Shown here piece by piece: positions 1 through 58,332 of a stretch of DNA of 58,332 nt. Source of the stretch: an uncultured Peptococcaceae bacterium (GTDB taxonomy: Bacteria; Bacillota; Dehalobacteriia; UBA4068; UBA4997); assembly GCA_947625705.1 (NCBI GenBank), contig CANQPG010000007.1, positions 1 through 58,332 on the forward strand. The letters are read 5' to 3'. Positions within the stretch are counted from its first letter, which is position 1. Each line of letters starts with the position of its first letter. The notes under the pieces were generated by a model. That model saw only the letters and a program-made list of their open reading frames with translations. It had not been told where the DNA came from and did no database searches. The position numbers were made by a program, and so were the translations under genes.

Positions 1-9397: not shown

Positions 9398-9447
9398 ACA
9401 AAAACTCCAATCGGCGGCCATGCCGCCGCAAATTATCGCCTATCAGC

Positions 9448-10533
9448 TTATTTTACCAAATCGGGCGGCAAAACGCAAGCGCCCGCCCCGGCCAGCCGCG
9501 CCAGCCAAAATTCGCGGAAAGCCTGCTCGGCCAGCATAAACTCACCGCCGTCCGCCGCGCGAAGCAGCAGCGCGCCCGGCGGCAAATCTTTCCCCCGGAT
9601 ACGCAGCCCCTTGGGATAATACGCCAAATTCTCGCGCCGATACCCCACCAGCGGCGCAATATCACGCTTATTTACGAAGCACTCCGCCGCCTGCGGCAGC
9701 CTATGCAGGGCATAAAGCAGCTTCTCCCGCCAGCAAAGCCCCTGCACCAGCGCGCCAAACGCCGGGTGATACGGCCCCGCCGCCACCTCGCGCGCCAGCT
9801 CCTCCGTCGGCTGGAGACCTATGCGGATAACCTGCGTCCCCGCCGCTTCGGCCAGCAGCTTGATATCAAGGCAGATCCGCGCCGCTTCTTCCAGCGTGAG
9901 CGGCTGAAACTCGCCCGCGCGGTACATACGCTCGCACTCGGTACCCGCCACCACCACCGTGGGATAGATACGCAGCAAGTCCGGTTTAAGCGATAAGATC
10001 CGTGCCGCGCCCTGCACTGCGCTCTCTGCCGTTTCGCCCGGCAGCCCCGGCATCAGCTGCACCCCGCAGACAAAGCCCCGCGCTTTCAGACGCTTTACCG
10101 CGGCGATTGAGTCCGCCGCCGTATGCCCACGCCGCGCGATACGCAAAACCTCGTCCGTCATCGACTGCACACCCAGCTCCACCGTACCCACGCCGTATGA
10201 CTTGAGCAGCGCCAACTCCGTCTCGTCCACCGCGTCCGGGCGAGTGGAAAGGCGTATCCCGCTGATACGCCCCTCGTCCAGCGCCTGCTTGGCCGCCGCC
10301 AGATAGCTTATCTGCATATCCCGGGGGATCGCCGTAAAGCTGCCGCCGTAAAAAGCCGCCTCCGGTTTAGAAGCCGCCTGTGGATCAAGCCGGGCAAGCG
10401 CTGCGGCCACCTCCCCCGGCGTGGGGGGCAGGCTTTGCCCGGCGATTTTGTGCTGATCGCAGAAAATGCACTGGTTGGGGCAGCCCAAATGAGGTATAAA
10501 AAAAGGCAGAATATGCCTTTTTGCCTGCGACAT
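9448..10533 (-). CDS. Radical SAM protein, Elp3-like without acetyltransferase domain
   Basis: A radical S-adenosylmethionine protein of unproven function. Residues 1-240 form the radical SAM core: the 4Fe-4S motif CPNQCIFC near residue 18, AFYGGSFTAI, STRPDAVDE and ELGVQSMTDEVL, which are hallmarks of the Elp3/YhcC branch (COG1243-like). At 361 residues the C-terminal GNAT acetyltransferase domain of true Elp3 is absent; the C-terminus is a short unclassified region. The gene between rnc and smc is a recurrent neighbour in Clostridia-type genomes. A tRNA-modification role is plausible but is only inferred from the family. Start ATG with GAGGTGG upstream. Confidence 0.8.
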   Translation of the reverse strand: MSQAKRHILPFFIPHLGCPNQCIFCDQHKIAGQSLPPTPGEVAAALARLDPQAASKPEAAFYGGSFTAIPRDMQISYLAAAKQALDEGRISGIRLSTRPDAVDETELALLKSYGVGTVELGVQSMTDEVLRIARRGHTAADSIAAVKRLKARGFVCGVQLMPGLPGETAESAVQGAARILSLKPDLLRIYPTVVVAGTECERMYRAGEFQPLTLEEAARICLDIKLLAEAAGTQVIRIGLQPTEELAREVAAGPYHPAFGALVQGLCWREKLLYALHRLPQAAECFVNKRDIAPLVGYRRENLAYYPKGLRIRGKDLPPGALLLRAADGGEFMLAEQAFREFWLARLAGAGACVLPPDLVK

Positions 10534-10560
10534 AATCCACCTCTTTTCCCGTTTTTCGGC

Positions 10561-11295
10561 CTATCTGCCAACCTTGGGCAGCCATTCCTCCCGCCGCTGC
10601 CAGGCCAGCCGCGCCGCCCGCTGTTCGGCCTCCTTTTTGCTGGGGCCGGAAGCCTTGGCCAGCGTTTTGCCGCAATAGACCAGCGCCACCGTGAAAGTGC
10701 GCTGGTGTGAAGGCCCCTCCGCCGCCAGCAGCGGATAGGAAACATGCCGCTCATCCAGCGTCTGCACCAGCATTTGGATCAGCCCCTTATAGTCCTCGTA
10801 GCGGTCACCCACCTTGGCCTCAAGCTCCGGTGTGAAGCGCGCCAGCAGAAATTTTTCCACCTGCGCCAGCCCCTGCGAGAGATACATCGCCCCGGTCACG
10901 GCCTCAAAGGCGTCGGCCAGAATGGAGTTGCGGTTTTGTTCGCCGTTTTTCAGGCTCCCCTTGCCCATGATGATATAAGCGCCCAGGTCAAGCTCGCGCG
11001 CCAGATCGGCCAGCGAGCCCTCGCAGACCAGCGCCGCCCGCGTCTTGCTGAGGTAGCCCTCGTCCGCGCCGGGGTTGCGCTTGAAAAGCTCCCTCGCCAC
11101 GATAAAACCGAGTATCGAATCGCCCAAAAACTCCAGCCGCTGGTTATCCTGGTCGCCCTCGCCCCGCTGCCCCTCAAAATAGGTCGGGTGGGTCAGCGCC
11201 TGCTGCAAAAGGACGGTATCGCCCTGCCAGCCCAGCTTTTCCGCCAACAGCGGCAATGCTGCCACTCGGTCTTTGTTATACTCTACGGTATCCAA
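10561..11295 (-). CDS. rnc: Ribonuclease III
   Basis: Double-strand-specific endoribonuclease for rRNA precursor and mRNA processing. The 244 residues consist of an endonuclease domain (about 15-160) with the signature NQRLEFLGDSIL (about 51-62) and the second acidic motif ILADAFEAVTGA, then a C-terminal double-stranded RNA-binding domain (about 165-235) ending in the typical KKEAEQRAA helix. Start TTG with GAGG 10 nt upstream. Lies 35 bp after acpP in the plsX-acpP-rnc-smc transcription unit. Confidence 0.96.
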   Translation of the reverse strand: MDTVEYNKDRVAALPLLAEKLGWQGDTVLLQQALTHPTYFEGQRGEGDQDNQRLEFLGDSILGFIVARELFKRNPGADEGYLSKTRAALVCEGSLADLARELDLGAYIIMGKGSLKNGEQNRNSILADAFEAVTGAMYLSQGLAQVEKFLLARFTPELEAKVGDRYEDYKGLIQMLVQTLDERHVSYPLLAAEGPSHQRTFTVALVYCGKTLAKASGPSKKEAEQRAARLAWQRREEWLPKVGR

Positions 11296-11330
11296 TTAAA
11301 CTTCGCCTCGCCAACTTGCAATAAAACCTT

Positions 11331-11561
11331 TTATTTGGTCTTTTCCTCGATATATTCCACCAGTTCGCCCACGGTTTTCAGGCCGTCCACGTCCTCGTCG
11401 GCGATCTCAATATCAAACGCTTCTTCGATGGCCATGATCATCTGCACGACTTCCAGCGAATCCAGCGCCATGTCCTCAAAGCTGGTGCCCGGCGTGATGT
11501 CGCCCAAATCGCGCCCAAGCTCCTTGGTGATAGCCTTCCGCAGCAATTCCAAAGTGTCCAT
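11331..11561 (-). CDS. acpP: Acyl carrier protein
   Basis: Small acidic carrier of fatty-acyl chains. The 76 residues have the phosphopantetheine site DSLEVVQ (Asp-Ser-Leu at 34-36), the normal length and a strongly acidic composition. ATG start with GGAGG upstream. It follows plsX directly, without the fabD/fabG genes that often intervene; PlsX uses acyl-ACP, so the pairing is functionally coherent. Confidence 0.96.
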   Translation of the reverse strand: MDTLELLRKAITKELGRDLGDITPGTSFEDMALDSLEVVQMIMAIEEAFDIEIADEDVDGLKTVGELVEYIEEKTK

Positions 11562-11582
11562 AATTCTGCCTCCTCCAAACGT

Positions 11583-12575
11583 TTATGCGTTAAAATATGC
11601 TGCCGCCTGCTCGCGCAGCCGTTCCACAAAATTACTGTTATACAGCTTCAGCGTCTGCGCCACCGCGCTCTCAATAGTTTCCGCGTCAGAGCTGCCGTGG
11701 CAGACCAAACTGATACCGTTAACGCCCAAAAGGGGCGCGCCGCCCACTTTCTTATAATCCATCATTTCTTTCAGGTTCTTCAGCCCCGGCATGACCAAGG
11801 CCGCGCCGATTTTGCGCGAAAGCCCGGCGGTCAGCTCCTGCTTCAGCAGCGAGAGCAGCGTTTTGGCCAGCCCCTCCGACGTTTTCAGCACGGCGTTCCC
11901 GGTGAAGCCGTCGGTGACGATAACGTCGCAGTTGCCGCTCATGAGCTCCCGCGCCTCGTAGTTGCCGATGAAGTTAAGGCCGGATTTTTTCAGCAGCTGG
12001 TGCGCTTCCACCAGCTTATCGGGGCCTTTGTGCTCCTCGGTGCCGTTGTTCAAAAGACCGATAGAGGGATTTTCGCGGGAGAGCAGCGTTTCCGCCGCCA
12101 CCTTGCCCAAAAGAGCAAATTGCAGATACTGCTCCGGCTCCAGCTCCAGATTAGCGCCGATATCCAGCAGGACGGAGCCGCCCTTCACCGTGGGAAAAAC
12201 GGTGCAGATACCGGGACGCGTTATGCCGGGGATACGCCCCAGCAGCAGCAGCGCCGCCGCCATCTGTGCGCCCGTGCTGCCGGCGGAGATAACCGCGTCC
12301 GCGCGCCCCTCCTTAACCATTTTGGTGGCGATCCAGATGGAGCTGTCGCGCTTTTTGCGCAGGTTTTCCACCGATTCGTCCATCGCCATCACGCTGGCCG
12401 CTTCTTCGATCACCACATTCGGCGGCAGGGTGTTTTCGGCGGGCAGCTTTTCCCGCTGACCCACCAGGATTATCTGCACATCGCTGTGCACCGCGGCTGC
12501 CTTGATCGAGCCCTGCACCAGAGCTTCCGGCGCCAGATCGCCGCCCATGGCGTCAACCGCAATTCTGACTGTCAA
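11583..12575 (-). CDS. plsX: Phosphate acyltransferase PlsX
   Basis: Converts acyl-ACP to acyl-phosphate for PlsY, the first step of phospholipid synthesis in Firmicutes. The 330 residues include the N-terminal VRIAVDAMGGD, SAGSTGAQMAAALLLLGRI, DIGANLE, and the C-terminal KVGGAPLLGVNG motif. The start is TTG (TVRIAVDAMGGD follows) with AAGGAGG 8 nt upstream; longer frames run back into the deacetylase gene. Downstream acpP starts 21 bp later. FapR, the lipid repressor often upstream of plsX, is absent from its usual place after rpmF. Confidence 0.95.
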   Translation of the reverse strand: MTVRIAVDAMGGDLAPEALVQGSIKAAAVHSDVQIILVGQREKLPAENTLPPNVVIEEAASVMAMDESVENLRKKRDSSIWIATKMVKEGRADAVISAGSTGAQMAAALLLLGRIPGITRPGICTVFPTVKGGSVLLDIGANLELEPEQYLQFALLGKVAAETLLSRENPSIGLLNNGTEEHKGPDKLVEAHQLLKKSGLNFIGNYEARELMSGNCDVIVTDGFTGNAVLKTSEGLAKTLLSLLKQELTAGLSRKIGAALVMPGLKNLKEMMDYKKVGGAPLLGVNGISLVCHGSSDAETIESAVAQTLKLYNSNFVERLREQAAAYFNA

Positions 12576-12615
12576 AACAATTTCCTCCTTATAAAACGTC
12601 CCGCAAACTACGGGT

Positions 12616-13584
12616 TTAGTTCGCTTGCAGCAGCGCGGCAAACTGGTTTACGCTGATATTCTGATCGACGTTGCGGCGGTTCAAGCGGAACGGGTCGCTG
12701 CTCTTGTTGATCGCGCCGCTCACCGTGGTCACCGCCACCAGAAAATCGTTCTGGTTCAGCGCGCCCACCACGTCGCTGTCCACCACGCCGTAGGGATAGG
12801 CAAAATAATTGACGGGAGCGCCCAGCTGCCCCTCCAAAACGTCTTTGGAACGCCTGAGGTCCTGCGTTATACGCTCAATATATTCGGCGGCGGTCTCCTT
12901 GCGCCCCTCCTCCGGCAAATACATACGGGAAACGAAGAATTTACCCTGACTGCCGTTTGCGCCGGTAACGATCATGCCGTGGCCGTTATAGCTGTGGCTG
13001 CCGATCTCCACCAGACCGGAATCCTGCATTTCCTGCATTTCGGCAAACGTCAGGTGCGGAATATTCTGCGCCATGCCCGCCTCGGCCTGCACGGTGGATA
13101 CCACCACCGCCGCCACCGTCGCCTTAAGCTCATACTTTTTCAGCAGCGGATAAGCCAGCAGATAATTGCTCTCATAGCCGTCGTCAAACGTGATGATCAC
13201 CGATTTTTCCGGAAACGGCAGCGCGTTATAAAGCATGCCCGCCGCCTCCGACATCGTAAACGTATTGTAGCCGTGCGCCGCCAGGTAAGCCATTTCCTCC
13301 TCAAACTGGCCGAGCGAAATGATCGCGTTGTTGCCCGCGTATTGCCCGGTGGCGAAATCGTCGTCCGCCACGATATGGTGATACATCAGCACCACCGCGC
13401 CGTGATCCCTGTCCGTGTGATATTCCGGTACCAGCGGAATGTTGGGCGGAGCCTCCTCCACCGCGGTATCCAGGCCGTAGATCGTCCGGCAGCTGCCCGC
13501 GCCCCACAGCGCCGCCAGCGCCAAAGCGCACACCGCGGCCAGCAGAGCCGCATATTTAGCTTTATGCAAAATCATCGTCCGCAA
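12616..13584 (-). CDS. Polysaccharide deacetylase family protein, membrane-anchored
   Basis: Secreted or anchored NodB-fold carbohydrate deacetylase. An N-terminal hydrophobic segment (about 12-33) precedes the catalytic domain. The metal-binding TFDDGYES lies near residue 135, and the second motif is SHSYNGH, with the two histidines five residues apart as in PgaB/IcaB-type enzymes rather than four as in peptidoglycan deacetylases. YFAYPYG and the downstream region complete the fold. The preferred start is TTG (LRTMILHK...) 6 nt after GAGGTG; the GTG three codons upstream overlaps that RBS. The substrate is unknown. It sits between rpmF and plsX, where FapR is common in relatives. A striking 18-nt inverted repeat lies upstream. 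Confidence 0.82.
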   Translation of the reverse strand: MRTMILHKAKYAALLAAVCALALAALWGAGSCRTIYGLDTAVEEAPPNIPLVPEYHTDRDHGAVVLMYHHIVADDDFATGQYAGNNAIISLGQFEEEMAYLAAHGYNTFTMSEAAGMLYNALPFPEKSVIITFDDGYESNYLLAYPLLKKYELKATVAAVVVSTVQAEAGMAQNIPHLTFAEMQEMQDSGLVEIGSHSYNGHGMIVTGANGSQGKFFVSRMYLPEEGRKETAAEYIERITQDLRRSKDVLEGQLGAPVNYFAYPYGVVDSDVVGALNQNDFLVAVTTVSGAINKSSDPFRLNRRNVDQNISVNQFAALLQAN

Positions 13585-13737
13585 AATTTTCACCTCAAAT
13601 ACTATACGCTATGCCGCCTGCAGGCGGCTTCGTTGATATTCTATCACAACCATTCCCACTTTACAACGCATAAATGCCATACCGGGCAAAAATTTTTTTA
13701 CTATTAAATATTAACATAAGAAATCCCCTTGCGTGGC
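13585..13737. other. AT-rich leader upstream of the deacetylase gene
   Basis: This stretch contains the RBS of the deacetylase gene and AT-rich sequence (around 13690-13720) that could hold its promoter. I see no gene or clear hairpin in it. The adjacent inverted repeat at 13738-13789 is listed separately. Confidence 0.4.
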
Positions 13738-13789
13738 GTTGATAAAACTTTCCGCTTCATGAATTAATTACGCGGAAAGTATTATCAAC
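13738..13789. repeat. 18-nt inverted repeat (operator-like)
   Basis: The arm at 13738-13755 (GTTGATAAAACTTTCCGC) and the reverse complement of 13772-13789 match at 17 of 18 positions, separated by a 16-nt AT-rich loop. No T-run follows on either strand, so it does not look like a terminator. It lies between the rpmF terminator and the leftward deacetylase gene, where a regulator could bind. Confidence 0.6.
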
Positions 13790-13813
13790 ACCCGCCGGTT
13801 AAAATTTCGGCAG

Positions 13814-13849
13814 AAAAAAGCCCCTTACCCACAGTGGGATAAGAGGCTT
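13814..13849 (-). terminator. Terminator after rpmF
   Basis: On the minus strand AAGCCTCTTATCCCA and GTGGGTAAGGGGCTT form a long hairpin with G-U pairs and a short loop, followed by T6. It ends the yceD-rpmF unit. Confidence 0.8.
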
Positions 13850-13868
13850 GCTATGTGCAAATTTCGGC

Positions 13869-14090
13869 TTACTCCGCCTTGGCGGCTTCGGTCTTTTCGG
13901 CCTTTTCCGCCTTGACCTGCTTCACCGGACGGCCCTTGTAATAGCCACATTCCGGGCAGGCGTGATGCGGCTGCTTCAGCGCGCCGCACTGCGGGCACAG
14001 CGACACCGCGTTGGCGGCAAAATCAGCGTAACGGCCGGCACGGTTCATGCGGCGGTTAGCCTTGGAAGTTTTATTCTTCGGTACACCCAT
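13869..14090 (-). CDS. rpmF: 50S ribosomal protein L32, zinc-binding form
   Basis: Structural protein of the large ribosomal subunit. The 73 residues begin MGVPKNKTSKANRRMNRAG and contain a zinc ribbon with two CxxC pairs (CPQC and CPEC, about residues 32-49). A Lys/Glu/Ala-rich C-terminal tail lengthens it by about 10-15 residues over the usual 57-60. ATG with GGAGG upstream. It follows yceD by 3 bp and is co-transcribed with it. The zinc-ligand (C+) form suggests zinc is normally available or that a C- paralog may exist elsewhere. Confidence 0.96.
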   Translation of the reverse strand: MGVPKNKTSKANRRMNRAGRYADFAANAVSLCPQCGALKQPHHACPECGYYKGRPVKQVKAEKAEKTEAAKAE

Positions 14091-14093
14091 TTT

Positions 14094-14618
14094 TTACACC
14101 TCCTTATCGTCGTTCATTGCAGCAAAAAGCGTTTTTAACTTTTCCAGACGCCAATCAACGTCGTCATGTTGGCAGGCGCAGGCGCCCCGGTTCAGATCCG
14201 CGCCGCAGTTTGGGCAAAGTCCCCGGCAGTCCGCCTTACAAAGCGGGTGCATGGGAATTTCCAAAAACAGCGCTTTCAAGAGCGCCGGGGTGATATCCAG
14301 CTCGTCCCCGGTGAAAAAGCCGACCTCGCCGTCCTCGGAGCAAGCCTCCTCGCGGTTGGTGAAAGCTTCGTCCACCGCCACGGTGAACTGCTGCCGAAAA
14401 GACGCCAGACACCGCGCGCAGACCAACTCCAGCTCCGCCTTAAGCTCGCCTTTCAGATGAAAATACGGCGCGGCGTGTTCGATCGTGCCGCGGAATTCCA
14501 CGGGCTTGGTCAGCACCAGCTCGGCATAGCCGTAAAGGGCGGCGTCAATTTCTTCCCGCAGCGAGAGCGTTTCCAGCTTTTCCGCCGTGCTTTTGATTTT
14601 AGTCACGTTGATTAACAT
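14094..14618 (-). CDS. yceD: DUF177/YceD-family protein
   Basis: Member of the DUF177 family, linked in other organisms to 23S rRNA/large-subunit biogenesis, and encoded next to rpmF as is nearly universal. The 174 residues include CARCLASF (about 76-83), EVGFFTGDELDITPALLKAL and a cysteine-rich C-terminal block CKADCRGLCPNCG plus ACAC, which probably binds zinc. The start is the ATG of MLINVTKIKS. It lies only 7 nt downstream of a perfect TATAAT box and has no Shine-Dalgarno sequence, so the mRNA is predicted to be leaderless. A longer frame would extend upstream through the promoter and is rejected. Confidence 0.9.
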   Translation of the reverse strand: MLINVTKIKSTAEKLETLSLREEIDAALYGYAELVLTKPVEFRGTIEHAAPYFHLKGELKAELELVCARCLASFRQQFTVAVDEAFTNREEACSEDGEVGFFTGDELDITPALLKALFLEIPMHPLCKADCRGLCPNCGADLNRGACACQHDDVDWRLEKLKTLFAAMNDDKEV

Positions 14619-14625
14619 AGCTGCT

Positions 14626-14654
14626 ATTATACAGCATGCGGCGCGGTCTGTCAA
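14626..14654 (-). promoter_or_regulatory. Perfect sigma-A promoter of yceD-rpmF
   Basis: Minus strand: TTGACA (14654-14649), 17-nt spacer, TATAAT (14631-14626). Both hexamers are exact consensus at optimal spacing. The ATG of yceD begins 7 nt after the -10, so the expected transcription start falls at or next to the A of the start codon. Confidence 0.88.
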
Positions 14655-14690
14655 TAATAAATAACCAAATATGGTCATTTATTTGGCAAA

Positions 14691-14720
14691 AAAATTTCGG
14701 GTCGGTGCGAAACCGACCCG
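14691..14720 (-). terminator. Terminator after ackA
   Basis: Minus strand CGGGTCGGT, loop TTCGC, ACCGACCCG: a perfect 9-bp stem followed by AAATTTTTTT. Confidence 0.9.
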
Positions 14721-14726
14721 CTATGC

Positions 14727-15968
14727 TTACAGCAAATTGTTCTGCAAAACGACTTCCCGCGTATCGCGGGCGATCATCAATTCCTCGTTGGTGTGAACGA
14801 CGAACACCTTAACTTTAGAGTCCGGCGTGGATATCAGGCGGAAATCGTCCTCCGCGCTGTTGATGGCCAGATCCAGCTCCACGCCGATATAGGCCAGCCG
14901 TTTACAGATGGCCTTGCGCATTTCCGCGTCATTTTCGCCCATGCCGGCGGTGAACACGATGGCGTCCACCCCCTCCAGCAGCATGACATAGCCGCCAATA
15001 AGCTTGATCAGCTGGTGATACAGCATATCCACCGCCAGCTTGCTGCGCTTGTGGCCGTTGCCCATGGCTTTCCTGATGTCGCGCATATCGCTGCTGATAC
15101 CGGAGATACCGAGCAGACCGCATTTTTTGTTCAGATAATCGCTGATCTGGGCAAAATCCCAGCCCTCTTTCTGCATGAGAAAAGTGACGATGGAAGGGTC
15201 AATGGTGCCGCAGCGGGTGCCCATCATCATGCCCTCCAGCGGCGTGAAGCCCATTGAGGTATCGACGACTTTACCGCCCTTAATGGCCGTCAGGCTGATA
15301 CCGTTGCCCATGTGGCAGGTGATAATGCGCGTATCCTCGCGCGGCTTGCCCAGCAAATCTATCACCTGGCTGCAAACGTAACGGTGCGACGTGCCGTGGA
15401 AGCCGTAGCGCCGCACATCGTATTTTTCGTACATTTCATAGCTTAAGGGGTACATATACGCCTCGGGCGCCATCGTCTGATGAAACGCCGTGTCGAAGAC
15501 GGCCACGTTGGGGACGCCGGGAATTTCCGCCTGGCAGGCGCGTACCCCCGCCAGCGCGGGCGGGTTATGCAGCGGCGCCAGGTCGCTCAGCTCCTCCAGC
15601 TTCTGCAAGATCTCCGGTGTGATCTCCACCGCCTCGCTGAAGCAGTCGCCGCCGTGGACAATACGGTGCCCTACCGCGCTGATCTCGCTCAAATCGTGGA
15701 TAACGCCGAGGTCGGCGTGCGTCAGCAGCGTCGTCACCATGGCCAGCGCCTCGTTGTGGTTCTGCATGGGGCGCTCGATGGTATCCTTTTTTTTGCGGTG
15801 TTCGATACCAAGGCTGGTTTCCATATCGTGATAGACGGTATGCTCCACAAAAGAGTCCGCCATACCGATCTTCTCCACCACACCCTTGGCCACCGCCCGC
15901 TCGGTGTTGGTGTTGAAAAGCTGGTATTTCAGTGATGAGCTGCCGGAATTTAAGACCAGTATTAACAT
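14727..15968 (-). CDS. ackA: Acetate kinase
   Basis: Converts acetyl-phosphate and ADP to acetate and ATP, the substrate-level phosphorylation step of acetogenic fermentation. The 413 residues contain LVLNSGSSSLKY at the N-terminus, the catalytic arginine in GHRIVHGG, PLHNPPAL, FHGTSHRYV, and the second ASKHA signature FTPLEGMMMGTR. The usual GDxDP is GTIDP here. The start is the ATG of MLILVLNSG with GGAAGGGTG upstream; longer frames run toward ylbJ. No pta gene is adjacent. It has its own terminator, so it forms a separate unit from yceD-rpmF. Propionate kinase is a close relative that cannot be excluded. Confidence 0.94.
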   Translation of the reverse strand: MLILVLNSGSSSLKYQLFNTNTERAVAKGVVEKIGMADSFVEHTVYHDMETSLGIEHRKKKDTIERPMQNHNEALAMVTTLLTHADLGVIHDLSEISAVGHRIVHGGDCFSEAVEITPEILQKLEELSDLAPLHNPPALAGVRACQAEIPGVPNVAVFDTAFHQTMAPEAYMYPLSYEMYEKYDVRRYGFHGTSHRYVCSQVIDLLGKPREDTRIITCHMGNGISLTAIKGGKVVDTSMGFTPLEGMMMGTRCGTIDPSIVTFLMQKEGWDFAQISDYLNKKCGLLGISGISSDMRDIRKAMGNGHKRSKLAVDMLYHQLIKLIGGYVMLLEGVDAIVFTAGMGENDAEMRKAICKRLAYIGVELDLAINSAEDDFRLISTPDSKVKVFVVHTNEELMIARDTREVVLQNNLL

Positions 15969-16097
15969 GGCGTTCACCCTTCCTGCCCGCAGTCTGGCTG
16001 CGCGGCTCGGCAAAATTCTTGAATGTGGCGGCATATTCACCCCGCCCGCCCGATATATGTTTATGATAGCTTTTGTGATTTTAAGGCGGCAAAACGC

Positions 16098-17240
16098 ATG
16101 AACATTTTTTATATTTTGCTGGTTCTGGCGACGCTTTCCGCCGTGCTGCTGGAGCCGCAGGCGGCGCTTTTGGCCGCGCAGGGGGCGCTCTCCGGCTGGT
16201 GGAGCAAGGTGCTGCCCGCCCTGCTGCCGTTTTTCATCGCCAGCGAGCTTTTAAGCCGCCTGGGGCTGATACGCGCCTTAAGCGTCTGGCTGACGCCCGT
16301 TATGCAGCCGCTGTTCCGCCTGCCGGGGGCGGCGGCGCTCTCGCTTTTGCTCGGCTTTTTTTCCGGTTCGCCCACCGGGGGTGCGGTGGCGGCTGATTTG
16401 AAACGCCAAAACCTGATCACCAAAAACGAGGGCGAGCGCATGATCGCTTTCTGCAACAACGCGGGGCCGCTTTATCTGCTGATCACCGTGGCCGCCCTGC
16501 TGGAAGCGCCGGCGGCGGGGCTGTGGCTGGCGTTGGTGCAGTATCCCGTCAATCTGGCGCTGGGGCTGACTTTGCGCTTTTTTGCCGAAAAGACGGCGGA
16601 AAAGCCCGCGCCCAGCGTCACCCGCGGCGAGTTGCTGCGGCAGGGACTGGCGGCGCTTAAAGCCGCGCCCCGCCAGCCGTTCAGCTTAATATTAAAGGAA
16701 AGTTCAATGCAAGCGCTCGGCAATATCGGCATGATCGGCGCGTTTATGCTGTGCTTCAGCCTGCTGCTGCTGGCGCTCCGGATATCCGGTCTGCTCGGCC
16801 TGCTGCAAACGGCGCTTTGGCCGCTTTGCCAAATGCTCGCCCTGCCGGCAAGCGTCCTCCCCGGCTTAAGCGAGGGCTTTTTTGAGATGACGCTGGGCAT
16901 ACAGACGTTAAGCGAGGCCGACGCCGGGCTGTTCGCCAAGGTGTTGGCCGCCGCGATGATATTGGGTTGGAGCGGTCTCTCCATTCATGCGCAGATCGCC
17001 GGTGTTTGCAGCGACGCCAATCTCTCGCTGAAATATTACCTGCCCTGCCGCGTCATTCATGTTTTGAGCGCACCGCTGCTGCTGCTTCTGCTGCAAAACC
17101 ATCTGGAGCTGCCGGGAAGCACGTTGGCCGGCGCGGTTTTACCGGAATGGCTGCTGCTGCCGGGGCTGATGCTGCTGCCCGCGCTGCTCTGCCTGGGCGT
17201 TCTGCTGACCGCCGCGTTTGCCAACTGCCGCCGGGATTAG
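16098..17240 (+). CDS. ylbJ: Sporulation integral membrane protein YlbJ
   Basis: Polytopic membrane protein required for normal spore cortex/coat formation in Bacillus. The 380 residues have about eight to ten hydrophobic segments. The nucleoside-recognition (gate)-type repeats typical of YlbJ are recognisable from GFFSGSPTGGAVAADL (about 95-110) and the later GLSEGFFEMTLG (about 258-269). The start is the ATG of MNIFYILLVLATL, 9 nt after AAGGCGG. It is the only rightward gene inside a leftward block, divergent from ackA (129-bp gap) and convergent with the next gene, sharing stop-codon bases. Placement near rsmD is conserved, although coaD, usually between them, is missing. Confidence 0.85.
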   Translation: MNIFYILLVLATLSAVLLEPQAALLAAQGALSGWWSKVLPALLPFFIASELLSRLGLIRALSVWLTPVMQPLFRLPGAAALSLLLGFFSGSPTGGAVAADLKRQNLITKNEGERMIAFCNNAGPLYLLITVAALLEAPAAGLWLALVQYPVNLALGLTLRFFAEKTAEKPAPSVTRGELLRQGLAALKAAPRQPFSLILKESSMQALGNIGMIGAFMLCFSLLLLALRISGLLGLLQTALWPLCQMLALPASVLPGLSEGFFEMTLGIQTLSEADAGLFAKVLAAAMILGWSGLSIHAQIAGVCSDANLSLKYYLPCRVIHVLSAPLLLLLLQNHLELPGSTLAGAVLPEWLLLPGLMLLPALLCLGVLLTAAFANCRRD

Positions 17241-17767
17241 TTCTCGTCGGCCGGCTGCTGGTTCTGCTCAAAGTTGGCGCGGGTGCTCTTGAGAGCCGCC
17301 GTCACCTTGTCCAGATTGGCTTCCAGATGGGTCAGCAGGCTGTCCACATAGGCTTCGGCGTCGTCGATCATCTGGTTGGCCTGCTCGTTGTACTTGTTGA
17401 CCATGTTCTCGCCGTATTCGGTGGCCTCCTGCACGATCTTTTCGGCCTCCTGCTGCGCCATTTTGACGATCTCCGTCTCCTGCACGATACGCTCGGCTTC
17501 GGCGCGGGCTTCGTCCAGCATGCTCTTACCGCGGGCTTCGATACTCTCCAGAATTTTATCGCTCTGATCCAGCACCTGCTTGGCCTGCTTCATTTCCTCG
17601 GGCAGTTTGGCGTTGATCTTATCGACGATCTCCAGAATATAATTGCCGTCCACCATCACCTTGCCGGTCAGCGGCACGCGGGAGCTTTTGTCGATGTACT
17701 CGACCAATTCTTCCAATATTGTGCTGATGTTGCCCTCGCTCAGGCTGTCATTTCTTTCAAAATCCAT
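17237..17767 (-). CDS. Coiled-coil protein of unknown function
   Basis: A 176-residue hydrophilic protein predicted to be largely helical. Heptad-like stretches rich in Glu, Ala, Gln and Lys run from about 55 to 165, with repeated A-E-x-I-V-Q-E units. An N-terminal stretch (SLSEGNISTILEELVEYID) and VPLTGKVMVDGNYILEIVDKI precede them. Similar proteins near rsmD in Clostridia are sometimes labelled ATPase or DivIVA-like, but I see no nucleotide-binding motif. Two ATGs are possible: the second gives 9-nt spacing from AGGAGG and is preferred. It lies 50 bp downstream of rsmD in the same direction, and its stop overlaps that of the convergent ylbJ. Confidence 0.75.
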   Translation of the reverse strand: MDFERNDSLSEGNISTILEELVEYIDKSSRVPLTGKVMVDGNYILEIVDKINAKLPEEMKQAKQVLDQSDKILESIEARGKSMLDEARAEAERIVQETEIVKMAQQEAEKIVQEATEYGENMVNKYNEQANQMIDDAEAYVDSLLTHLEANLDKVTAALKSTRANFEQNQQPADEN

Positions 17768-17817
17768 AATCATATACCTCCTGTCAGCGTTTCCGAACTA
17801 TATGTTAAAATCTTAGC

Positions 17818-18357
17818 TTAACCGATACCGTAATAATAAACCGCCGTGTCGCCGTATACCCGGCTTTTGTAAAGCTGCCAGCGCCCGTCGGTGAACAATT
17901 CGGGCTGCTTGGAGGCCGTTTCCAGCATCACCAGCGCGCCCTCGTTCAAAAAGCCCGCCGCAAGCAGCTGCGGCTCGATTTTGGCGATCAGCCCCCGGTT
18001 ATAAGGCGGATCCAGCAGCACGATATCAAAGCCGGCGAGCGTTTTTAATAGCTGCGGCGTGTCGCCCGCCAGCACCCGCGCCGGGTTGTTGAAGCCGCAG
18101 GCGAAAATGTTTTTGCGCAGCGCTTCCAGCGCCCGGCGGTCTTTTTCGATAAAAACAGCCGCCGCCGCGCCGCGGGATAACGCTTCCAGCCCAAGAGCGC
18201 CGCTGCCGGCAAAAGCGTCCAGCACTTTCGCCCCCGCGATATACGGCGTAAGCGCGCTGAAAATGGCTTCACGCACGCGCTCCGTCGTCGGCCTGGTGTT
18301 CATGCCCTTGGGAGCCAGCAGCGTCTTGCCGTGTGCTGTGCCCGAAACTATACGCAT
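17818..18357 (-). CDS. rsmD: 16S rRNA (guanine-966-N2)-methyltransferase RsmD
   Basis: SAM-dependent methyltransferase acting on the small ribosomal subunit. The 179 residues start MRIVSGTAHGKTLLAPKG and include RPTTERVREAIFSAL, the SAM-binding LDAFAGSGALGLEALSRG (about 47-64), FIEKD, and the catalytic DPPY tetrapeptide (about 121-124). The start ATG is 7 nt after GGAGG; the longer frame lacks an RBS. A promoter-like pair lies 45-75 bp upstream. coaD, the common next gene, is not in this window. Confidence 0.94.
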   Translation of the reverse strand: MRIVSGTAHGKTLLAPKGMNTRPTTERVREAIFSALTPYIAGAKVLDAFAGSGALGLEALSRGAAAAVFIEKDRRALEALRKNIFACGFNNPARVLAGDTPQLLKTLAGFDIVLLDPPYNRGLIAKIEPQLLAAGFLNEGALVMLETASKQPELFTDGRWQLYKSRVYGDTAVYYYGIG

Positions 18358-18401
18358 GGCCAAACCTCCGCCCCGCCGTTTCGGCATAATAATACATCAA
18401 T

Positions 18402-18431
18402 AGTATACCACACCTTGGCGGCGTTTGTAAA
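18402..18431 (-). promoter_or_regulatory. Putative promoter of rsmD
   Basis: Minus strand TTTACA (18431-18426), 18-nt spacer, TATACT (18407-18402). Each hexamer differs from consensus by one base. The extended TG lies just upstream of the -10. Confidence 0.5.
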
Positions 18432-18486
18432 ATATAAATATTGGGTATGAGGGTATAAGCGGACGTTTTCGGCGCAAAATATTAAC

Positions 18487-18555
18487 GATTATCCCAAAAG
18501 GATAATCTTCCTCTCCCAAATAAGCAGAAATCCGCCCGGAGTTTGGGGCGGATTT
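18487..18555. terminator. Two hairpins between the DUF2197 gene and rsmD
   Basis: AAATCCGCCC (18528-18537) and GGGCGGATTT (18546-18555) form a perfect 10-bp stem. GATTATCC/GGATAATC (18487-18494 and 18500-18507) form a second, 8-bp stem with loop CAAAA. The first is a plausible terminator for the leftward DUF2197 gene, although its T-run on that strand is short. Confidence 0.55.
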
Positions 18556-18576
18556 TCTGTTATGTTTTTGGCAAAA

Positions 18577-18735
18577 TTAAATTTTTTCCACCTGCTTTTT
18601 GGCCTCGTAAATGGCTGATCTCTGGCAGGCGGGGCAGATGATGACGGGGTTTTTGCCCTCGCGCACCGCCTCGAAATTTTTGTCCATCTTGTTGATTTCC
18701 ATTTTTTTACCGCAAAGCGCGCAGCGAATTTCCAT
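18577..18735 (-). CDS. DUF2197 (YlaI-like) zinc-ribbon protein
   Basis: A 52-residue protein with two CxxC knuckles (CALC near residue 5 and CPAC near 36) separated by a basic linker, ending in a charged helix. This matches the small YlaI/DUF2197 family of Bacilli and Clostridia, whose function is unknown; the fold suggests one structural zinc. The start is the ATG of MEIRCALCGKK with GGGAGGTGAG upstream; a frame roughly twice as long has no RBS and no family support. It is divergent from gpr. Confidence 0.8.
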   Translation of the reverse strand: MEIRCALCGKKMEINKMDKNFEAVREGKNPVIICPACQRSAIYEAKKQVEKI

Positions 18736-18904
18736 CAACTCACCTCCCGGCAGAATAAATCGGCGGCTTATCAGCAAAAATAAGCTTGTTATAATAAATT
18801 CGCGCCGCCCGCGGCTTCTTCCTGCCGAAAGCAAACGTTTTTTCGCGCAAAATTTTCGGTAGACGCGCCGGGCGGCGGCTGACGGGAGGCCGGCACAGCA
18901 AACC
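18736..18904. promoter_or_regulatory. Divergent intergenic region DUF2197/gpr
   Basis: The 169-bp region should carry promoters in both directions. A TATAAT (18790-18795, plus strand) lies just after AAATAAGCTTGT (18778-18789), a 12-mer also found upstream of the 42-residue gene at 50 kb. GGGAGG lies 15 nt before the gpr ATG, a long spacing. No gene is seen. Confidence 0.4.
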
Positions 18905-19876
18905 ATGCAGAAAAATTACAGCGCCAGGCTGCTGGCAGAAGCGCGCCAGCTTGATATGGCGACGGAAGCGCACAGCCTGCTGAAAGGCGACGAGGGCGTT
19001 GAGATCGAGGGGGTTCGCCACAGTGAACGCGCGTTTCAATGCGGCAAAACCGTAACCATTGAAATATTGAACGAACAGGGCGCCAAAACGATGGGGCGCG
19101 ACGTCGGGCATTATATCACCATCGAGCTGCCCGGAATACACGAGGCTGACGCAACCAGCCTGATCGAGCCGGCCTCCGCCGAGATCGCCAAGGTGCTGGC
19201 CAAAATGCTGCCCCGCTTTGAGGCGGGCGACACGCGGCCGATCCTTTTGGCGGGGCTGGGCAATTTCCAGACGACGGCGGACGCGATCGGCCCCAAGGTC
19301 ATCTCGCATATCCAGCCGACCAATCACTTCTTCCGCCGGGAATTCGCGTCAGAGATCCGCCCGGTGGCGGCCATTACGCCCGGCGTCGTCGGCAACACCG
19401 GCGTGGAGACGGCGGCGCTCATCAAGGGCGTGGCCGAGCAGATCGACCCGGCGGCGCTGGTGGTGATCGACGCTCTGGCGGCCAGAAGTATCGGCGGCGT
19501 GATGAGCAGTATCCAAATCTGCGACACCGGGATCCGCCCCGGCTCGGGCGTGCAGAACCACCGCCGGGCGATCAACCGCGAATACCTCGGCGTCCCCGTG
19601 CTGGCCGTGGGCATACCAACCGTGGTGCAGGCGGCGGCGATAATCCGCGAAAGCGCTTCGCTCTGCCTGATGGAGCTTAACGCCAACCGGGCAGATCTCC
19701 CCGAACAGGTGGCGGAGCAAATGCTCTCGCCGTTTGAGCATAATCTGGTGATGACGCCCAAGGAGGCGGACGAGCTGGTGCCGCTGGCCGCGCTGATCAT
19801 TGCGGCGGGGCTGACGCGGGCGCTGCACCCCGGCGCGGCGGCGGGCGACTTCGCCGAATATATGCAGGGCGTGTAA
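18905..19876 (+). CDS. gpr: Spore germination protease GPR
   Basis: Aspartic-type endoprotease that degrades small acid-soluble spore proteins during germination, made as a zymogen in the forespore. The 323 residues align with the family: ARQLDMATEAHSLLKG near residues 13-28 resembles the self-cleavage site (TDLAxEA), and D126 (TTADAIGP) and D189 (VVIDALAARS) correspond to the catalytic aspartates D127 and D193 of Bacillus GPR. TNHFFRREF and MSSIQICDTGI are also typical. The ATG lies 15 nt after GGGAGG, unusually far. A SASP gene, its substrate, follows 197 bp downstream on the same strand. Confidence 0.95.
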   Translation: MQKNYSARLLAEARQLDMATEAHSLLKGDEGVEIEGVRHSERAFQCGKTVTIEILNEQGAKTMGRDVGHYITIELPGIHEADATSLIEPASAEIAKVLAKMLPRFEAGDTRPILLAGLGNFQTTADAIGPKVISHIQPTNHFFRREFASEIRPVAAITPGVVGNTGVETAALIKGVAEQIDPAALVVIDALAARSIGGVMSSIQICDTGIRPGSGVQNHRRAINREYLGVPVLAVGIPTVVQAAAIIRESASLCLMELNANRADLPEQVAEQMLSPFEHNLVMTPKEADELVPLAALIIAAGLTRALHPGAAAGDFAEYMQGV

Positions 19877-19917
19877 GAACATTGCCAAACTGACAAAATA
19901 TTGCCAGCAAAAATCGG

Positions 19918-19947
19918 GCATATTCGCCCGACTTCGGTACAATACTA
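19918..19947 (+). promoter_or_regulatory. Sigma-G-like promoter upstream of the SASP gene
   Basis: GCATA (19918-19922), 18 nt, then AATACTA (19941-19947), compared with a sigma-G consensus of GHATR-N18-CATXHTA: only the first base of the -10 deviates. A sigma-G start would fit forespore SASP expression. It implies a leader of about 120 nt before the SASP ATG. Inference from consensus only. A TCGGGC/GCCCGA hairpin (19914-19930) overlaps the -35 and may belong to the end of gpr. Confidence 0.5.
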
Positions 19948-19980
19948 TGAATGCTTTTGAAACGGAAACATTCATCAACC

Positions 19981-20029
19981 AAAAGCAGCCGATTGAATTA
20001 CGCTGGCTGCGCTTTTGCAGACAAGCTTA
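19981..20029 (+). repeat. Hairpin and shared sequence element in the SASP leader
   Basis: AAAAGCAGCC (19981-19990) pairs with GGCTGCGCTTTT (20005-20016) with one bulged base. The segment 20012-20029 is the exact reverse complement of the 18-mer TAAGCTTGTCTGCAAAAG at 49924-49941 upstream of the 42-residue gene, and GGCTGC adjoins both copies with one extra base here. Function unknown. Confidence 0.55.
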
Positions 20030-20073
20030 GCAAGATTTCAAACGGCAAACAACCAGTCAAGGAGGTGACAACA

Positions 20074-20295
20074 ATGGAAAACAAGGCAGTCCTGAATCAG
20101 TTTAAGACTGAAGTTGCCAACGAATTGGGCATCAACAACTACGAACAGATTGACAAGGGTCAGCTGACCTCTCGTCAGAACGGTTATGTTGGCGGCAACA
20201 TGACCCGCAAAATGGTAGCCTTCGCCGAGCAGGCTATCGCTCAGGGTCAGACCGCTGCTATCAACAACGCAGCTCAGACCGAGCAGATTCGCTAA
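20074..20295 (+). CDS. Alpha/beta-type small acid-soluble spore protein
   Basis: DNA-binding protein that coats and protects spore DNA and is degraded by GPR at germination. The 73 residues contain the GPR cleavage motif KTEVANELGI (about 11-20) and the conserved DNA-binding block GQLTSRQNGYVGGNMTRKMV (about 28-47). The internal spacing is that of SspA/SspC-like proteins. Start ATG with AAGGAGGTGACAACA upstream; the longer frame has no support. It lies directly downstream of gpr and upstream of a strong double hairpin. Confidence 0.95.
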   Translation: MENKAVLNQFKTEVANELGINNYEQIDKGQLTSRQNGYVGGNMTRKMVAFAEQAIAQGQTAAINNAAQTEQIR

Positions 20296-20310
20296 CCAAT
20301 ATGAATAAAC

Positions 20311-20370
20311 GGCGCCCGCTGATCTTGGGCGCAAAACGGCGGCAGGGCGCAAACCCCGCCGCCGTTTTTT
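20311..20370 (+). terminator. Terminator pair after the SASP gene
   Basis: GGCGCCC/GGGCGC (20311-20332) and AACGGCGGC-GGG/CCC-GCCGCCGTT (20335-20366), the latter followed by a run of Ts. The second hairpin is strong and lies between convergent genes, so it may also stop leftward ydcZ transcripts, though with only four Ts on that strand. Confidence 0.85.
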
Positions 20371-20809
20371 ATTTGCCCAGCATCAGCTTAACGCCGAGAG
20401 CCAGCACCGCCACACCCGCCATTTGGGCATATGATACCGGGGTTTTTTCCAGCCCGAACAGCCCCAGCCAGTCGATAATTGTCGCGGTGGCCACCTGCCC
20501 CGCCACAATGGCCGTGGTGGCCGAGGCCGCGCCGAGACGCGGAATGGAGACCATCACGCCGTAGATGATGACGACGTTGATCAGGCCGCTTAAATAGCCG
20601 TACCACGGCAGCTCCGGCAGCTTCTTCCAATCGCCCTCGCCCACGCCCGCCGCAAACAGCAGCAGGAAGATGATCAAAAGCCCCACCGCGTGCATTAAAA
20701 AATTGCCCTCCAGCGTGCCGATGATCTTGCTGACCTGCCCGTTGATACTGCCCTGCACCGCCATCAGCATACCCGCCAGACACGGCAAAAACCAAATCAG
20801 CCAATTCAT
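20369..20809 (-). CDS. DMT-family transporter, YdcZ/DUF606 type
   Basis: Small inner-membrane protein of 146 residues with five hydrophobic segments, matching the DUF606/YdcZ group of drug/metabolite transporters (AVQGSINGQVSK near the N-terminus, GQVATATIIDWLGLFG near the C-terminus). The substrate is unknown; such half-size transporters often act as dimers. ATG start. The only RBS (AGGTG) lies within the 3' arm of a terminator-like hairpin whose T7 tract runs directly into the ATG. Leftward, downstream of the SpoVID-like gene. Confidence 0.82.
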   Translation of the reverse strand: MNWLIWFLPCLAGMLMAVQGSINGQVSKIIGTLEGNFLMHAVGLLIIFLLLFAAGVGEGDWKKLPELPWYGYLSGLINVVIIYGVMVSIPRLGAASATTAIVAGQVATATIIDWLGLFGLEKTPVSYAQMAGVAVLALGVKLMLGK

Positions 20810-20847
20810 AAAAAAACACCTACCCCTTCATAGTATCAGGGATAGGT
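20810..20847 (-). terminator. Terminator-like hairpin abutting the ydcZ start codon
   Basis: Minus strand ACCTATCCC (20847-20839), 12-nt loop, GGGGTAGGT (20826-20818): a 9-bp stem with one G-U pair, then G and T7 ending at the ATG. It would terminate the SpoVID-like operon. Because it buries the ydcZ RBS, it could also control ydcZ translation. Confidence 0.65.
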
Positions 20848-20882
20848 ATTTCCATTTCTGCCAGATTTTATGAATTTTTTTC

Positions 20883-22655
20883 TCAGCCGGGGATCCGCAG
20901 CACCGTGCCCGCCTTGAGGTCGCCCTCGGTGATACGGTTGGCGGCCAGCAGGCTTTCCAGCGATATATTGTTTTTCAGCGCAATGCTCATCGGCTGGTCG
21001 CCCGGCTTCACCACATAAAACCGCATGGAGAACGCGCCCGCCTTTTTGGCGCCCTCCGCCGGCGCCGGCGCCTGGGCGGCACGGGCGGGCTGCGCCGCCG
21101 ACATCTTCAGCCGCACGCCGTTGGCGTTGACCAGCTTCAGCTCGACGTCCGCCGCGGCAGGCTCAACCGGGGCTGCCGCTTCAGCAGTTTCCGCCGCCAC
21201 TTCCGCCATGACCTCCGCCGTTTCTTCCGCTTCCACCGCAACTTCCGCAATTTCTTCTGCCGCCGCTTCGGTTTCAAGCGACGAAGCTTCTGCCGCTGCC
21301 GGCTCTGCAACACTTTGTTCCGCCGCAGCCGCCACAGTCTCTGCCGCCGCGTTTTCCACCGGACTTTCCACTTCTGCCGTCGGGTTTTCCCCGCTTTCCA
21401 CCGCCGCGCTCACTTCTGCGGCTTCCGGAGCTGCGGTTTTTTCCACAACCGTTTCGTTCACATCGTTTTGTTCCGTCAAATTTTCAGCCTCCTTTACTGG
21501 TGCCGCTGCTGTTTCGGTCATCGCCATCGGTTCAACCGGTTTGACCACCACAGCTGGTTCGCCCGCTTCGGCGGTCTCCGCCGCCGCCTGCGCTTCGGCT
21601 GCGGCTTGCAGGCTCTCGCCCCGCGCTTTCAGTTTCGCCAGCGCCGCCGTGGTCAAAAGCGTGCGGAAGCGGTTTTTGTTCAGCTTGGGCGCATATATCT
21701 GCTCCATATTGGCAGTGCGCTCCGCCTCCGCCGCCGCGGCGGAGCTTTCCACAGTATTTTCCACCGGGTTATACACCGGGATCCCCACCGGCTTTTCCAC
21801 GGGGTTTTCCACCGTGTTGACGGGACGCAAATCAGGCTCCGGAAAATGCCAGACGGGAATTCGCGACGTCTCCGCCGGCTCCGCCGCCGTCTTCTGCTCC
21901 TGCTGCGGCACAGGCTCGGCGGGGACGTTAACGATCTGCGTTACCTTGACCTGCGGCCGCAGGGGCGTCTCCCCGGTGACGCGAATTAGCGGCGGCTCGC
22001 TCGGCTCGGCGGCAGCAGTGCGCGACGGCTGCATATCCCCCGGCTCGTCGCTGGAGCGTATCAGGCGCGGCTCGCCCGTCTTATCGCCGGCCGCCCCCAG
22101 AAAGAACCGGTCAATTTTGCTCTCAATGCGCTTATCCACCGCGTCGGCGTCCGGCATGGGAATGTCGCTCGTCCAGACGCGGCGCCGGGACGAAAGCGTA
22201 TGCACCGCTTCGGCAGACGGCGCCGGCGCTGCTGCCGTTTTATCCTCCTGCCAGCGGTAATCGCCGACGTATTCCAAATTCAGCGTTCCGGAAAAATCCA
22301 GCACATAGGGCGAAAGGATTTTGACCATCGGGCGCGCCACCGCGCCGTGCAGGTCTGCCGCCTCATATTGCAATCCGCCCAGCCAGCCGGGCGGCGTCTG
22401 CACCTTTAAGGGCAGCATAATGCGGTATTTGTTGAGCCCGCGCCCCTCCATTCCCTGATACTCCATATCCAGCTCGTAAAAGCCGCGCAGCCAGACGGTA
22501 TCGCCGCTTCTTTGCAGGTCGTCGATGAACACCGTGGCTCTGATCTTATCTATATAGCGCACGCCCACCGCGGTTTTGGGCAAAAAAACCGTCTGCGTCA
22601 GCGGCAAAGTTATCTTGGTATCCGCCAAGCGGCTTCCCCTTGTTTGCTTGCTCAT
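20883..22655 (-). CDS. SpoVID-like spore coat morphogenetic protein with LysM
   Basis: Probable coat-assembly protein. Of 590 residues, about 1-135 form a beta-rich N-terminal domain (starting ADTKITLPLTQTVFLP). Residues about 135-540 are a long low-complexity linker very rich in Ala, Glu, Val and Pro with recurrent ENPVEKP/ENTVE-like units. The last about 45 residues are a LysM domain (MRFYVVKPGDQPMSIA to AGTVLRIPG). Beta domain, acidic linker and C-terminal LysM is the architecture of Bacillus SpoVID and clostridial SipL, which bridge SpoIVA and SafA; I do not see clear DUF3794 repeats. ATG 7 nt after GGAGG. Probably co-transcribed with the upstream ATPase gene. Confidence 0.65.
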   Translation of the reverse strand: MSKQTRGSRLADTKITLPLTQTVFLPKTAVGVRYIDKIRATVFIDDLQRSGDTVWLRGFYELDMEYQGMEGRGLNKYRIMLPLKVQTPPGWLGGLQYEAADLHGAVARPMVKILSPYVLDFSGTLNLEYVGDYRWQEDKTAAAPAPSAEAVHTLSSRRRVWTSDIPMPDADAVDKRIESKIDRFFLGAAGDKTGEPRLIRSSDEPGDMQPSRTAAAEPSEPPLIRVTGETPLRPQVKVTQIVNVPAEPVPQQEQKTAAEPAETSRIPVWHFPEPDLRPVNTVENPVEKPVGIPVYNPVENTVESSAAAAEAERTANMEQIYAPKLNKNRFRTLLTTAALAKLKARGESLQAAAEAQAAAETAEAGEPAVVVKPVEPMAMTETAAAPVKEAENLTEQNDVNETVVEKTAAPEAAEVSAAVESGENPTAEVESPVENAAAETVAAAAEQSVAEPAAAEASSLETEAAAEEIAEVAVEAEETAEVMAEVAAETAEAAAPVEPAAADVELKLVNANGVRLKMSAAQPARAAQAPAPAEGAKKAGAFSMRFYVVKPGDQPMSIALKNNISLESLLAANRITEGDLKAGTVLRIPG

Positions 22656-22748
22656 AGCCTAACCTCCTAAAGCCCGCGCAGATACGCAAAAGGCCGCCTG
22701 CGCTTTTTCAATTAAGCTATATGCCGCCCGCCGCCAAAATATACCGCG

Positions 22749-23807
22749 TTAACGCTCCTGCTCCGCCGCCATCTGCCAAAGCTCGCTTAAAATATGGCTC
22801 CCGAGCGCCGCCACCTGCTCAAAATCCATCGCCGCCGTATAGCAGGCCGAAAGCTCCGCCTGCTTCGCCGCCCCCTCCCGCACGGCCGCCGCCGCTTCCT
22901 GCTGCCTTTGGCGCATATCCTCGCCCGCCAGCACTTCGGCCAGCTGTTCCGTTGTATCCGCCGGAGCCAGGCGGATCAGCTCGTCGTGGTAAAGCGGCGC
23001 AAGCTCCGCCAGCCCCGCGTCCGCCAGCGCCACCGATAGCCCCGGCAGTATCAGCAGCACCGGGCGCTCCGGTGCCAGATAACTGTAATAGATATCCACG
23101 CTGTGGCCAAGCTCCGCCGCCTGTTCGGCCAGCTTCGCCAGCACCGGCGCGGCGTCGCCGGCAAGCAGATACCGCCGTTTGCAGCAGGCGGAAAGCTCCT
23201 GCGCCGAGCTTGTGAGCCCCCCCGCCGTCAGCGCTTCGGCAAAAAAGCGGCGCACCTGTACGTGCCGCGCCGCAAAAACCTCGCGCGCCAGCGCGGCGCA
23301 GATATCGTCCACCTCCGGCTCGGAAAGCGTTATCCCGGCGGCGGCATATAACTTCTCCCGCCCCTGCTGATAGAGCGAGAGCAGCCCCGCCTCGCGCTGC
23401 AAACCGCGTTTCAGCTCCTGCCCCAGGCGTTTGATCTCCTCGCGCCTGGCGGCGAGCTTCTCCTGCTCCCAGCAATCGCCCAGATTATAAATTTCCTCCA
23501 CCACGCCGGGGTTCTGCGGGCGGATATACTCCTGAAAGCCGGCGTCCACCACCGCCGCGCGAAGCTCCGGTATCACCACGCCCTCCGCGCCGCCGCTGGC
23601 GTCCGTGCCCTGCCAAAGCTCCACATCAAAGCCGCGCTCACACATATTCTCGGCCACGCGGCTGATCAGGCTGCTTTTGCCGCAGCCGGGCGCCCCCAGC
23701 AGCAGAAAGACCCGCTCCAGCGCGGCCAGATCGACCTCGGCATAAGACGTATAACCCTCCGGCGTCATGCAGCCGGCAAACATATGCACCAGCTTACCTT
23801 TTTTCAT
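22749..23807 (-). CDS. PRK06851-type ATPase/kinase-like protein
   Basis: P-loop protein of 352 residues. The N-terminal MKKGKLVHMFAGCMTPEGY and the Walker A loop GAPGCGKSS (about 39-47) followed by DVELWQGTDASGGAEGVVIPEL and RPQNPGVVEEIYNLGD match PRK06851-type proteins, which are common in spore-formers and of unknown function. A second half (about 205-352) contains another, degenerate nucleotide-binding-like region. The ATG with GAGGGTG upstream is preferred over a GTG four codons earlier. It precedes the SpoVID-like gene by 93 bp, so a sporulation role is inferred from context only. Confidence 0.7.
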   Translation of the reverse strand: MKKGKLVHMFAGCMTPEGYTSYAEVDLAALERVFLLLGAPGCGKSSLISRVAENMCERGFDVELWQGTDASGGAEGVVIPELRAAVVDAGFQEYIRPQNPGVVEEIYNLGDCWEQEKLAARREEIKRLGQELKRGLQREAGLLSLYQQGREKLYAAAGITLSEPEVDDICAALAREVFAARHVQVRRFFAEALTAGGLTSSAQELSACCKRRYLLAGDAAPVLAKLAEQAAELGHSVDIYYSYLAPERPVLLILPGLSVALADAGLAELAPLYHDELIRLAPADTTEQLAEVLAGEDMRQRQQEAAAAVREGAAKQAELSACYTAAMDFEQVAALGSHILSELWQMAAEQER

Positions 23808-23872
23808 CAGCAGGCTCACCCTCTTTGTTGCGTTTACGGTTTCAGCTTATGTGGCGGGATAAGCCGCGGTGC

Positions 23873-23907
23873 GCAAAAAAAATCCCGGGGAAACGCCGTC
23901 CCCGGGA
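23873..23907 (-). terminator. Terminator after the lipoprotein gene
   Basis: Minus strand TCCCGGGG, loop, CCCCGGGA: a perfect 8-bp GC-rich stem followed by T8 or more. Confidence 0.9.
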
Positions 23908-23934
23908 AAAGCCTCGCCGATTTAATTTGGCCGC

Positions 23935-24396
23935 CTAATCCAGCCACTCCGCCGTGAAGCCGACCACCGTCGCGTCGTCCACCGTCAGCAGGATTATCTG
24001 CACCTCGTTGTTGTTATAGCGGTAGCCGGAGGCCGCGTCGCGCGTGTAGCCGTTATCCTCCAGCACCTTGCCGGCCGCCGCAATGTCGTCGCCCACCTTA
24101 AGGCCGAACACGCCAAACTCCGCATTCTTGCTGGATAAGCGGCGGATAACGTCCTCATCGCTCACCACGACGGAAAGGTCGCTGGCATGATAGGCATATT
24201 CCGTGCCCTCGGTAATGGGACTTTCGGCGTCCGGTTCGCCCAGCTCTTCCTGCATGGCGTCAGTCGTCATGCCCAGCTTCAGACCGCCGAATTCGGCGTT
24301 TTCATTAAAGTCCAGCAGCGCTTCGTTGGATTCCGGGAGCGTACAGCCCGCCGTAACCAGCAGCAGCAGCGCAAATATCGCAAACAGGCGCTTCAC
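23935..24396 (-). CDS. Lipoprotein with two BamE/SmpA-like repeats
   Basis: Secreted lipoprotein: hydrophobic signal peptide (about 4-16) and lipobox VTAGC with Cys18. The 153-residue mature part holds FGGLKLGMTTDAMQEELGEPD, which resembles the GMTxxxVxxxLGxPD motif of the SmpA/BamE fold, and a second half (FGVFGLKVGDDIAAAGKVLEDNGY) that looks like a diverged repeat. Function unknown. It directly follows the S41 protease gene (15 bp), suggesting a shared envelope role, and ends in a strong terminator. Confidence 0.7.
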   Translation of the reverse strand: MKRLFAIFALLLLVTAGCTLPESNEALLDFNENAEFGGLKLGMTTDAMQEELGEPDAESPITEGTEYAYHASDLSVVVSDEDVIRRLSSKNAEFGVFGLKVGDDIAAAGKVLEDNGYTRDAASGYRYNNNEVQIILLTVDDATVVGFTAEWLD

Positions 24397-24411
24397 AGCA
24401 CACCTCCAACA

Positions 24412-25575
24412 TCAATTCGTTTGATTTTCGTTTGGTTCAGCAGCCGTTTTTTCGGCCAGCACCGCCACCGCCCTGGCCAGCTGCGGGTCGTTCTCCGGTT
24501 CCATCGTATAGGCCGCCAGAGCGTCCGCGTCCGCCGGCATGGGGAAAACGATATCAGGCTCGATACCCACGCCGTGGATATCGTTTTGATGCGCCGTGCT
24601 GTATTTGGCCGAGGTGAAACGCAGCCCCGCACCGGAATCCAGCTTTTGCAGATCCTGCACAATGCCCTTGCCGTAAGTCGTCTCGCCGATCAGCGTGGCC
24701 AGGCCGCAATCATGCGCCGCGCCAATGACCACCTCCGAGGCGCTGGCCGTGTGGCCGTTCTGCAATATCACCACCGGCAGCTCCGTCGCCGCCCGGTTGG
24801 AGGTGTAATAATACACGCCGTCCGCGTCGGTTATATACATCATCGGCTCGCCGTTTGGCACAAAGTAATTGCAGACCTGCAGCGCCGCGTTGATCTCACC
24901 GCCGCCGTTATCGCGCAGATCCAAAATCAGCCCCCGCATACCCTGCGCCGCCAGATCATTGTAAGCGGCGATGAACTGCTCGCCCGTGGTCATGTTGAAG
25001 CTGGAAATTTTGATCAGACCCCAATCGCCGTCCAGCATGGCCGAGTCCACCGTGGGTATCTCCACCTTGGCGGTTTTCAGAGCGATGACCACCTCGCCCT
25101 CGTCCGGGCGTTCAAACGTCAGCTCCAGCCGCGTCCCCTCCGGGAAGCCCAGCAGACTGTCGGCCACCTCGTCATAGGAAAGAGCGGTCAAATCCTCGTC
25201 GTTCAGGCGCAGGAAAACGTCGCCGGGAAGCACACCGGCCTCGTAAGCCGGGCCGCCTTTCATCACGCCGTAGACCATCGCCCGCCCCGCTTCATCGGGG
25301 TAGATGTAGACGCCGATACCGCTGTATGACCCGCTGACCGAGCGGAACAGCTCGGCGTATTCCTCCGGGGTGTAATAAATGGCGTAACGGTCATGCCGCT
25401 CCGCCGCCTGCGCAACCAGCGCCTCCACCGCCTGCGCCCCCGCTGCCGCCGCGTCAATTTCGGCGTTTTCCGGGAGCTGCAAAGGCTCCGACGCCCGGCA
25501 GGCGCCAAGCATAAACACCGCCAGCAGAAGCAGCAGGGCAAGCGCCCGCCGCATTTGCAATTTATTATTTTGCAT
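24412..25575 (-). CDS. S41-family C-terminal processing peptidase, lipoprotein
   Basis: Extracytoplasmic serine protease of the CtpA/Prc type. Residues 1-26 are a lipoprotein signal (LGAC lipobox). A PDZ domain spans about 85-165 (SGIGVYIYPDE, AYEAGVLPGDVFLRLN), and the protease domain has LDLRDNGGG, the nucleophile serine in GHTASASEV and the general-base lysine in YGKGIVQ. At 387 residues it is slightly shorter than Bacillus CtpB. ATG start with only a weak GAAAG-like RBS. It lies downstream of ftsEX and the M23 hydrolase. In Bacillus CtpB activates a sporulation sigma factor, but that role cannot be inferred from sequence alone. Confidence 0.88.
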   Translation of the reverse strand: MQNNKLQMRRALALLLLLAVFMLGACRASEPLQLPENAEIDAAAAGAQAVEALVAQAAERHDRYAIYYTPEEYAELFRSVSGSYSGIGVYIYPDEAGRAMVYGVMKGGPAYEAGVLPGDVFLRLNDEDLTALSYDEVADSLLGFPEGTRLELTFERPDEGEVVIALKTAKVEIPTVDSAMLDGDWGLIKISSFNMTTGEQFIAAYNDLAAQGMRGLILDLRDNGGGEINAALQVCNYFVPNGEPMMYITDADGVYYYTSNRAATELPVVILQNGHTASASEVVIGAAHDCGLATLIGETTYGKGIVQDLQKLDSGAGLRFTSAKYSTAHQNDIHGVGIEPDIVFPMPADADALAAYTMEPENDPQLARAVAVLAEKTAAEPNENQTN

Positions 25576-25636
25576 AGTAAGCTTTCACACTTTACCACAG
25601 ATTTATTTTTAGCTTATGCGCCGCCCACCCCGCATA

Positions 25637-26797
25637 TTACGGCTTGGAGACGTAATTCCACGGCGAAACGACGCTGCCGTTTTTGCGGAATTCCAAATGC
25701 AGGTGGTTGCCGGTGCTGTTGCCGGTGCTGCCCACATAGCCGATAACATCGCCCTGCTTCACGGTGTCGCCCACGCTGCACCCAATACGGCTCATATGCG
25801 CGTACAGGCTGGAAACGCCGTTGCCGTGGTCGATAATGACGTGCTTGCCGTAGGAATAAGTCAGGCTCTTCACCACGATGACCTTGCCGTCGTCCACCGC
25901 GTGAATTTCCGTACCGTTCGGCGCGGAAATATCAATGCCGGTGTGCAGGTTGCGCTGCCCGCGCAAAGTGCGCCAGCCGTAATTGGACGTGATGGTGCTG
26001 TATCCCCGCAGCGGCCAGGCATAGATACCCGTGCCCACACCGCCGTCCGGCGCCTGCAAAGCGCGGATCGCCGCCGCGATCTCGTCGGAGTCTTTCTTCC
26101 ACTGGTTGATCTCGGCCTGCACCTCGTTCACATCGCCCTGCGCCGCGTCCACCAGCGCTTTCTGCGCGGAACGCGCGGCCTCAAGCTCCGCCAGCATGGT
26201 TTTCTGCTCGGCGGTCAGGGTGTCGAGGTTGGCGATTTTCGTCTCCTGCAAGGCGCGCTTCTCTTTGATCACATCAATTTGCGCGTTGATGGCGTTGATC
26301 ATGTTGCTGTCATAGAGCAAAATGCGCTCCATGTAATAGGAACGGGTGAGAAAATCCTCCATACTGGTGGCGTCGAACACCACGTCCAGCAGGCCAACGT
26401 CGCCGTTCATATAATTTTCTCTGAGCCGCGACTGAAAACCTTTCAGCTGCTTGGCCAGCTCCGTCTGCGCGGCGGAGAATTCCTGCTCGGCGATTTTAAG
26501 CTCCTTTTGAGCGGCCGTCATCTGGCGGTTCAGCGCAGCCAGAGTATCCTCGCATTGCTGCACCTTCATATCGGCGTTGGCCAGCGCAGTCTGCTGCTCG
26601 GAAAGCTCGCTTTTAAGCCCGCTTAAGCTTTGGCGCAGCGCCGCGATCTCATTTTCGATCTGGCGCTGCTGTTCGCGGTATTCGCTTAAAGCGTCGGCCG
26701 CTGCCTGCTGCGGCGGGCCGTAGACCATGCCGTGCCACAGCATGACCGCCAGCAGAAAGCAGGTCAAAATTATGGGGAATTTGGCGTTTTTGAACAT
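25637..26797 (-). CDS. M23 peptidoglycan hydrolase with coiled coil (EnvC/CwlO-partner-like)
   Basis: Secreted cell-wall endopeptidase of 386 residues: N-terminal hydrophobic segment (about 8-25), a long coiled coil (about 38-245, repeated Gln/Glu/Ala/Leu heptads) and a C-terminal LytM/M23 domain with the zinc ligands in HTGIDISA and HLHLEF and the intermediate YGKHVIIDHG. The coiled-coil plus LytM architecture directly downstream of ftsE-ftsX matches hydrolases that FtsEX activates across the membrane. All M23 zinc residues appear present, so it should be active, unlike E. coli EnvC. Starts 16 bp after ftsX. Confidence 0.9.
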   Translation of the reverse strand: MFKNAKFPIILTCFLLAVMLWHGMVYGPPQQAAADALSEYREQQRQIENEIAALRQSLSGLKSELSEQQTALANADMKVQQCEDTLAALNRQMTAAQKELKIAEQEFSAAQTELAKQLKGFQSRLRENYMNGDVGLLDVVFDATSMEDFLTRSYYMERILLYDSNMINAINAQIDVIKEKRALQETKIANLDTLTAEQKTMLAELEAARSAQKALVDAAQGDVNEVQAEINQWKKDSDEIAAAIRALQAPDGGVGTGIYAWPLRGYSTITSNYGWRTLRGQRNLHTGIDISAPNGTEIHAVDDGKVIVVKSLTYSYGKHVIIDHGNGVSSLYAHMSRIGCSVGDTVKQGDVIGYVGSTGNSTGNHLHLEFRKNGSVVSPWNYVSKP

Positions 26798-26813
26798 ATC
26801 TTCGCCCCCCCCT

Positions 26814-27698
26814 TTACACGTTCACGTGCTTGCGCACGGCAATGGCGGAGCCGATAGCGCCCAGCAAAAGGCCGATCAGCAGCATGGCGCCGATCAGCGG
26901 CAGGGCGATCGCGCCAAAGGGCGTAAACGTCAGGAAGTTTAAGCTGCTAAGCAGCAGATTAAGCACCGCGTGATACGACATCAGCACCAGCACACAGGCC
27001 ACGCCGCCGCCCAGAACGCCCAGCAGCATGCCCTCCAATATAAACGGCCAGATGATGAATGAGTTGCTGGCGCCGACGTATTTCATCACCTGAATTTCCT
27101 CTTTGCGCGCTTCGACGGAAAGACGGATATTCATCGAGATCAGAATGACCGCCGAAAAGCCCAGCAGCACCATCAGCCCGCTGCCAAGAGACCGTATCCA
27201 GTTCATGAATACGAACATTTTTTCCACCGAGCCCTGGCCATAGCGCACCGCCAGCACATTGTCCAGCTTATTCACTTCGTCCACAATGGAAAGCACCTGC
27301 TCGGGGCTTTCGGCCTTGACGGTGTATGAGTTCGGCAGCGGGTTGGTGTCGATCGCCGCCAGTATCTCCTCGCTGGAGCCGAATTTGGCGGACATCAGCT
27401 CTAACCCCTCGGCGCGGCTGACGTATTTCACCGAAGCCACGCCCGGAATGGCTTTCACCTGAGCGGAAAGCGTATCCATCTGATCCTGATTGATCTTATC
27501 CTTAATGAAGACCTTGATCTCCACCGCGGACTCCATAACCGTGGCGTTTCTGTCGATATTCACCACCAGCAGGCCAAAAATGCCGCACAAATAAAGCGTC
27601 AGCACCACCGTCATTACGGCGGCCACCGTCATGCCGAAGTTGCGGCGCAGGCTGATAAAAGGCTCCGGCAGGATATAACGCAGGCTTGTCAGCTTCAC
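26814..27698 (-). CDS. ftsX: Cell division permease FtsX
   Basis: Membrane partner of the FtsE ATPase, transmitting ATP hydrolysis to periplasmic/extracytoplasmic hydrolases. About 294 residues: TM1 about 22-45, a large extracellular domain (about 50-165), then three TM helices with the FtsX/MacB-type region RKEEIQVMKYVGAS. The start is taken as the GTG in the GTGA overlap with the ftsE stop (MKLTSLRYILPEPF). A GTG three codons upstream is possible. It is followed 16 bp later by the M23 hydrolase it probably controls. Confidence 0.93.
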   Translation of the reverse strand: MKLTSLRYILPEPFISLRRNFGMTVAAVMTVVLTLYLCGIFGLLVVNIDRNATVMESAVEIKVFIKDKINQDQMDTLSAQVKAIPGVASVKYVSRAEGLELMSAKFGSSEEILAAIDTNPLPNSYTVKAESPEQVLSIVDEVNKLDNVLAVRYGQGSVEKMFVFMNWIRSLGSGLMVLLGFSAVILISMNIRLSVEARKEEIQVMKYVGASNSFIIWPFILEGMLLGVLGGGVACVLVLMSYHAVLNLLLSSLNFLTFTPFGAIALPLIGAMLLIGLLLGAIGSAIAVRKHVNV

Positions 27699-28372
27699 AG
27701 CAGCCACCCCCCAACCTCGTCAGCGATGATCTCACCTTTTTTCAGGGCAATCACGCGCTTCTGCGTGTCGTTGACGATACGCTTGTCATGCGTCGCCATA
27801 ATCACCGTCGCGCCCTCGTCGTTGAACTCCTGGAACAGCTGCATCAGCTCGTCGGAGGTATCAGGGTCGAGGTTGCCGGTCGGCTCGTCCGCAAGGATTA
27901 TCGGCGGGTTGTTGATAACGGCGCGGGCAAACGCCACCCGCTGCTGCTCGCCGCCGGAAAGCTGGCGCGGAAACGCGTCGGCCTTATCGGCAATTTTCAG
28001 GCGCTCCAACACCTGCGGCACGATCTCCTTGACCTCGTTCCACGGGTATTCCAGCACTTTCAGGGCAAAAGCCACGTTTTCAAACACTGTTTTGTTCTCC
28101 ATCAGGCGGAAATCCTGAAACACCACGCCGGTGTTGCGGCGGAGCTTTACGGTCTCCTTGTTGTTCAGGCGGATAATGCTGCGCCCGGCAATAAATATCT
28201 GGCCGGAATCAGGCATGATCTCGCGGAACAGCAGCTTGATCAGCGTGCTTTTGCCCGCGCCGCTCTGCCCGGTCAGATACACAAACTCGCCGTTATCAAT
28301 GTGCAGATTAATGTCTTTTAAGGCCAAGTTACCGCCATCGTAAGTTTTAAAGACGTTTGCCATATCGATCAT
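27695..28372 (-). CDS. ftsE: Cell division ATP-binding protein FtsE
   Basis: ABC ATPase of 225 residues with Walker A GQSGAGKST (about 35-43), Q-loop VVFQDFRL, signature LSGGEQQR (about 138-145), Walker B ILADEPTGNLD (about 158-168) and the H-loop MATHD. The beginning (MIDMANVFKTYDGG) is typical of FtsE. Overlaps ftsX by 4 bp. First gene of the ftsE-ftsX-M23-S41 protease-lipoprotein unit. Confidence 0.95.
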   Translation of the reverse strand: MIDMANVFKTYDGGNLALKDINLHIDNGEFVYLTGQSGAGKSTLIKLLFREIMPDSGQIFIAGRSIIRLNNKETVKLRRNTGVVFQDFRLMENKTVFENVAFALKVLEYPWNEVKEIVPQVLERLKIADKADAFPRQLSGGEQQRVAFARAVINNPPIILADEPTGNLDPDTSDELMQLFQEFNDEGATVIMATHDKRIVNDTQKRVIALKKGEIIADEVGGWLL

Positions 28373-28597
28373 CGAAGTATCACCACTTTATCACATAGTT
28401 AGTTTTTTTATTCGACGGATATAGCCAATTCCCTGCAAATTGCGCCGATTATTTACATAAAAACATCTGCCGCGCCGGCGTTTCGGCATAAAAAAAGCGG
28501 CTTTGGCCGCCGTAAGTTTCGTCTGCGGTATATTTCGCCAAAAACCGTATATAATAGTGCCGGGCAAACCTGCCGAATTAAAAGGAAGTGTTTTGAT
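28373..28597. promoter_or_regulatory. Intergenic region between ftsE and tspO
   Basis: The 225-bp divergent region contains a minus-strand terminator (28490-28511) and, for tspO, TATAAT at 28550-28555 with no good -35 and AAAGGAAG before the ATG. No gene is seen. No clear ftsE promoter could be picked out. Confidence 0.4.
28490..28511 (-). terminator. Minus-strand terminator upstream of tspO
   Basis: Minus strand GGCGGC, loop CAAA, GCCGCT, then T6. No minus-strand gene ends near it; the closest upstream one is the histidinol-phosphatase at 29068. It would therefore stop his-operon transcripts that have crossed tspO in antisense, protecting ftsE. Confidence 0.7.
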
Positions 28598-29071
28598 ATG
28601 AACAAACGCAAGTGGAAAAGCCTGATCATTGCCGTCGCCATACCGGAGATCGTCGGCGCGGTCTCCGGCTTGATCAGCGCCCCGGCCATGATGGAGCAAA
28701 GCAAAACGCTGCTGATGCCGCCGCTGCAGCCGCCGCCGTGGGTCTTCCCCGTCGTCTGGGTGGCGCTGTATCTGCTGATGGGCATAGCCTCGTGGCTGGT
28801 TCGGCAGGACGGCTCAGACGAAAGCAAACGGGCGCTGGGGCTTTATGCCGTGCAGCTATTCTTCAATTTCCTCTGGCCGATCGCGTTCTTCACGCTGGAA
28901 TGGCGGCTGTTCGCGTTCTTCTGGCTGCTGGCACTGATCGTGCTGATCGCCCTCACCATGCGAGCCTTTGGGCGCATTGACCGCCGCGCCGGCTGGCTGC
29001 TCGCCCCGTACCTCGCGTGGTGCTGCTTCGCCGCCTATCTGAATTTGGGCATATACCTTTTGAACAATTAG
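28598..29071 (+). CDS. tspO: TspO/MBR family protein
   Basis: Five-helix membrane protein of the translocator-protein family, which binds porphyrins and related ligands. The 157 residues show MPPLQPPPWVFPVVWVALYLLMG (P/W-rich TM1-TM2 region typical of TspO), LFFNFLWPIAFF and a final helix [12 protein letters not shown]. Length and five hydrophobic segments are as expected. ATG with AAAGGAAG upstream. Its stop overlaps that of the convergent histidinol-phosphatase by 4 bp, with no terminator between. Confidence 0.9.
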   Translation: MNKRKWKSLIIAVAIPEIVGAVSGLISAPAMMEQSKTLLMPPLQPPPWVFPVVWVALYLLMGIASWLVRQDGSDESKRALGLYAVQLFFNFLWPIAFFTLEWRLFAFFWLLALIVLIALTMRAFGRIDRRAGWLLAPYLAWCCFAAYLNLGIYLLNN

Positions 29072-29862
29072 CCGCAGATATCCCGAATATCCACCATGCG
29101 TAGGCCGAACTGCACCGCTTTTTCCCGCATGGCCGCCAGCTGAAAATCCAGCGTTCCCGCGGCGTGGCTGTCCGTCCCGATGATGACGGGGGTGCCGTGC
29201 GCTTTCAGAATATCCCACAGCCAGTAATCGGGGTATGGGCGCTTCATACCGCTGCGGCACATCGCCCCGGTGTTGATCTCAAAGATGAATTTATCGGCGT
29301 GCCGCTCCAATACCGGGGCGGCCGCTTTTCTGTATGCGGGGGCGGCCTCATCAAAGAAGCGCCCGCCGACGTTAAACTTGCAGACCAGATCAAAATGCCC
29401 GACGATATCCACCCGCCGCGTAGCGAGCATTTCGTCCACCGCCGCAAAATACGCCGCCGTGTAAGCATAAGGGTCGCCGCCGAACGCCTTAATAGCTTCC
29501 GCCGTCACCTCTATTGACATATCCACCGGCCAGACCTCGCCCGAGGGCGCGGTGACGTTATGCACGCTGCCGATCAGATAATCAAACTCGCCCGGCGCAG
29601 GCATTGGCGTCATACTATCCAGCTCCAGCCCGCAGAAGATGGGCATTTTGCCGGCATACTCACGCTTCAGCGCCGCCACCTCGCGCTGATACGCCAAAAG
29701 CGCCGCCGCGTCCATGCCGAAGCCGTCCGCCGGGCAGAAACTGTGACCGGAAAAGCCCAGCGCCCCGAAGCCAAGCGCATATGCCGCCGCCGCCATTTCC
29801 GCCGGTGTGTTCGCGCCGTCGCAGTATGTCGTGTGCGTGTGGGCATTGCTCAGCTTCTTCAC
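29068..29862 (-). CDS. hisK: Histidinol-phosphatase, PHP family
   Basis: Hydrolyses L-histidinol phosphate in the eighth step of histidine synthesis. The 264 residues belong to the PHP superfamily: [11 protein letters not shown] at the N-terminus (HxH metal motif), [34 protein letters not shown], and GTDSHAA near the C-terminus. The protein takes the role that the HAD phosphatase domain of HisB has in enteric bacteria, consistent with the single-domain hisB here. GTG start in a GTGA overlap with hisIE. Last gene of the his operon. Confidence 0.9.
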
Positions 29863-30494
29863 TGCATTTTCTCCTGCTTCACCTTGTGGTCGATGATATG
29901 GCGGCGCGCCAGCTCCTGCGTCACCTCGTCCAGCGTGATCCCGGCGTGCACCAGCAGCACCATCACATGATAACAGAGATCGGCCACCTCGTAGATGGTC
30001 TCCGCCTTATCCTCCGCCTTGGCCGCGATGATGACCTCGGTGGACTCCTCGCCCACCTTTTTCAGTATCTTATCCAGCCCCTTATCGAACAGATACGATG
30101 TGTAGCTGCCCTCCTGCGGGTGGTTTTTGCGCCCGGCGAGCAGGTCGTATAACCCCTGATAGGTGAACTTCTGCACCGCGTCGTCCAGATAGACCGGGTT
30201 GAAGAAACAGCTTTCCGCCCCGGTATGGCAGGCGGGGCCGTCCTTTACCACCTGCACCAGCAGCGCGTCCTCGTCGCAGTCCGCCGTGATACTGACGATA
30301 TGCTGCACGTTGCCGCTCTCCTCGCCTTTGCGCCAGAGCTTGCCGCGACTCCGCGACCAAAAGCAGGTGCGCTTCTCCGCAATGCTGATGGCGAGACTTT
30401 CCGCGTTCATATACGCCAGCATCAGCACCTGCCCGCTGTAATGATCCTGCACAATGGCCGGTATCAGCCCGTTTGCGTCAAACTGCAATGCCAT
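29859..30494 (-). CDS. hisIE: Bifunctional phosphoribosyl-AMP cyclohydrolase/phosphoribosyl-ATP pyrophosphatase
   Basis: Fused enzyme for histidine steps 2 and 3. Of 211 residues, about 1-105 are the HisI cyclohydrolase ([40 protein letters not shown] with the metal/zinc-binding Cys and His) and about 115-205 the HisE pyrophosphatase ([31 protein letters not shown]). The start is the ATG of MALQFDANG, with AAGGAGG upstream; an upstream extension has no RBS. It follows hisF by 30 bp. Confidence 0.95.
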
Positions 30495-30524
30495 GTTGCG
30501 CCTCCTTATTCTCACATTATTATA

Positions 30525-31280
30525 CTATATTCTCATTTCAACGCCCTGCGCCTTAAGATACCGCTTCAGCTCCGGTATCAGCACCTGCTTGTGGTGGAAG
30601 ATCGAGGCCGCCAGCCCCGCGTCCACCCCCGGGTGTCGGAACAGCTCGGCAAAATCCGCCATCGTGCCCGCGCCGCCGCTGGCGATGATCGGCACGTTCA
30701 CCCGCGCCGCCATCGCGTCCAGCATCGCCAGATCGAACCCCTGCTTGACGCCGTCGGTGTCGATACTGTTCACCACCAGCTCGCCCGCGCCGTTTGCCAC
30801 GCCCGCGGCCGCCCAATCGAGAGCGTCTTTGCCGGTATCCTCGCGGCCGCCCTTGGCGAAAACGTGATACGCACCGCCCACCCGCTTCACATCAAGGCTC
30901 AGCACCACGCACTGGCTGCCGTATCTGGCCGCCGCGCGGGGAATGATCGAGGGATCGGCAATAGCCCCGCTGTTCACGCTGACCTTATCGGCGCCCGCTT
31001 TCAGCACCCGGTCAAAGTCATCAAGCGTGCGGATACCGCCGCCCACCGTAAGCGGAATGAAGATCTCCGCCGCCACTCTTTTCAGAATATCCACGAACAG
31101 GCCGCGCCCCTCCACGCTGGCGGTGATGTCATAAAACACCAGCTCATCGGCGCCCTGCTCGTTATAAAAGCGCGCCAGCTCCACTGGGTCGGCCACCGCG
31201 CGGACGCCCTGAAAATTCTGCCCTTTCACCACCTGGCCGTCCTTGATGTCCAGGCAGGGAATAATACGTTTGCTGATCAC
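30525..31280 (-). CDS. hisF: Imidazole glycerol phosphate synthase subunit HisF
   Basis: Cyclase subunit (TIM barrel) that with HisH makes imidazole glycerol phosphate and AICAR. The 251 residues include the N-terminal catalytic aspartate in IIPCLDIKDGQVVKG, VGGGIRTL, SVNSGA, the second catalytic aspartate in NSIDTDGVKQGF, and IASGGAG. GTG start in a GTGA overlap with hisA, 7 nt after GGAGG. Confidence 0.96.
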   Translation of the reverse strand: MISKRIIPCLDIKDGQVVKGQNFQGVRAVADPVELARFYNEQGADELVFYDITASVEGRGLFVDILKRVAAEIFIPLTVGGGIRTLDDFDRVLKAGADKVSVNSGAIADPSIIPRAAARYGSQCVVLSLDVKRVGGAYHVFAKGGREDTGKDALDWAAAGVANGAGELVVNSIDTDGVKQGFDLAMLDAMAARVNVPIIASGGAGTMADFAELFRHPGVDAGLAASIFHHKQVLIPELKRYLKAQGVEMRI

Positions 31281-32002
31281 CGCGCCGCCTCCTTTGCCAG
31301 TTGCAGGCACTCCGCCAGGTCAAGCTTGCCCGCGTAGAGCGCCTTGCCGATAATTACGCCGGCAACGCCGAGAGCCGCGAGTTTGGTTATCTCCGCCGGG
31401 TAGCTGACGCCGCCGCTCGCCACCACGTTGAGCCCGGCAATATTCGCCAGCCGCTGATACAATGCCAGATTGGTGCCGCTAAGCGCCCCGTCCCTGGCAA
31501 TATCCGTAACGATCACGGTTTGGACGCCCGCCGCGCAGAGCTTACGGCAGAAATCCTCGCAGTCCAGCTCGGTCTCCTCCAGCCAGCCGGAGACGGCTAC
31601 ACGACCCTCACGCGCGTCCACACCGACGGCAATTTTATCGCCGTATTTGGCCGCCATCGCCTCGGTAAACGGAAAATTCTTCACCGCCGCCGTGCCGAGT
31701 ATCACCCGGCCGACGCCGAGGTCAAGATACTTTTTTATGCGCGCCTCGTCGCGGATACCGCCGCCCACCTCCACGAACATATCAGCAGCCTCGGTTATCG
31801 CCTGAATGGCCGCAAAGTTGGCCGCCGTGCCCTCTTTTGCGCCGTCCAGATCAACGACGTGCAGAAAGCGCGCCCCCGCCGCGGCAAATTCGCGCGCCGC
31901 CCCGGCCGGGTCGTCATTATACACCGTCATCTGGTTATAATCGCCGCGGGTCAGGCGCACCACCTTGCCGCCGGATAGATCGATCGCCGGAAAAATCTCC
32001 AC
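31277..32002 (-). CDS. hisA: ProFAR isomerase HisA
   Basis: Isomerises the ProFAR intermediate in step 4. The 241-residue TIM barrel has IFPAIDLSGGKVVRL at the N-terminus (catalytic Asp), VEVGGGIRDE, VGVDAREG, VTDIARDGALSGTN with the second catalytic Asp, and VVASGGV. GTG start, 6 nt after AAGGAGG. Homologous to and co-transcribed with hisF. Confidence 0.96.
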   Translation of the reverse strand: MEIFPAIDLSGGKVVRLTRGDYNQMTVYNDDPAGAAREFAAAGARFLHVVDLDGAKEGTAANFAAIQAITEAADMFVEVGGGIRDEARIKKYLDLGVGRVILGTAAVKNFPFTEAMAAKYGDKIAVGVDAREGRVAVSGWLEETELDCEDFCRKLCAAGVQTVIVTDIARDGALSGTNLALYQRLANIAGLNVVASGGVSYPAEITKLAALGVAGVIIGKALYAGKLDLAECLQLAKEAAR

Positions 32003-32013
32003 TTTATACCTCC

Positions 32014-32631
32014 TTATAATTCCGTAAACGCCTTAAGCAGGCTAAGCCCCGCCGCACCGCTTTTCTCCGGGTGGAACTGCGTGCCCCAGACGCTGCCGCG
32101 CCGCACCGCGCCCGTCACCGTGATACCGTATTCCGATGTAGCGAGGGTGCTTGCCGCGCAGTTTTTGGCGTAAAAGCTGTGGACGTAATAGACGTGCGCC
32201 CCCGGCGTGAAATATTTGAACAGCGGGTCGTCCTTGATGATGTTCAGGCTGTTCCAGCCGATATGCGGCACTTTCAGGCCGCTGCCTGCCGGCAGATCGG
32301 GCGCCAGCGGCTCCACCGTGCCGGGTATCAGCGAAAGCCCCTGATGTTCGCCGAATTCATAGCTTTTCTCGAACAGCAGCTGCATACCAAGGCAAATGCC
32401 GAGCAGGGGTTTCCCCGCCGCCGCCTGCCGCTTCACCTCGTCAAACAGGCCGCTTTCACGGAGCTTGGCCGCCGCGTCGCCGAAAGCGCCCACCCCCGGC
32501 AGTATCAGCCGGTCGGCTTTTTGCAGCGCCGCCGCGTCGCCCGAAACTATGTTCTCAATGCCAAGATAGCTTAACGACGAGCGCAGCGAGAACAAATTGC
32601 CCACGCCGTAATCAATGATGGCAACGGTCAT
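32014..32631 (-). CDS. hisH: Imidazole glycerol phosphate synthase subunit HisH
   Basis: Glutamine amidotransferase subunit feeding ammonia to HisF. The 205 residues carry the class I triad: nucleophile Cys in LGICLGMQLLFE (about 79-90), and His/Glu in the C-terminal GTQFHPEKSG. IDYGVGNLFSL at the N-terminus is typical. ATG immediately follows the hisB stop (TAAATG). Confidence 0.96.
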   Translation of the reverse strand: MTVAIIDYGVGNLFSLRSSLSYLGIENIVSGDAAALQKADRLILPGVGAFGDAAAKLRESGLFDEVKRQAAAGKPLLGICLGMQLLFEKSYEFGEHQGLSLIPGTVEPLAPDLPAGSGLKVPHIGWNSLNIIKDDPLFKYFTPGAHVYYVHSFYAKNCAASTLATSEYGITVTGAVRRGSVWGTQFHPEKSGAAGLSLLKAFTEL

Positions 32632-33231
32632 TTAGATCACCCCTTTGGTGGAGGGTATGCGGCCGGCGTTTTGCGCGTCCTGCGCCACGGCCTGGCGCAG
32701 CGCCCGCCCCAGCCCCTTGAACATTGCCTCTATTATATGGTGCGCGTTGTGGCCGCAAAGTTTGCGGATATGCAGCGTGAGCCCCGCGGAGCGGGAAAGC
32801 GCCTGCATAAATTCCTCGGCCAGCTCGGTGTCAAAATCGCCCACCTTAGCGGCGGGGATCTCCGCCTGATAGCCGAGATACGCCCGGCCGCTTAGATCCA
32901 CCGCCACCAGCACCAGCGCCTCGTCCATCGGCAGCAGCTGCTGGCCATAGCGGTTAATGCCGCGCTTATCGCCGAGCGCCTGCGCCAGCGCCTCGCCCAG
33001 CGCAATGCCAATGTCCTCGGTGGTGTGGTGATAATCCACGTCCACGTCGCCCCGGCAGCAGACGTTCAGATCAAAGCAGCCGTGCGCCGCCAAAAGCTCC
33101 AGCATATGGTTCAGAAAGCCGCAGCCGGTGTCTATGGCGGCCTGCCCCGTGCCGTCCAGGTTCAGCGCGAGTTTTATCTGCGTCTCTTTCGTGTTTCTTT
33201 CGATCAATGCTTCGCGTAAAACATTTGTCAT
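32632..33231 (-). CDS. hisB: Imidazoleglycerol-phosphate dehydratase
   Basis: Dehydrates imidazole glycerol phosphate (step 6). The 199-residue monofunctional form has the metal-binding motifs [23 protein letters not shown] (about 61-69), and the second set [11 protein letters not shown] near the C-terminus. There is no phosphatase domain; the separate hisK-type gene supplies it. ATG with AAGGAG upstream. Confidence 0.96.
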
Positions 33232-33242
33232 ATCAATGCTCC

Positions 33243-34301
33243 TTATTCAGCCAGAATTTGCGCCGTGGCGTCCAGCAGCGCCTGCATTTCCGCGTGGCTG
33301 CCGATGGTTATACGCACAAAATCGCGGATACGCGGCTCATCGAACCAGCGCACCAAAATACCCCGCTCTTTCAGCTGCTTATAGTACGCCTCGCCGGAGA
33401 CCTTATCATGCCGCGCCAGCAGGAAGTTGGCTTTGCCCGGCAGCACCCGGAAGCCGAGCTTTTTAAGCCCCGCCGCCGTAAATTCGCGGTCGGCGATAAT
33501 TTTGGCGCAGCAGGCGTTGAAATAAGCCTTATCCTTTACCGCCGCCGCCGCCAGTTCCAGCGATAGACGGTTCACGTTATACGGATTGAACGAGAATTTG
33601 ACGGTGTTCAGATCGGCGATGACTTCCGGGCTGCCGAGCGCCAGCCCCACACGCGCCCCCGCCAGCTGGCGGCTTTTGGAAAGCGTCTGCACCACCAGCA
33701 GATTGGGGTACTCAGCCAACAGAGCGGCCGCGCTTTGCCCGCCGAAATCCACATACGCCTCGTCGATAATTACCATATCGTCCGGGTGGCGCTGCAAAAT
33801 GCCCTCGATAGCAGTGAGCGGCAGTTCCAGCCCGGTGATGGCGTTGGGGTTGGCCAGCACCACCTGCTCGCCCGGCCGGTAATAATCCGCCGGGTCAATG
33901 GCAAAATCCGCCGTCAGCGGCACCACGCGCGTCGGTATGCCGAACAGCGCGGCAAACACGCTGTAAAATGCGTAGGTGACGTCGGGGAACGCCATTTGGC
34001 GCCCCCGCCCGAAAGCCTGAAACGCAAATGCCAAAACCTCGTCCGACCCGTTGCCGAGAAAGACGTTTTCCGGCTTTAAGCCGTAATATGCGGCAATGGC
34101 CGCCCGGGGTTTGGCCGCCTCCGGATCGCTGTAAAGACGCAGATCGGCCGCGTCCGCCGCCGCCAGCGCTGCCGCCACGCCCGGCGCGGGGGGATATGGG
34201 CTTTCATTGGTGTTCAATTTGATATACTGCCTGTTCTGCGGCTGCTCGCCCGGTGTGTAGGGCGTTAAATCAGCCAGCTTGGGGCTCAAAAATCGGCTCA
34301 T
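33243..34301 (-). CDS. hisC: Histidinol-phosphate aminotransferase
   Basis: PLP-dependent class II aminotransferase (step 7). The 352 residues contain [37 protein letters not shown] and the PLP-lysine segment [15 protein letters not shown]. The start is the ATG of [10 protein letters not shown], 7 nt after GAGG; a TTG five codons upstream overlaps that RBS. The usual NPNxPTG is NPNAITG here, a small deviation in the substrate-binding loop. Confidence 0.94.
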
Positions 34302-34319
34302 GCTAAAACCTCGCAAAAT

Positions 34320-35597
34320 TTATTTTCGGAAGCGAACGGCCACGCTCTCGGCGTGCGCGTGCAGACCCTCGCGCTCGGCAAAATCAACGATACGGTCGGC
34401 CACCTTGCCCAGAGCCTCCTTGGGATAATAAATGAAGCTGCTCTTTTTCACGAAATCGTCCACCGAAAGCGGGCTGGAGAAGCGCGCCGTGCCGCTGGTG
34501 GGCAGCGTGTGATTGGGGCCGGCCAGATAATCGCCCAGCGCCTCCGGTACGTTGCGGCCAAGGAATATCGACCCGGCGTTTTTAATGCTGTCCAGCAGGG
34601 CGAAAGGCTCCTCGACGCAGACCTCCAAATGCTCCGGTGCGATCTGGTTGGCGGCCGCCACCGCCTGCGCCATGCTCGCCGCCACGATGATCTTGCCGTT
34701 GGTGTCGATACTGGCGCGGGCAATTTCCTCCCGCGGCAGCAAGGGAATTTGCCGCTCCAATTCGGCGGAAACCGCGTCCGCCAGCGACTTGCTGGTGGTG
34801 ATCAGCACCACCGTCGCCAGCTTGTCATGCTCGGCCTGCGAGAGCATATCTGCCGCCACAAATTCGGGGTTGCAGCCGCCGTCGGCCAGCACCAGAATTT
34901 CGCTCGGCCCCGCGATCATGTCGATATCCACCAGGCCGTAGACCTTGCGCTTGGCCGTGGCCACGAACACATTGCCGGGGCCGACGATCTTATCCACCTT
35001 GGGCACCGTCTCAGTGCCGTAAGCGAGAGCCGCAATGGCCTGCGCGCCGCCCACCTTGAAGATACGGCTGACGCCCGCCACCTTGGCCGCGGCTAAGATG
35101 GCCGGAGCGATCTTGCCCTCGGCGTTCGGCGGCGTGGTCATCACCAGCTCCGATACACCCGCCAGCTTGGCGGGAACGGCGTTCATCAAAACGCTGCTGG
35201 GATAACTGGCCGTGCCGCCCGGCACATAAAGCCCCGCCTTTTCGATCGGCGTGTACTTCTGCCCCAGCACAATGCCGCCCGCTTCGGTGATGACGAAATT
35301 CTTCTGGATCTGCTGGCTGTGGAAGCGGCTGATGTTGTCCCGCGCGATTTCCAGCGTCTTAATAAATTCCGGATCCATCGCGGCAAAAGCCTCGTCCAGC
35401 TCGGCCTCGCTCACCTCCAGCGCGGCAAGTTTAGCGTGGTCAAACTTTTCGCCATAGGCCAAAAGCGCCGCGTCGCCGTCCCGCCGCACGTTGGCGATAA
35501 TATCGTCCACGATGGCCTCCACGCCCTTTTCCTCGCGGATATCCCGGTTTAAAATTTGCTCGACGGGAATTTCCGCCAAATCATACTGCTTGATCAT
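34320..35597 (-). CDS. hisD: Histidinol dehydrogenase
   Basis: Zinc-dependent NAD enzyme oxidising histidinol to histidine (last two steps). The 425 residues include [42 protein letters not shown] in two consecutive parts, [11 protein letters not shown], and the C-terminal [12 protein letters not shown] with the zinc His. ATG with GGGAGGG upstream. Follows hisG by 18 bp. Confidence 0.97.
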
Positions 35598-35615
35598 GTC
35601 AAAATCCCTCCCAAT

Positions 35616-36242
35616 TTATGCCTGCGGCAGCTTGGCCGCAAGACGTGTTAACATCGTGCTGATCTCTGCCTGTTTGAATTTATAGGCCGCCTTATTGGCG
35701 ATATAGCGGGCGCTGATCGGCACAATTTCCGCGATGACCTTGAGATCGTTCTCCCGAAGCGTCGTGCCGCTTTCCACGATATCCACGATAACGTCGGAAA
35801 GCCCCAAAATCGGCGCCAGCTCAATGCTGCCGTTCAGCTTGATGATCTCAATTTCGCGGTTTAACCCGGCGTAATAATCCTTGGCAATGTTGACGAATTT
35901 CGTCGCCACGCGCAGCCGCCGCCCGGTATCCTCGCGGAAATCCCGCTTCCCCGCCACGCAGACGCGGCATTTGCCGATATGTAAGTCTAAAAGCTCGTAA
36001 ACGTCGGCGGCGCTTTCCAGCAGAATATCCTTGCCGACGATGCCCACGTCCGCCGCGCCATGCTCCACATATATCGCCACGTCGCTGGGCTTCACCAGGA
36101 AATAGCGCACGCCGGTCTGCTCGTTTTCAAACACCAGGCGGCGGTTATCCAGATAAATGTCGCGGCAGTCGTAGCCGATACCGTCCAGCAGCTCATACAC
36201 CTGGTCGCCCAGGCGGCCTTTCGGCAGCGCAATATTCAACAT
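35616..36242 (-). CDS. hisG: ATP phosphoribosyltransferase, short form HisG(S)
   Basis: Catalyses the first, committed step from ATP and PRPP. The 208 residues are the short form without the C-terminal regulatory domain (IALPKGRLG, the PRPP-binding IVDIVESGTTLREN), which requires HisZ for activity and feedback inhibition; hisZ is directly upstream. ATG start lies inside the end of hisZ (7-bp overlap). Confidence 0.97.
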   Translation of the reverse strand: MLNIALPKGRLGDQVYELLDGIGYDCRDIYLDNRRLVFENEQTGVRYFLVKPSDVAIYVEHGAADVGIVGKDILLESAADVYELLDLHIGKCRVCVAGKRDFREDTGRRLRVATKFVNIAKDYYAGLNREIEIIKLNGSIELAPILGLSDVIVDIVESGTTLRENDLKVIAEIVPISARYIANKAAYKFKQAEISTMLTRLAAKLPQA

Positions 36243-37342
36243 TCCGTGAGCCTCCCTCCGCTGTACTTATAATGGCGGCGGCAGCGGATATCGGGCGCAA
36301 GCTCCGCCGCCACCCGCACCGACTGCCCGGCCTCGGCAAACTCACGCGCCGCGGAGAGCAGCCCCGCCGCGTCGGCGTCGGCGCCGGCCTCCAGCCAGAT
36401 ATCCACGTCAAAATCCCGCGCGGGCAGCGGCAGCCGCTCCAATTCGTCCAGATAGACCGCAAAGCCCACCGCGCCCAGGCTGTGGCCGAGCTTGTGCATC
36501 ATGCTGTCATACCGCCCGCCGGTAAGCACCGGACGGGGCAGCCCCTCCAGATAGCCGCAAAGCAAAATGCCATCGTAAAACTCGGTGTCGTTCAGCAGCG
36601 CCAGGTCAAGGCGCAAATGCGCTGCTGCAGCCTCGTCCTGCGCGGCGCAGATGGTTTTCAGCTCGTCCAGCGCATTCTGCATTTTGCGCCCGGTGCAGAT
36701 ATCCTCCGCCCGGCCTAACACTTCAGCCGGCGCGCCGGCCAGCTCCAGCAGCACTAAAAGCCGTTTGGTATCGGCGGCGGCCAAACCAAGCTCCTCCGCC
36801 GTTTGTTTCAGCAAATGCGGGCTTTTGGCGGCCAGGCTTGCCAATATCCGGCCGCGCCCGGCCTCCGTCAGGTCAAGCTTTTCCAGCAGCCCCGTCACAA
36901 ATTGCATATGGCCGATCTCCAGAATATAGCCGTCGCTGATGGCTGCCAGCGACTGCGCCGCCAGCTGCACCGTTTCAGCCAGCGCGTAAGCGTCCACGCG
37001 CCCCATGTATTCCAGCCCCATCTGGTTGATCTCTTTGAATGTGTTGCTCTCCTTGCTCTCGCGGTAGACCTTTTCGATGTAATACGCCTTGGCCGTCTCA
37101 TGCTCCCGCGCGTTTTTGATAATGCTCAGCGTCACATCGGGGCGCAGCGCCAGCAGCCGCCCGTCCAGATCCGTAAAGCTCAAAATCTTATCACCGGAAA
37201 GAAAGCTTTTATATTGCAGGTACAGGCTGTATTCCTCAAAATTGCTCACCTTACAGCGCCGATAACCGTAAAGCTCATACAGGCGGCGAAGCACCAGCAT
37301 CGCCCGCTCCTCCGGGCGGCTGGCGTCAAAATCACACTCCAT
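36236..37342 (-). CDS. hisZ: ATP phosphoribosyltransferase regulatory subunit HisZ
   Basis: Histidyl-tRNA-synthetase-like paralog that forms the hetero-octamer with short HisG. The 368 residues align with class II HisRS core motifs (LRPDVTLSIIKNAR, VYRESKESNTFKEINQMGLEYMG, GGRYDSMM) but lack the anticodon-binding C-terminus. The start is the ATG of MECDFDASRP with GGGGGAG upstream; a TTG six codons earlier overlaps the RBS. First gene of the his operon. Confidence 0.92.
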   Translation of the reverse strand: MECDFDASRPEERAMLVLRRLYELYGYRRCKVSNFEEYSLYLQYKSFLSGDKILSFTDLDGRLLALRPDVTLSIIKNAREHETAKAYYIEKVYRESKESNTFKEINQMGLEYMGRVDAYALAETVQLAAQSLAAISDGYILEIGHMQFVTGLLEKLDLTEAGRGRILASLAAKSPHLLKQTAEELGLAAADTKRLLVLLELAGAPAEVLGRAEDICTGRKMQNALDELKTICAAQDEAAAAHLRLDLALLNDTEFYDGILLCGYLEGLPRPVLTGGRYDSMMHKLGHSLGAVGFAVYLDELERLPLPARDFDVDIWLEAGADADAAGLLSAAREFAEAGQSVRVAAELAPDIRCRRHYKYSGGRLTEC

Positions 37343-37378
37343 CAGGTCACTCTCCCCCAAAATTTGCCGTATTTAATT

Positions 37379-37487
37379 ATTATACTACATTATATGCTGC
37401 GGTGCAACTTTAGTGATTTATTTCTTTATCATGCTAAATCGCTAAACCAACTTTCTGCATTATAGCATATAAAAAAGGCGCTGGCAA
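37379..37487 (-). promoter_or_regulatory. Two his promoters flanking an inverted-repeat operator
   Basis: Distal P1: TTGCCA (37487-37482), 17 nt, TATAAT (37464-37459). Proximal P2: TTGCAC (37407-37402), 17 nt, TATAAT (37384-37379), leaving a leader of about 30 nt before hisZ. Between them TTTAGTGATTTA (37409-37420) and TAAATCGCTAAA (37435-37446) form a 12-nt inverted repeat with one mismatch and 14-nt spacing. One arm abuts the P2 -35 and the other lies just downstream of the P1 start, so bound protein could block both. No T-box structure is visible. Inference from sequence. Confidence 0.65.
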
Positions 37488-37520
37488 GAGGTTTCGGCAA
37501 TTTTTTTGGCTGGTGACATG

Positions 37521-37555
37521 AAAAAAGAGCGCCCCGCCGGAATGGCAGGGCGTTC
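37521..37555 (-). terminator. Terminator after the copper-amine-oxidase-N gene
   Basis: Minus strand GAACGCCCTGCC and GGCGGGGCGCTC pair with two G-U pairs around a 5-nt loop, then T6. Confidence 0.85.
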
Positions 37556-37571
37556 TTCCTGTATGCGTAAA

Positions 37572-38477
37572 TCAGGCGATATTATTCAGCAGCTCCTCGC
37601 GCAGCGGCACGCCATAAGGATATAGCTGATCCCGCAGGTCAATGAACGCCTCATAATCTTCTTCTTTAATGCTATACCATTTATCGGCGTTTTCATCATG
37701 CAGCCGATAACCCTGATATTTAGCATTTTCGGCGTCGGTGGTATCAGGCGCCCAGCCCTTGACACCATTATATACCGCCCAGTTGACCAGCCCTTGAGTT
37801 TTCGTGCCATCAACTAGCTGCGGCTGGCCGTTATAAAAATCGAACTCCATTACCAGATGGAAATATGGCATATCCGCCAAGATCATGCTGCTGTAATACT
37901 CCGGCTTGGCCACTTCCTCACCCTTTAAGGCAGCCAAAGCATTATAAAGCCGCCCCACATTGGCGTTGCCGTAATAGCCCTCCACCTTGCCGCCCATCGT
38001 CATGTAAAAATGAGTGGTCATGCTGTTCAGTGCCTTGCCGTCCACATAAACCGGCGTACTGCTTAAAATCACCTTGCCGTTTTGGTAATCGGTTTTCACG
38101 TCAAATGTCTCGGCGATCACCCGCAGCGGCACCATCACCCGGTTATCGCGCATAACGGCGGGAACGTCCAGCTTAACATTCTGCTTCGTGCCATCCGCCT
38201 TTTCGTAAACGGCGGTTTGGCGCCCCGGCGTGAAGCGCATTTTCTCCCCCTCATAAGTTTTAATGCTGGCTTCATTGTCTTTCCACATCACCGTCGCGCC
38301 CAACGCCTCGCTGACCGTCCTAAGCGGCACCAGCGTCCGCCCGCTTTTAAGCAGCGGCGCAACGTCGCTGGGGATACCGTGGCCGTCCAGTTCGACCGTC
38401 ACGGCGGCCAAGGCGCTGCCGCAGCAGCACATCATCAGCATAACGGCAGCAATACATACCGTCAACAGTTTTTTCAT
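37572..38477 (-). CDS. Secreted protein with copper amine oxidase N-terminal-like domain
   Basis: Extracytoplasmic protein of 301 residues with a signal peptide (about 1-24, cleavage after ALA). Residues about 25-145 form the copper-amine-oxidase N-terminal (stalk) domain common in Clostridia, with its two typical SGRTLVPLRTVSEALGATV and NRVMVPLRVIAETFDV repeats. The remaining about 155 residues are rich in Tyr, Asp and Asn and not recognised. No amine oxidase catalytic domain is present; such stalk domains are thought to act as wall- or surface-binding modules. Start ATG with a G-rich RBS. Monocistronic. Confidence 0.82.
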   Translation of the reverse strand: MKKLLTVCIAAVMLMMCCCGSALAAVTVELDGHGIPSDVAPLLKSGRTLVPLRTVSEALGATVMWKDNEASIKTYEGEKMRFTPGRQTAVYEKADGTKQNVKLDVPAVMRDNRVMVPLRVIAETFDVKTDYQNGKVILSSTPVYVDGKALNSMTTHFYMTMGGKVEGYYGNANVGRLYNALAALKGEEVAKPEYYSSMILADMPYFHLVMEFDFYNGQPQLVDGTKTQGLVNWAVYNGVKGWAPDTTDAENAKYQGYRLHDENADKWYSIKEEDYEAFIDLRDQLYPYGVPLREELLNNIA

Positions 38478-38585
38478 GTTCAGCCCCCCTTTTACCCATT
38501 AATACCTTAGTTCAGTCCAAAATGCAACATCAAAAGCAAAAAATTTTTTTTTGAGCAGAACGGAAGCAAATAACGCGCCAAAAAC

Positions 38586-38615
38586 TTGCCTAAATCGCCC
38601 CAAATGTGGTATGCT
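38586..38615 (+). promoter_or_regulatory. Putative promoter of the methionine operon
   Basis: TTGCCT (38586-38591), 18 nt, TATGCT (38610-38615), about 35 bp upstream of the first start codon. No SAM or cobalamin riboswitch is recognisable in the 172-bp gap. Confidence 0.5.
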
Positions 38616-38649
38616 TAAAAGTAATTTTTACGGCGGGCGGAGGTGCTTC

Positions 38650-39345
38650 ATGCCAAGCGAGCTTATAATAGAAGAATTGCGGCCGAACCGGGCGGAGGTG
38701 CTGCGCTATCTGCGGCTTCCGGAGGGAGCCACACCCCCGGCGGAGCTTATGGCGGCGCTGGACGCGGCGGAAGCGGAGCTTTTGGCGGCGGCAGAGCCAC
38801 GTTTCGTCTGGCGGCGCTTCGGGCTGAACCGCACGGCGGCGGGCATAGAGCTCTCAGAAAGCGGCGTACTGCTGCCGGGGCGGGATATCGCCGGGCTTCT
38901 GCGTGACGCGGCGGGCTGCCTGCTGCTGGCGGCAACGCTGGGAGTGGCGGCAGACAATTTGATCCGCCGCGCCGAAACGGCGGATATGGGGCGCGCCCTG
39001 CTGCTGGACGCACTGGCGTCGGCGGCGGTGGAAAATCTTTGCGATCAGGTGCAGAATTGGCTCACGCAGAAATTCGCGGGAGATATGCTGTTCCTGACCG
39101 ACCGCTTCAGCCCCGGCTACGGCGACCTGCCGCTTGCCATGCAGCGGCCGCTTTGCCAGCTTTTGGACGCCGGGCGCCAGATCGGCCTGACCGTCAGCCG
39201 GAGCGACCTGCTGCTGCCGCGCAAATCCGTCACCGCCGTTATCGGCCTATGCCCAAGCCCCCAGCCGCACCGCACCGACAAATGCGCCGCCTGCCCGGCC
39301 AGAGATAACTGCCCCTACCGCCAAAGCGGCGGCTGCAACCAATGA
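38650..39345 (+). CDS. Methionine synthase activation-domain protein (separate MetH reactivation module)
   Basis: A 231-residue protein corresponding to the C-terminal S-adenosylmethionine-binding activation domain of cobalamin-dependent methionine synthase, which re-methylates oxidised cobalamin. Diagnostic is TDRFSPGYGDLPLAMQ (about 154-169), followed by IGLTVSRSDLLLPRKSVTAVIGL. A cysteine-rich tail (CAACPARDNCPYRQSGGC) may bind a metal or Fe-S cluster. The start ATG follows GGAGGTGCTTC; a longer frame is unsupported. Its stop overlaps by ATGA a possible metH start, so the two are coupled. Confidence 0.87.
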   Translation: MPSELIIEELRPNRAEVLRYLRLPEGATPPAELMAALDAAEAELLAAAEPRFVWRRFGLNRTAAGIELSESGVLLPGRDIAGLLRDAAGCLLLAATLGVAADNLIRRAETADMGRALLLDALASAAVENLCDQVQNWLTQKFAGDMLFLTDRFSPGYGDLPLAMQRPLCQLLDAGRQIGLTVSRSDLLLPRKSVTAVIGLCPSPQPHRTDKCAACPARDNCPYRQSGGCNQ

Positions 39346-39362
39346 TAAGCGAGGGAATAAAC

Positions 39363-41741
39363 ATGAAAACTCAAGCCTTTGAGCGGCTTTTGCAAAAGGA
39401 ATTCATGATTTTGGACGGCGCGATGGGCACCATGCTGCTGGCGCGCGGGCTGGCGCTCGGCGAAAACCCGGAGGTGTTCGCCATGCAGCACCCGGGCGTG
39501 CTGCGGGATATTCACCGCGCCTATATCGAGGCCGGGGCGGACGTGATCTACGCCTGCACCTTCGGCGCCAACCGCCTGAAGCTCTCCGGCACCGGCCACA
39601 CCCCGGCGGAGGTCATCAGCGCCAACGTGCGGCTGGCGCGCGAGGCGGCGGGCGAAAGCGCTTTGACCGCGCTGGATATCGGCTCGCTGGGCGAATTGAT
39701 GGAGCCGGCGGGCACACTGAGCTTTGAAGCGGCCTATGACTGCTTCAAGGAAATGCTGGTGGCCGGCGAGGCCGCCGGGGCGGACATGGCCGTGCTGGAG
39801 ACGTTCACCAGCCTGTATGAGATGAAAGCCGCTGTACTGGCCGCCCGGGAGAACACGAAGCTGCCTATTATATGTTCGCTGACGTTTGACAAAAATAACC
39901 GCACGTTTAACGGCGACAGCGTGGAAGCGATGGCCTGCATGCTCTCCTCCCTCGGCGTGGACGCGATCGGCATTAACTGCTCGCCGGGGCCAAAAGGGAT
40001 ACTTCCCATCATGCGCGAGCTGGCTCGTCACACCAACCTGCCCCTGCTCGTCAAGGCCAACGCGGGCCTGCCCGACCCGGAAACGAAAGAATACGCCCTG
40101 AAGCCAGCCGAATTTGCCGCCGAAATGCGGGAATTTGCAGCGCTCGGCGTGCAAATGCTGGGCGGCTGCTGCGGCACCACGCCGGCATATATCGCGGCGC
40201 TGAAAAAGGAGCTTGCCGACGCGCACCGGGCGGAACGGGAGCAAATAAACGAGGCGGCGGTCTGCTCCGCCACCCAGACGGTGTATCTGGACGCGCCCCA
40301 GATCGTCGGCGAGCGGCTGAACCCCACCGGCAAAAAAATGCTCCAGCAGGCGCTCAAGGAGCAGAATTTCGATTATCTGGCCGCCAAGGCTTTGGAGCAG
40401 CAGCAGGCGGGCGCGGCCATTCTGGACGTGAACGTGGGTCTTCCCGGGCTGGACGAAGCGCAGCTTATGCCGCAGGTGGTGAAAGCCGTGCAGGCGGCGT
40501 CAGATCTGCCGCTGCAAATCGATTCCGCCGACCCGGCAGCCATCGAGGCGGGGCTGCGTGCGGTGAACGGCAAGGCCATCGTCAATTCGGTGAACGGCAA
40601 GGCCGAGGTGCTGCAAAGCGTGCTGCCGCTGGTGAAGCATTACGGCGCGGCGGTCATCGGCCTGACGCTGGACGAAAACGGCATACCGCCGACGGCGGAA
40701 GCACGGCTGGCCATCGCCCGGCGTATCATGCAGGCGGCGCTGGCCGCGGGTATCCCCAAGGCAGATATTTACATCGACTGCCTGACGCTGACCGTCTCGG
40801 CGCAGCAGGAGCAGGCGCGGGAAACGCTGGAAGCGCTCCGCCGCGTCAAGCAGGAGCTGGGACTGAAAACGGCGCTCGGCGTTTCCAACATATCGTTCGG
40901 CCTGCCCAACCGCGGGCTGATCAACCGCACATTTCTGGCGATGGCGCTGGAAGCCGGGCTCGATCTTGCCATTATCAACCCCAACGCGCCCGGCATGGCC
41001 GATACCGTGGCCGCGTTTAAGGTGCTGAACAACCAGGACGCTTCGGGCGCGGCGTATATCGCCGGCCAGGCGGCCGAGGAGCAGCCCGCCCCCACCCCGG
41101 CGGCGTCGGAACAAGACCCGGCCGCCCGCCTGACCCACGCCGTTATGCAGGGCTTAAAAAGCGAGGTGCAGGCGGCGGTAACGGCGGTTTTGGCGCAAGA
41201 GGACGAAATGAGCGTCATCAACCGGCTGCTGATACCGGCGCTGGACGAGGTGGGCAAGCGCTATGAGCGGGAGGAAATATACCTGCCCCAGCTGATCAAC
41301 GCGGCGGCGGCGGCAGGCGCGGCCTTTGAAATAATCAAGGAGCGCATTGCCGCCAAGGGCAGCGGCGCGGCGGCCAAGGGCAAAATACTGATGGCCACCG
41401 TTTACGGCGATATCCACGACATCGGCAAGAACATCGTCAAGGTCATTCTGGCCAATTACGGCTATCAGATCGTCGACCTGGGGCGCGACGTGCCGGCGGC
41501 CAAAATCGTCGCGACCGCCCAGGCGCAGAACATCAAGCTGATCGGCCTTTCCGCCCTGATGACCACCACCGTCGCCAGTATGCAGCAGACCATTGCAGCG
41601 CTGCGCGAAAGCGGCTGGGACGGCGAGGTTTTTGTCGGCGGCGCGGTGCTGACGCCGGAATATGCCGCCGCTATCGGGGCGGATCACTACGCCAAAGACG
41701 CCATGCAGAGCGTGGAAATTGCCAAGCGCGTGCTTGGTTAA
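39363..41741 (+). CDS. metH: Cobalamin-dependent methionine synthase lacking the activation domain
   Basis: Transfers a methyl group from methyltetrahydrofolate through cobalamin to homocysteine. The 792 residues contain: the homocysteine domain (about 1-290) with zinc cysteines in GINCSPGPKG and GGCCGTTP; the pterin domain (about 310-570) with GERLNPTGKK; a cap (about 595-680); and the B12-binding domain (about 685-792) with DIHDIGKN carrying the cobalt-ligating His. The activation domain is encoded by the preceding gene. The ATG with GCGAGGGA upstream is preferred over an ATG seven codons earlier in the ATGA overlap. The downstream gene starts 10 bp later. Confidence 0.93.
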   Translation: MKTQAFERLLQKEFMILDGAMGTMLLARGLALGENPEVFAMQHPGVLRDIHRAYIEAGADVIYACTFGANRLKLSGTGHTPAEVISANVRLAREAAGESALTALDIGSLGELMEPAGTLSFEAAYDCFKEMLVAGEAAGADMAVLETFTSLYEMKAAVLAARENTKLPIICSLTFDKNNRTFNGDSVEAMACMLSSLGVDAIGINCSPGPKGILPIMRELARHTNLPLLVKANAGLPDPETKEYALKPAEFAAEMREFAALGVQMLGGCCGTTPAYIAALKKELADAHRAEREQINEAAVCSATQTVYLDAPQIVGERLNPTGKKMLQQALKEQNFDYLAAKALEQQQAGAAILDVNVGLPGLDEAQLMPQVVKAVQAASDLPLQIDSADPAAIEAGLRAVNGKAIVNSVNGKAEVLQSVLPLVKHYGAAVIGLTLDENGIPPTAEARLAIARRIMQAALAAGIPKADIYIDCLTLTVSAQQEQARETLEALRRVKQELGLKTALGVSNISFGLPNRGLINRTFLAMALEAGLDLAIINPNAPGMADTVAAFKVLNNQDASGAAYIAGQAAEEQPAPTPAASEQDPAARLTHAVMQGLKSEVQAAVTAVLAQEDEMSVINRLLIPALDEVGKRYEREEIYLPQLINAAAAAGAAFEIIKERIAAKGSGAAAKGKILMATVYGDIHDIGKNIVKVILANYGYQIVDLGRDVPAAKIVATAQAQNIKLIGLSALMTTTVASMQQTIAALRESGWDGEVFVGGAVLTPEYAAAIGADHYAKDAMQSVEIAKRVLG

Positions 41742-41751
41742 GGAGGACGCC

Positions 41752-43530
41752 ATGCCAAACGATATTCAGAAATTTCTGCGGGACAACACGCTGCTTTTCG
41801 ACGGCGCGATGGGGACATATTTCGCCCAGCTGTTCCGCGGGCAGGAGGCCAGCTGCGAGGCGGCCAACCTCACCCACCCGGAGCGCGTGCTCGCCATACA
41901 CCGGGCGTACATTCAAGCCGGGGCAAACGCCATTAAAACCAACACTTTCGGCGCTAACCGGGGGCTTTTCGGCCAGAACAAGCTGCGGGAAGTTATCACC
42001 GCGGGCTGGCACATAGCAGCCGAGGCGGCTGACGAAACGCCGAACCGCCCTTTCGTCTTTGCGGATATCGGCCCCATACCCCCGCATGACCAGGCCGACC
42101 CGGCGGCGGAATACCGCGAGATCGTCGATATTTTCCTCGAGCTCGGCGCGGTAAACTTCCTGTTTGAAACGCTGGCCGGCGCCGACCCGCTGGCCGACAT
42201 CTGCGCTTACATCAAAAAGGAACGCCCGGCAGCGTTCATTATCACCTCTTTCGCCGTGCAGCCCGACGGCTTTACGCGCGAGGGGGCAAGCGGCGCGGCG
42301 CTTTATGCCGCCATGCAGCAAACGGCGGCGGACGCGGTGGGCTTCAACTGCGTTTCCGGCCCGTATCATTTAAAAGAATATGTGCGGCGGCTCAATAAGG
42401 GCGAAAAATTCCTCGCCGTTATGCCGAACGCGGGCTATCCCACGGTCATCGGCAATCGGACGTATTTCGGCAGCAACCCGGCCTACTTCGGCGGCGAGCT
42501 GGCGGAAATTGCCGCCCTCGGCGCGAAGATCGTCGGCGGCTGCTGCGGCACCACACCGGAGCATATCGCCGCCGCCAAAGAGCAGCTGAACAACAGCGCG
42601 GACGCCACAGACAAGCTTATCGCCAGCGAGCGCGTGACGAGAGCGCCCCAGCCCCTGCCCAACCGCCTGCTGCAAAAGGCGGAAAGCGGCCGCCGCCTGC
42701 TGACGGTGGAGCTGGAGCCGCCCGCCGATATCAATCTGCCGCAGTTTATGGCCAAGGCCAAACAGCTTGCGGATATCGGCGTGGACGCGATAACCGTGCC
42801 GGACTGCCCGATCGGCCGGGCGCGCATGGATAGCTCGCTGCTGGCCTGCAAGCTGCACCGGGAGCTTTCCGTTGACGTTTTGCCCCACCTCACCTGCCGC
42901 GACCGCAACCTGAACGCCATCAAGGCGCTGCTGCTGGGGCTTTCCGTGGAGGGCGTGAACAATGTGCTGATCGTGACCGGCGACCCGATCCCCACCGCCG
43001 AGCGCGACGAAATTAAGAGCGTGTTCAATTTCAACTCGCGTATGCTGGCCAAATACATCAGCAATCTGAACGCGGCGGAGCTGGCGACGCCTTTCCATAT
43101 CTGCGGCGCGCTGAACCTGAACGCGCTGAATTTTGATATCCAGCTTAAGCTGGCGCAGGAGAAGATCGCGGGCGGCGTGCAGACGTTTTTGACCCAGCCC
43201 GTTTTAAGCCCCCAGGCGGCGGCCAACCTGCACCGCGCTAAAAAGGAGCTTGACGCCCGGATACTAGCGGGCATTATGCCGGTGATGAGCCACCGTAACG
43301 CCTGCTTTATGAACAACGAAATTGCCGGTATCAGCGTCTGCCCGGAGATCTGCGCGCTTTACGAGGGCAAGACCCGCGAGGAAGCGCGCGACCTGGCGGT
43401 GCGCGTTTCGGCGGAAATTGCCGCCAAGGTTGCGCCTGACTGCGACGGCTACTACATCATCTCGCCGTTTAACCGGGTGGACGTGGTGGCCGATATTGTG
43501 GAGCTGCTGCGGGAGGGCAATCTGCTTTAA
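41752..43530 (+). CDS. yitJ: Bifunctional homocysteine methyltransferase/methylenetetrahydrofolate reductase
   Basis: Fusion of a second homocysteine methyltransferase domain (about 1-290; zinc motifs GFNCVSGP and GGCCGTTP) with a MetF-type FAD-dependent methylene-THF reductase domain (about 310-592; TVELEPP, HLTCRDRNLNAIKALLLGL, LIVTGDP). The 592 residues match Bacillus YitJ-like proteins. The reductase half supplies methyl-THF to MetH encoded just upstream. ATG with AAGGAGGACGCC; the frame-internal longer version would overlap metH. It completes a three-gene methionine operon that ends in a strong terminator. Confidence 0.93.
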   Translation: MPNDIQKFLRDNTLLFDGAMGTYFAQLFRGQEASCEAANLTHPERVLAIHRAYIQAGANAIKTNTFGANRGLFGQNKLREVITAGWHIAAEAADETPNRPFVFADIGPIPPHDQADPAAEYREIVDIFLELGAVNFLFETLAGADPLADICAYIKKERPAAFIITSFAVQPDGFTREGASGAALYAAMQQTAADAVGFNCVSGPYHLKEYVRRLNKGEKFLAVMPNAGYPTVIGNRTYFGSNPAYFGGELAEIAALGAKIVGGCCGTTPEHIAAAKEQLNNSADATDKLIASERVTRAPQPLPNRLLQKAESGRRLLTVELEPPADINLPQFMAKAKQLADIGVDAITVPDCPIGRARMDSSLLACKLHRELSVDVLPHLTCRDRNLNAIKALLLGLSVEGVNNVLIVTGDPIPTAERDEIKSVFNFNSRMLAKYISNLNAAELATPFHICGALNLNALNFDIQLKLAQEKIAGGVQTFLTQPVLSPQAAANLHRAKKELDARILAGIMPVMSHRNACFMNNEIAGISVCPEICALYEGKTREEARDLAVRVSAEIAAKVAPDCDGYYIISPFNRVDVVADIVELLREGNLL

Positions 43531-43554
43531 TTTGCTGAATTCAGACGCAGAAAA

Positions 43555-43585
43555 GGCGTGCGCCAAATTGGCACACGCCCTTTTT
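43555..43585. terminator. Bidirectional terminator between yitJ and thrS
   Basis: GGCGTGCGCC and GGCACACGCC (43555-43579) pair around AAATT, with A-run upstream and TTTTT downstream, serving the two convergent genes. Confidence 0.88.
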
Positions 43586-43608
43586 ATACCCTTTTATATA
43601 GCCGCAGT

Positions 43609-45525
43609 TTAGAAATCGCGGTTCAGCTCGGCCACTTCGCGCAAAGCCTGTTCGGCAAATTCCGCCACGGTCATGGTACGGCTTTCGTCGCTGCCGCGGC
43701 GGCGCACCGCCACCGTGCCGTCCTCGGCTTCCTTGCCGCCCACCACCAGAATATACGGCGTTTTCTGGTTGCGCGCTTCACGAATTTTATAGCCCAGCTT
43801 CTCGTTGCGGATATCAGCCTCGACGCGCAGACCCTGCGCTTTCAGCTCCGCCGTCACCTGCTCGGCGTATGCGTTCTGGTTTTCGGTGATCGTCAGCACC
43901 TTGGCCTGCACGGGGCTTAACCACAGCGGGAACGCGCCCGCAAAATGTTCGGTGATCACGCCGATAAACCGCTCGATCGAGCCCAGCACCACGCGGTGGA
44001 TCATCACGGGGCGGTGCTTCTGGTTATCCTCGCCGACGTATTCCAGCTCAAAGCGCTCCGGCATCTGGAAGTCCAGCTGAATGGTGCCGCACTGCCAGGT
44101 GCGCCCCAGGCTGTCGGCCAGGTGGAAATCGAGCTTCGGGCCGTAGAACGCGCCGTCGCCCTCGTTGATGACAAACGATTTGCCCATGTCGGTAATGGCG
44201 TCTTTCAGCGTTTCGGTGGCAAAATCCCAATCCGCCTCGTCGCCGATATGATCCTCGGGCATGGTGGAGACCTCGATTTGATAGCTTAAGCCAAACGTGG
44301 AATAAACCTCGTCGAACAGGCGCACCACGTTCTGAATTTCATCTTTCATCTGATCGCGCGTCATAAAGATGTGCGCGTCGTCCTGCGTGAAGCAGCGCAC
44401 GCGGAACAGGCCGTGCAGCGCACCGGAAAGCTCATGCCGGTGCACGAGACCCAGCTCGCCCATACGCAGCGGCAGGTCGCGGTAGGAATGAGGCTCGCTC
44501 TTATAGACCAGCATACCGCCCGGGCAGTTCATCGGCTTAACGGCGTAATCCTCGCCGTCGATCTGGGTGGTATACATATTGTCCTTGTAATGATCCCAGT
44601 GACCGGAACGGTGCCAAAGCTCCTGATTTAAGATGATCGGCGTGGAAATCTCCACATAGCCGTAGCGGTCATGCACATGGCGCCAGTAATCGATCAGCGC
44701 GTTCCGCAGCAGCATACCCTTGGGCAGGAAGAACGGGAAGCCCGGCCCCTCGTCGGCCAGCATGAACAGACCCAGCTCCTTGCCAAGCTTGCGGTGGTCG
44801 CGCTTTTTGGCCTCCTCCAGGCGGAACAGATAAGCGTCCAGCTCCTTTTTATCCGGGAACGTGATGGCGTAAATGCGCTGGAGCATTTTGTTTTTGGCGT
44901 CGCCCCGCCAATAAGCCCCGGCAAACGAAAGCACCGCCGCCGCCTTGATGAAGCCGGTGCGCGGCAGGTGCGGCCCGCGGCAGAGGTCGGTGAAATCGCC
45001 CTGCGTATAGGTGCTGATGACGGCGTCCTCCGGCAGGTCGTTAATTAAAATCTGCTTATAGCCCTCGCCCCGCGCGGTGAAAAATTCCAGCGCTTCCTGA
45101 CGCGGCAATTCCTTGCGGGAAAACGTCAAGTCCTCGGCGGCGATAGAAAGCATTTCCTGCTGAATGGCTTCCATATCCTCCGGAACAAAAACGTGCGAGC
45201 TGTCCACATCATAATAGAAGCCCTCTTTGATGGCGGGGCCGATGGCAAACTGCGTGTCGGGGAACAGCCGCTTAATGGCCTGCGCCATCACGTGAGCGGA
45301 GCTGTGCCAGAAAACGTGCTTGCCCTCCTCGTCGTCAAACGTGAATATCTTGAGCGCCACCTCGCCGTCAAGCGGTTTGGTGAGATCGACCATTTGGCCG
45401 TTGGCTTCCGCCGCCAGCGCGCGCTTGGCCAGCTTGTTGCTGATGGTTTTGGCAATTTCCAGCGCGGTCATCGGCGCGGCAAATTCTTTCTGCGCACCGT
45501 CCGGGAAAGTAATATGCAAACTCAT
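43609..45525 (-). CDS. thrS: Threonyl-tRNA synthetase
   Basis: Class II aminoacyl-tRNA synthetase. The 638 residues show the TGS domain (about 1-62), the second additional domain (about 63-225) with the editing-site histidines in HSSAHVMAQAI, the catalytic core with zinc ligands in MNCPGGM, HRHELSGA and MIHRVVLGS, and the anticodon-binding domain (about 535-635). Start ATG 8 nt after GAGG. The leader is short and no T-box is seen, although thrS genes often have one; instead the promoter region carries a tandem 19-bp repeat. Confidence 0.97.
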   Translation of the reverse strand: MSLHITFPDGAQKEFAAPMTALEIAKTISNKLAKRALAAEANGQMVDLTKPLDGEVALKIFTFDDEEGKHVFWHSSAHVMAQAIKRLFPDTQFAIGPAIKEGFYYDVDSSHVFVPEDMEAIQQEMLSIAAEDLTFSRKELPRQEALEFFTARGEGYKQILINDLPEDAVISTYTQGDFTDLCRGPHLPRTGFIKAAAVLSFAGAYWRGDAKNKMLQRIYAITFPDKKELDAYLFRLEEAKKRDHRKLGKELGLFMLADEGPGFPFFLPKGMLLRNALIDYWRHVHDRYGYVEISTPIILNQELWHRSGHWDHYKDNMYTTQIDGEDYAVKPMNCPGGMLVYKSEPHSYRDLPLRMGELGLVHRHELSGALHGLFRVRCFTQDDAHIFMTRDQMKDEIQNVVRLFDEVYSTFGLSYQIEVSTMPEDHIGDEADWDFATETLKDAITDMGKSFVINEGDGAFYGPKLDFHLADSLGRTWQCGTIQLDFQMPERFELEYVGEDNQKHRPVMIHRVVLGSIERFIGVITEHFAGAFPLWLSPVQAKVLTITENQNAYAEQVTAELKAQGLRVEADIRNEKLGYKIREARNQKTPYILVVGGKEAEDGTVAVRRRGSDESRTMTVAEFAEQALREVAELNRDF

Positions 45526-45571
45526 ATGCAGTACCTCAACTTATCATAATATTGTTTTCACTCATCTTTTT

Positions 45572-45620
45572 ATTATAGCATAGACTTTTTTTTTGTCAAA
45601 TGACTTTTTTTTTGTCAAAT
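45572..45620 (-). promoter_or_regulatory. thrS promoter with tandem 19-bp repeat
   Basis: Minus strand TTGACA (45599-45594), 16-nt spacer, TATAAT (45577-45572). Two exact, directly adjacent 19-bp copies (45583-45601 and 45602-45620) each contain TTGACA followed by an A9 tract. The second TTGACA is too far from the -10 to act with it. A-tracts here could act as an UP element or bend the DNA. Confidence 0.75.
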
Positions 45621-45688
45621 GATGTGGTAATATTTATGGTAAAGAATTTGCAATTTTGCCCGTTTTTTGCGCCAAAAGGAGCTTTGCC

Positions 45689-46279
45689 ATGCCGGAAAAT
45701 ACTGCCAAAAAGCCCGCCGCTTACCATGAGCTGTTCTGGCTGTTCGCCAAAATCGGCCTTTTCACCGTTGGCGGCGGCGCGGTCATGCTGCCGCTGATCC
45801 AAAACGCCGTGGGGGAGGATAAAAAATGGCTGACGGAGGAAGAGTTTGCCGATATGTTCGCCATCACCAACAGCGCGCCCGGGGCTTTTACCATCAACGC
45901 CGCCATTTATATCGGCTACACGGAGCGAGGGTTTGCCGGCGCCACTGCCGCCACGCTGGGCATGGTGACGCCGTCGGTGGTCATTATCCTGATTTTGGCC
46001 TATCTGATACTGCTCGGCAAAAACGTGGATATTTTGCAGCAGTTTTTCGCCGGCGTGCGCCCCATCGTGGCCGCCCTGCTGCTGGACGCCGGCCTGAAGC
46101 TCAGGAAGGGTCTCTTAAAAAGCCGCTTCGATCTGATACTTTTGGCATTTGGCCTGGCCATGCTGCTGCTGGCCAGGGTGAACACGGTCTTCGTTATCCT
46201 GACCGGAGCGGCGGCGGCCATTCTGTATCACCGGCTGAAGCCTGACGATAAGACGCAGGAAGGAGGCGGCAAAGCATGA
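45689..46279 (+). CDS. ChrA-family transporter, first half-subunit
   Basis: Short-chain chromate-ion-transporter family protein of 196 residues with five to six membrane segments. The hallmark sequences are LFAKIGLFTVGGGAVMLPLIQ (in two parts), WLTEEEFADMFAITNSAPGAFTINAA and a GFAGATAATLGMVTPSVVIIL helix. ATG with AGGAGC upstream. It overlaps the second half by ATGA; two-gene ChrA pairs act as heterodimers. The physiological substrate need not be chromate. Confidence 0.88.
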   Translation: MPENTAKKPAAYHELFWLFAKIGLFTVGGGAVMLPLIQNAVGEDKKWLTEEEFADMFAITNSAPGAFTINAAIYIGYTERGFAGATAATLGMVTPSVVIILILAYLILLGKNVDILQQFFAGVRPIVAALLLDAGLKLRKGLLKSRFDLILLAFGLAMLLLARVNTVFVILTGAAAAILYHRLKPDDKTQEGGGKA

Positions 46280-46806
46280 TCATGTTGCAGCTTTTCCTCA
46301 CCTTTGTGCTGATCGGTATTCTGAATTTCGGCGGCGGCTATGCGATGATCTCGTTTATCCAAAACCAGGTAGTAGATATCCACGGCTGGCTGACGCTCCG
46401 CGAGTACACCGACATGATCGCCATATCGCAGGCGACGCCGGGGCCGATCGCCGTCAACACCGCCACCTATACCGGCTTCAAAATTGCGGGGCTGCCCGGG
46501 GCGCTGCTGGCGACTTTGGGGCTGATCGTGCCCGCGTATTTCATCATTTTGGGGCTGATGTATATCTTCCGACGCTGGCCGGATAATAAATACCTGCAAT
46601 GGGGGCTTAACGGCGTGAAGCCGATGGTGCTGGCGCTGATCATCGGCTCGGCGCTTACCCTCGGCGTGGAAAACGTGACCAATTTATACGAGCTTACGCT
46701 GTTTGGCATTGCCATGCTGCTGCTGCGCAAATTCAACACCAACCCCATCGTGCTGATACTGGTATTCGGCGGCTGGGGTATCTTCACCGCAAACTTTATT
46801 TTTTAA
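46276..46806 (+). CDS. ChrA-family transporter, second half-subunit
   Basis: Partner of the preceding gene, 176 residues, with the same family motifs (NFGGGYAMISFIQ, WLTLREYTDMIAISQATPGPIAVN, LPGALLATLGLIVPAYFI). The two halves are paralogous and coupled by a 4-bp ATGA overlap with AGGAGG upstream. Cardiolipin synthase follows 14 bp later, so all three may be co-transcribed. Confidence 0.88.
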   Translation: MIMLQLFLTFVLIGILNFGGGYAMISFIQNQVVDIHGWLTLREYTDMIAISQATPGPIAVNTATYTGFKIAGLPGALLATLGLIVPAYFIILGLMYIFRRWPDNKYLQWGLNGVKPMVLALIIGSALTLGVENVTNLYELTLFGIAMLLLRKFNTNPIVLILVFGGWGIFTANFIF

Positions 46807-46820
46807 GCGAGGTACCTTTA

Positions 46821-48368
46821 ATGTTTTTACGCAAACTGTTCCGCTTCTTCAGCGGACGACTGTTTATCCTCGGCCTGCTGCTGCTGGTGCAGCTGCTGGT
46901 CATTCTCTCCACCATCATCTTTTTGAACGATAACTATGTGTGGTGTTCTGTCATCTCCACCTGTATCAGCGTGCTGCTGGTAGTGCTGCTGATCAACAAT
47001 CAAGAGCAGAACCCCTCCACCAAGCTGGCCTGGATCATCGTGATCATGCTGCTGCCCATCGTGGGCGCGGCGATCTATCTGATGTTCGGCTCGCGCTATG
47101 CCAGCAGCGGTCTGCGCCGCCGAGTGCTGGCCGAGGTGGCGAAATCGGACGGCGTGCTGCCCGCGCATAAAGAGGTGGTGGACGGTGTGTTCGATTTTGA
47201 TCCGGCAGCCGGCTCGCAATGCCGCTATTTGCAGCAGGCGACGCAGATACCGCCCTATGCCGCGGGCGAGTGCCGTTATTTCACCAGCGGCGAGGAGCTG
47301 TTCCCCGAGCTGCTGCTGGAGCTGAAAAAGGCGGAAAAATACATTTTCATCGAAACGTTTATTATGGAGCGCGGCGTATTCTGGGATAGTATTCTGGACG
47401 TTTTGCAGGCCAAAGCCGCCGAAGGCTTAGACGTGCGGGTGATGTATGACGACGTGGGCTGCATGAAAACGCTGCCGATGAACTACTATCAGCAGCTGGA
47501 GAAGCTGGGTATCAAATGCACCGTTTTTAACCCCGTAAAGGCACATCTGGATACCGGCATCAACAACCGCGACCACCGCAAGATCACCGTTATCGACGGC
47601 AAGACGGCGATCATCGGCGGCATTAATCTGGCCGACGAATATATCAACCAAAAAGAGCGCTTCGGTTATTGGAAAGATGCCGCTCTGCTGCTCCGGGGCG
47701 ACAGCGTGACCGCTTTCAACCTTATCTTCCTGCAAAGCTGGAACCTGTACGCGCCCAACCGCCGCCTGGATTATGCCGCATACTGCACCCCGCCGGAGAG
47801 CGACGCGGCCAAATACAACAGCGGCTGCATACAGCCTTTTCACGATAACCCGTTTGACGGCGAGCATATCGGCGAATCGGCGTTCATCAATATGATCAAC
47901 GCGTCCAACCGCTATATTTACATCAACACGCCCTATTTTATCGTCGATAACGAGCTTTTGATGTCTTTGCAGCTGGCGGCCAAGCGCGGTGTTGACGTGC
48001 GTATCTGCACGCCGCATATCCCCGACAAATGGTATGTACACATGATGACGCAGGCCTATTACCACCCGCTGCAAAAGGCGGGCTGCCGCGTGATGGAGTT
48101 TGCGCCGGGCTTCAACCACACCAAAAGCATTGTGGCCGACGACAAATACGCCTTTGTCGGCACCATCAACTGCGATTACCGCAGCTTTTATCACCATTTT
48201 GAATGCGGCGCGCTGCTTTACGGCGTGCCCGGCGTTATCGCCGCGATGAAAGAGGACTTTTTGCGGACGGAGGCGCAGTGTATACCGGCGGAACAGGCGG
48301 CGCGGCTGACCCCGGTGCATTTAAGGATACTGCGCAGTCTGCTGCGGCTGTTTGCGCCGCTGATGTAA
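46821..48368 (+). CDS. cls: Cardiolipin synthase
   Basis: Membrane phospholipase-D-superfamily enzyme that condenses two phosphatidylglycerols to cardiolipin and glycerol. The 515 residues show two N-terminal helices (about 12-35 and 38-60) plus a third (about 70-92), then two PLD domains with the HKD motifs DHRKITVIDG (about 253-262) and FNHTKSIVADD (about 433-443). Typical bacterial ClsA-type length. The start ATG follows GAGGTACC. Ends in a bidirectional terminator. Confidence 0.92.
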   Translation: MFLRKLFRFFSGRLFILGLLLLVQLLVILSTIIFLNDNYVWCSVISTCISVLLVVLLINNQEQNPSTKLAWIIVIMLLPIVGAAIYLMFGSRYASSGLRRRVLAEVAKSDGVLPAHKEVVDGVFDFDPAAGSQCRYLQQATQIPPYAAGECRYFTSGEELFPELLLELKKAEKYIFIETFIMERGVFWDSILDVLQAKAAEGLDVRVMYDDVGCMKTLPMNYYQQLEKLGIKCTVFNPVKAHLDTGINNRDHRKITVIDGKTAIIGGINLADEYINQKERFGYWKDAALLLRGDSVTAFNLIFLQSWNLYAPNRRLDYAAYCTPPESDAAKYNSGCIQPFHDNPFDGEHIGESAFINMINASNRYIYINTPYFIVDNELLMSLQLAAKRGVDVRICTPHIPDKWYVHMMTQAYYHPLQKAGCRVMEFAPGFNHTKSIVADDKYAFVGTINCDYRSFYHHFECGALLYGVPGVIAAMKEDFLRTEAQCIPAEQAARLTPVHLRILRSLLRLFAPLM

Positions 48369-48377
48369 AAAAAATAA

Positions 48378-48406
48378 AAGTCCAATAGCATCGTGCTATT
48401 GGGCTT
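48378..48406. terminator. Bidirectional terminator between cls and the zincin gene
   Basis: AAGTCCAATAGCA and TGCTATTGGGCTT pair (one G-U) around TCG; T7 follows on the plus strand. The stop codon of the leftward zincin gene lies inside the hairpin. Confidence 0.88.
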
Positions 48407-48992
48407 TTTTTAATAGTTTGTTATATAGTGCGTCAAGATGTTTTAACGCGTATTTGTTGGCCGAAAGCTCCTGCGGCATGGCGTTATAAGCGGTAATATG
48501 CTCGGCCACCAGCGCCTCTTTGGCGGGCTCGGCATCGGGTATCATATCCAGCACCTCGCGCTGGCTTTCCACCGGCGCCAGCTGCCGGTTCAGCCAAATT
48601 ACATAATCCAGGCTGCTTTTATGGCAGCGGCGGAAGTGCAGCCAATGGCCGTATTCATGCAGCACCAGAAAGGCCGCAAACAGCAGGTCATAGCTTTCAA
48701 TTTCGATCTCCACCAGGTCGTGGATCATGCGCATATAGGAATGTGTGCTGATGTAATTGGCGCGTTCCTCCAGATAATAAAGCTCGCTGGCATAAACGTC
48801 CGGGAGATATATGCCCAGCTCTGCCGGGGGATATTGGGCGTTCGCCGCCAGGCTCCCCGCCAGCCAGTCCTCCAGCTCCGCCTGAGAGATAAACCGGCAG
48901 CAGGCCGGCTGATATTCGCCCGAGGCGTCCACAAAATGCCACGGCGCTTTCCCGGCCAAGCCGGATACCGCAACTATATCACGCAGTTTCAC
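48396..48992 (-). CDS. Putative zinc metallopeptidase (HExxH), IrrE/ImmA-like
   Basis: A 198-residue protein with VLHEYGHWLHF (about 120-130), a HExxH zinc site, and downstream PQELSANKYALKHL (about 174-187), which fits the E-x-x-A-N third-ligand helix of ImmA/IrrE-type peptidases. No helix-turn-helix domain is attached. The N-terminal third is unrecognised. The start is GTG (VKLRDIVAV), 10 nt after GGAGG; the longer frame is unsupported. The last codons and the stop lie within the terminator hairpin shared with cls. The substrate is unknown; no repressor gene is adjacent. Confidence 0.6.
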   Translation of the reverse strand: MKLRDIVAVSGLAGKAPWHFVDASGEYQPACCRFISQAELEDWLAGSLAANAQYPPAELGIYLPDVYASELYYLEERANYISTHSYMRMIHDLVEIEIESYDLLFAAFLVLHEYGHWLHFRRCHKSSLDYVIWLNRQLAPVESQREVLDMIPDAEPAKEALVAEHITAYNAMPQELSANKYALKHLDALYNKLLKKAQ

Positions 48993-49051
48993 CGCTACAA
49001 AACCTCCGTTATCACACGTTGGCAAAATTATAGCGCAAACGCGGCGGAAAT

Positions 49052-49729
49052 TCAAGCGGCGGGCAGGTTCAAACAATAGAACAGCACCAGAAAATAGTGC
49101 GCCACGCTGCCGGCCAGCACAAAGAAATGCCAGATCAGATGGGCAAAGCGCTTATCCTCGCGGCGATAGAAATAGACGCCGACGGTATACAGCACGCCGC
49201 CCAGAAGCGCCAGCGCAAAGCCGCCCCACGGCAGCACGCCCAGCAGCGGCTTCACCGCCGGCAGCACCGACCAGCCCGCCAGCAGGTATAAAACAAGCGA
49301 AAATTTATGAAATTTTTTAACGCTGACGGCGTTCAGCACGATACCGACCAGCGCCACCGCCGCGTTTAAGCCGAACAGCGTCCAGCCGAGCGCGCCGCGG
49401 ATCAGCCCCAGCGTCACCGGGATATACGTCCCCAAAATCAAAATGAAGATGGAGCAATGGTCGAACACTTGCAGCACCCGCTTGGCGCGGCGGTTGGTGA
49501 TGGCATGATACAGCGTGGAGAAAAGATACAGCACGATCAAACTTGCCCCGTAAAGCGCGGCGCAGACCACGCTCATCGCGTCGCCGTGGGTGGCCGCCCG
49601 CACGATCAATATCGGCAGCCCGGCAATGGCAAGCCCCGCCCCCAGCCCATGCGAAAGCGCATTGCAAAGCTCCTCCCGCGGGCTTTGGCGGTTAAAATTG
49701 GTCACGTCAATATCCGTGTTCACGTTCAT
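49052..49729 (-). CDS. Hemolysin III/TrhA family membrane protein (PAQR)
   Basis: Seven-helix membrane protein of 225 residues in the progestin/adipoQ-receptor superfamily. Signature residues: EELCNALSHGLGAGLAIAG, STLYHAITNRRAKRVLQVFDHCSIFILI in two parts, and the C-terminal HLIWHFFVLAGSVAHY with the metal-binding histidines. In bacteria this family is linked to membrane energetics or haemolysis. The start ATG lies 5 nt after GGGGGAG. It is divergent from the small CxxC gene. Confidence 0.88.
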   Translation of the reverse strand: MNVNTDIDVTNFNRQSPREELCNALSHGLGAGLAIAGLPILIVRAATHGDAMSVVCAALYGASLIVLYLFSTLYHAITNRRAKRVLQVFDHCSIFILILGTYIPVTLGLIRGALGWTLFGLNAAVALVGIVLNAVSVKKFHKFSLVLYLLAGWSVLPAVKPLLGVLPWGGFALALLGGVLYTVGVYFYRREDKRFAHLIWHFFVLAGSVAHYFLVLFYCLNLPAA

Positions 49730-49999
49730 ACACACTCCCCCTTTAACACTGCACCGTCACCAAAACTATCTCGTATTAAAAACTATGTCTTATGTTTATT
49801 ATATATAGATACTAACACAAAATGCCCCGTTTGTACAGACCCATAAACAAAAAATTTTACCAATGCCCAGATTCCCGCCGCTTCCCGAAATTGGCTGGCT
49901 AGCGGCGGCAATTTGGCGCAAAATAAGCTTGTCTGCAAAAGGCAGCCGGAATTTTGTCAGTTTGATTTATTTTGAACCGATAACAAGGAGGTATGCGTT
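49730..49999. promoter_or_regulatory. Divergent intergenic region upstream of hemolysin III and the 42-aa gene
   Basis: 270 bp without a gene. It holds TATAAT on the minus strand near 49797-49802 (putative -10 for the hemolysin III gene), an AAATTG/CAATTT hairpin at about 49888-49914, and the element TAAGCTTGTCTGCAAAAG (49924-49941) shared with the SASP leader. A strong AAGGAGG precedes the small gene. Confidence 0.45.
49924..49947 (+). repeat. Copy of an element shared with the SASP leader
   Basis: TAAGCTTGTCTGCAAAAG followed by GCAGCC. The reverse complement of the 18-mer occurs at 20012-20029, with GGCTGC adjacent after one extra base. The first 12 bases of the surrounding AAATAAGCTTGT (49921-49932) also occur upstream of gpr at 18778-18789. 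CTGC/GCAG within it can form a small hairpin. Confidence 0.6.
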
Positions 50000-50128
50000 A
50001 TGTATGAGGATACGATGAACAACCCGGCGATTTTGACGGCCAGCGACATGGCGACGCTGGAACGCCTGCAAAACGAATTTTGCGCCGAGTGCGGCAAAAA
50101 TATGATACTGGTGGCCTATAAGGACTAA
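50000..50128 (+). CDS. 42-residue CxxC small protein
   Basis: Short gene with strong translation and termination signals: AAGGAGGTATGCGTT before the ATG and a perfect 16-bp terminator hairpin 5 bp after the stop. The product is an amphipathic N-terminal helix (TASDMATLERLQNEF) followed by a single CAEC knuckle (Cys28, Cys31) and a hydrophobic tail (MILVAYKD). One CxxC could bind metal as a dimer or act as a redox site. I do not recognise the family. Its leader shares an 18-nt element with the SASP gene, which hints at sporulation-linked expression, but that is inference. Confidence 0.7.
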   Translation: MYEDTMNNPAILTASDMATLERLQNEFCAECGKNMILVAYKD

Positions 50129-50133
50129 CCAAA

Positions 50134-50170
50134 AAAAATATAGCCGGTAAATAATACCGGCTATATTTTT
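50134..50170. terminator. Bidirectional terminator, 16-bp perfect stem
   Basis: AAAAATATAGCCGGTA (50134-50149) and TACCGGCTATATTTTT (50155-50170) with a 5-nt loop. It separates the rightward small gene from the leftward UbiD operon. Confidence 0.93.
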
Positions 50171-50177
50171 ATGCCTG

Positions 50178-51068
50178 TTAAAGGCTGCTTAAAACCCTTG
50201 GGCAGGCCTTTTGAAACCAAACTGTAAAAAGCTCCGGCCAAACCGCCAAAAGACGCTCAACATCTGATCGGGGCAGCCATTTATATGCCGCCGCCTCCGC
50301 CGGGTTCAAACAGACCTCGCCGTCATAAACGCCCAGCAGCACATGGTCATATTCATACTCATACATAGTATCGTCAAAGCGGTGCTGGTAAACAAACGTA
50401 AACAGCTCTTGCAGCCGAACACCGTAAATACCACATTCTTCCGCCAGACGCCGCGACGCCGCCGCCGGCACTGCTTCCCCCGGACGGGGGTGCGAGCAGC
50501 AGGCGTTTGACCACAAACCGCCGCTGTGATATTTAGCTGCCGCCCGCTTTTGCAGCAGCATTTGCCCGGCTGAATTGACAATAAAAACCGAGAAAGCGCG
50601 GTGCAGCAAGGGGCGGCGGTGAGCCGACAATTTATCCGCCGTACCCACCGGCTGATCGTCATTGTCCACCAGAATCAGCTCCGCCTCCGGCTGTGCCAGT
50701 TTCAACACCTGCGCCAGGCAGCGCTGAAAGTTATCCGAAAGCCGGGCAATATCTGTGGCCGTCGCGCCGTCAATATGCAGGCCGACCGTAACCACGGTTA
50801 CGGCGTTGAAACGGGCGGCCACCGCCAAAGCGGCTGTCCGCGCCAGCAAATCGTCCTTGTGGGCGTTGACGCATAACAGCGAACAGGAAGCCGAACGTTC
50901 CGCCGCAGCAGTATCCAGCGACGCTCTGGGAACAGCCAGCGCGCAAGCGCCGATATGCGCCTTATCACCGCCGCCGAAATTCAGGCAGATATCATTGCCG
51001 CAAAAGCTCAGAGCAGCCGTTACCGTATGCCTGCCCTCCCCGGCGCTAAAACTGATCCTATATGACAT
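50178..51068 (-). CDS. Fusion of LpdD-like UbiD-accessory domain and type-1 IPP isomerase
   Basis: A 296-residue two-domain protein. Residues about 1-122 resemble the small LpdD proteins of UbiD-type decarboxylase operons (GDKAHIGACALAVPRAS at 34-50, HKDDLLARTAALAVA, VVTVGLHIDGATATDI). Residues about 128-296 are a type-1 (Nudix) isopentenyl-diphosphate delta-isomerase with every key residue visible: H150 and H156 (SAHRRPLLHRAF), catalytic C191 with H193 (NACCSHPRPGE), and E237/E239 (MYEYEYDHV). It should interconvert IPP and DMAPP. The ATG shares one base with the ubiX stop (TAATG), so translation is coupled. UbiX needs a dimethylallyl donor to make prenylated FMN, so the fusion may supply it. 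LpdD assignment is from memory of the family; IDI is firm. Confidence 0.85.
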   Translation of the reverse strand: MSYRISFSAGEGRHTVTAALSFCGNDICLNFGGGDKAHIGACALAVPRASLDTAAAERSASCSLLCVNAHKDDLLARTAALAVAARFNAVTVVTVGLHIDGATATDIARLSDNFQRCLAQVLKLAQPEAELILVDNDDQPVGTADKLSAHRRPLLHRAFSVFIVNSAGQMLLQKRAAAKYHSGGLWSNACCSHPRPGEAVPAAASRRLAEECGIYGVRLQELFTFVYQHRFDDTMYEYEYDHVLLGVYDGEVCLNPAEAAAYKWLPRSDVERLLAVWPELFTVWFQKACPRVLSSL

Positions 51069-51634
51069 TATTCCACCCCACGCCAGGCAACAAAAGACTG
51101 CGTTTCCCAGCCAAATTGCCGCAAAATTTTGCCGATAATATGGTCTATCTGATCGTTCAGGTCAGACGGCGCATTATAAAAAGTCAACATCGGAGGAATT
51201 ATGGTGCAGCCGGCGTCCGCCGCCAAAGCGAGGTTGCGCAGATGGATCTTCCCCAGCGGCATTTCCCGCGGCACCAACACGACCTTGCGTCCCTCTTTCA
51301 GGCAGACATCTGCCGCGCGCAGCAGCAGATTTTCCGCATAACCGTTGGCTATACCGGCCAGCGTTTTCATGCTGCAAGGCGCCACGATCATACCGTCGGT
51401 GATAAAAGAGCCGCTGGAGATCGCCGCCGCCATATTATGCTCGTCATGCACAACATCGGCCTGCGCACAAATTTCAGCCAAGCTGAGATCGGTTTCCAAC
51501 GCAAAATTGCGGCGGGCGCCGCTGGTGATAACCAAATGCGTTTCCACAGCCGCGAACTCTTTTAATGCCCGCAACAGGCGATAACCGATAATGACGCCGC
51601 TGGCGCCGGATATCCCCACAATAATTCTTTTCAT
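51068..51634 (-). CDS. ubiX: UbiX-family flavin prenyltransferase
   Basis: Makes prenylated FMN, the UbiD cofactor, from reduced FMN and dimethylallyl phosphate (or, in some homologs, the diphosphate). The 188 residues begin KRIIVGISGASGVIIGYRLL and contain SSGSFITDGMIVAPCSMKTLAGIANGY (in two parts), LVPREMPL and PPMLTFYNAP, all typical of UbiX. The second of two adjacent ATGs gives the better spacing from GGAGGG. Its stop overlaps the LpdD-IDI start, and its frame begins just after the DASS transporter stop. Confidence 0.95.
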   Translation of the reverse strand: MKRIIVGISGASGVIIGYRLLRALKEFAAVETHLVITSGARRNFALETDLSLAEICAQADVVHDEHNMAAAISSGSFITDGMIVAPCSMKTLAGIANGYAENLLLRAADVCLKEGRKVVLVPREMPLGKIHLRNLALAADAGCTIIPPMLTFYNAPSDLNDQIDHIIGKILRQFGWETQSFVAWRGVE

Positions 51635-51645
51635 CATACCCTCCG

Positions 51646-53031
51646 TCAACCCAAAAGTCCCATCATCTGCCAGTAAGGATAAGTAAATACCGCCGTAAAC
51701 ACAATTCCCACCGCAATGCGGATCGCCATGATCTTGACCAAATGGCTCATCTTCAGATAGCCAAAGCCGTATATGAGCATTAACGGTGCGATCTCATACG
51801 GAAACAGCGCCTGATTAAACCCCATGATCATCGCGTAACCGCCCAAAATCTCCGGATAACCCAGCGAGCCGCAAATATCCGCAACCGGCCCCATTAACGT
51901 GCCGATAAGCGCCAGCGGGTTTAACACAAAGTTGGAGCAAATGGAAAAAATATAAATACTCATCACCAACGAGAAGTTGCTTTTACTGGCAAAAACCGGC
52001 GTAATAAACTCTACGATACGGTCGGCCACTCCCAGCTCGCTGGTTACCGAGCCGATCGAGACCGCACCGACCAGAAAGAAAACGATCGAAAAAGGCAGCT
52101 TATTAAAATCCCCAATTCCCAATACACCGATTCCCGGAATAAAGCACAAGCACCCAATCAGAATGATCAGCCACGAAGCGTCCAGCTCATATAAGGAATC
52201 CGTGATCAAAAAGGCCAGCAAAACCACCGCCAGCACGGCCACCTTTTTCTCCTTAAGCGTAAATTTGCCCAGCTTGGCGCATTGCTCCCGCAAATAGCTT
52301 TTATCCAATGTAATATTCTGCGGCTTTAAAAACCAGACCAGGCTGACCGAGATCAGCGTCCACAATACCGCCGGGATCAGCATATCCTTGGCCCAATCCA
52401 GCCAAGTAAGCGAAGCGGCATAATGCTGCTTGAGAATACTTGCCGTCATCAGGGAATCGGCCGAAGCCGTCATAAATGCCATTTTGGGCGACCACACCGA
52501 CAAAAACACTACCAGCATCAGCACGGAAGCGATACGGGATTTTTTTTCGGCGCCCAGCACATCGCAAAGGCCGATCGCAATCGGCGTCATCAGCGCCACC
52601 TTGGCCATAACCGAGGGGATTATGGGCGTGATAACGATACAGGAAAGCATCAGCCCCACAATAATACCGCGCAGAGAGCCGCCCGTCCATAGCATGATCT
52701 TATAAGCAATTCTTTTTACCAGGCCGGATTCCACCACCGCCGCGCCAAGCATCAGGCCGCCGATAGTGATCCACGGCGTGCTGCCCGCCCAGCCGGAAAA
52801 TACTACGTTTGGCTTCGCCACGCCCAACACAACATACAGCACGGGGATAAGGATACCGACGACGGCATCGGGGATCAGCTCAAACATCCACATCAAAATA
52901 CCCCACAGAGTGACCATAATATACAGCTTCAGCTGCATATCCAGATCAAGCCCCATCGGCAGCAGCGGTATTATCAGCGAAACCAGCCATTTCACCATGT
53001 TCCGCCGCCTCGTTTCATCTGTTTTGAGCAT
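51646..53031 (-). CDS. DASS (SLC13)-family anion:sodium symporter
   Basis: Polytopic membrane protein of 461 residues with about 11-12 helices, in the divalent anion:Na+ symporter family (dicarboxylates, tricarboxylates, sulfate). Typical features are ELIPDAVVGILIPVLYVVLG in the first half and SNFVLNPLALIGTLMGPVADI in the second. Several proteins of this family in anaerobes exchange carboxylates. It lies between ubiD and ubiX, so it probably moves the decarboxylase substrate or product. ATG 4 nt after a G-rich RBS. Confidence 0.82.
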   Translation of the reverse strand: MLKTDETRRRNMVKWLVSLIIPLLPMGLDLDMQLKLYIMVTLWGILMWMFELIPDAVVGILIPVLYVVLGVAKPNVVFSGWAGSTPWITIGGLMLGAAVVESGLVKRIAYKIMLWTGGSLRGIIVGLMLSCIVITPIIPSVMAKVALMTPIAIGLCDVLGAEKKSRIASVLMLVVFLSVWSPKMAFMTASADSLMTASILKQHYAASLTWLDWAKDMLIPAVLWTLISVSLVWFLKPQNITLDKSYLREQCAKLGKFTLKEKKVAVLAVVLLAFLITDSLYELDASWLIILIGCLCFIPGIGVLGIGDFNKLPFSIVFFLVGAVSIGSVTSELGVADRIVEFITPVFASKSNFSLVMSIYIFSICSNFVLNPLALIGTLMGPVADICGSLGYPEILGGYAMIMGFNQALFPYEIAPLMLIYGFGYLKMSHLVKIMAIRIAVGIVFTAVFTYPYWQMMGLLG

Positions 53032-53086
53032 TTTTCACCCCCCCCTTTCTGCGTATTGTGCGGGCGCCGCTCAGCAATAATACTGT

Positions 53087-54463
53087 TTAGCGCTGAATTT
53101 CCGGGAAATCATATTCCTGCCAGTCCGGCACATCGGCCACGCTGGCATATTCGGCGCCGAACGGTATCGTGGCGTCCACACCGACGGTATCATTCAGCCG
53201 CGCGTTGGTCTGCTGCTCATTAGTGGAGGAAGGATCCAGCGGCGCGGACGGCACATCTTTGACCACGATCACATCACGCCCCGGCACCGTGCGGTAAGAC
53301 ATCGCCCACTCCACTTCGGCGGAATTATGCACGTCAATATCCGGGTCTACCGCGATCACCCATTTGGGACGAATATTGGACGACATGGCCGCCAGAATAG
53401 CATGCCGTGCCTCGCCCGCATAGCGCTGTTTCATAGCGATGACCACATACAGCTGCACGCCGCCGGAGGGGCGCACCGATACATCGGTAATGGTGGGGAA
53501 CTGCCCCCGCATCGCTTTCAGGAAAGACGCTTCAAACGGGATATTCTTCAGAATATGATTCTCCGTCACCGGCTTACCGGTAAGCAGCACCTGGAACAGC
53601 GGATCTCTGCGGTGCGTGATTGCTTTCACTTTGCAGACCGGCTTAGGGCTGCCCGGCGTCATATAACCGGTGTATTCGCCCAGCGGTCCTTCCTCGCGCA
53701 GCTCGTTAAAATTGACCTCGATCTCGATCACGAACTCGGCAGTTGCGGGCACCTCAACGTCAACCGTCTTGCATTTAACCAGCTCCACCGCCTCGCCGCG
53801 CAGGCCGCCCGCCAATGTAAAATCGTCCACCGTATCGGGGATCTGCTTTAACTGGCAGGTATAGCCCAGCACCGGGTCGGTGCCGATCACGATAGCCGCC
53901 TGGAACTTATCCATGCCCATTGCCTTGGCTTTGCTGCAATTTTTGCCAAAGCGGTGGAACGGCTGGGCAAACCAGCCAAAGGTATTTTTATCATGCAGCA
54001 TATAGCGGAAATGACCAATATCGCGCACACCCGTTTCCGGGTCTTTGGATACCGTTATGCCGGCCGTCAGGAACGGGCCGCCGTCCAGCGGAGAAAACTT
54101 GGGGATCGGCAGCTTATTTAAGTCGATATCATCGCCGGTGATCACCACTTCCTGGCAGGGCGCGGCGTCTACCATTACCGGCTCAATGGGGTTATCCAGG
54201 CCGTTGATGAACTTGCCGATAATTGAGGCGTTATCCGTTTCAAATGCCCGCAAAGCCCGCTCGCGGTTGCCGAAAACGCCGCTGACCATAGGATAATCCT
54301 TGCCTTTGGGATTATTGAAGATCACAATGGGCGCGTTCTGGGCGTAGCATTTACGTATCGCCTTACCAACTTCCAAATTACAATCGATCGGGCGGTCGAC
54401 TTCGATAACATCGCCGGCCTTGCGGCTGGCTTCCAAAAACTCCCGCAAGTCTTTATATGCCAT
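53087..54463 (-). CDS. UbiD-family prenylated-FMN decarboxylase
   Basis: Reversible non-oxidative decarboxylase of aromatic or conjugated acids using prenylated FMN. The 458 residues have the catalytic Arg-Glu-Glu set: R153 (IGHFRYML) and E258 with E263 (REEGPLGEYTGY), spaced as in Fdc1. It opens MAYKDLREFLEAS like hydroxyarylic-acid decarboxylases (LpdC/ShdC type), but the substrate cannot be read from sequence. The start ATG has AGGAG upstream; the longer frame lacks support. Associated ubiX, LpdD-like domain and two permeases indicate a catabolic rather than ubiquinone/menaquinone role. Confidence 0.92.
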   Translation of the reverse strand: MAYKDLREFLEASRKAGDVIEVDRPIDCNLEVGKAIRKCYAQNAPIVIFNNPKGKDYPMVSGVFGNRERALRAFETDNASIIGKFINGLDNPIEPVMVDAAPCQEVVITGDDIDLNKLPIPKFSPLDGGPFLTAGITVSKDPETGVRDIGHFRYMLHDKNTFGWFAQPFHRFGKNCSKAKAMGMDKFQAAIVIGTDPVLGYTCQLKQIPDTVDDFTLAGGLRGEAVELVKCKTVDVEVPATAEFVIEIEVNFNELREEGPLGEYTGYMTPGSPKPVCKVKAITHRRDPLFQVLLTGKPVTENHILKNIPFEASFLKAMRGQFPTITDVSVRPSGGVQLYVVIAMKQRYAGEARHAILAAMSSNIRPKWVIAVDPDIDVHNSAEVEWAMSYRTVPGRDVIVVKDVPSAPLDPSSTNEQQTNARLNDTVGVDATIPFGAEYASVADVPDWQEYDFPEIQR

Positions 54464-54550
54464 ACAGAAACACTCCTTTTTTTGCTGAAATTCTTTAATG
54501 ATTGCCGAAATCATCAAAATATCGCCAAATTTACAGAAATTCTGTCAAAA

Positions 54551-56053
54551 TCATAGAAACATGAAAAATACAATACCTGCGATGATCAATAGTTGTAAGA
54601 TCTGCCATTTAAACATGATATTGAACATCTCGCCGTCCTGCCCCTTAATACCGGCCAAAGACGAGGTATAGGTCAGCAGCGAGGGCTTTAACGGGTTAGC
54701 CGGCCCCATCGTGACCATAGCGGCAATACCGACCAATACGGCGGGCGCAATACCCAGCGCGTCGGCCACGCCCATCTGCATCTTGGAGAACATCGAACAG
54801 GCCGGGATACCCTGGCCAAACGCCATACCGGCCAAAAAGCCCAGACCGGAAAGCAGCACGCCGTATACGGAAGCGCCCCACTGCGACATCTGGCTGGCCA
54901 GCGTCGCGATCTGCGAAGTATCCAGCATCAACTGCACCATTGCGCCGCCCAGGAACAGCGTAGCCAGAGACGGCAGCGCGCGTTTGGTGGCCACCGCAAA
55001 ATCATTGGCCAGCGAGCTGCTGCGCTTGATGGCAAACACATGGCAGAGCAGCGCCGCCACTATAACATAAAAGCCGGGCGCAGTCAGCAAGGTGATCTTG
55101 GTGGGGCTGTAACCGAACAGACTGACACTGAAGCTCATATTATTACAGAATGTCTTTAACGGATAAGAATTAATAATAACCAGAACGACCACGGCAATCA
55201 GCGGCGCAAAAGCCTTAATAATTGTGCCCATGCTGAATTTTTCCGCATTTTCGTCGTCCTCATAGGCACTGCGGTCATATTTCTTACTGAACAACCACAG
55301 CATAATCAGCGAGAAGGTAGCCGCAGCCACCAAAGTCAGGATATAAAGCTCCGGGAAAATCTGCGTAAACAATACCACGGCCAGCATATTACCGATGACC
55401 GAAAGCACCAAAATCATCAGGTTGTCTTTGTCTTTCAGGCTGAAGCCAAGGATACGGAAAAAGCCGATTTCAGACACCACTACCAACGGCAGAGTGAGCA
55501 GACCCATAGTTTGCACAATATCCGTGATCGGCAGTTTGGTAACATTACTGGCGATATTGGCCGCAATAAACAGACTGACAAAAGCAATGCTCCAAGAAAA
55601 ATAAACCAGATAACCGGCTGCCGCCCGCACGCCGTTGATGCCCAGATTAACCAGACCGGGAATCGTCACGGGATAAGTGGCAAAACCGTTAAAGGCGCCC
55701 AGATAACCGCCGACAATAGACACCAGCGACATCGCCTTGCCCTCTTTGGTGGGCAATATCCCGTTCAGCGTTTTCAGCATAACGTTCAAACAGCCGGTGG
55801 AACGGAAGCATTGACCGAATATCTGCCCCGTCCAAAGCACCAAAAAGCCTGTCCATAGTGTTACATTGCCCCATATCGAAGCCTTAAGGCTGTCTAATAC
55901 CGGCATTTTATAAAATGCCACCACCACAACTAATTCTAAAACCCAGACAATAAGACTCATTTTAAGGGCGCTCATACGAAAGGCCAAAAAGCCGATCAAC
56001 AGCACCACAAAAGGCAGTAAAGCCAAAATGACTTCCAACGCTGTGTTTTCCAA
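54551..56053 (-). CDS. LctP-family (L-lactate permease-like) carboxylate transporter
   Basis: Membrane protein of 500 residues with about 12-14 helices. GGYLGAFNGFATYPVTIPGLVNLGING (in two parts), FLGGAMVQLMLDTSQ and a late GMAFGQGIPACSMF segment resemble the lactate/glycolate permease family. First gene of the leftward ubiD operon. The start is TTG, 9 nt after AAAGGAG. Substrate unknown: with the DASS transporter encoded two genes on, the pair may handle import of the acid and export or exchange of the product. The sampled sequence is about 45-50% GC, lower than the housekeeping block. Confidence 0.78.
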   Translation of the reverse strand: MENTALEVILALLPFVVLLIGFLAFRMSALKMSLIVWVLELVVVVAFYKMPVLDSLKASIWGNVTLWTGFLVLWTGQIFGQCFRSTGCLNVMLKTLNGILPTKEGKAMSLVSIVGGYLGAFNGFATYPVTIPGLVNLGINGVRAAAGYLVYFSWSIAFVSLFIAANIASNVTKLPITDIVQTMGLLTLPLVVVSEIGFFRILGFSLKDKDNLMILVLSVIGNMLAVVLFTQIFPELYILTLVAAATFSLIMLWLFSKKYDRSAYEDDENAEKFSMGTIIKAFAPLIAVVVLVIINSYPLKTFCNNMSFSVSLFGYSPTKITLLTAPGFYVIVAALLCHVFAIKRSSSLANDFAVATKRALPSLATLFLGGAMVQLMLDTSQIATLASQMSQWGASVYGVLLSGLGFLAGMAFGQGIPACSMFSKMQMGVADALGIAPAVLVGIAAMVTMGPANPLKPSLLTYTSSLAGIKGQDGEMFNIMFKWQILQLLIIAGIVFFMFL

Positions 56054-56132
56054 TTTAACAATCTCCTTTCATATAACTAACAAACCCTTATGAAACCGCT
56101 CAATACGTTTCCCCTCCCCAATTTTTTTGTCC

Positions 56133-56213
56133 ATAGACTACAAAGCGCGCTTTATAAATATCTTTTGATAGTCTATTCTGTATTTATTATAAGAAAAACG
56201 ACCCTGCTTGTAA
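56133..56213 (-). promoter_or_regulatory. Promoter and operator-like palindromes of the ubiD operon
   Basis: Minus strand TTACAA (56213-56208), 16 nt, TATAAT (56191-56186). Just downstream are a perfect 8-nt inverted repeat, ATAGACTA (56133-56140) and TAGTCTAT (56169-56176), and a perfect 12-bp palindrome AAAGCGCGCTTT (56142-56153). The position downstream of the start would suit repression, or a hairpin in the 5' leader. The adjacent Crp/Fnr-type protein is the obvious candidate ligand. Inference. Confidence 0.6.
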
Positions 56214-56265
56214 GTTTAAGAAACTACCAAATTATTGTTGTCTGCACTACAATTTTTAATCCAAC

Positions 56266-56294
56266 TTGAATAAAACTTACTTATATGGTATAAT
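56266..56294 (+). promoter_or_regulatory. Promoter of the Crp/Fnr-type regulator
   Basis: TTGAAT (56266-56271), 17 nt, TATAAT (56289-56294), about 30 nt upstream of the start codon. Confidence 0.75.
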
Positions 56295-56330
56295 TAATGA
56301 GTTAAGAATAAGCATAAGGAGGTGGCAATA

Positions 56331-56972
56331 TTGCATAATACGGCCTCCCTGTGCGCCCAATGCGGCAATCCTTTTTGCGCCAAACTGACGCCGGATTGCC
56401 AAAAACAGCTTTTTGCCAAGGCAACCCGCATCAATTATCCTTACAAAAAAGAACAAGTTATTTACTTTGGCAACGGTTATGTGATGCTGATCACCGAGGG
56501 CAATTTGATGACCATTCGCAATAATGTCCAAGGTAAACAGCAAGGGATCGATATTCTGCATGAAGGAGATCTGCTGGGAATTGTGCAGTTATTTAACAAA
56601 CAATACCACAATACCATTACCGTGCTTCCCTTATCCTCCGTTAAAGGCTGTATGATACCGGTAAGCGACTTTGAAGAAATGATCAAAAATGACAACACGC
56701 TGGCTCAAATTACGATCGCCCATTATTCCCAGCGTTTTGCCCGGGCGCTGACACATCTTTCCAATCTGGCGATCGATGACAGCAAAGCCAAACTCGATTA
56801 CGCCATGAGCATTGTTGATAAAATGGGCGCCAATGCCATTACACACGAAGAACTGGCCATTTTTTCCGGCCTTAACCGGGTAACAGTAACCAAAGCGCTG
56901 AAAGGACGCAAGGCGCCGCCGCATTATACAGTTCTGGATATTGAACAGTTATACAAACCAAAAAAAGAGTAA
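56331..56972 (+). CDS. Crp/Fnr-family regulator with N-terminal cysteine cluster
   Basis: Transcription factor of 213 residues: a cyclic-nucleotide-binding-like beta barrel (about 30-120) and a C-terminal winged helix (about 145-205; EELAIFSGLNRVTVTKAL as recognition region). The N-terminus has C8-x2-C11-x4-C16-x6-C23, and one more cysteine, C107, lies in the effector domain, reminiscent of FNR's three N-terminal cysteines plus C122. It could therefore sense oxygen or redox through an Fe-S cluster. The TTG 8 nt after AAGGAGG is the preferred start; a GTG three codons earlier overlaps the RBS. Divergent from the ubiD operon; the stop lies inside its terminator hairpin. Confidence 0.83.
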   Translation: MHNTASLCAQCGNPFCAKLTPDCQKQLFAKATRINYPYKKEQVIYFGNGYVMLITEGNLMTIRNNVQGKQQGIDILHEGDLLGIVQLFNKQYHNTITVLPLSSVKGCMIPVSDFEEMIKNDNTLAQITIAHYSQRFARALTHLSNLAIDDSKAKLDYAMSIVDKMGANAITHEELAIFSGLNRVTVTKALKGRKAPPHYTVLDIEQLYKPKKE

Positions 56973-56998
56973 TACGTTGAAACGTATTACTCTTTTTT
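56961..56998. terminator. Bidirectional terminator, 18-bp perfect stem
   Basis: AAAAAAGAGTAATACGTT (56961-56978), loop GA, and its perfect complement (56981-56998). T6 follows on both strands. The regulator stop codon TAA (56970-56972) is within the arm. Confidence 0.95.
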
Positions 56999-57014
56999 GG
57001 CTTCTCTGCTGCCC

Positions 57015-57566
57015 TTACCCCGCCAGCCGGCTGCCCCAGAACGCCAGCAGCCGGTTCCATGTCCGCCGATCCAGCCAGCCCTCCTCGGCCACCGTGAGCC
57101 CGGCGATTTTTTGAAACGCCTGCACGGCCAGGCTGGTTTGATCATCATAGACCCCGGTGATCGCCACATTCGGCAGATTGCCGTAGTTTTCCGCCAGATC
57201 CTGCAATATGGTTTGCAGCACATTGATCAGCCGGTTATCACGGTCGCCCAGCGTCAGCAGCACCATATCGCCGCGCGGTACGGCCAGATTAAGCCCGCTG
57301 CTGTCCGCCGAAAGCCGCTCCAGCCCGCGCCACACCTGCCCGATCAGCTCCCAAGTGGCCAGGTCGATATTGCCCGTCACCGGGAGGCCGAATTCCTGCT
57401 GAAACGCCGTCACCGCCGCCTCGGTATCGGCGCGGAACACGCCGTCCGCAAACACCGCGGGAATATTGGGGTAATAACGGCTGATCAGCCGCAAATAACT
57501 CTGCATAATACCGATCGGCCGAAACCAGACCGGCCAGCCGTTTGCATCGCAAATTTGTATTCTCAT
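57015..57566 (-). CDS. Peptidoglycan-binding protein with two repeats
   Basis: A 183-residue protein made of two peptidoglycan_binding_1-type helical repeats: about 20-80 (FADGVFRADTEAAVTAFQ, GLPVTGNIDLATWELI) and about 100-178 (ITGVYDDQTSLAVQAFQ, then a diverged GLTVAEEGWLDRRTWNRLL). No signal peptide or catalytic domain is visible, so it is either a cytoplasmic or mother-cell protein or a non-classical wall binder. ATG with AAGGAGGTG upstream, 11 bp after the preceding repeat gene. Spore-cortex association is possible but not shown. Confidence 0.78.
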   Translation of the reverse strand: MRIQICDANGWPVWFRPIGIMQSYLRLISRYYPNIPAVFADGVFRADTEAAVTAFQQEFGLPVTGNIDLATWELIGQVWRGLERLSADSSGLNLAVPRGDMVLLTLGDRDNRLINVLQTILQDLAENYGNLPNVAITGVYDDQTSLAVQAFQKIAGLTVAEEGWLDRRTWNRLLAFWGSRLAG

Positions 57567-57577
57567 GCCGCACCTCC

Positions 57578-58332
57578 TTAAGACTGATCGCTCATGCCCT
57601 GCAGCAGCGGGTAACCGGGATACTGTGGCACGTCGGGGTTTTCACGCCGGAGCGTGGATTCATACACCTCCAAAATGGCGTTCCAGGTGGCCGCGCCCAC
57701 CACGCCGTCCACCGTCAGCCCAAACAAACGCTGAAACTCGCGCACGGCATTGGCCGTCTGCGGGCCGAAAATGCCCTCCACCGAGACCGTAGGCACGCCG
57801 GGATACGTTTCGTTGATGGCGTTCAGGTATTGCTGCAATAATTCTACCCGCTCGCCGGTGCTGCCCTGGCTCAAAAGAACGCCGTCGTATGGCTCGATCG
57901 GCAGCGTGCTCAGCAGCGACGGCAGAATAAACGTAATGCCGCGGAACTGGTCGTATATCAGGTTCCAGGTAACAATATCAACCCGCCCGGTAACGGGCAG
58001 CCCGTTGTTCCGCTGCAATGCCTCCACCGCCGCCTGCGTCGCCTCGTCAAACACATTGGTTATCCTCACCTGCGGGAAAGCGTTGCTGAACTGGCCGATG
58101 ACCGAAAGAAAATACTGCAAAAGCCCTATGCCCTCGCCGGTATAGCCAAGACCGATCTCGGTAGCCAGCGGCCGGGTAGCGTTGCTGTATTCCACACCCT
58201 CGGTCTCCAGCTCTGAAAGCCTTTTTACCACCGAATAAATGTAGCTTATCTGATACCAGGTGGCCTCGTCAACGATCCCGGTGACGGCCAGCCCGAAAAT
58301 GCTCTGGAAGCGGCGCACGGCGGCCAGCGTCA
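57578..58332 (-). CDS. Peptidoglycan-binding repeat protein, N-terminus beyond window
   Basis: The visible 251 residues hold three peptidoglycan_binding_1-type repeats, each with a G-x-x-D/G-x-x-T-x-x-A-V-x-x-F/L-Q helix followed by GL-x-V-x-G and T-W: about 1-30 (partial), 85-130 and 190-235. The frame is open to the window edge, so the start lies outside. It is paralogous to the following gene and probably co-transcribed with it. The repeats are separated by about 55-60-residue less-conserved segments. The catalytic domain, if any, would be upstream. Confidence 0.78.
   Translation of the reverse strand, partial: TLAAVRRFQSIFGLAVTGIVDEATWYQISYIYSVVKRLSELETEGVEYSNATRPLATEIGLGYTGEGIGLLQYFLSVIGQFSNAFPQVRITNVFDEATQAAVEALQRNNGLPVTGRVDIVTWNLIYDQFRGITFILPSLLSTLPIEPYDGVLLSQGSTGERVELLQQYLNAINETYPGVPTVSVEGIFGPQTANAVREFQRLFGLTVDGVVGAATWNAILEVYESTLRRENPDVPQYPGYPLLQGMSDQS

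Follow-up and report, generated by a model that had tools for sequence, protein, structure and literature searches.

The window analysed here is the whole stretch of 58,332 nucleotides from an uncultured Peptococcaceae bacterium, whose genome is a draft of 70 contigs that is 92% complete. On its minus strand, the window carries a run of genes in the order LctP-like permease, UbiD, DASS transporter, UbiX, and, as the last gene, a fusion of an LpdD-like domain to a type-1 IPP isomerase (IDI) (Table 1). The permease gene is followed by a 33-base gap, ubiD by a 55-base gap, and the DASS gene overlaps ubiX by four bases. The original prediction, made from the letters alone, had placed the fusion ORF at the correct positions without naming the strand, and its UbiX/UbiD operon setting is confirmed by Pfam matches for UbiD-DASS-UbiX and by scores above the TIGR00421 and TIGR00148 cut-offs. 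The one-base overlap with ubiX that it described is also present, with the A of the fusion ATG being the last base of the ubiX TAA stop codon. In the region of the sigma-70-like promoter match, promoter-like matches show no clear excess over shuffled sequences. From its position, the divergently oriented Crp/FNR-type regulator could possibly control the run. The solved structures nearest to the UbiD of the window are 6h6v and 6h6x, the first of which we take to be a furan dicarboxylate decarboxylase; this closeness and the presence of DASS and LctP-like transporter genes in the run hint that this UbiD decarboxylates an imported dicarboxylate.

Table 1. Features of the fusion gene and its surroundings in the window
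Feature	Position	Strand	Support
Terminator-like hairpin, 16 pairs and T run, directly after the fusion	50134..50170	-	consensus match only
LpdD-like::type-1 IPP isomerase fusion gene	50178..51068	-	single ORF, 296 aa, ATG start; Pfam/NCBIfam matches
Type-1 IPP isomerase domain, residues 126-287, full catalytic set	50208..50693	-	NF002995 E 3.6e-42, TIGR02150 E 9.8e-33
LpdD-like domain (PF21758 PAC_bac), residues 11-123	50700..51038	-	PF21758 E 7e-29
UbiX flavin prenyltransferase	51068..51649	-	TIGR00421 215.8 bits, above cut-off
DASS-family (Na_sulph_symp) anion transporter	51646..53031	-	PF00939 E 2.5e-37
UbiD-family (de)carboxylase	53087..54517	-	three UbiD Pfam domains; TIGR00148 above cut-off; closest solved structure 6h6v
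LctP-like permease, first gene of the run	54551..56053	-	PF02652 E 9.9e-23; 33-base gap to ubiD
Sigma-70-like promoter match upstream of permease	56186..56214	-	consensus match only, 10/12
Divergent Crp/FNR-type regulator	56322..56972	+	PF00027 match

The type-1 IDI identity of the C-terminal half, originally read from motifs, is borne out. Residues 126-287 pass both NCBIfam curated cut-offs (144.1 bits against 127 for NF002995 and 113.2 bits against 105.8 for TIGR02150), the Pfam NUDIX match covers fusion residues 155-275, and the sequence of this half matches IDI structures in the PDB. The metal ligands and catalytic residues that had been picked out, H150, H156, C191, H193, E237, and E239, are all present and invariant in 25 aligned IDIs, as are K146, R175, K179, E211, Y227, and W284; R207 is nearly so. 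In the comparison with E. coli IDI, 13 of 13 metal-binding, diphosphate-binding, and catalytic residues are retained: K21, H25, H32, R51, K55, C67, and H69 correspond to K146, H150, H156, R175, K179, C191, and H193 of the fusion, and R83, E87, Y104, E114, E116, and W161 correspond to R207, E211, Y227, E237, E239, and W284. In a model of the full-length protein, the isomerase half is confidently predicted (block means 94-98), and its fold matches those of E. coli IDI (1nfs) and human IDI, with Nudix hydrolases ranking below the IDIs. The isomerase half thereby has the same catalytic set, fold, and NCBIfam membership as E. coli Idi (PDB 1nfs/1i9a), and it would be expected from its sequence to convert IPP to DMAPP. 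However, type-1 IDIs are usually free-standing, whereas this one forms a single protein with a cofactor chaperone and is encoded downstream of ubiX.

The original assignment of residues ~1-122 to LpdD also holds. Residues 11-123 match PF21758 with 100.3 bits against a Pfam cut-off of 27, and when 22 relatives of the N-terminal half were combined into a profile, LpdD was its sole PDB match (E 9e-15). In the full-length model, in whose alignment only the isomerase half had relatives, the LpdD half has low confidence; an AlphaFold2 model of this half alone (three sequences) reached a pLDDT of 74. The six best fold matches of the latter are LpdD structures, with 8pzo at the top (E 5.7e-7), followed by eukaryotic proteasome-assembly chaperones, and a likeness to these chaperones has been reported for LpdD itself (PMC10865409). 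The metal ligands H35, H61, and D63 of LpdD align with H38, H70, and D72 in the fusion. LpdD of Lactobacillus plantarum (PDB 8p4w, 8po5, 8pzh, 8pzo), which binds only reduced prenylated FMN (prFMN) and helps load UbiD (PMC10865409), shares the domain family, the predicted fold, the metal site, and a gene adjoining ubiX with the fusion; however, it is a small, single-domain protein, whereas the fusion has an isomerase on the LpdD-like C-terminus. The LpdD half is thus predicted to bind prFMNH2 and to activate apo-UbiD.

A search for the same architecture detected the fusion nowhere else in the window's order and class, in a sample of its phylum, in the family of genome G109, or in a sample of Clostridia, but a separate idi recurs beside ubiX/ubiD. 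Lacrimispora amygdalina has UbiD-DASS-UbiX-LpdD-IDI, exactly the order of the window, with the last two genes being separate, and genome G919 has this arrangement too, again with separate LpdD and IDI. DASS-UbiX-IDI-UbiD-LpdD is found in G506 and G583, which belong to one genus, and in G386, UbiD-DASS-UbiX-LpdD lies beside a divergent LysR-IDI pair. In G109, the IDI is kept beside a damaged UbiX/LpdD, while locus L084 has an overlapping LpdD-IDI gene pair with UbiX/UbiD absent within 9 kb. On plasmid 2 of Aromatoleum aromaticum EbN1, from another phylum, idi and IclR-ubiX-ubiD are divergently oriented. Within the window's order, a separate, clear IDI occurs in five further genomes. Among 25 genomes with a real type-1 IDI, from samples drawn regardless of context and with the window's genome excluded, 5 of the 25 idi genes (four genera) lie in UbiX/UbiD/LpdD clusters, against ~0.2-0.4 expected, a figure that is estimated rather than measured and takes one or two ubiX per genome and a reach of 10 kb. 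At an expected 0.8-1.6%, the binomial P is 1e-6 to 4e-5, and by genus it is 3e-5 to 5e-4. The two-domain protein is real and well supported; more important is that IPP isomerase and prFMN systems are repeatedly associated. The fusion itself is seen in one genome (a MAG) only, while the gene association is seen in several. What had been proposed as a new principle for UbiD systems is better put as a gene association that recurs and has the fusion as its extreme case. We did not find a link of IDI to UbiD systems described in the open-access papers searched. Most LpdD/UbiX clusters are without idi, arguing that donor supply by idi is not generally required. As far as examined, neither the idi of a phage record nor those of E. 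coli plasmids had any bearing on UbiX/UbiD.

Several of these loci have further features. In EbN1, a Betaproteobacterium, the UbiD-UbiX cluster with IclR and the divergent idi spans positions 5373-9645 of an 18.6-kb stretch in which no LpdD-like gene was found. In G109 (contig C30, 10321-10914, minus strand), one ORF consists of the first ~120 residues of UbiX and LpdD-like residues ~62-112, suggestive of a deletion or of an assembly collapse; the IDI alongside is intact, and the UbiD, encoded on the opposite strand, is likewise incomplete. G386 has two UbiD/UbiX/LpdD clusters of different subfamilies, and DASS and IDI are present in one only. On an Aenigmatarchaeota contig (6016-10227), an IDI and a UbiD-family gene lie ~2.4 kb apart on opposite strands, and this pair may belong to an archaeal mevalonate route.

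Between the window, Lacrimispora, and G506 types, the UbiDs share only 26-30% identity and represent different subfamilies, whereas the UbiXs of the IDI clusters are 61-65% identical. In Bacillota, the six IDI-linked UbiXs group with five unlinked ones in a single clade (SH-aLRT 98). Because the UbiDs are diverse while the UbiXs are alike, IDI seems to serve UbiX rather than a particular UbiD substrate. The UbiD-linked IDIs form no clade and are scattered on the IDI tree, with seven changes, of which at least three are forced by starred branches; consequently, IDI seems to have become linked to these clusters on more than one occasion. In a small sample gathered with the window protein as bait, the clusters with UbiX and DASS all carry IDI (the window, L107, G919, G386, and G506/G583), whereas IDI is missing from all nine UbiX/UbiD/LpdD clusters without DASS that were inspected; G109 has IDI without DASS. 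A dedicated importer suggests a catabolic decarboxylase that would be made in quantity and would need more cofactor.

The donor of UbiX is DMAP for some of these enzymes, DMAPP for others, and both for UbiX of E. coli O157 (PMC6541611). His169 of the window's UbiX (counted in the translation from 51646) aligns with His164 of O157 UbiX and Gln203 of AnUbiX (alignment to 1sbz and AnUbiX). AnUbiX is DMAPP-specific and O157 UbiX accepts DMAP and DMAPP, and specificity is not set by this residue alone (PMC6541611). Based on this alignment, His169 appears to be DMAPP-permissive. The IDI-linked UbiX clade has clade-specific residues; a His at the DMAP/DMAPP site was rejected as a signature of the IDI link because it is common outside this clade.

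The window's genome has the MEP enzyme IspH; the MEP pathway is, therefore, the presumed source of IPP and DMAPP. Searches of this genome gave no type-2 IDI above cut-off and no type-1 IDI besides the fusion, and eight sampled genus mates gave no IDI match. Because of IspH, the lack of a second IDI, and the genus mates without IDI, the isomerase of the fusion is probably not needed for housekeeping isoprenoids. Under the MEP pathway, IspH should already supply some DMAPP, which counts against a dedicated supply. The fusion IDI likely tunes the DMAPP pool locally, next to the enzyme that consumes it, as accessory idi genes seem to do beside an isopentenyl transferase on an Ensifer plasmid and beside photosynthesis/carotenoid genes in Thiodictyon. 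These, too, are extra type-1 idi genes adjoining a DMAPP or isoprenoid consumer; here, however, a flavin prenyltransferase takes the place of that consumer, and idi is part of one gene with a chaperone.

We favor the reading, to which we give a probability of about two in three, that the fusion provides a dedicated DMAPP supply for flavin prenylation in one polypeptide with the prFMNH2 chaperone of the UbiX/UbiD system. The C-terminal half would isomerize IPP to DMAPP, the adjacent UbiX would use this DMAPP to prenylate FMNH2 to prFMNH2, and the N-terminal LpdD-type chaperone would bind prFMNH2 and pass it to the UbiD decarboxylase. A single polypeptide would, thereby, combine the steps that precede and follow UbiX in a fixed ratio, and, because LpdD is a dimer, a fusion dimer would carry two isomerase domains. 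The original interpretation is supported in part: the proposed coupling of donor supply to cofactor making gains strong support from the recurrence of idi in UbiX/UbiD/LpdD clusters and from the residue type of UbiX, which is that of a UbiX able to use DMAPP. That IPP isomerization, UbiX prenylation, and UbiD loading form one tethered assembly in which DMAPP and prFMNH2 are passed on locally is a further step, which we regard as doubtful.

Two alternatives give the isomerase-like half or the operon a different task. Type-1 IDI has a Nudix fold, and E. coli NudJ and other Nudix enzymes produce DMAP for prFMN (PMC12359138); this half could, accordingly, be a hydrolase converting DMAPP to DMAP for UbiX. 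However, it passes the curated IDI cut-offs while Nudix hydrolase models score far below their own cut-offs, it retains the IDI catalytic residues C191, E239, Y227, and W284, and the UbiX beside it has a DMAPP-permissive residue, so that we consider hydrolysis of DMAPP unlikely. The archaeal-type mevalonate route employs a UbiD/UbiX pair and IDI. If the operon made isoprenoids by this route, UbiD would be a trans-anhydromevalonate-phosphate decarboxylase and IDI an ordinary last step, and a control search did find LpdD-like proteins in Methanosarcina. Yet the genome has IspH of the MEP pathway, the run holds two transporter genes, the UbiDs of IDI-linked clusters come from different subfamilies, and the closest solved UbiD is 6h6v, all of which makes this explanation very unlikely for the window.

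Other alternatives concern the fusion as such. It might be an assembly or sequencing error in which an indel joins neighboring or overlapping genes, and its occurrence in a single draft genome fits such an error. However, the frame is homologous up to and straight after the junction. On the LpdD side, the window reads ...CLAQVLKLAQP where G386 reads ...VLVEIKTKLASP-stop, with KLAQP resembling KLASP-stop; directly after KLAQP, the window continues with PEAELILVD, comparable to MEDLLICVD of G109. Both other reading frames contain stops at the junction, codons 100 to 140 hold no in-frame ATG with which a separate IDI could begin, and GC by codon position is steady across the junction without a jump. 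The frameshift artefact named at the outset as the finding that would overturn the fusion is, thus, very unlikely. As separate genes, LpdD and IDI are 8 bases apart from stop to first ATG in L107 and overlap in L084; because the relatives' genes lie this close and the frame is homologous on both sides, it is plausible that the fusion arose by loss of a stop codon. There is almost no linker between the two halves, as would result from simple stop-codon loss, and this is also in line with co-regulation only, i.e., that idi is in the cluster for its expression and the fusion is neutral, with no gain from the tether. The separate LpdD and IDI of Lacrimispora and G919, which are presumably functional in this form, likewise speak for co-regulation; nothing counts specifically against it, and the recurrent adjacency of LpdD and IDI fits tethering and co-regulation alike. 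We consider co-regulation without benefit from the tether a serious possibility that falls somewhat short of an even chance, and under it the role of IDI in donor supply still holds.

UbiX/UbiD operons with maturation genes are known, as in lpdBCD and in phdABC with the PhdC maturase (PMC13040415), and like the window they combine UbiX and UbiD with a helper of prFMN delivery or maturation. These helpers act after prenylation, by binding or oxidation, whereas IDI in the window would act before it, on donor supply; in the open-access papers searched, we found no helper acting at this earlier point. The parts are known, and the combination is new. Together with the neighboring genes in relatives, the fusion suggests that some UbiD systems bring their own supply of the prenyl donor. 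Obtaining active UbiD enzymes is difficult. While the known helpers act post-prenylation, the genomes point to a limit before prenylation, the dimethylallyl donor, for which IDI is a ready helper. It will be interesting to determine whether donor supply limits prFMN formation in cells and whether the tether between isomerase and chaperone improves UbiD activation; for UbiD biocatalysis, the fusion is a practical construct. A role in donor supply would also account for puzzling idi genes in Clostridia.

LpdD-like proteins were found in 9 of 43 genomes of the window's class. Four LpdD-like genes (L026, L027, L140, and L143) have no UbiX, UbiD, or IDI within the surrounding 10-16 kb, and in genome G512 (contig C139, 6710-8887), an LpdD-like gene with UbiX/UbiD absent within 14 kb adjoins a DASS transporter gene. 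The LpdD-like family may, therefore, also act away from UbiD clusters.
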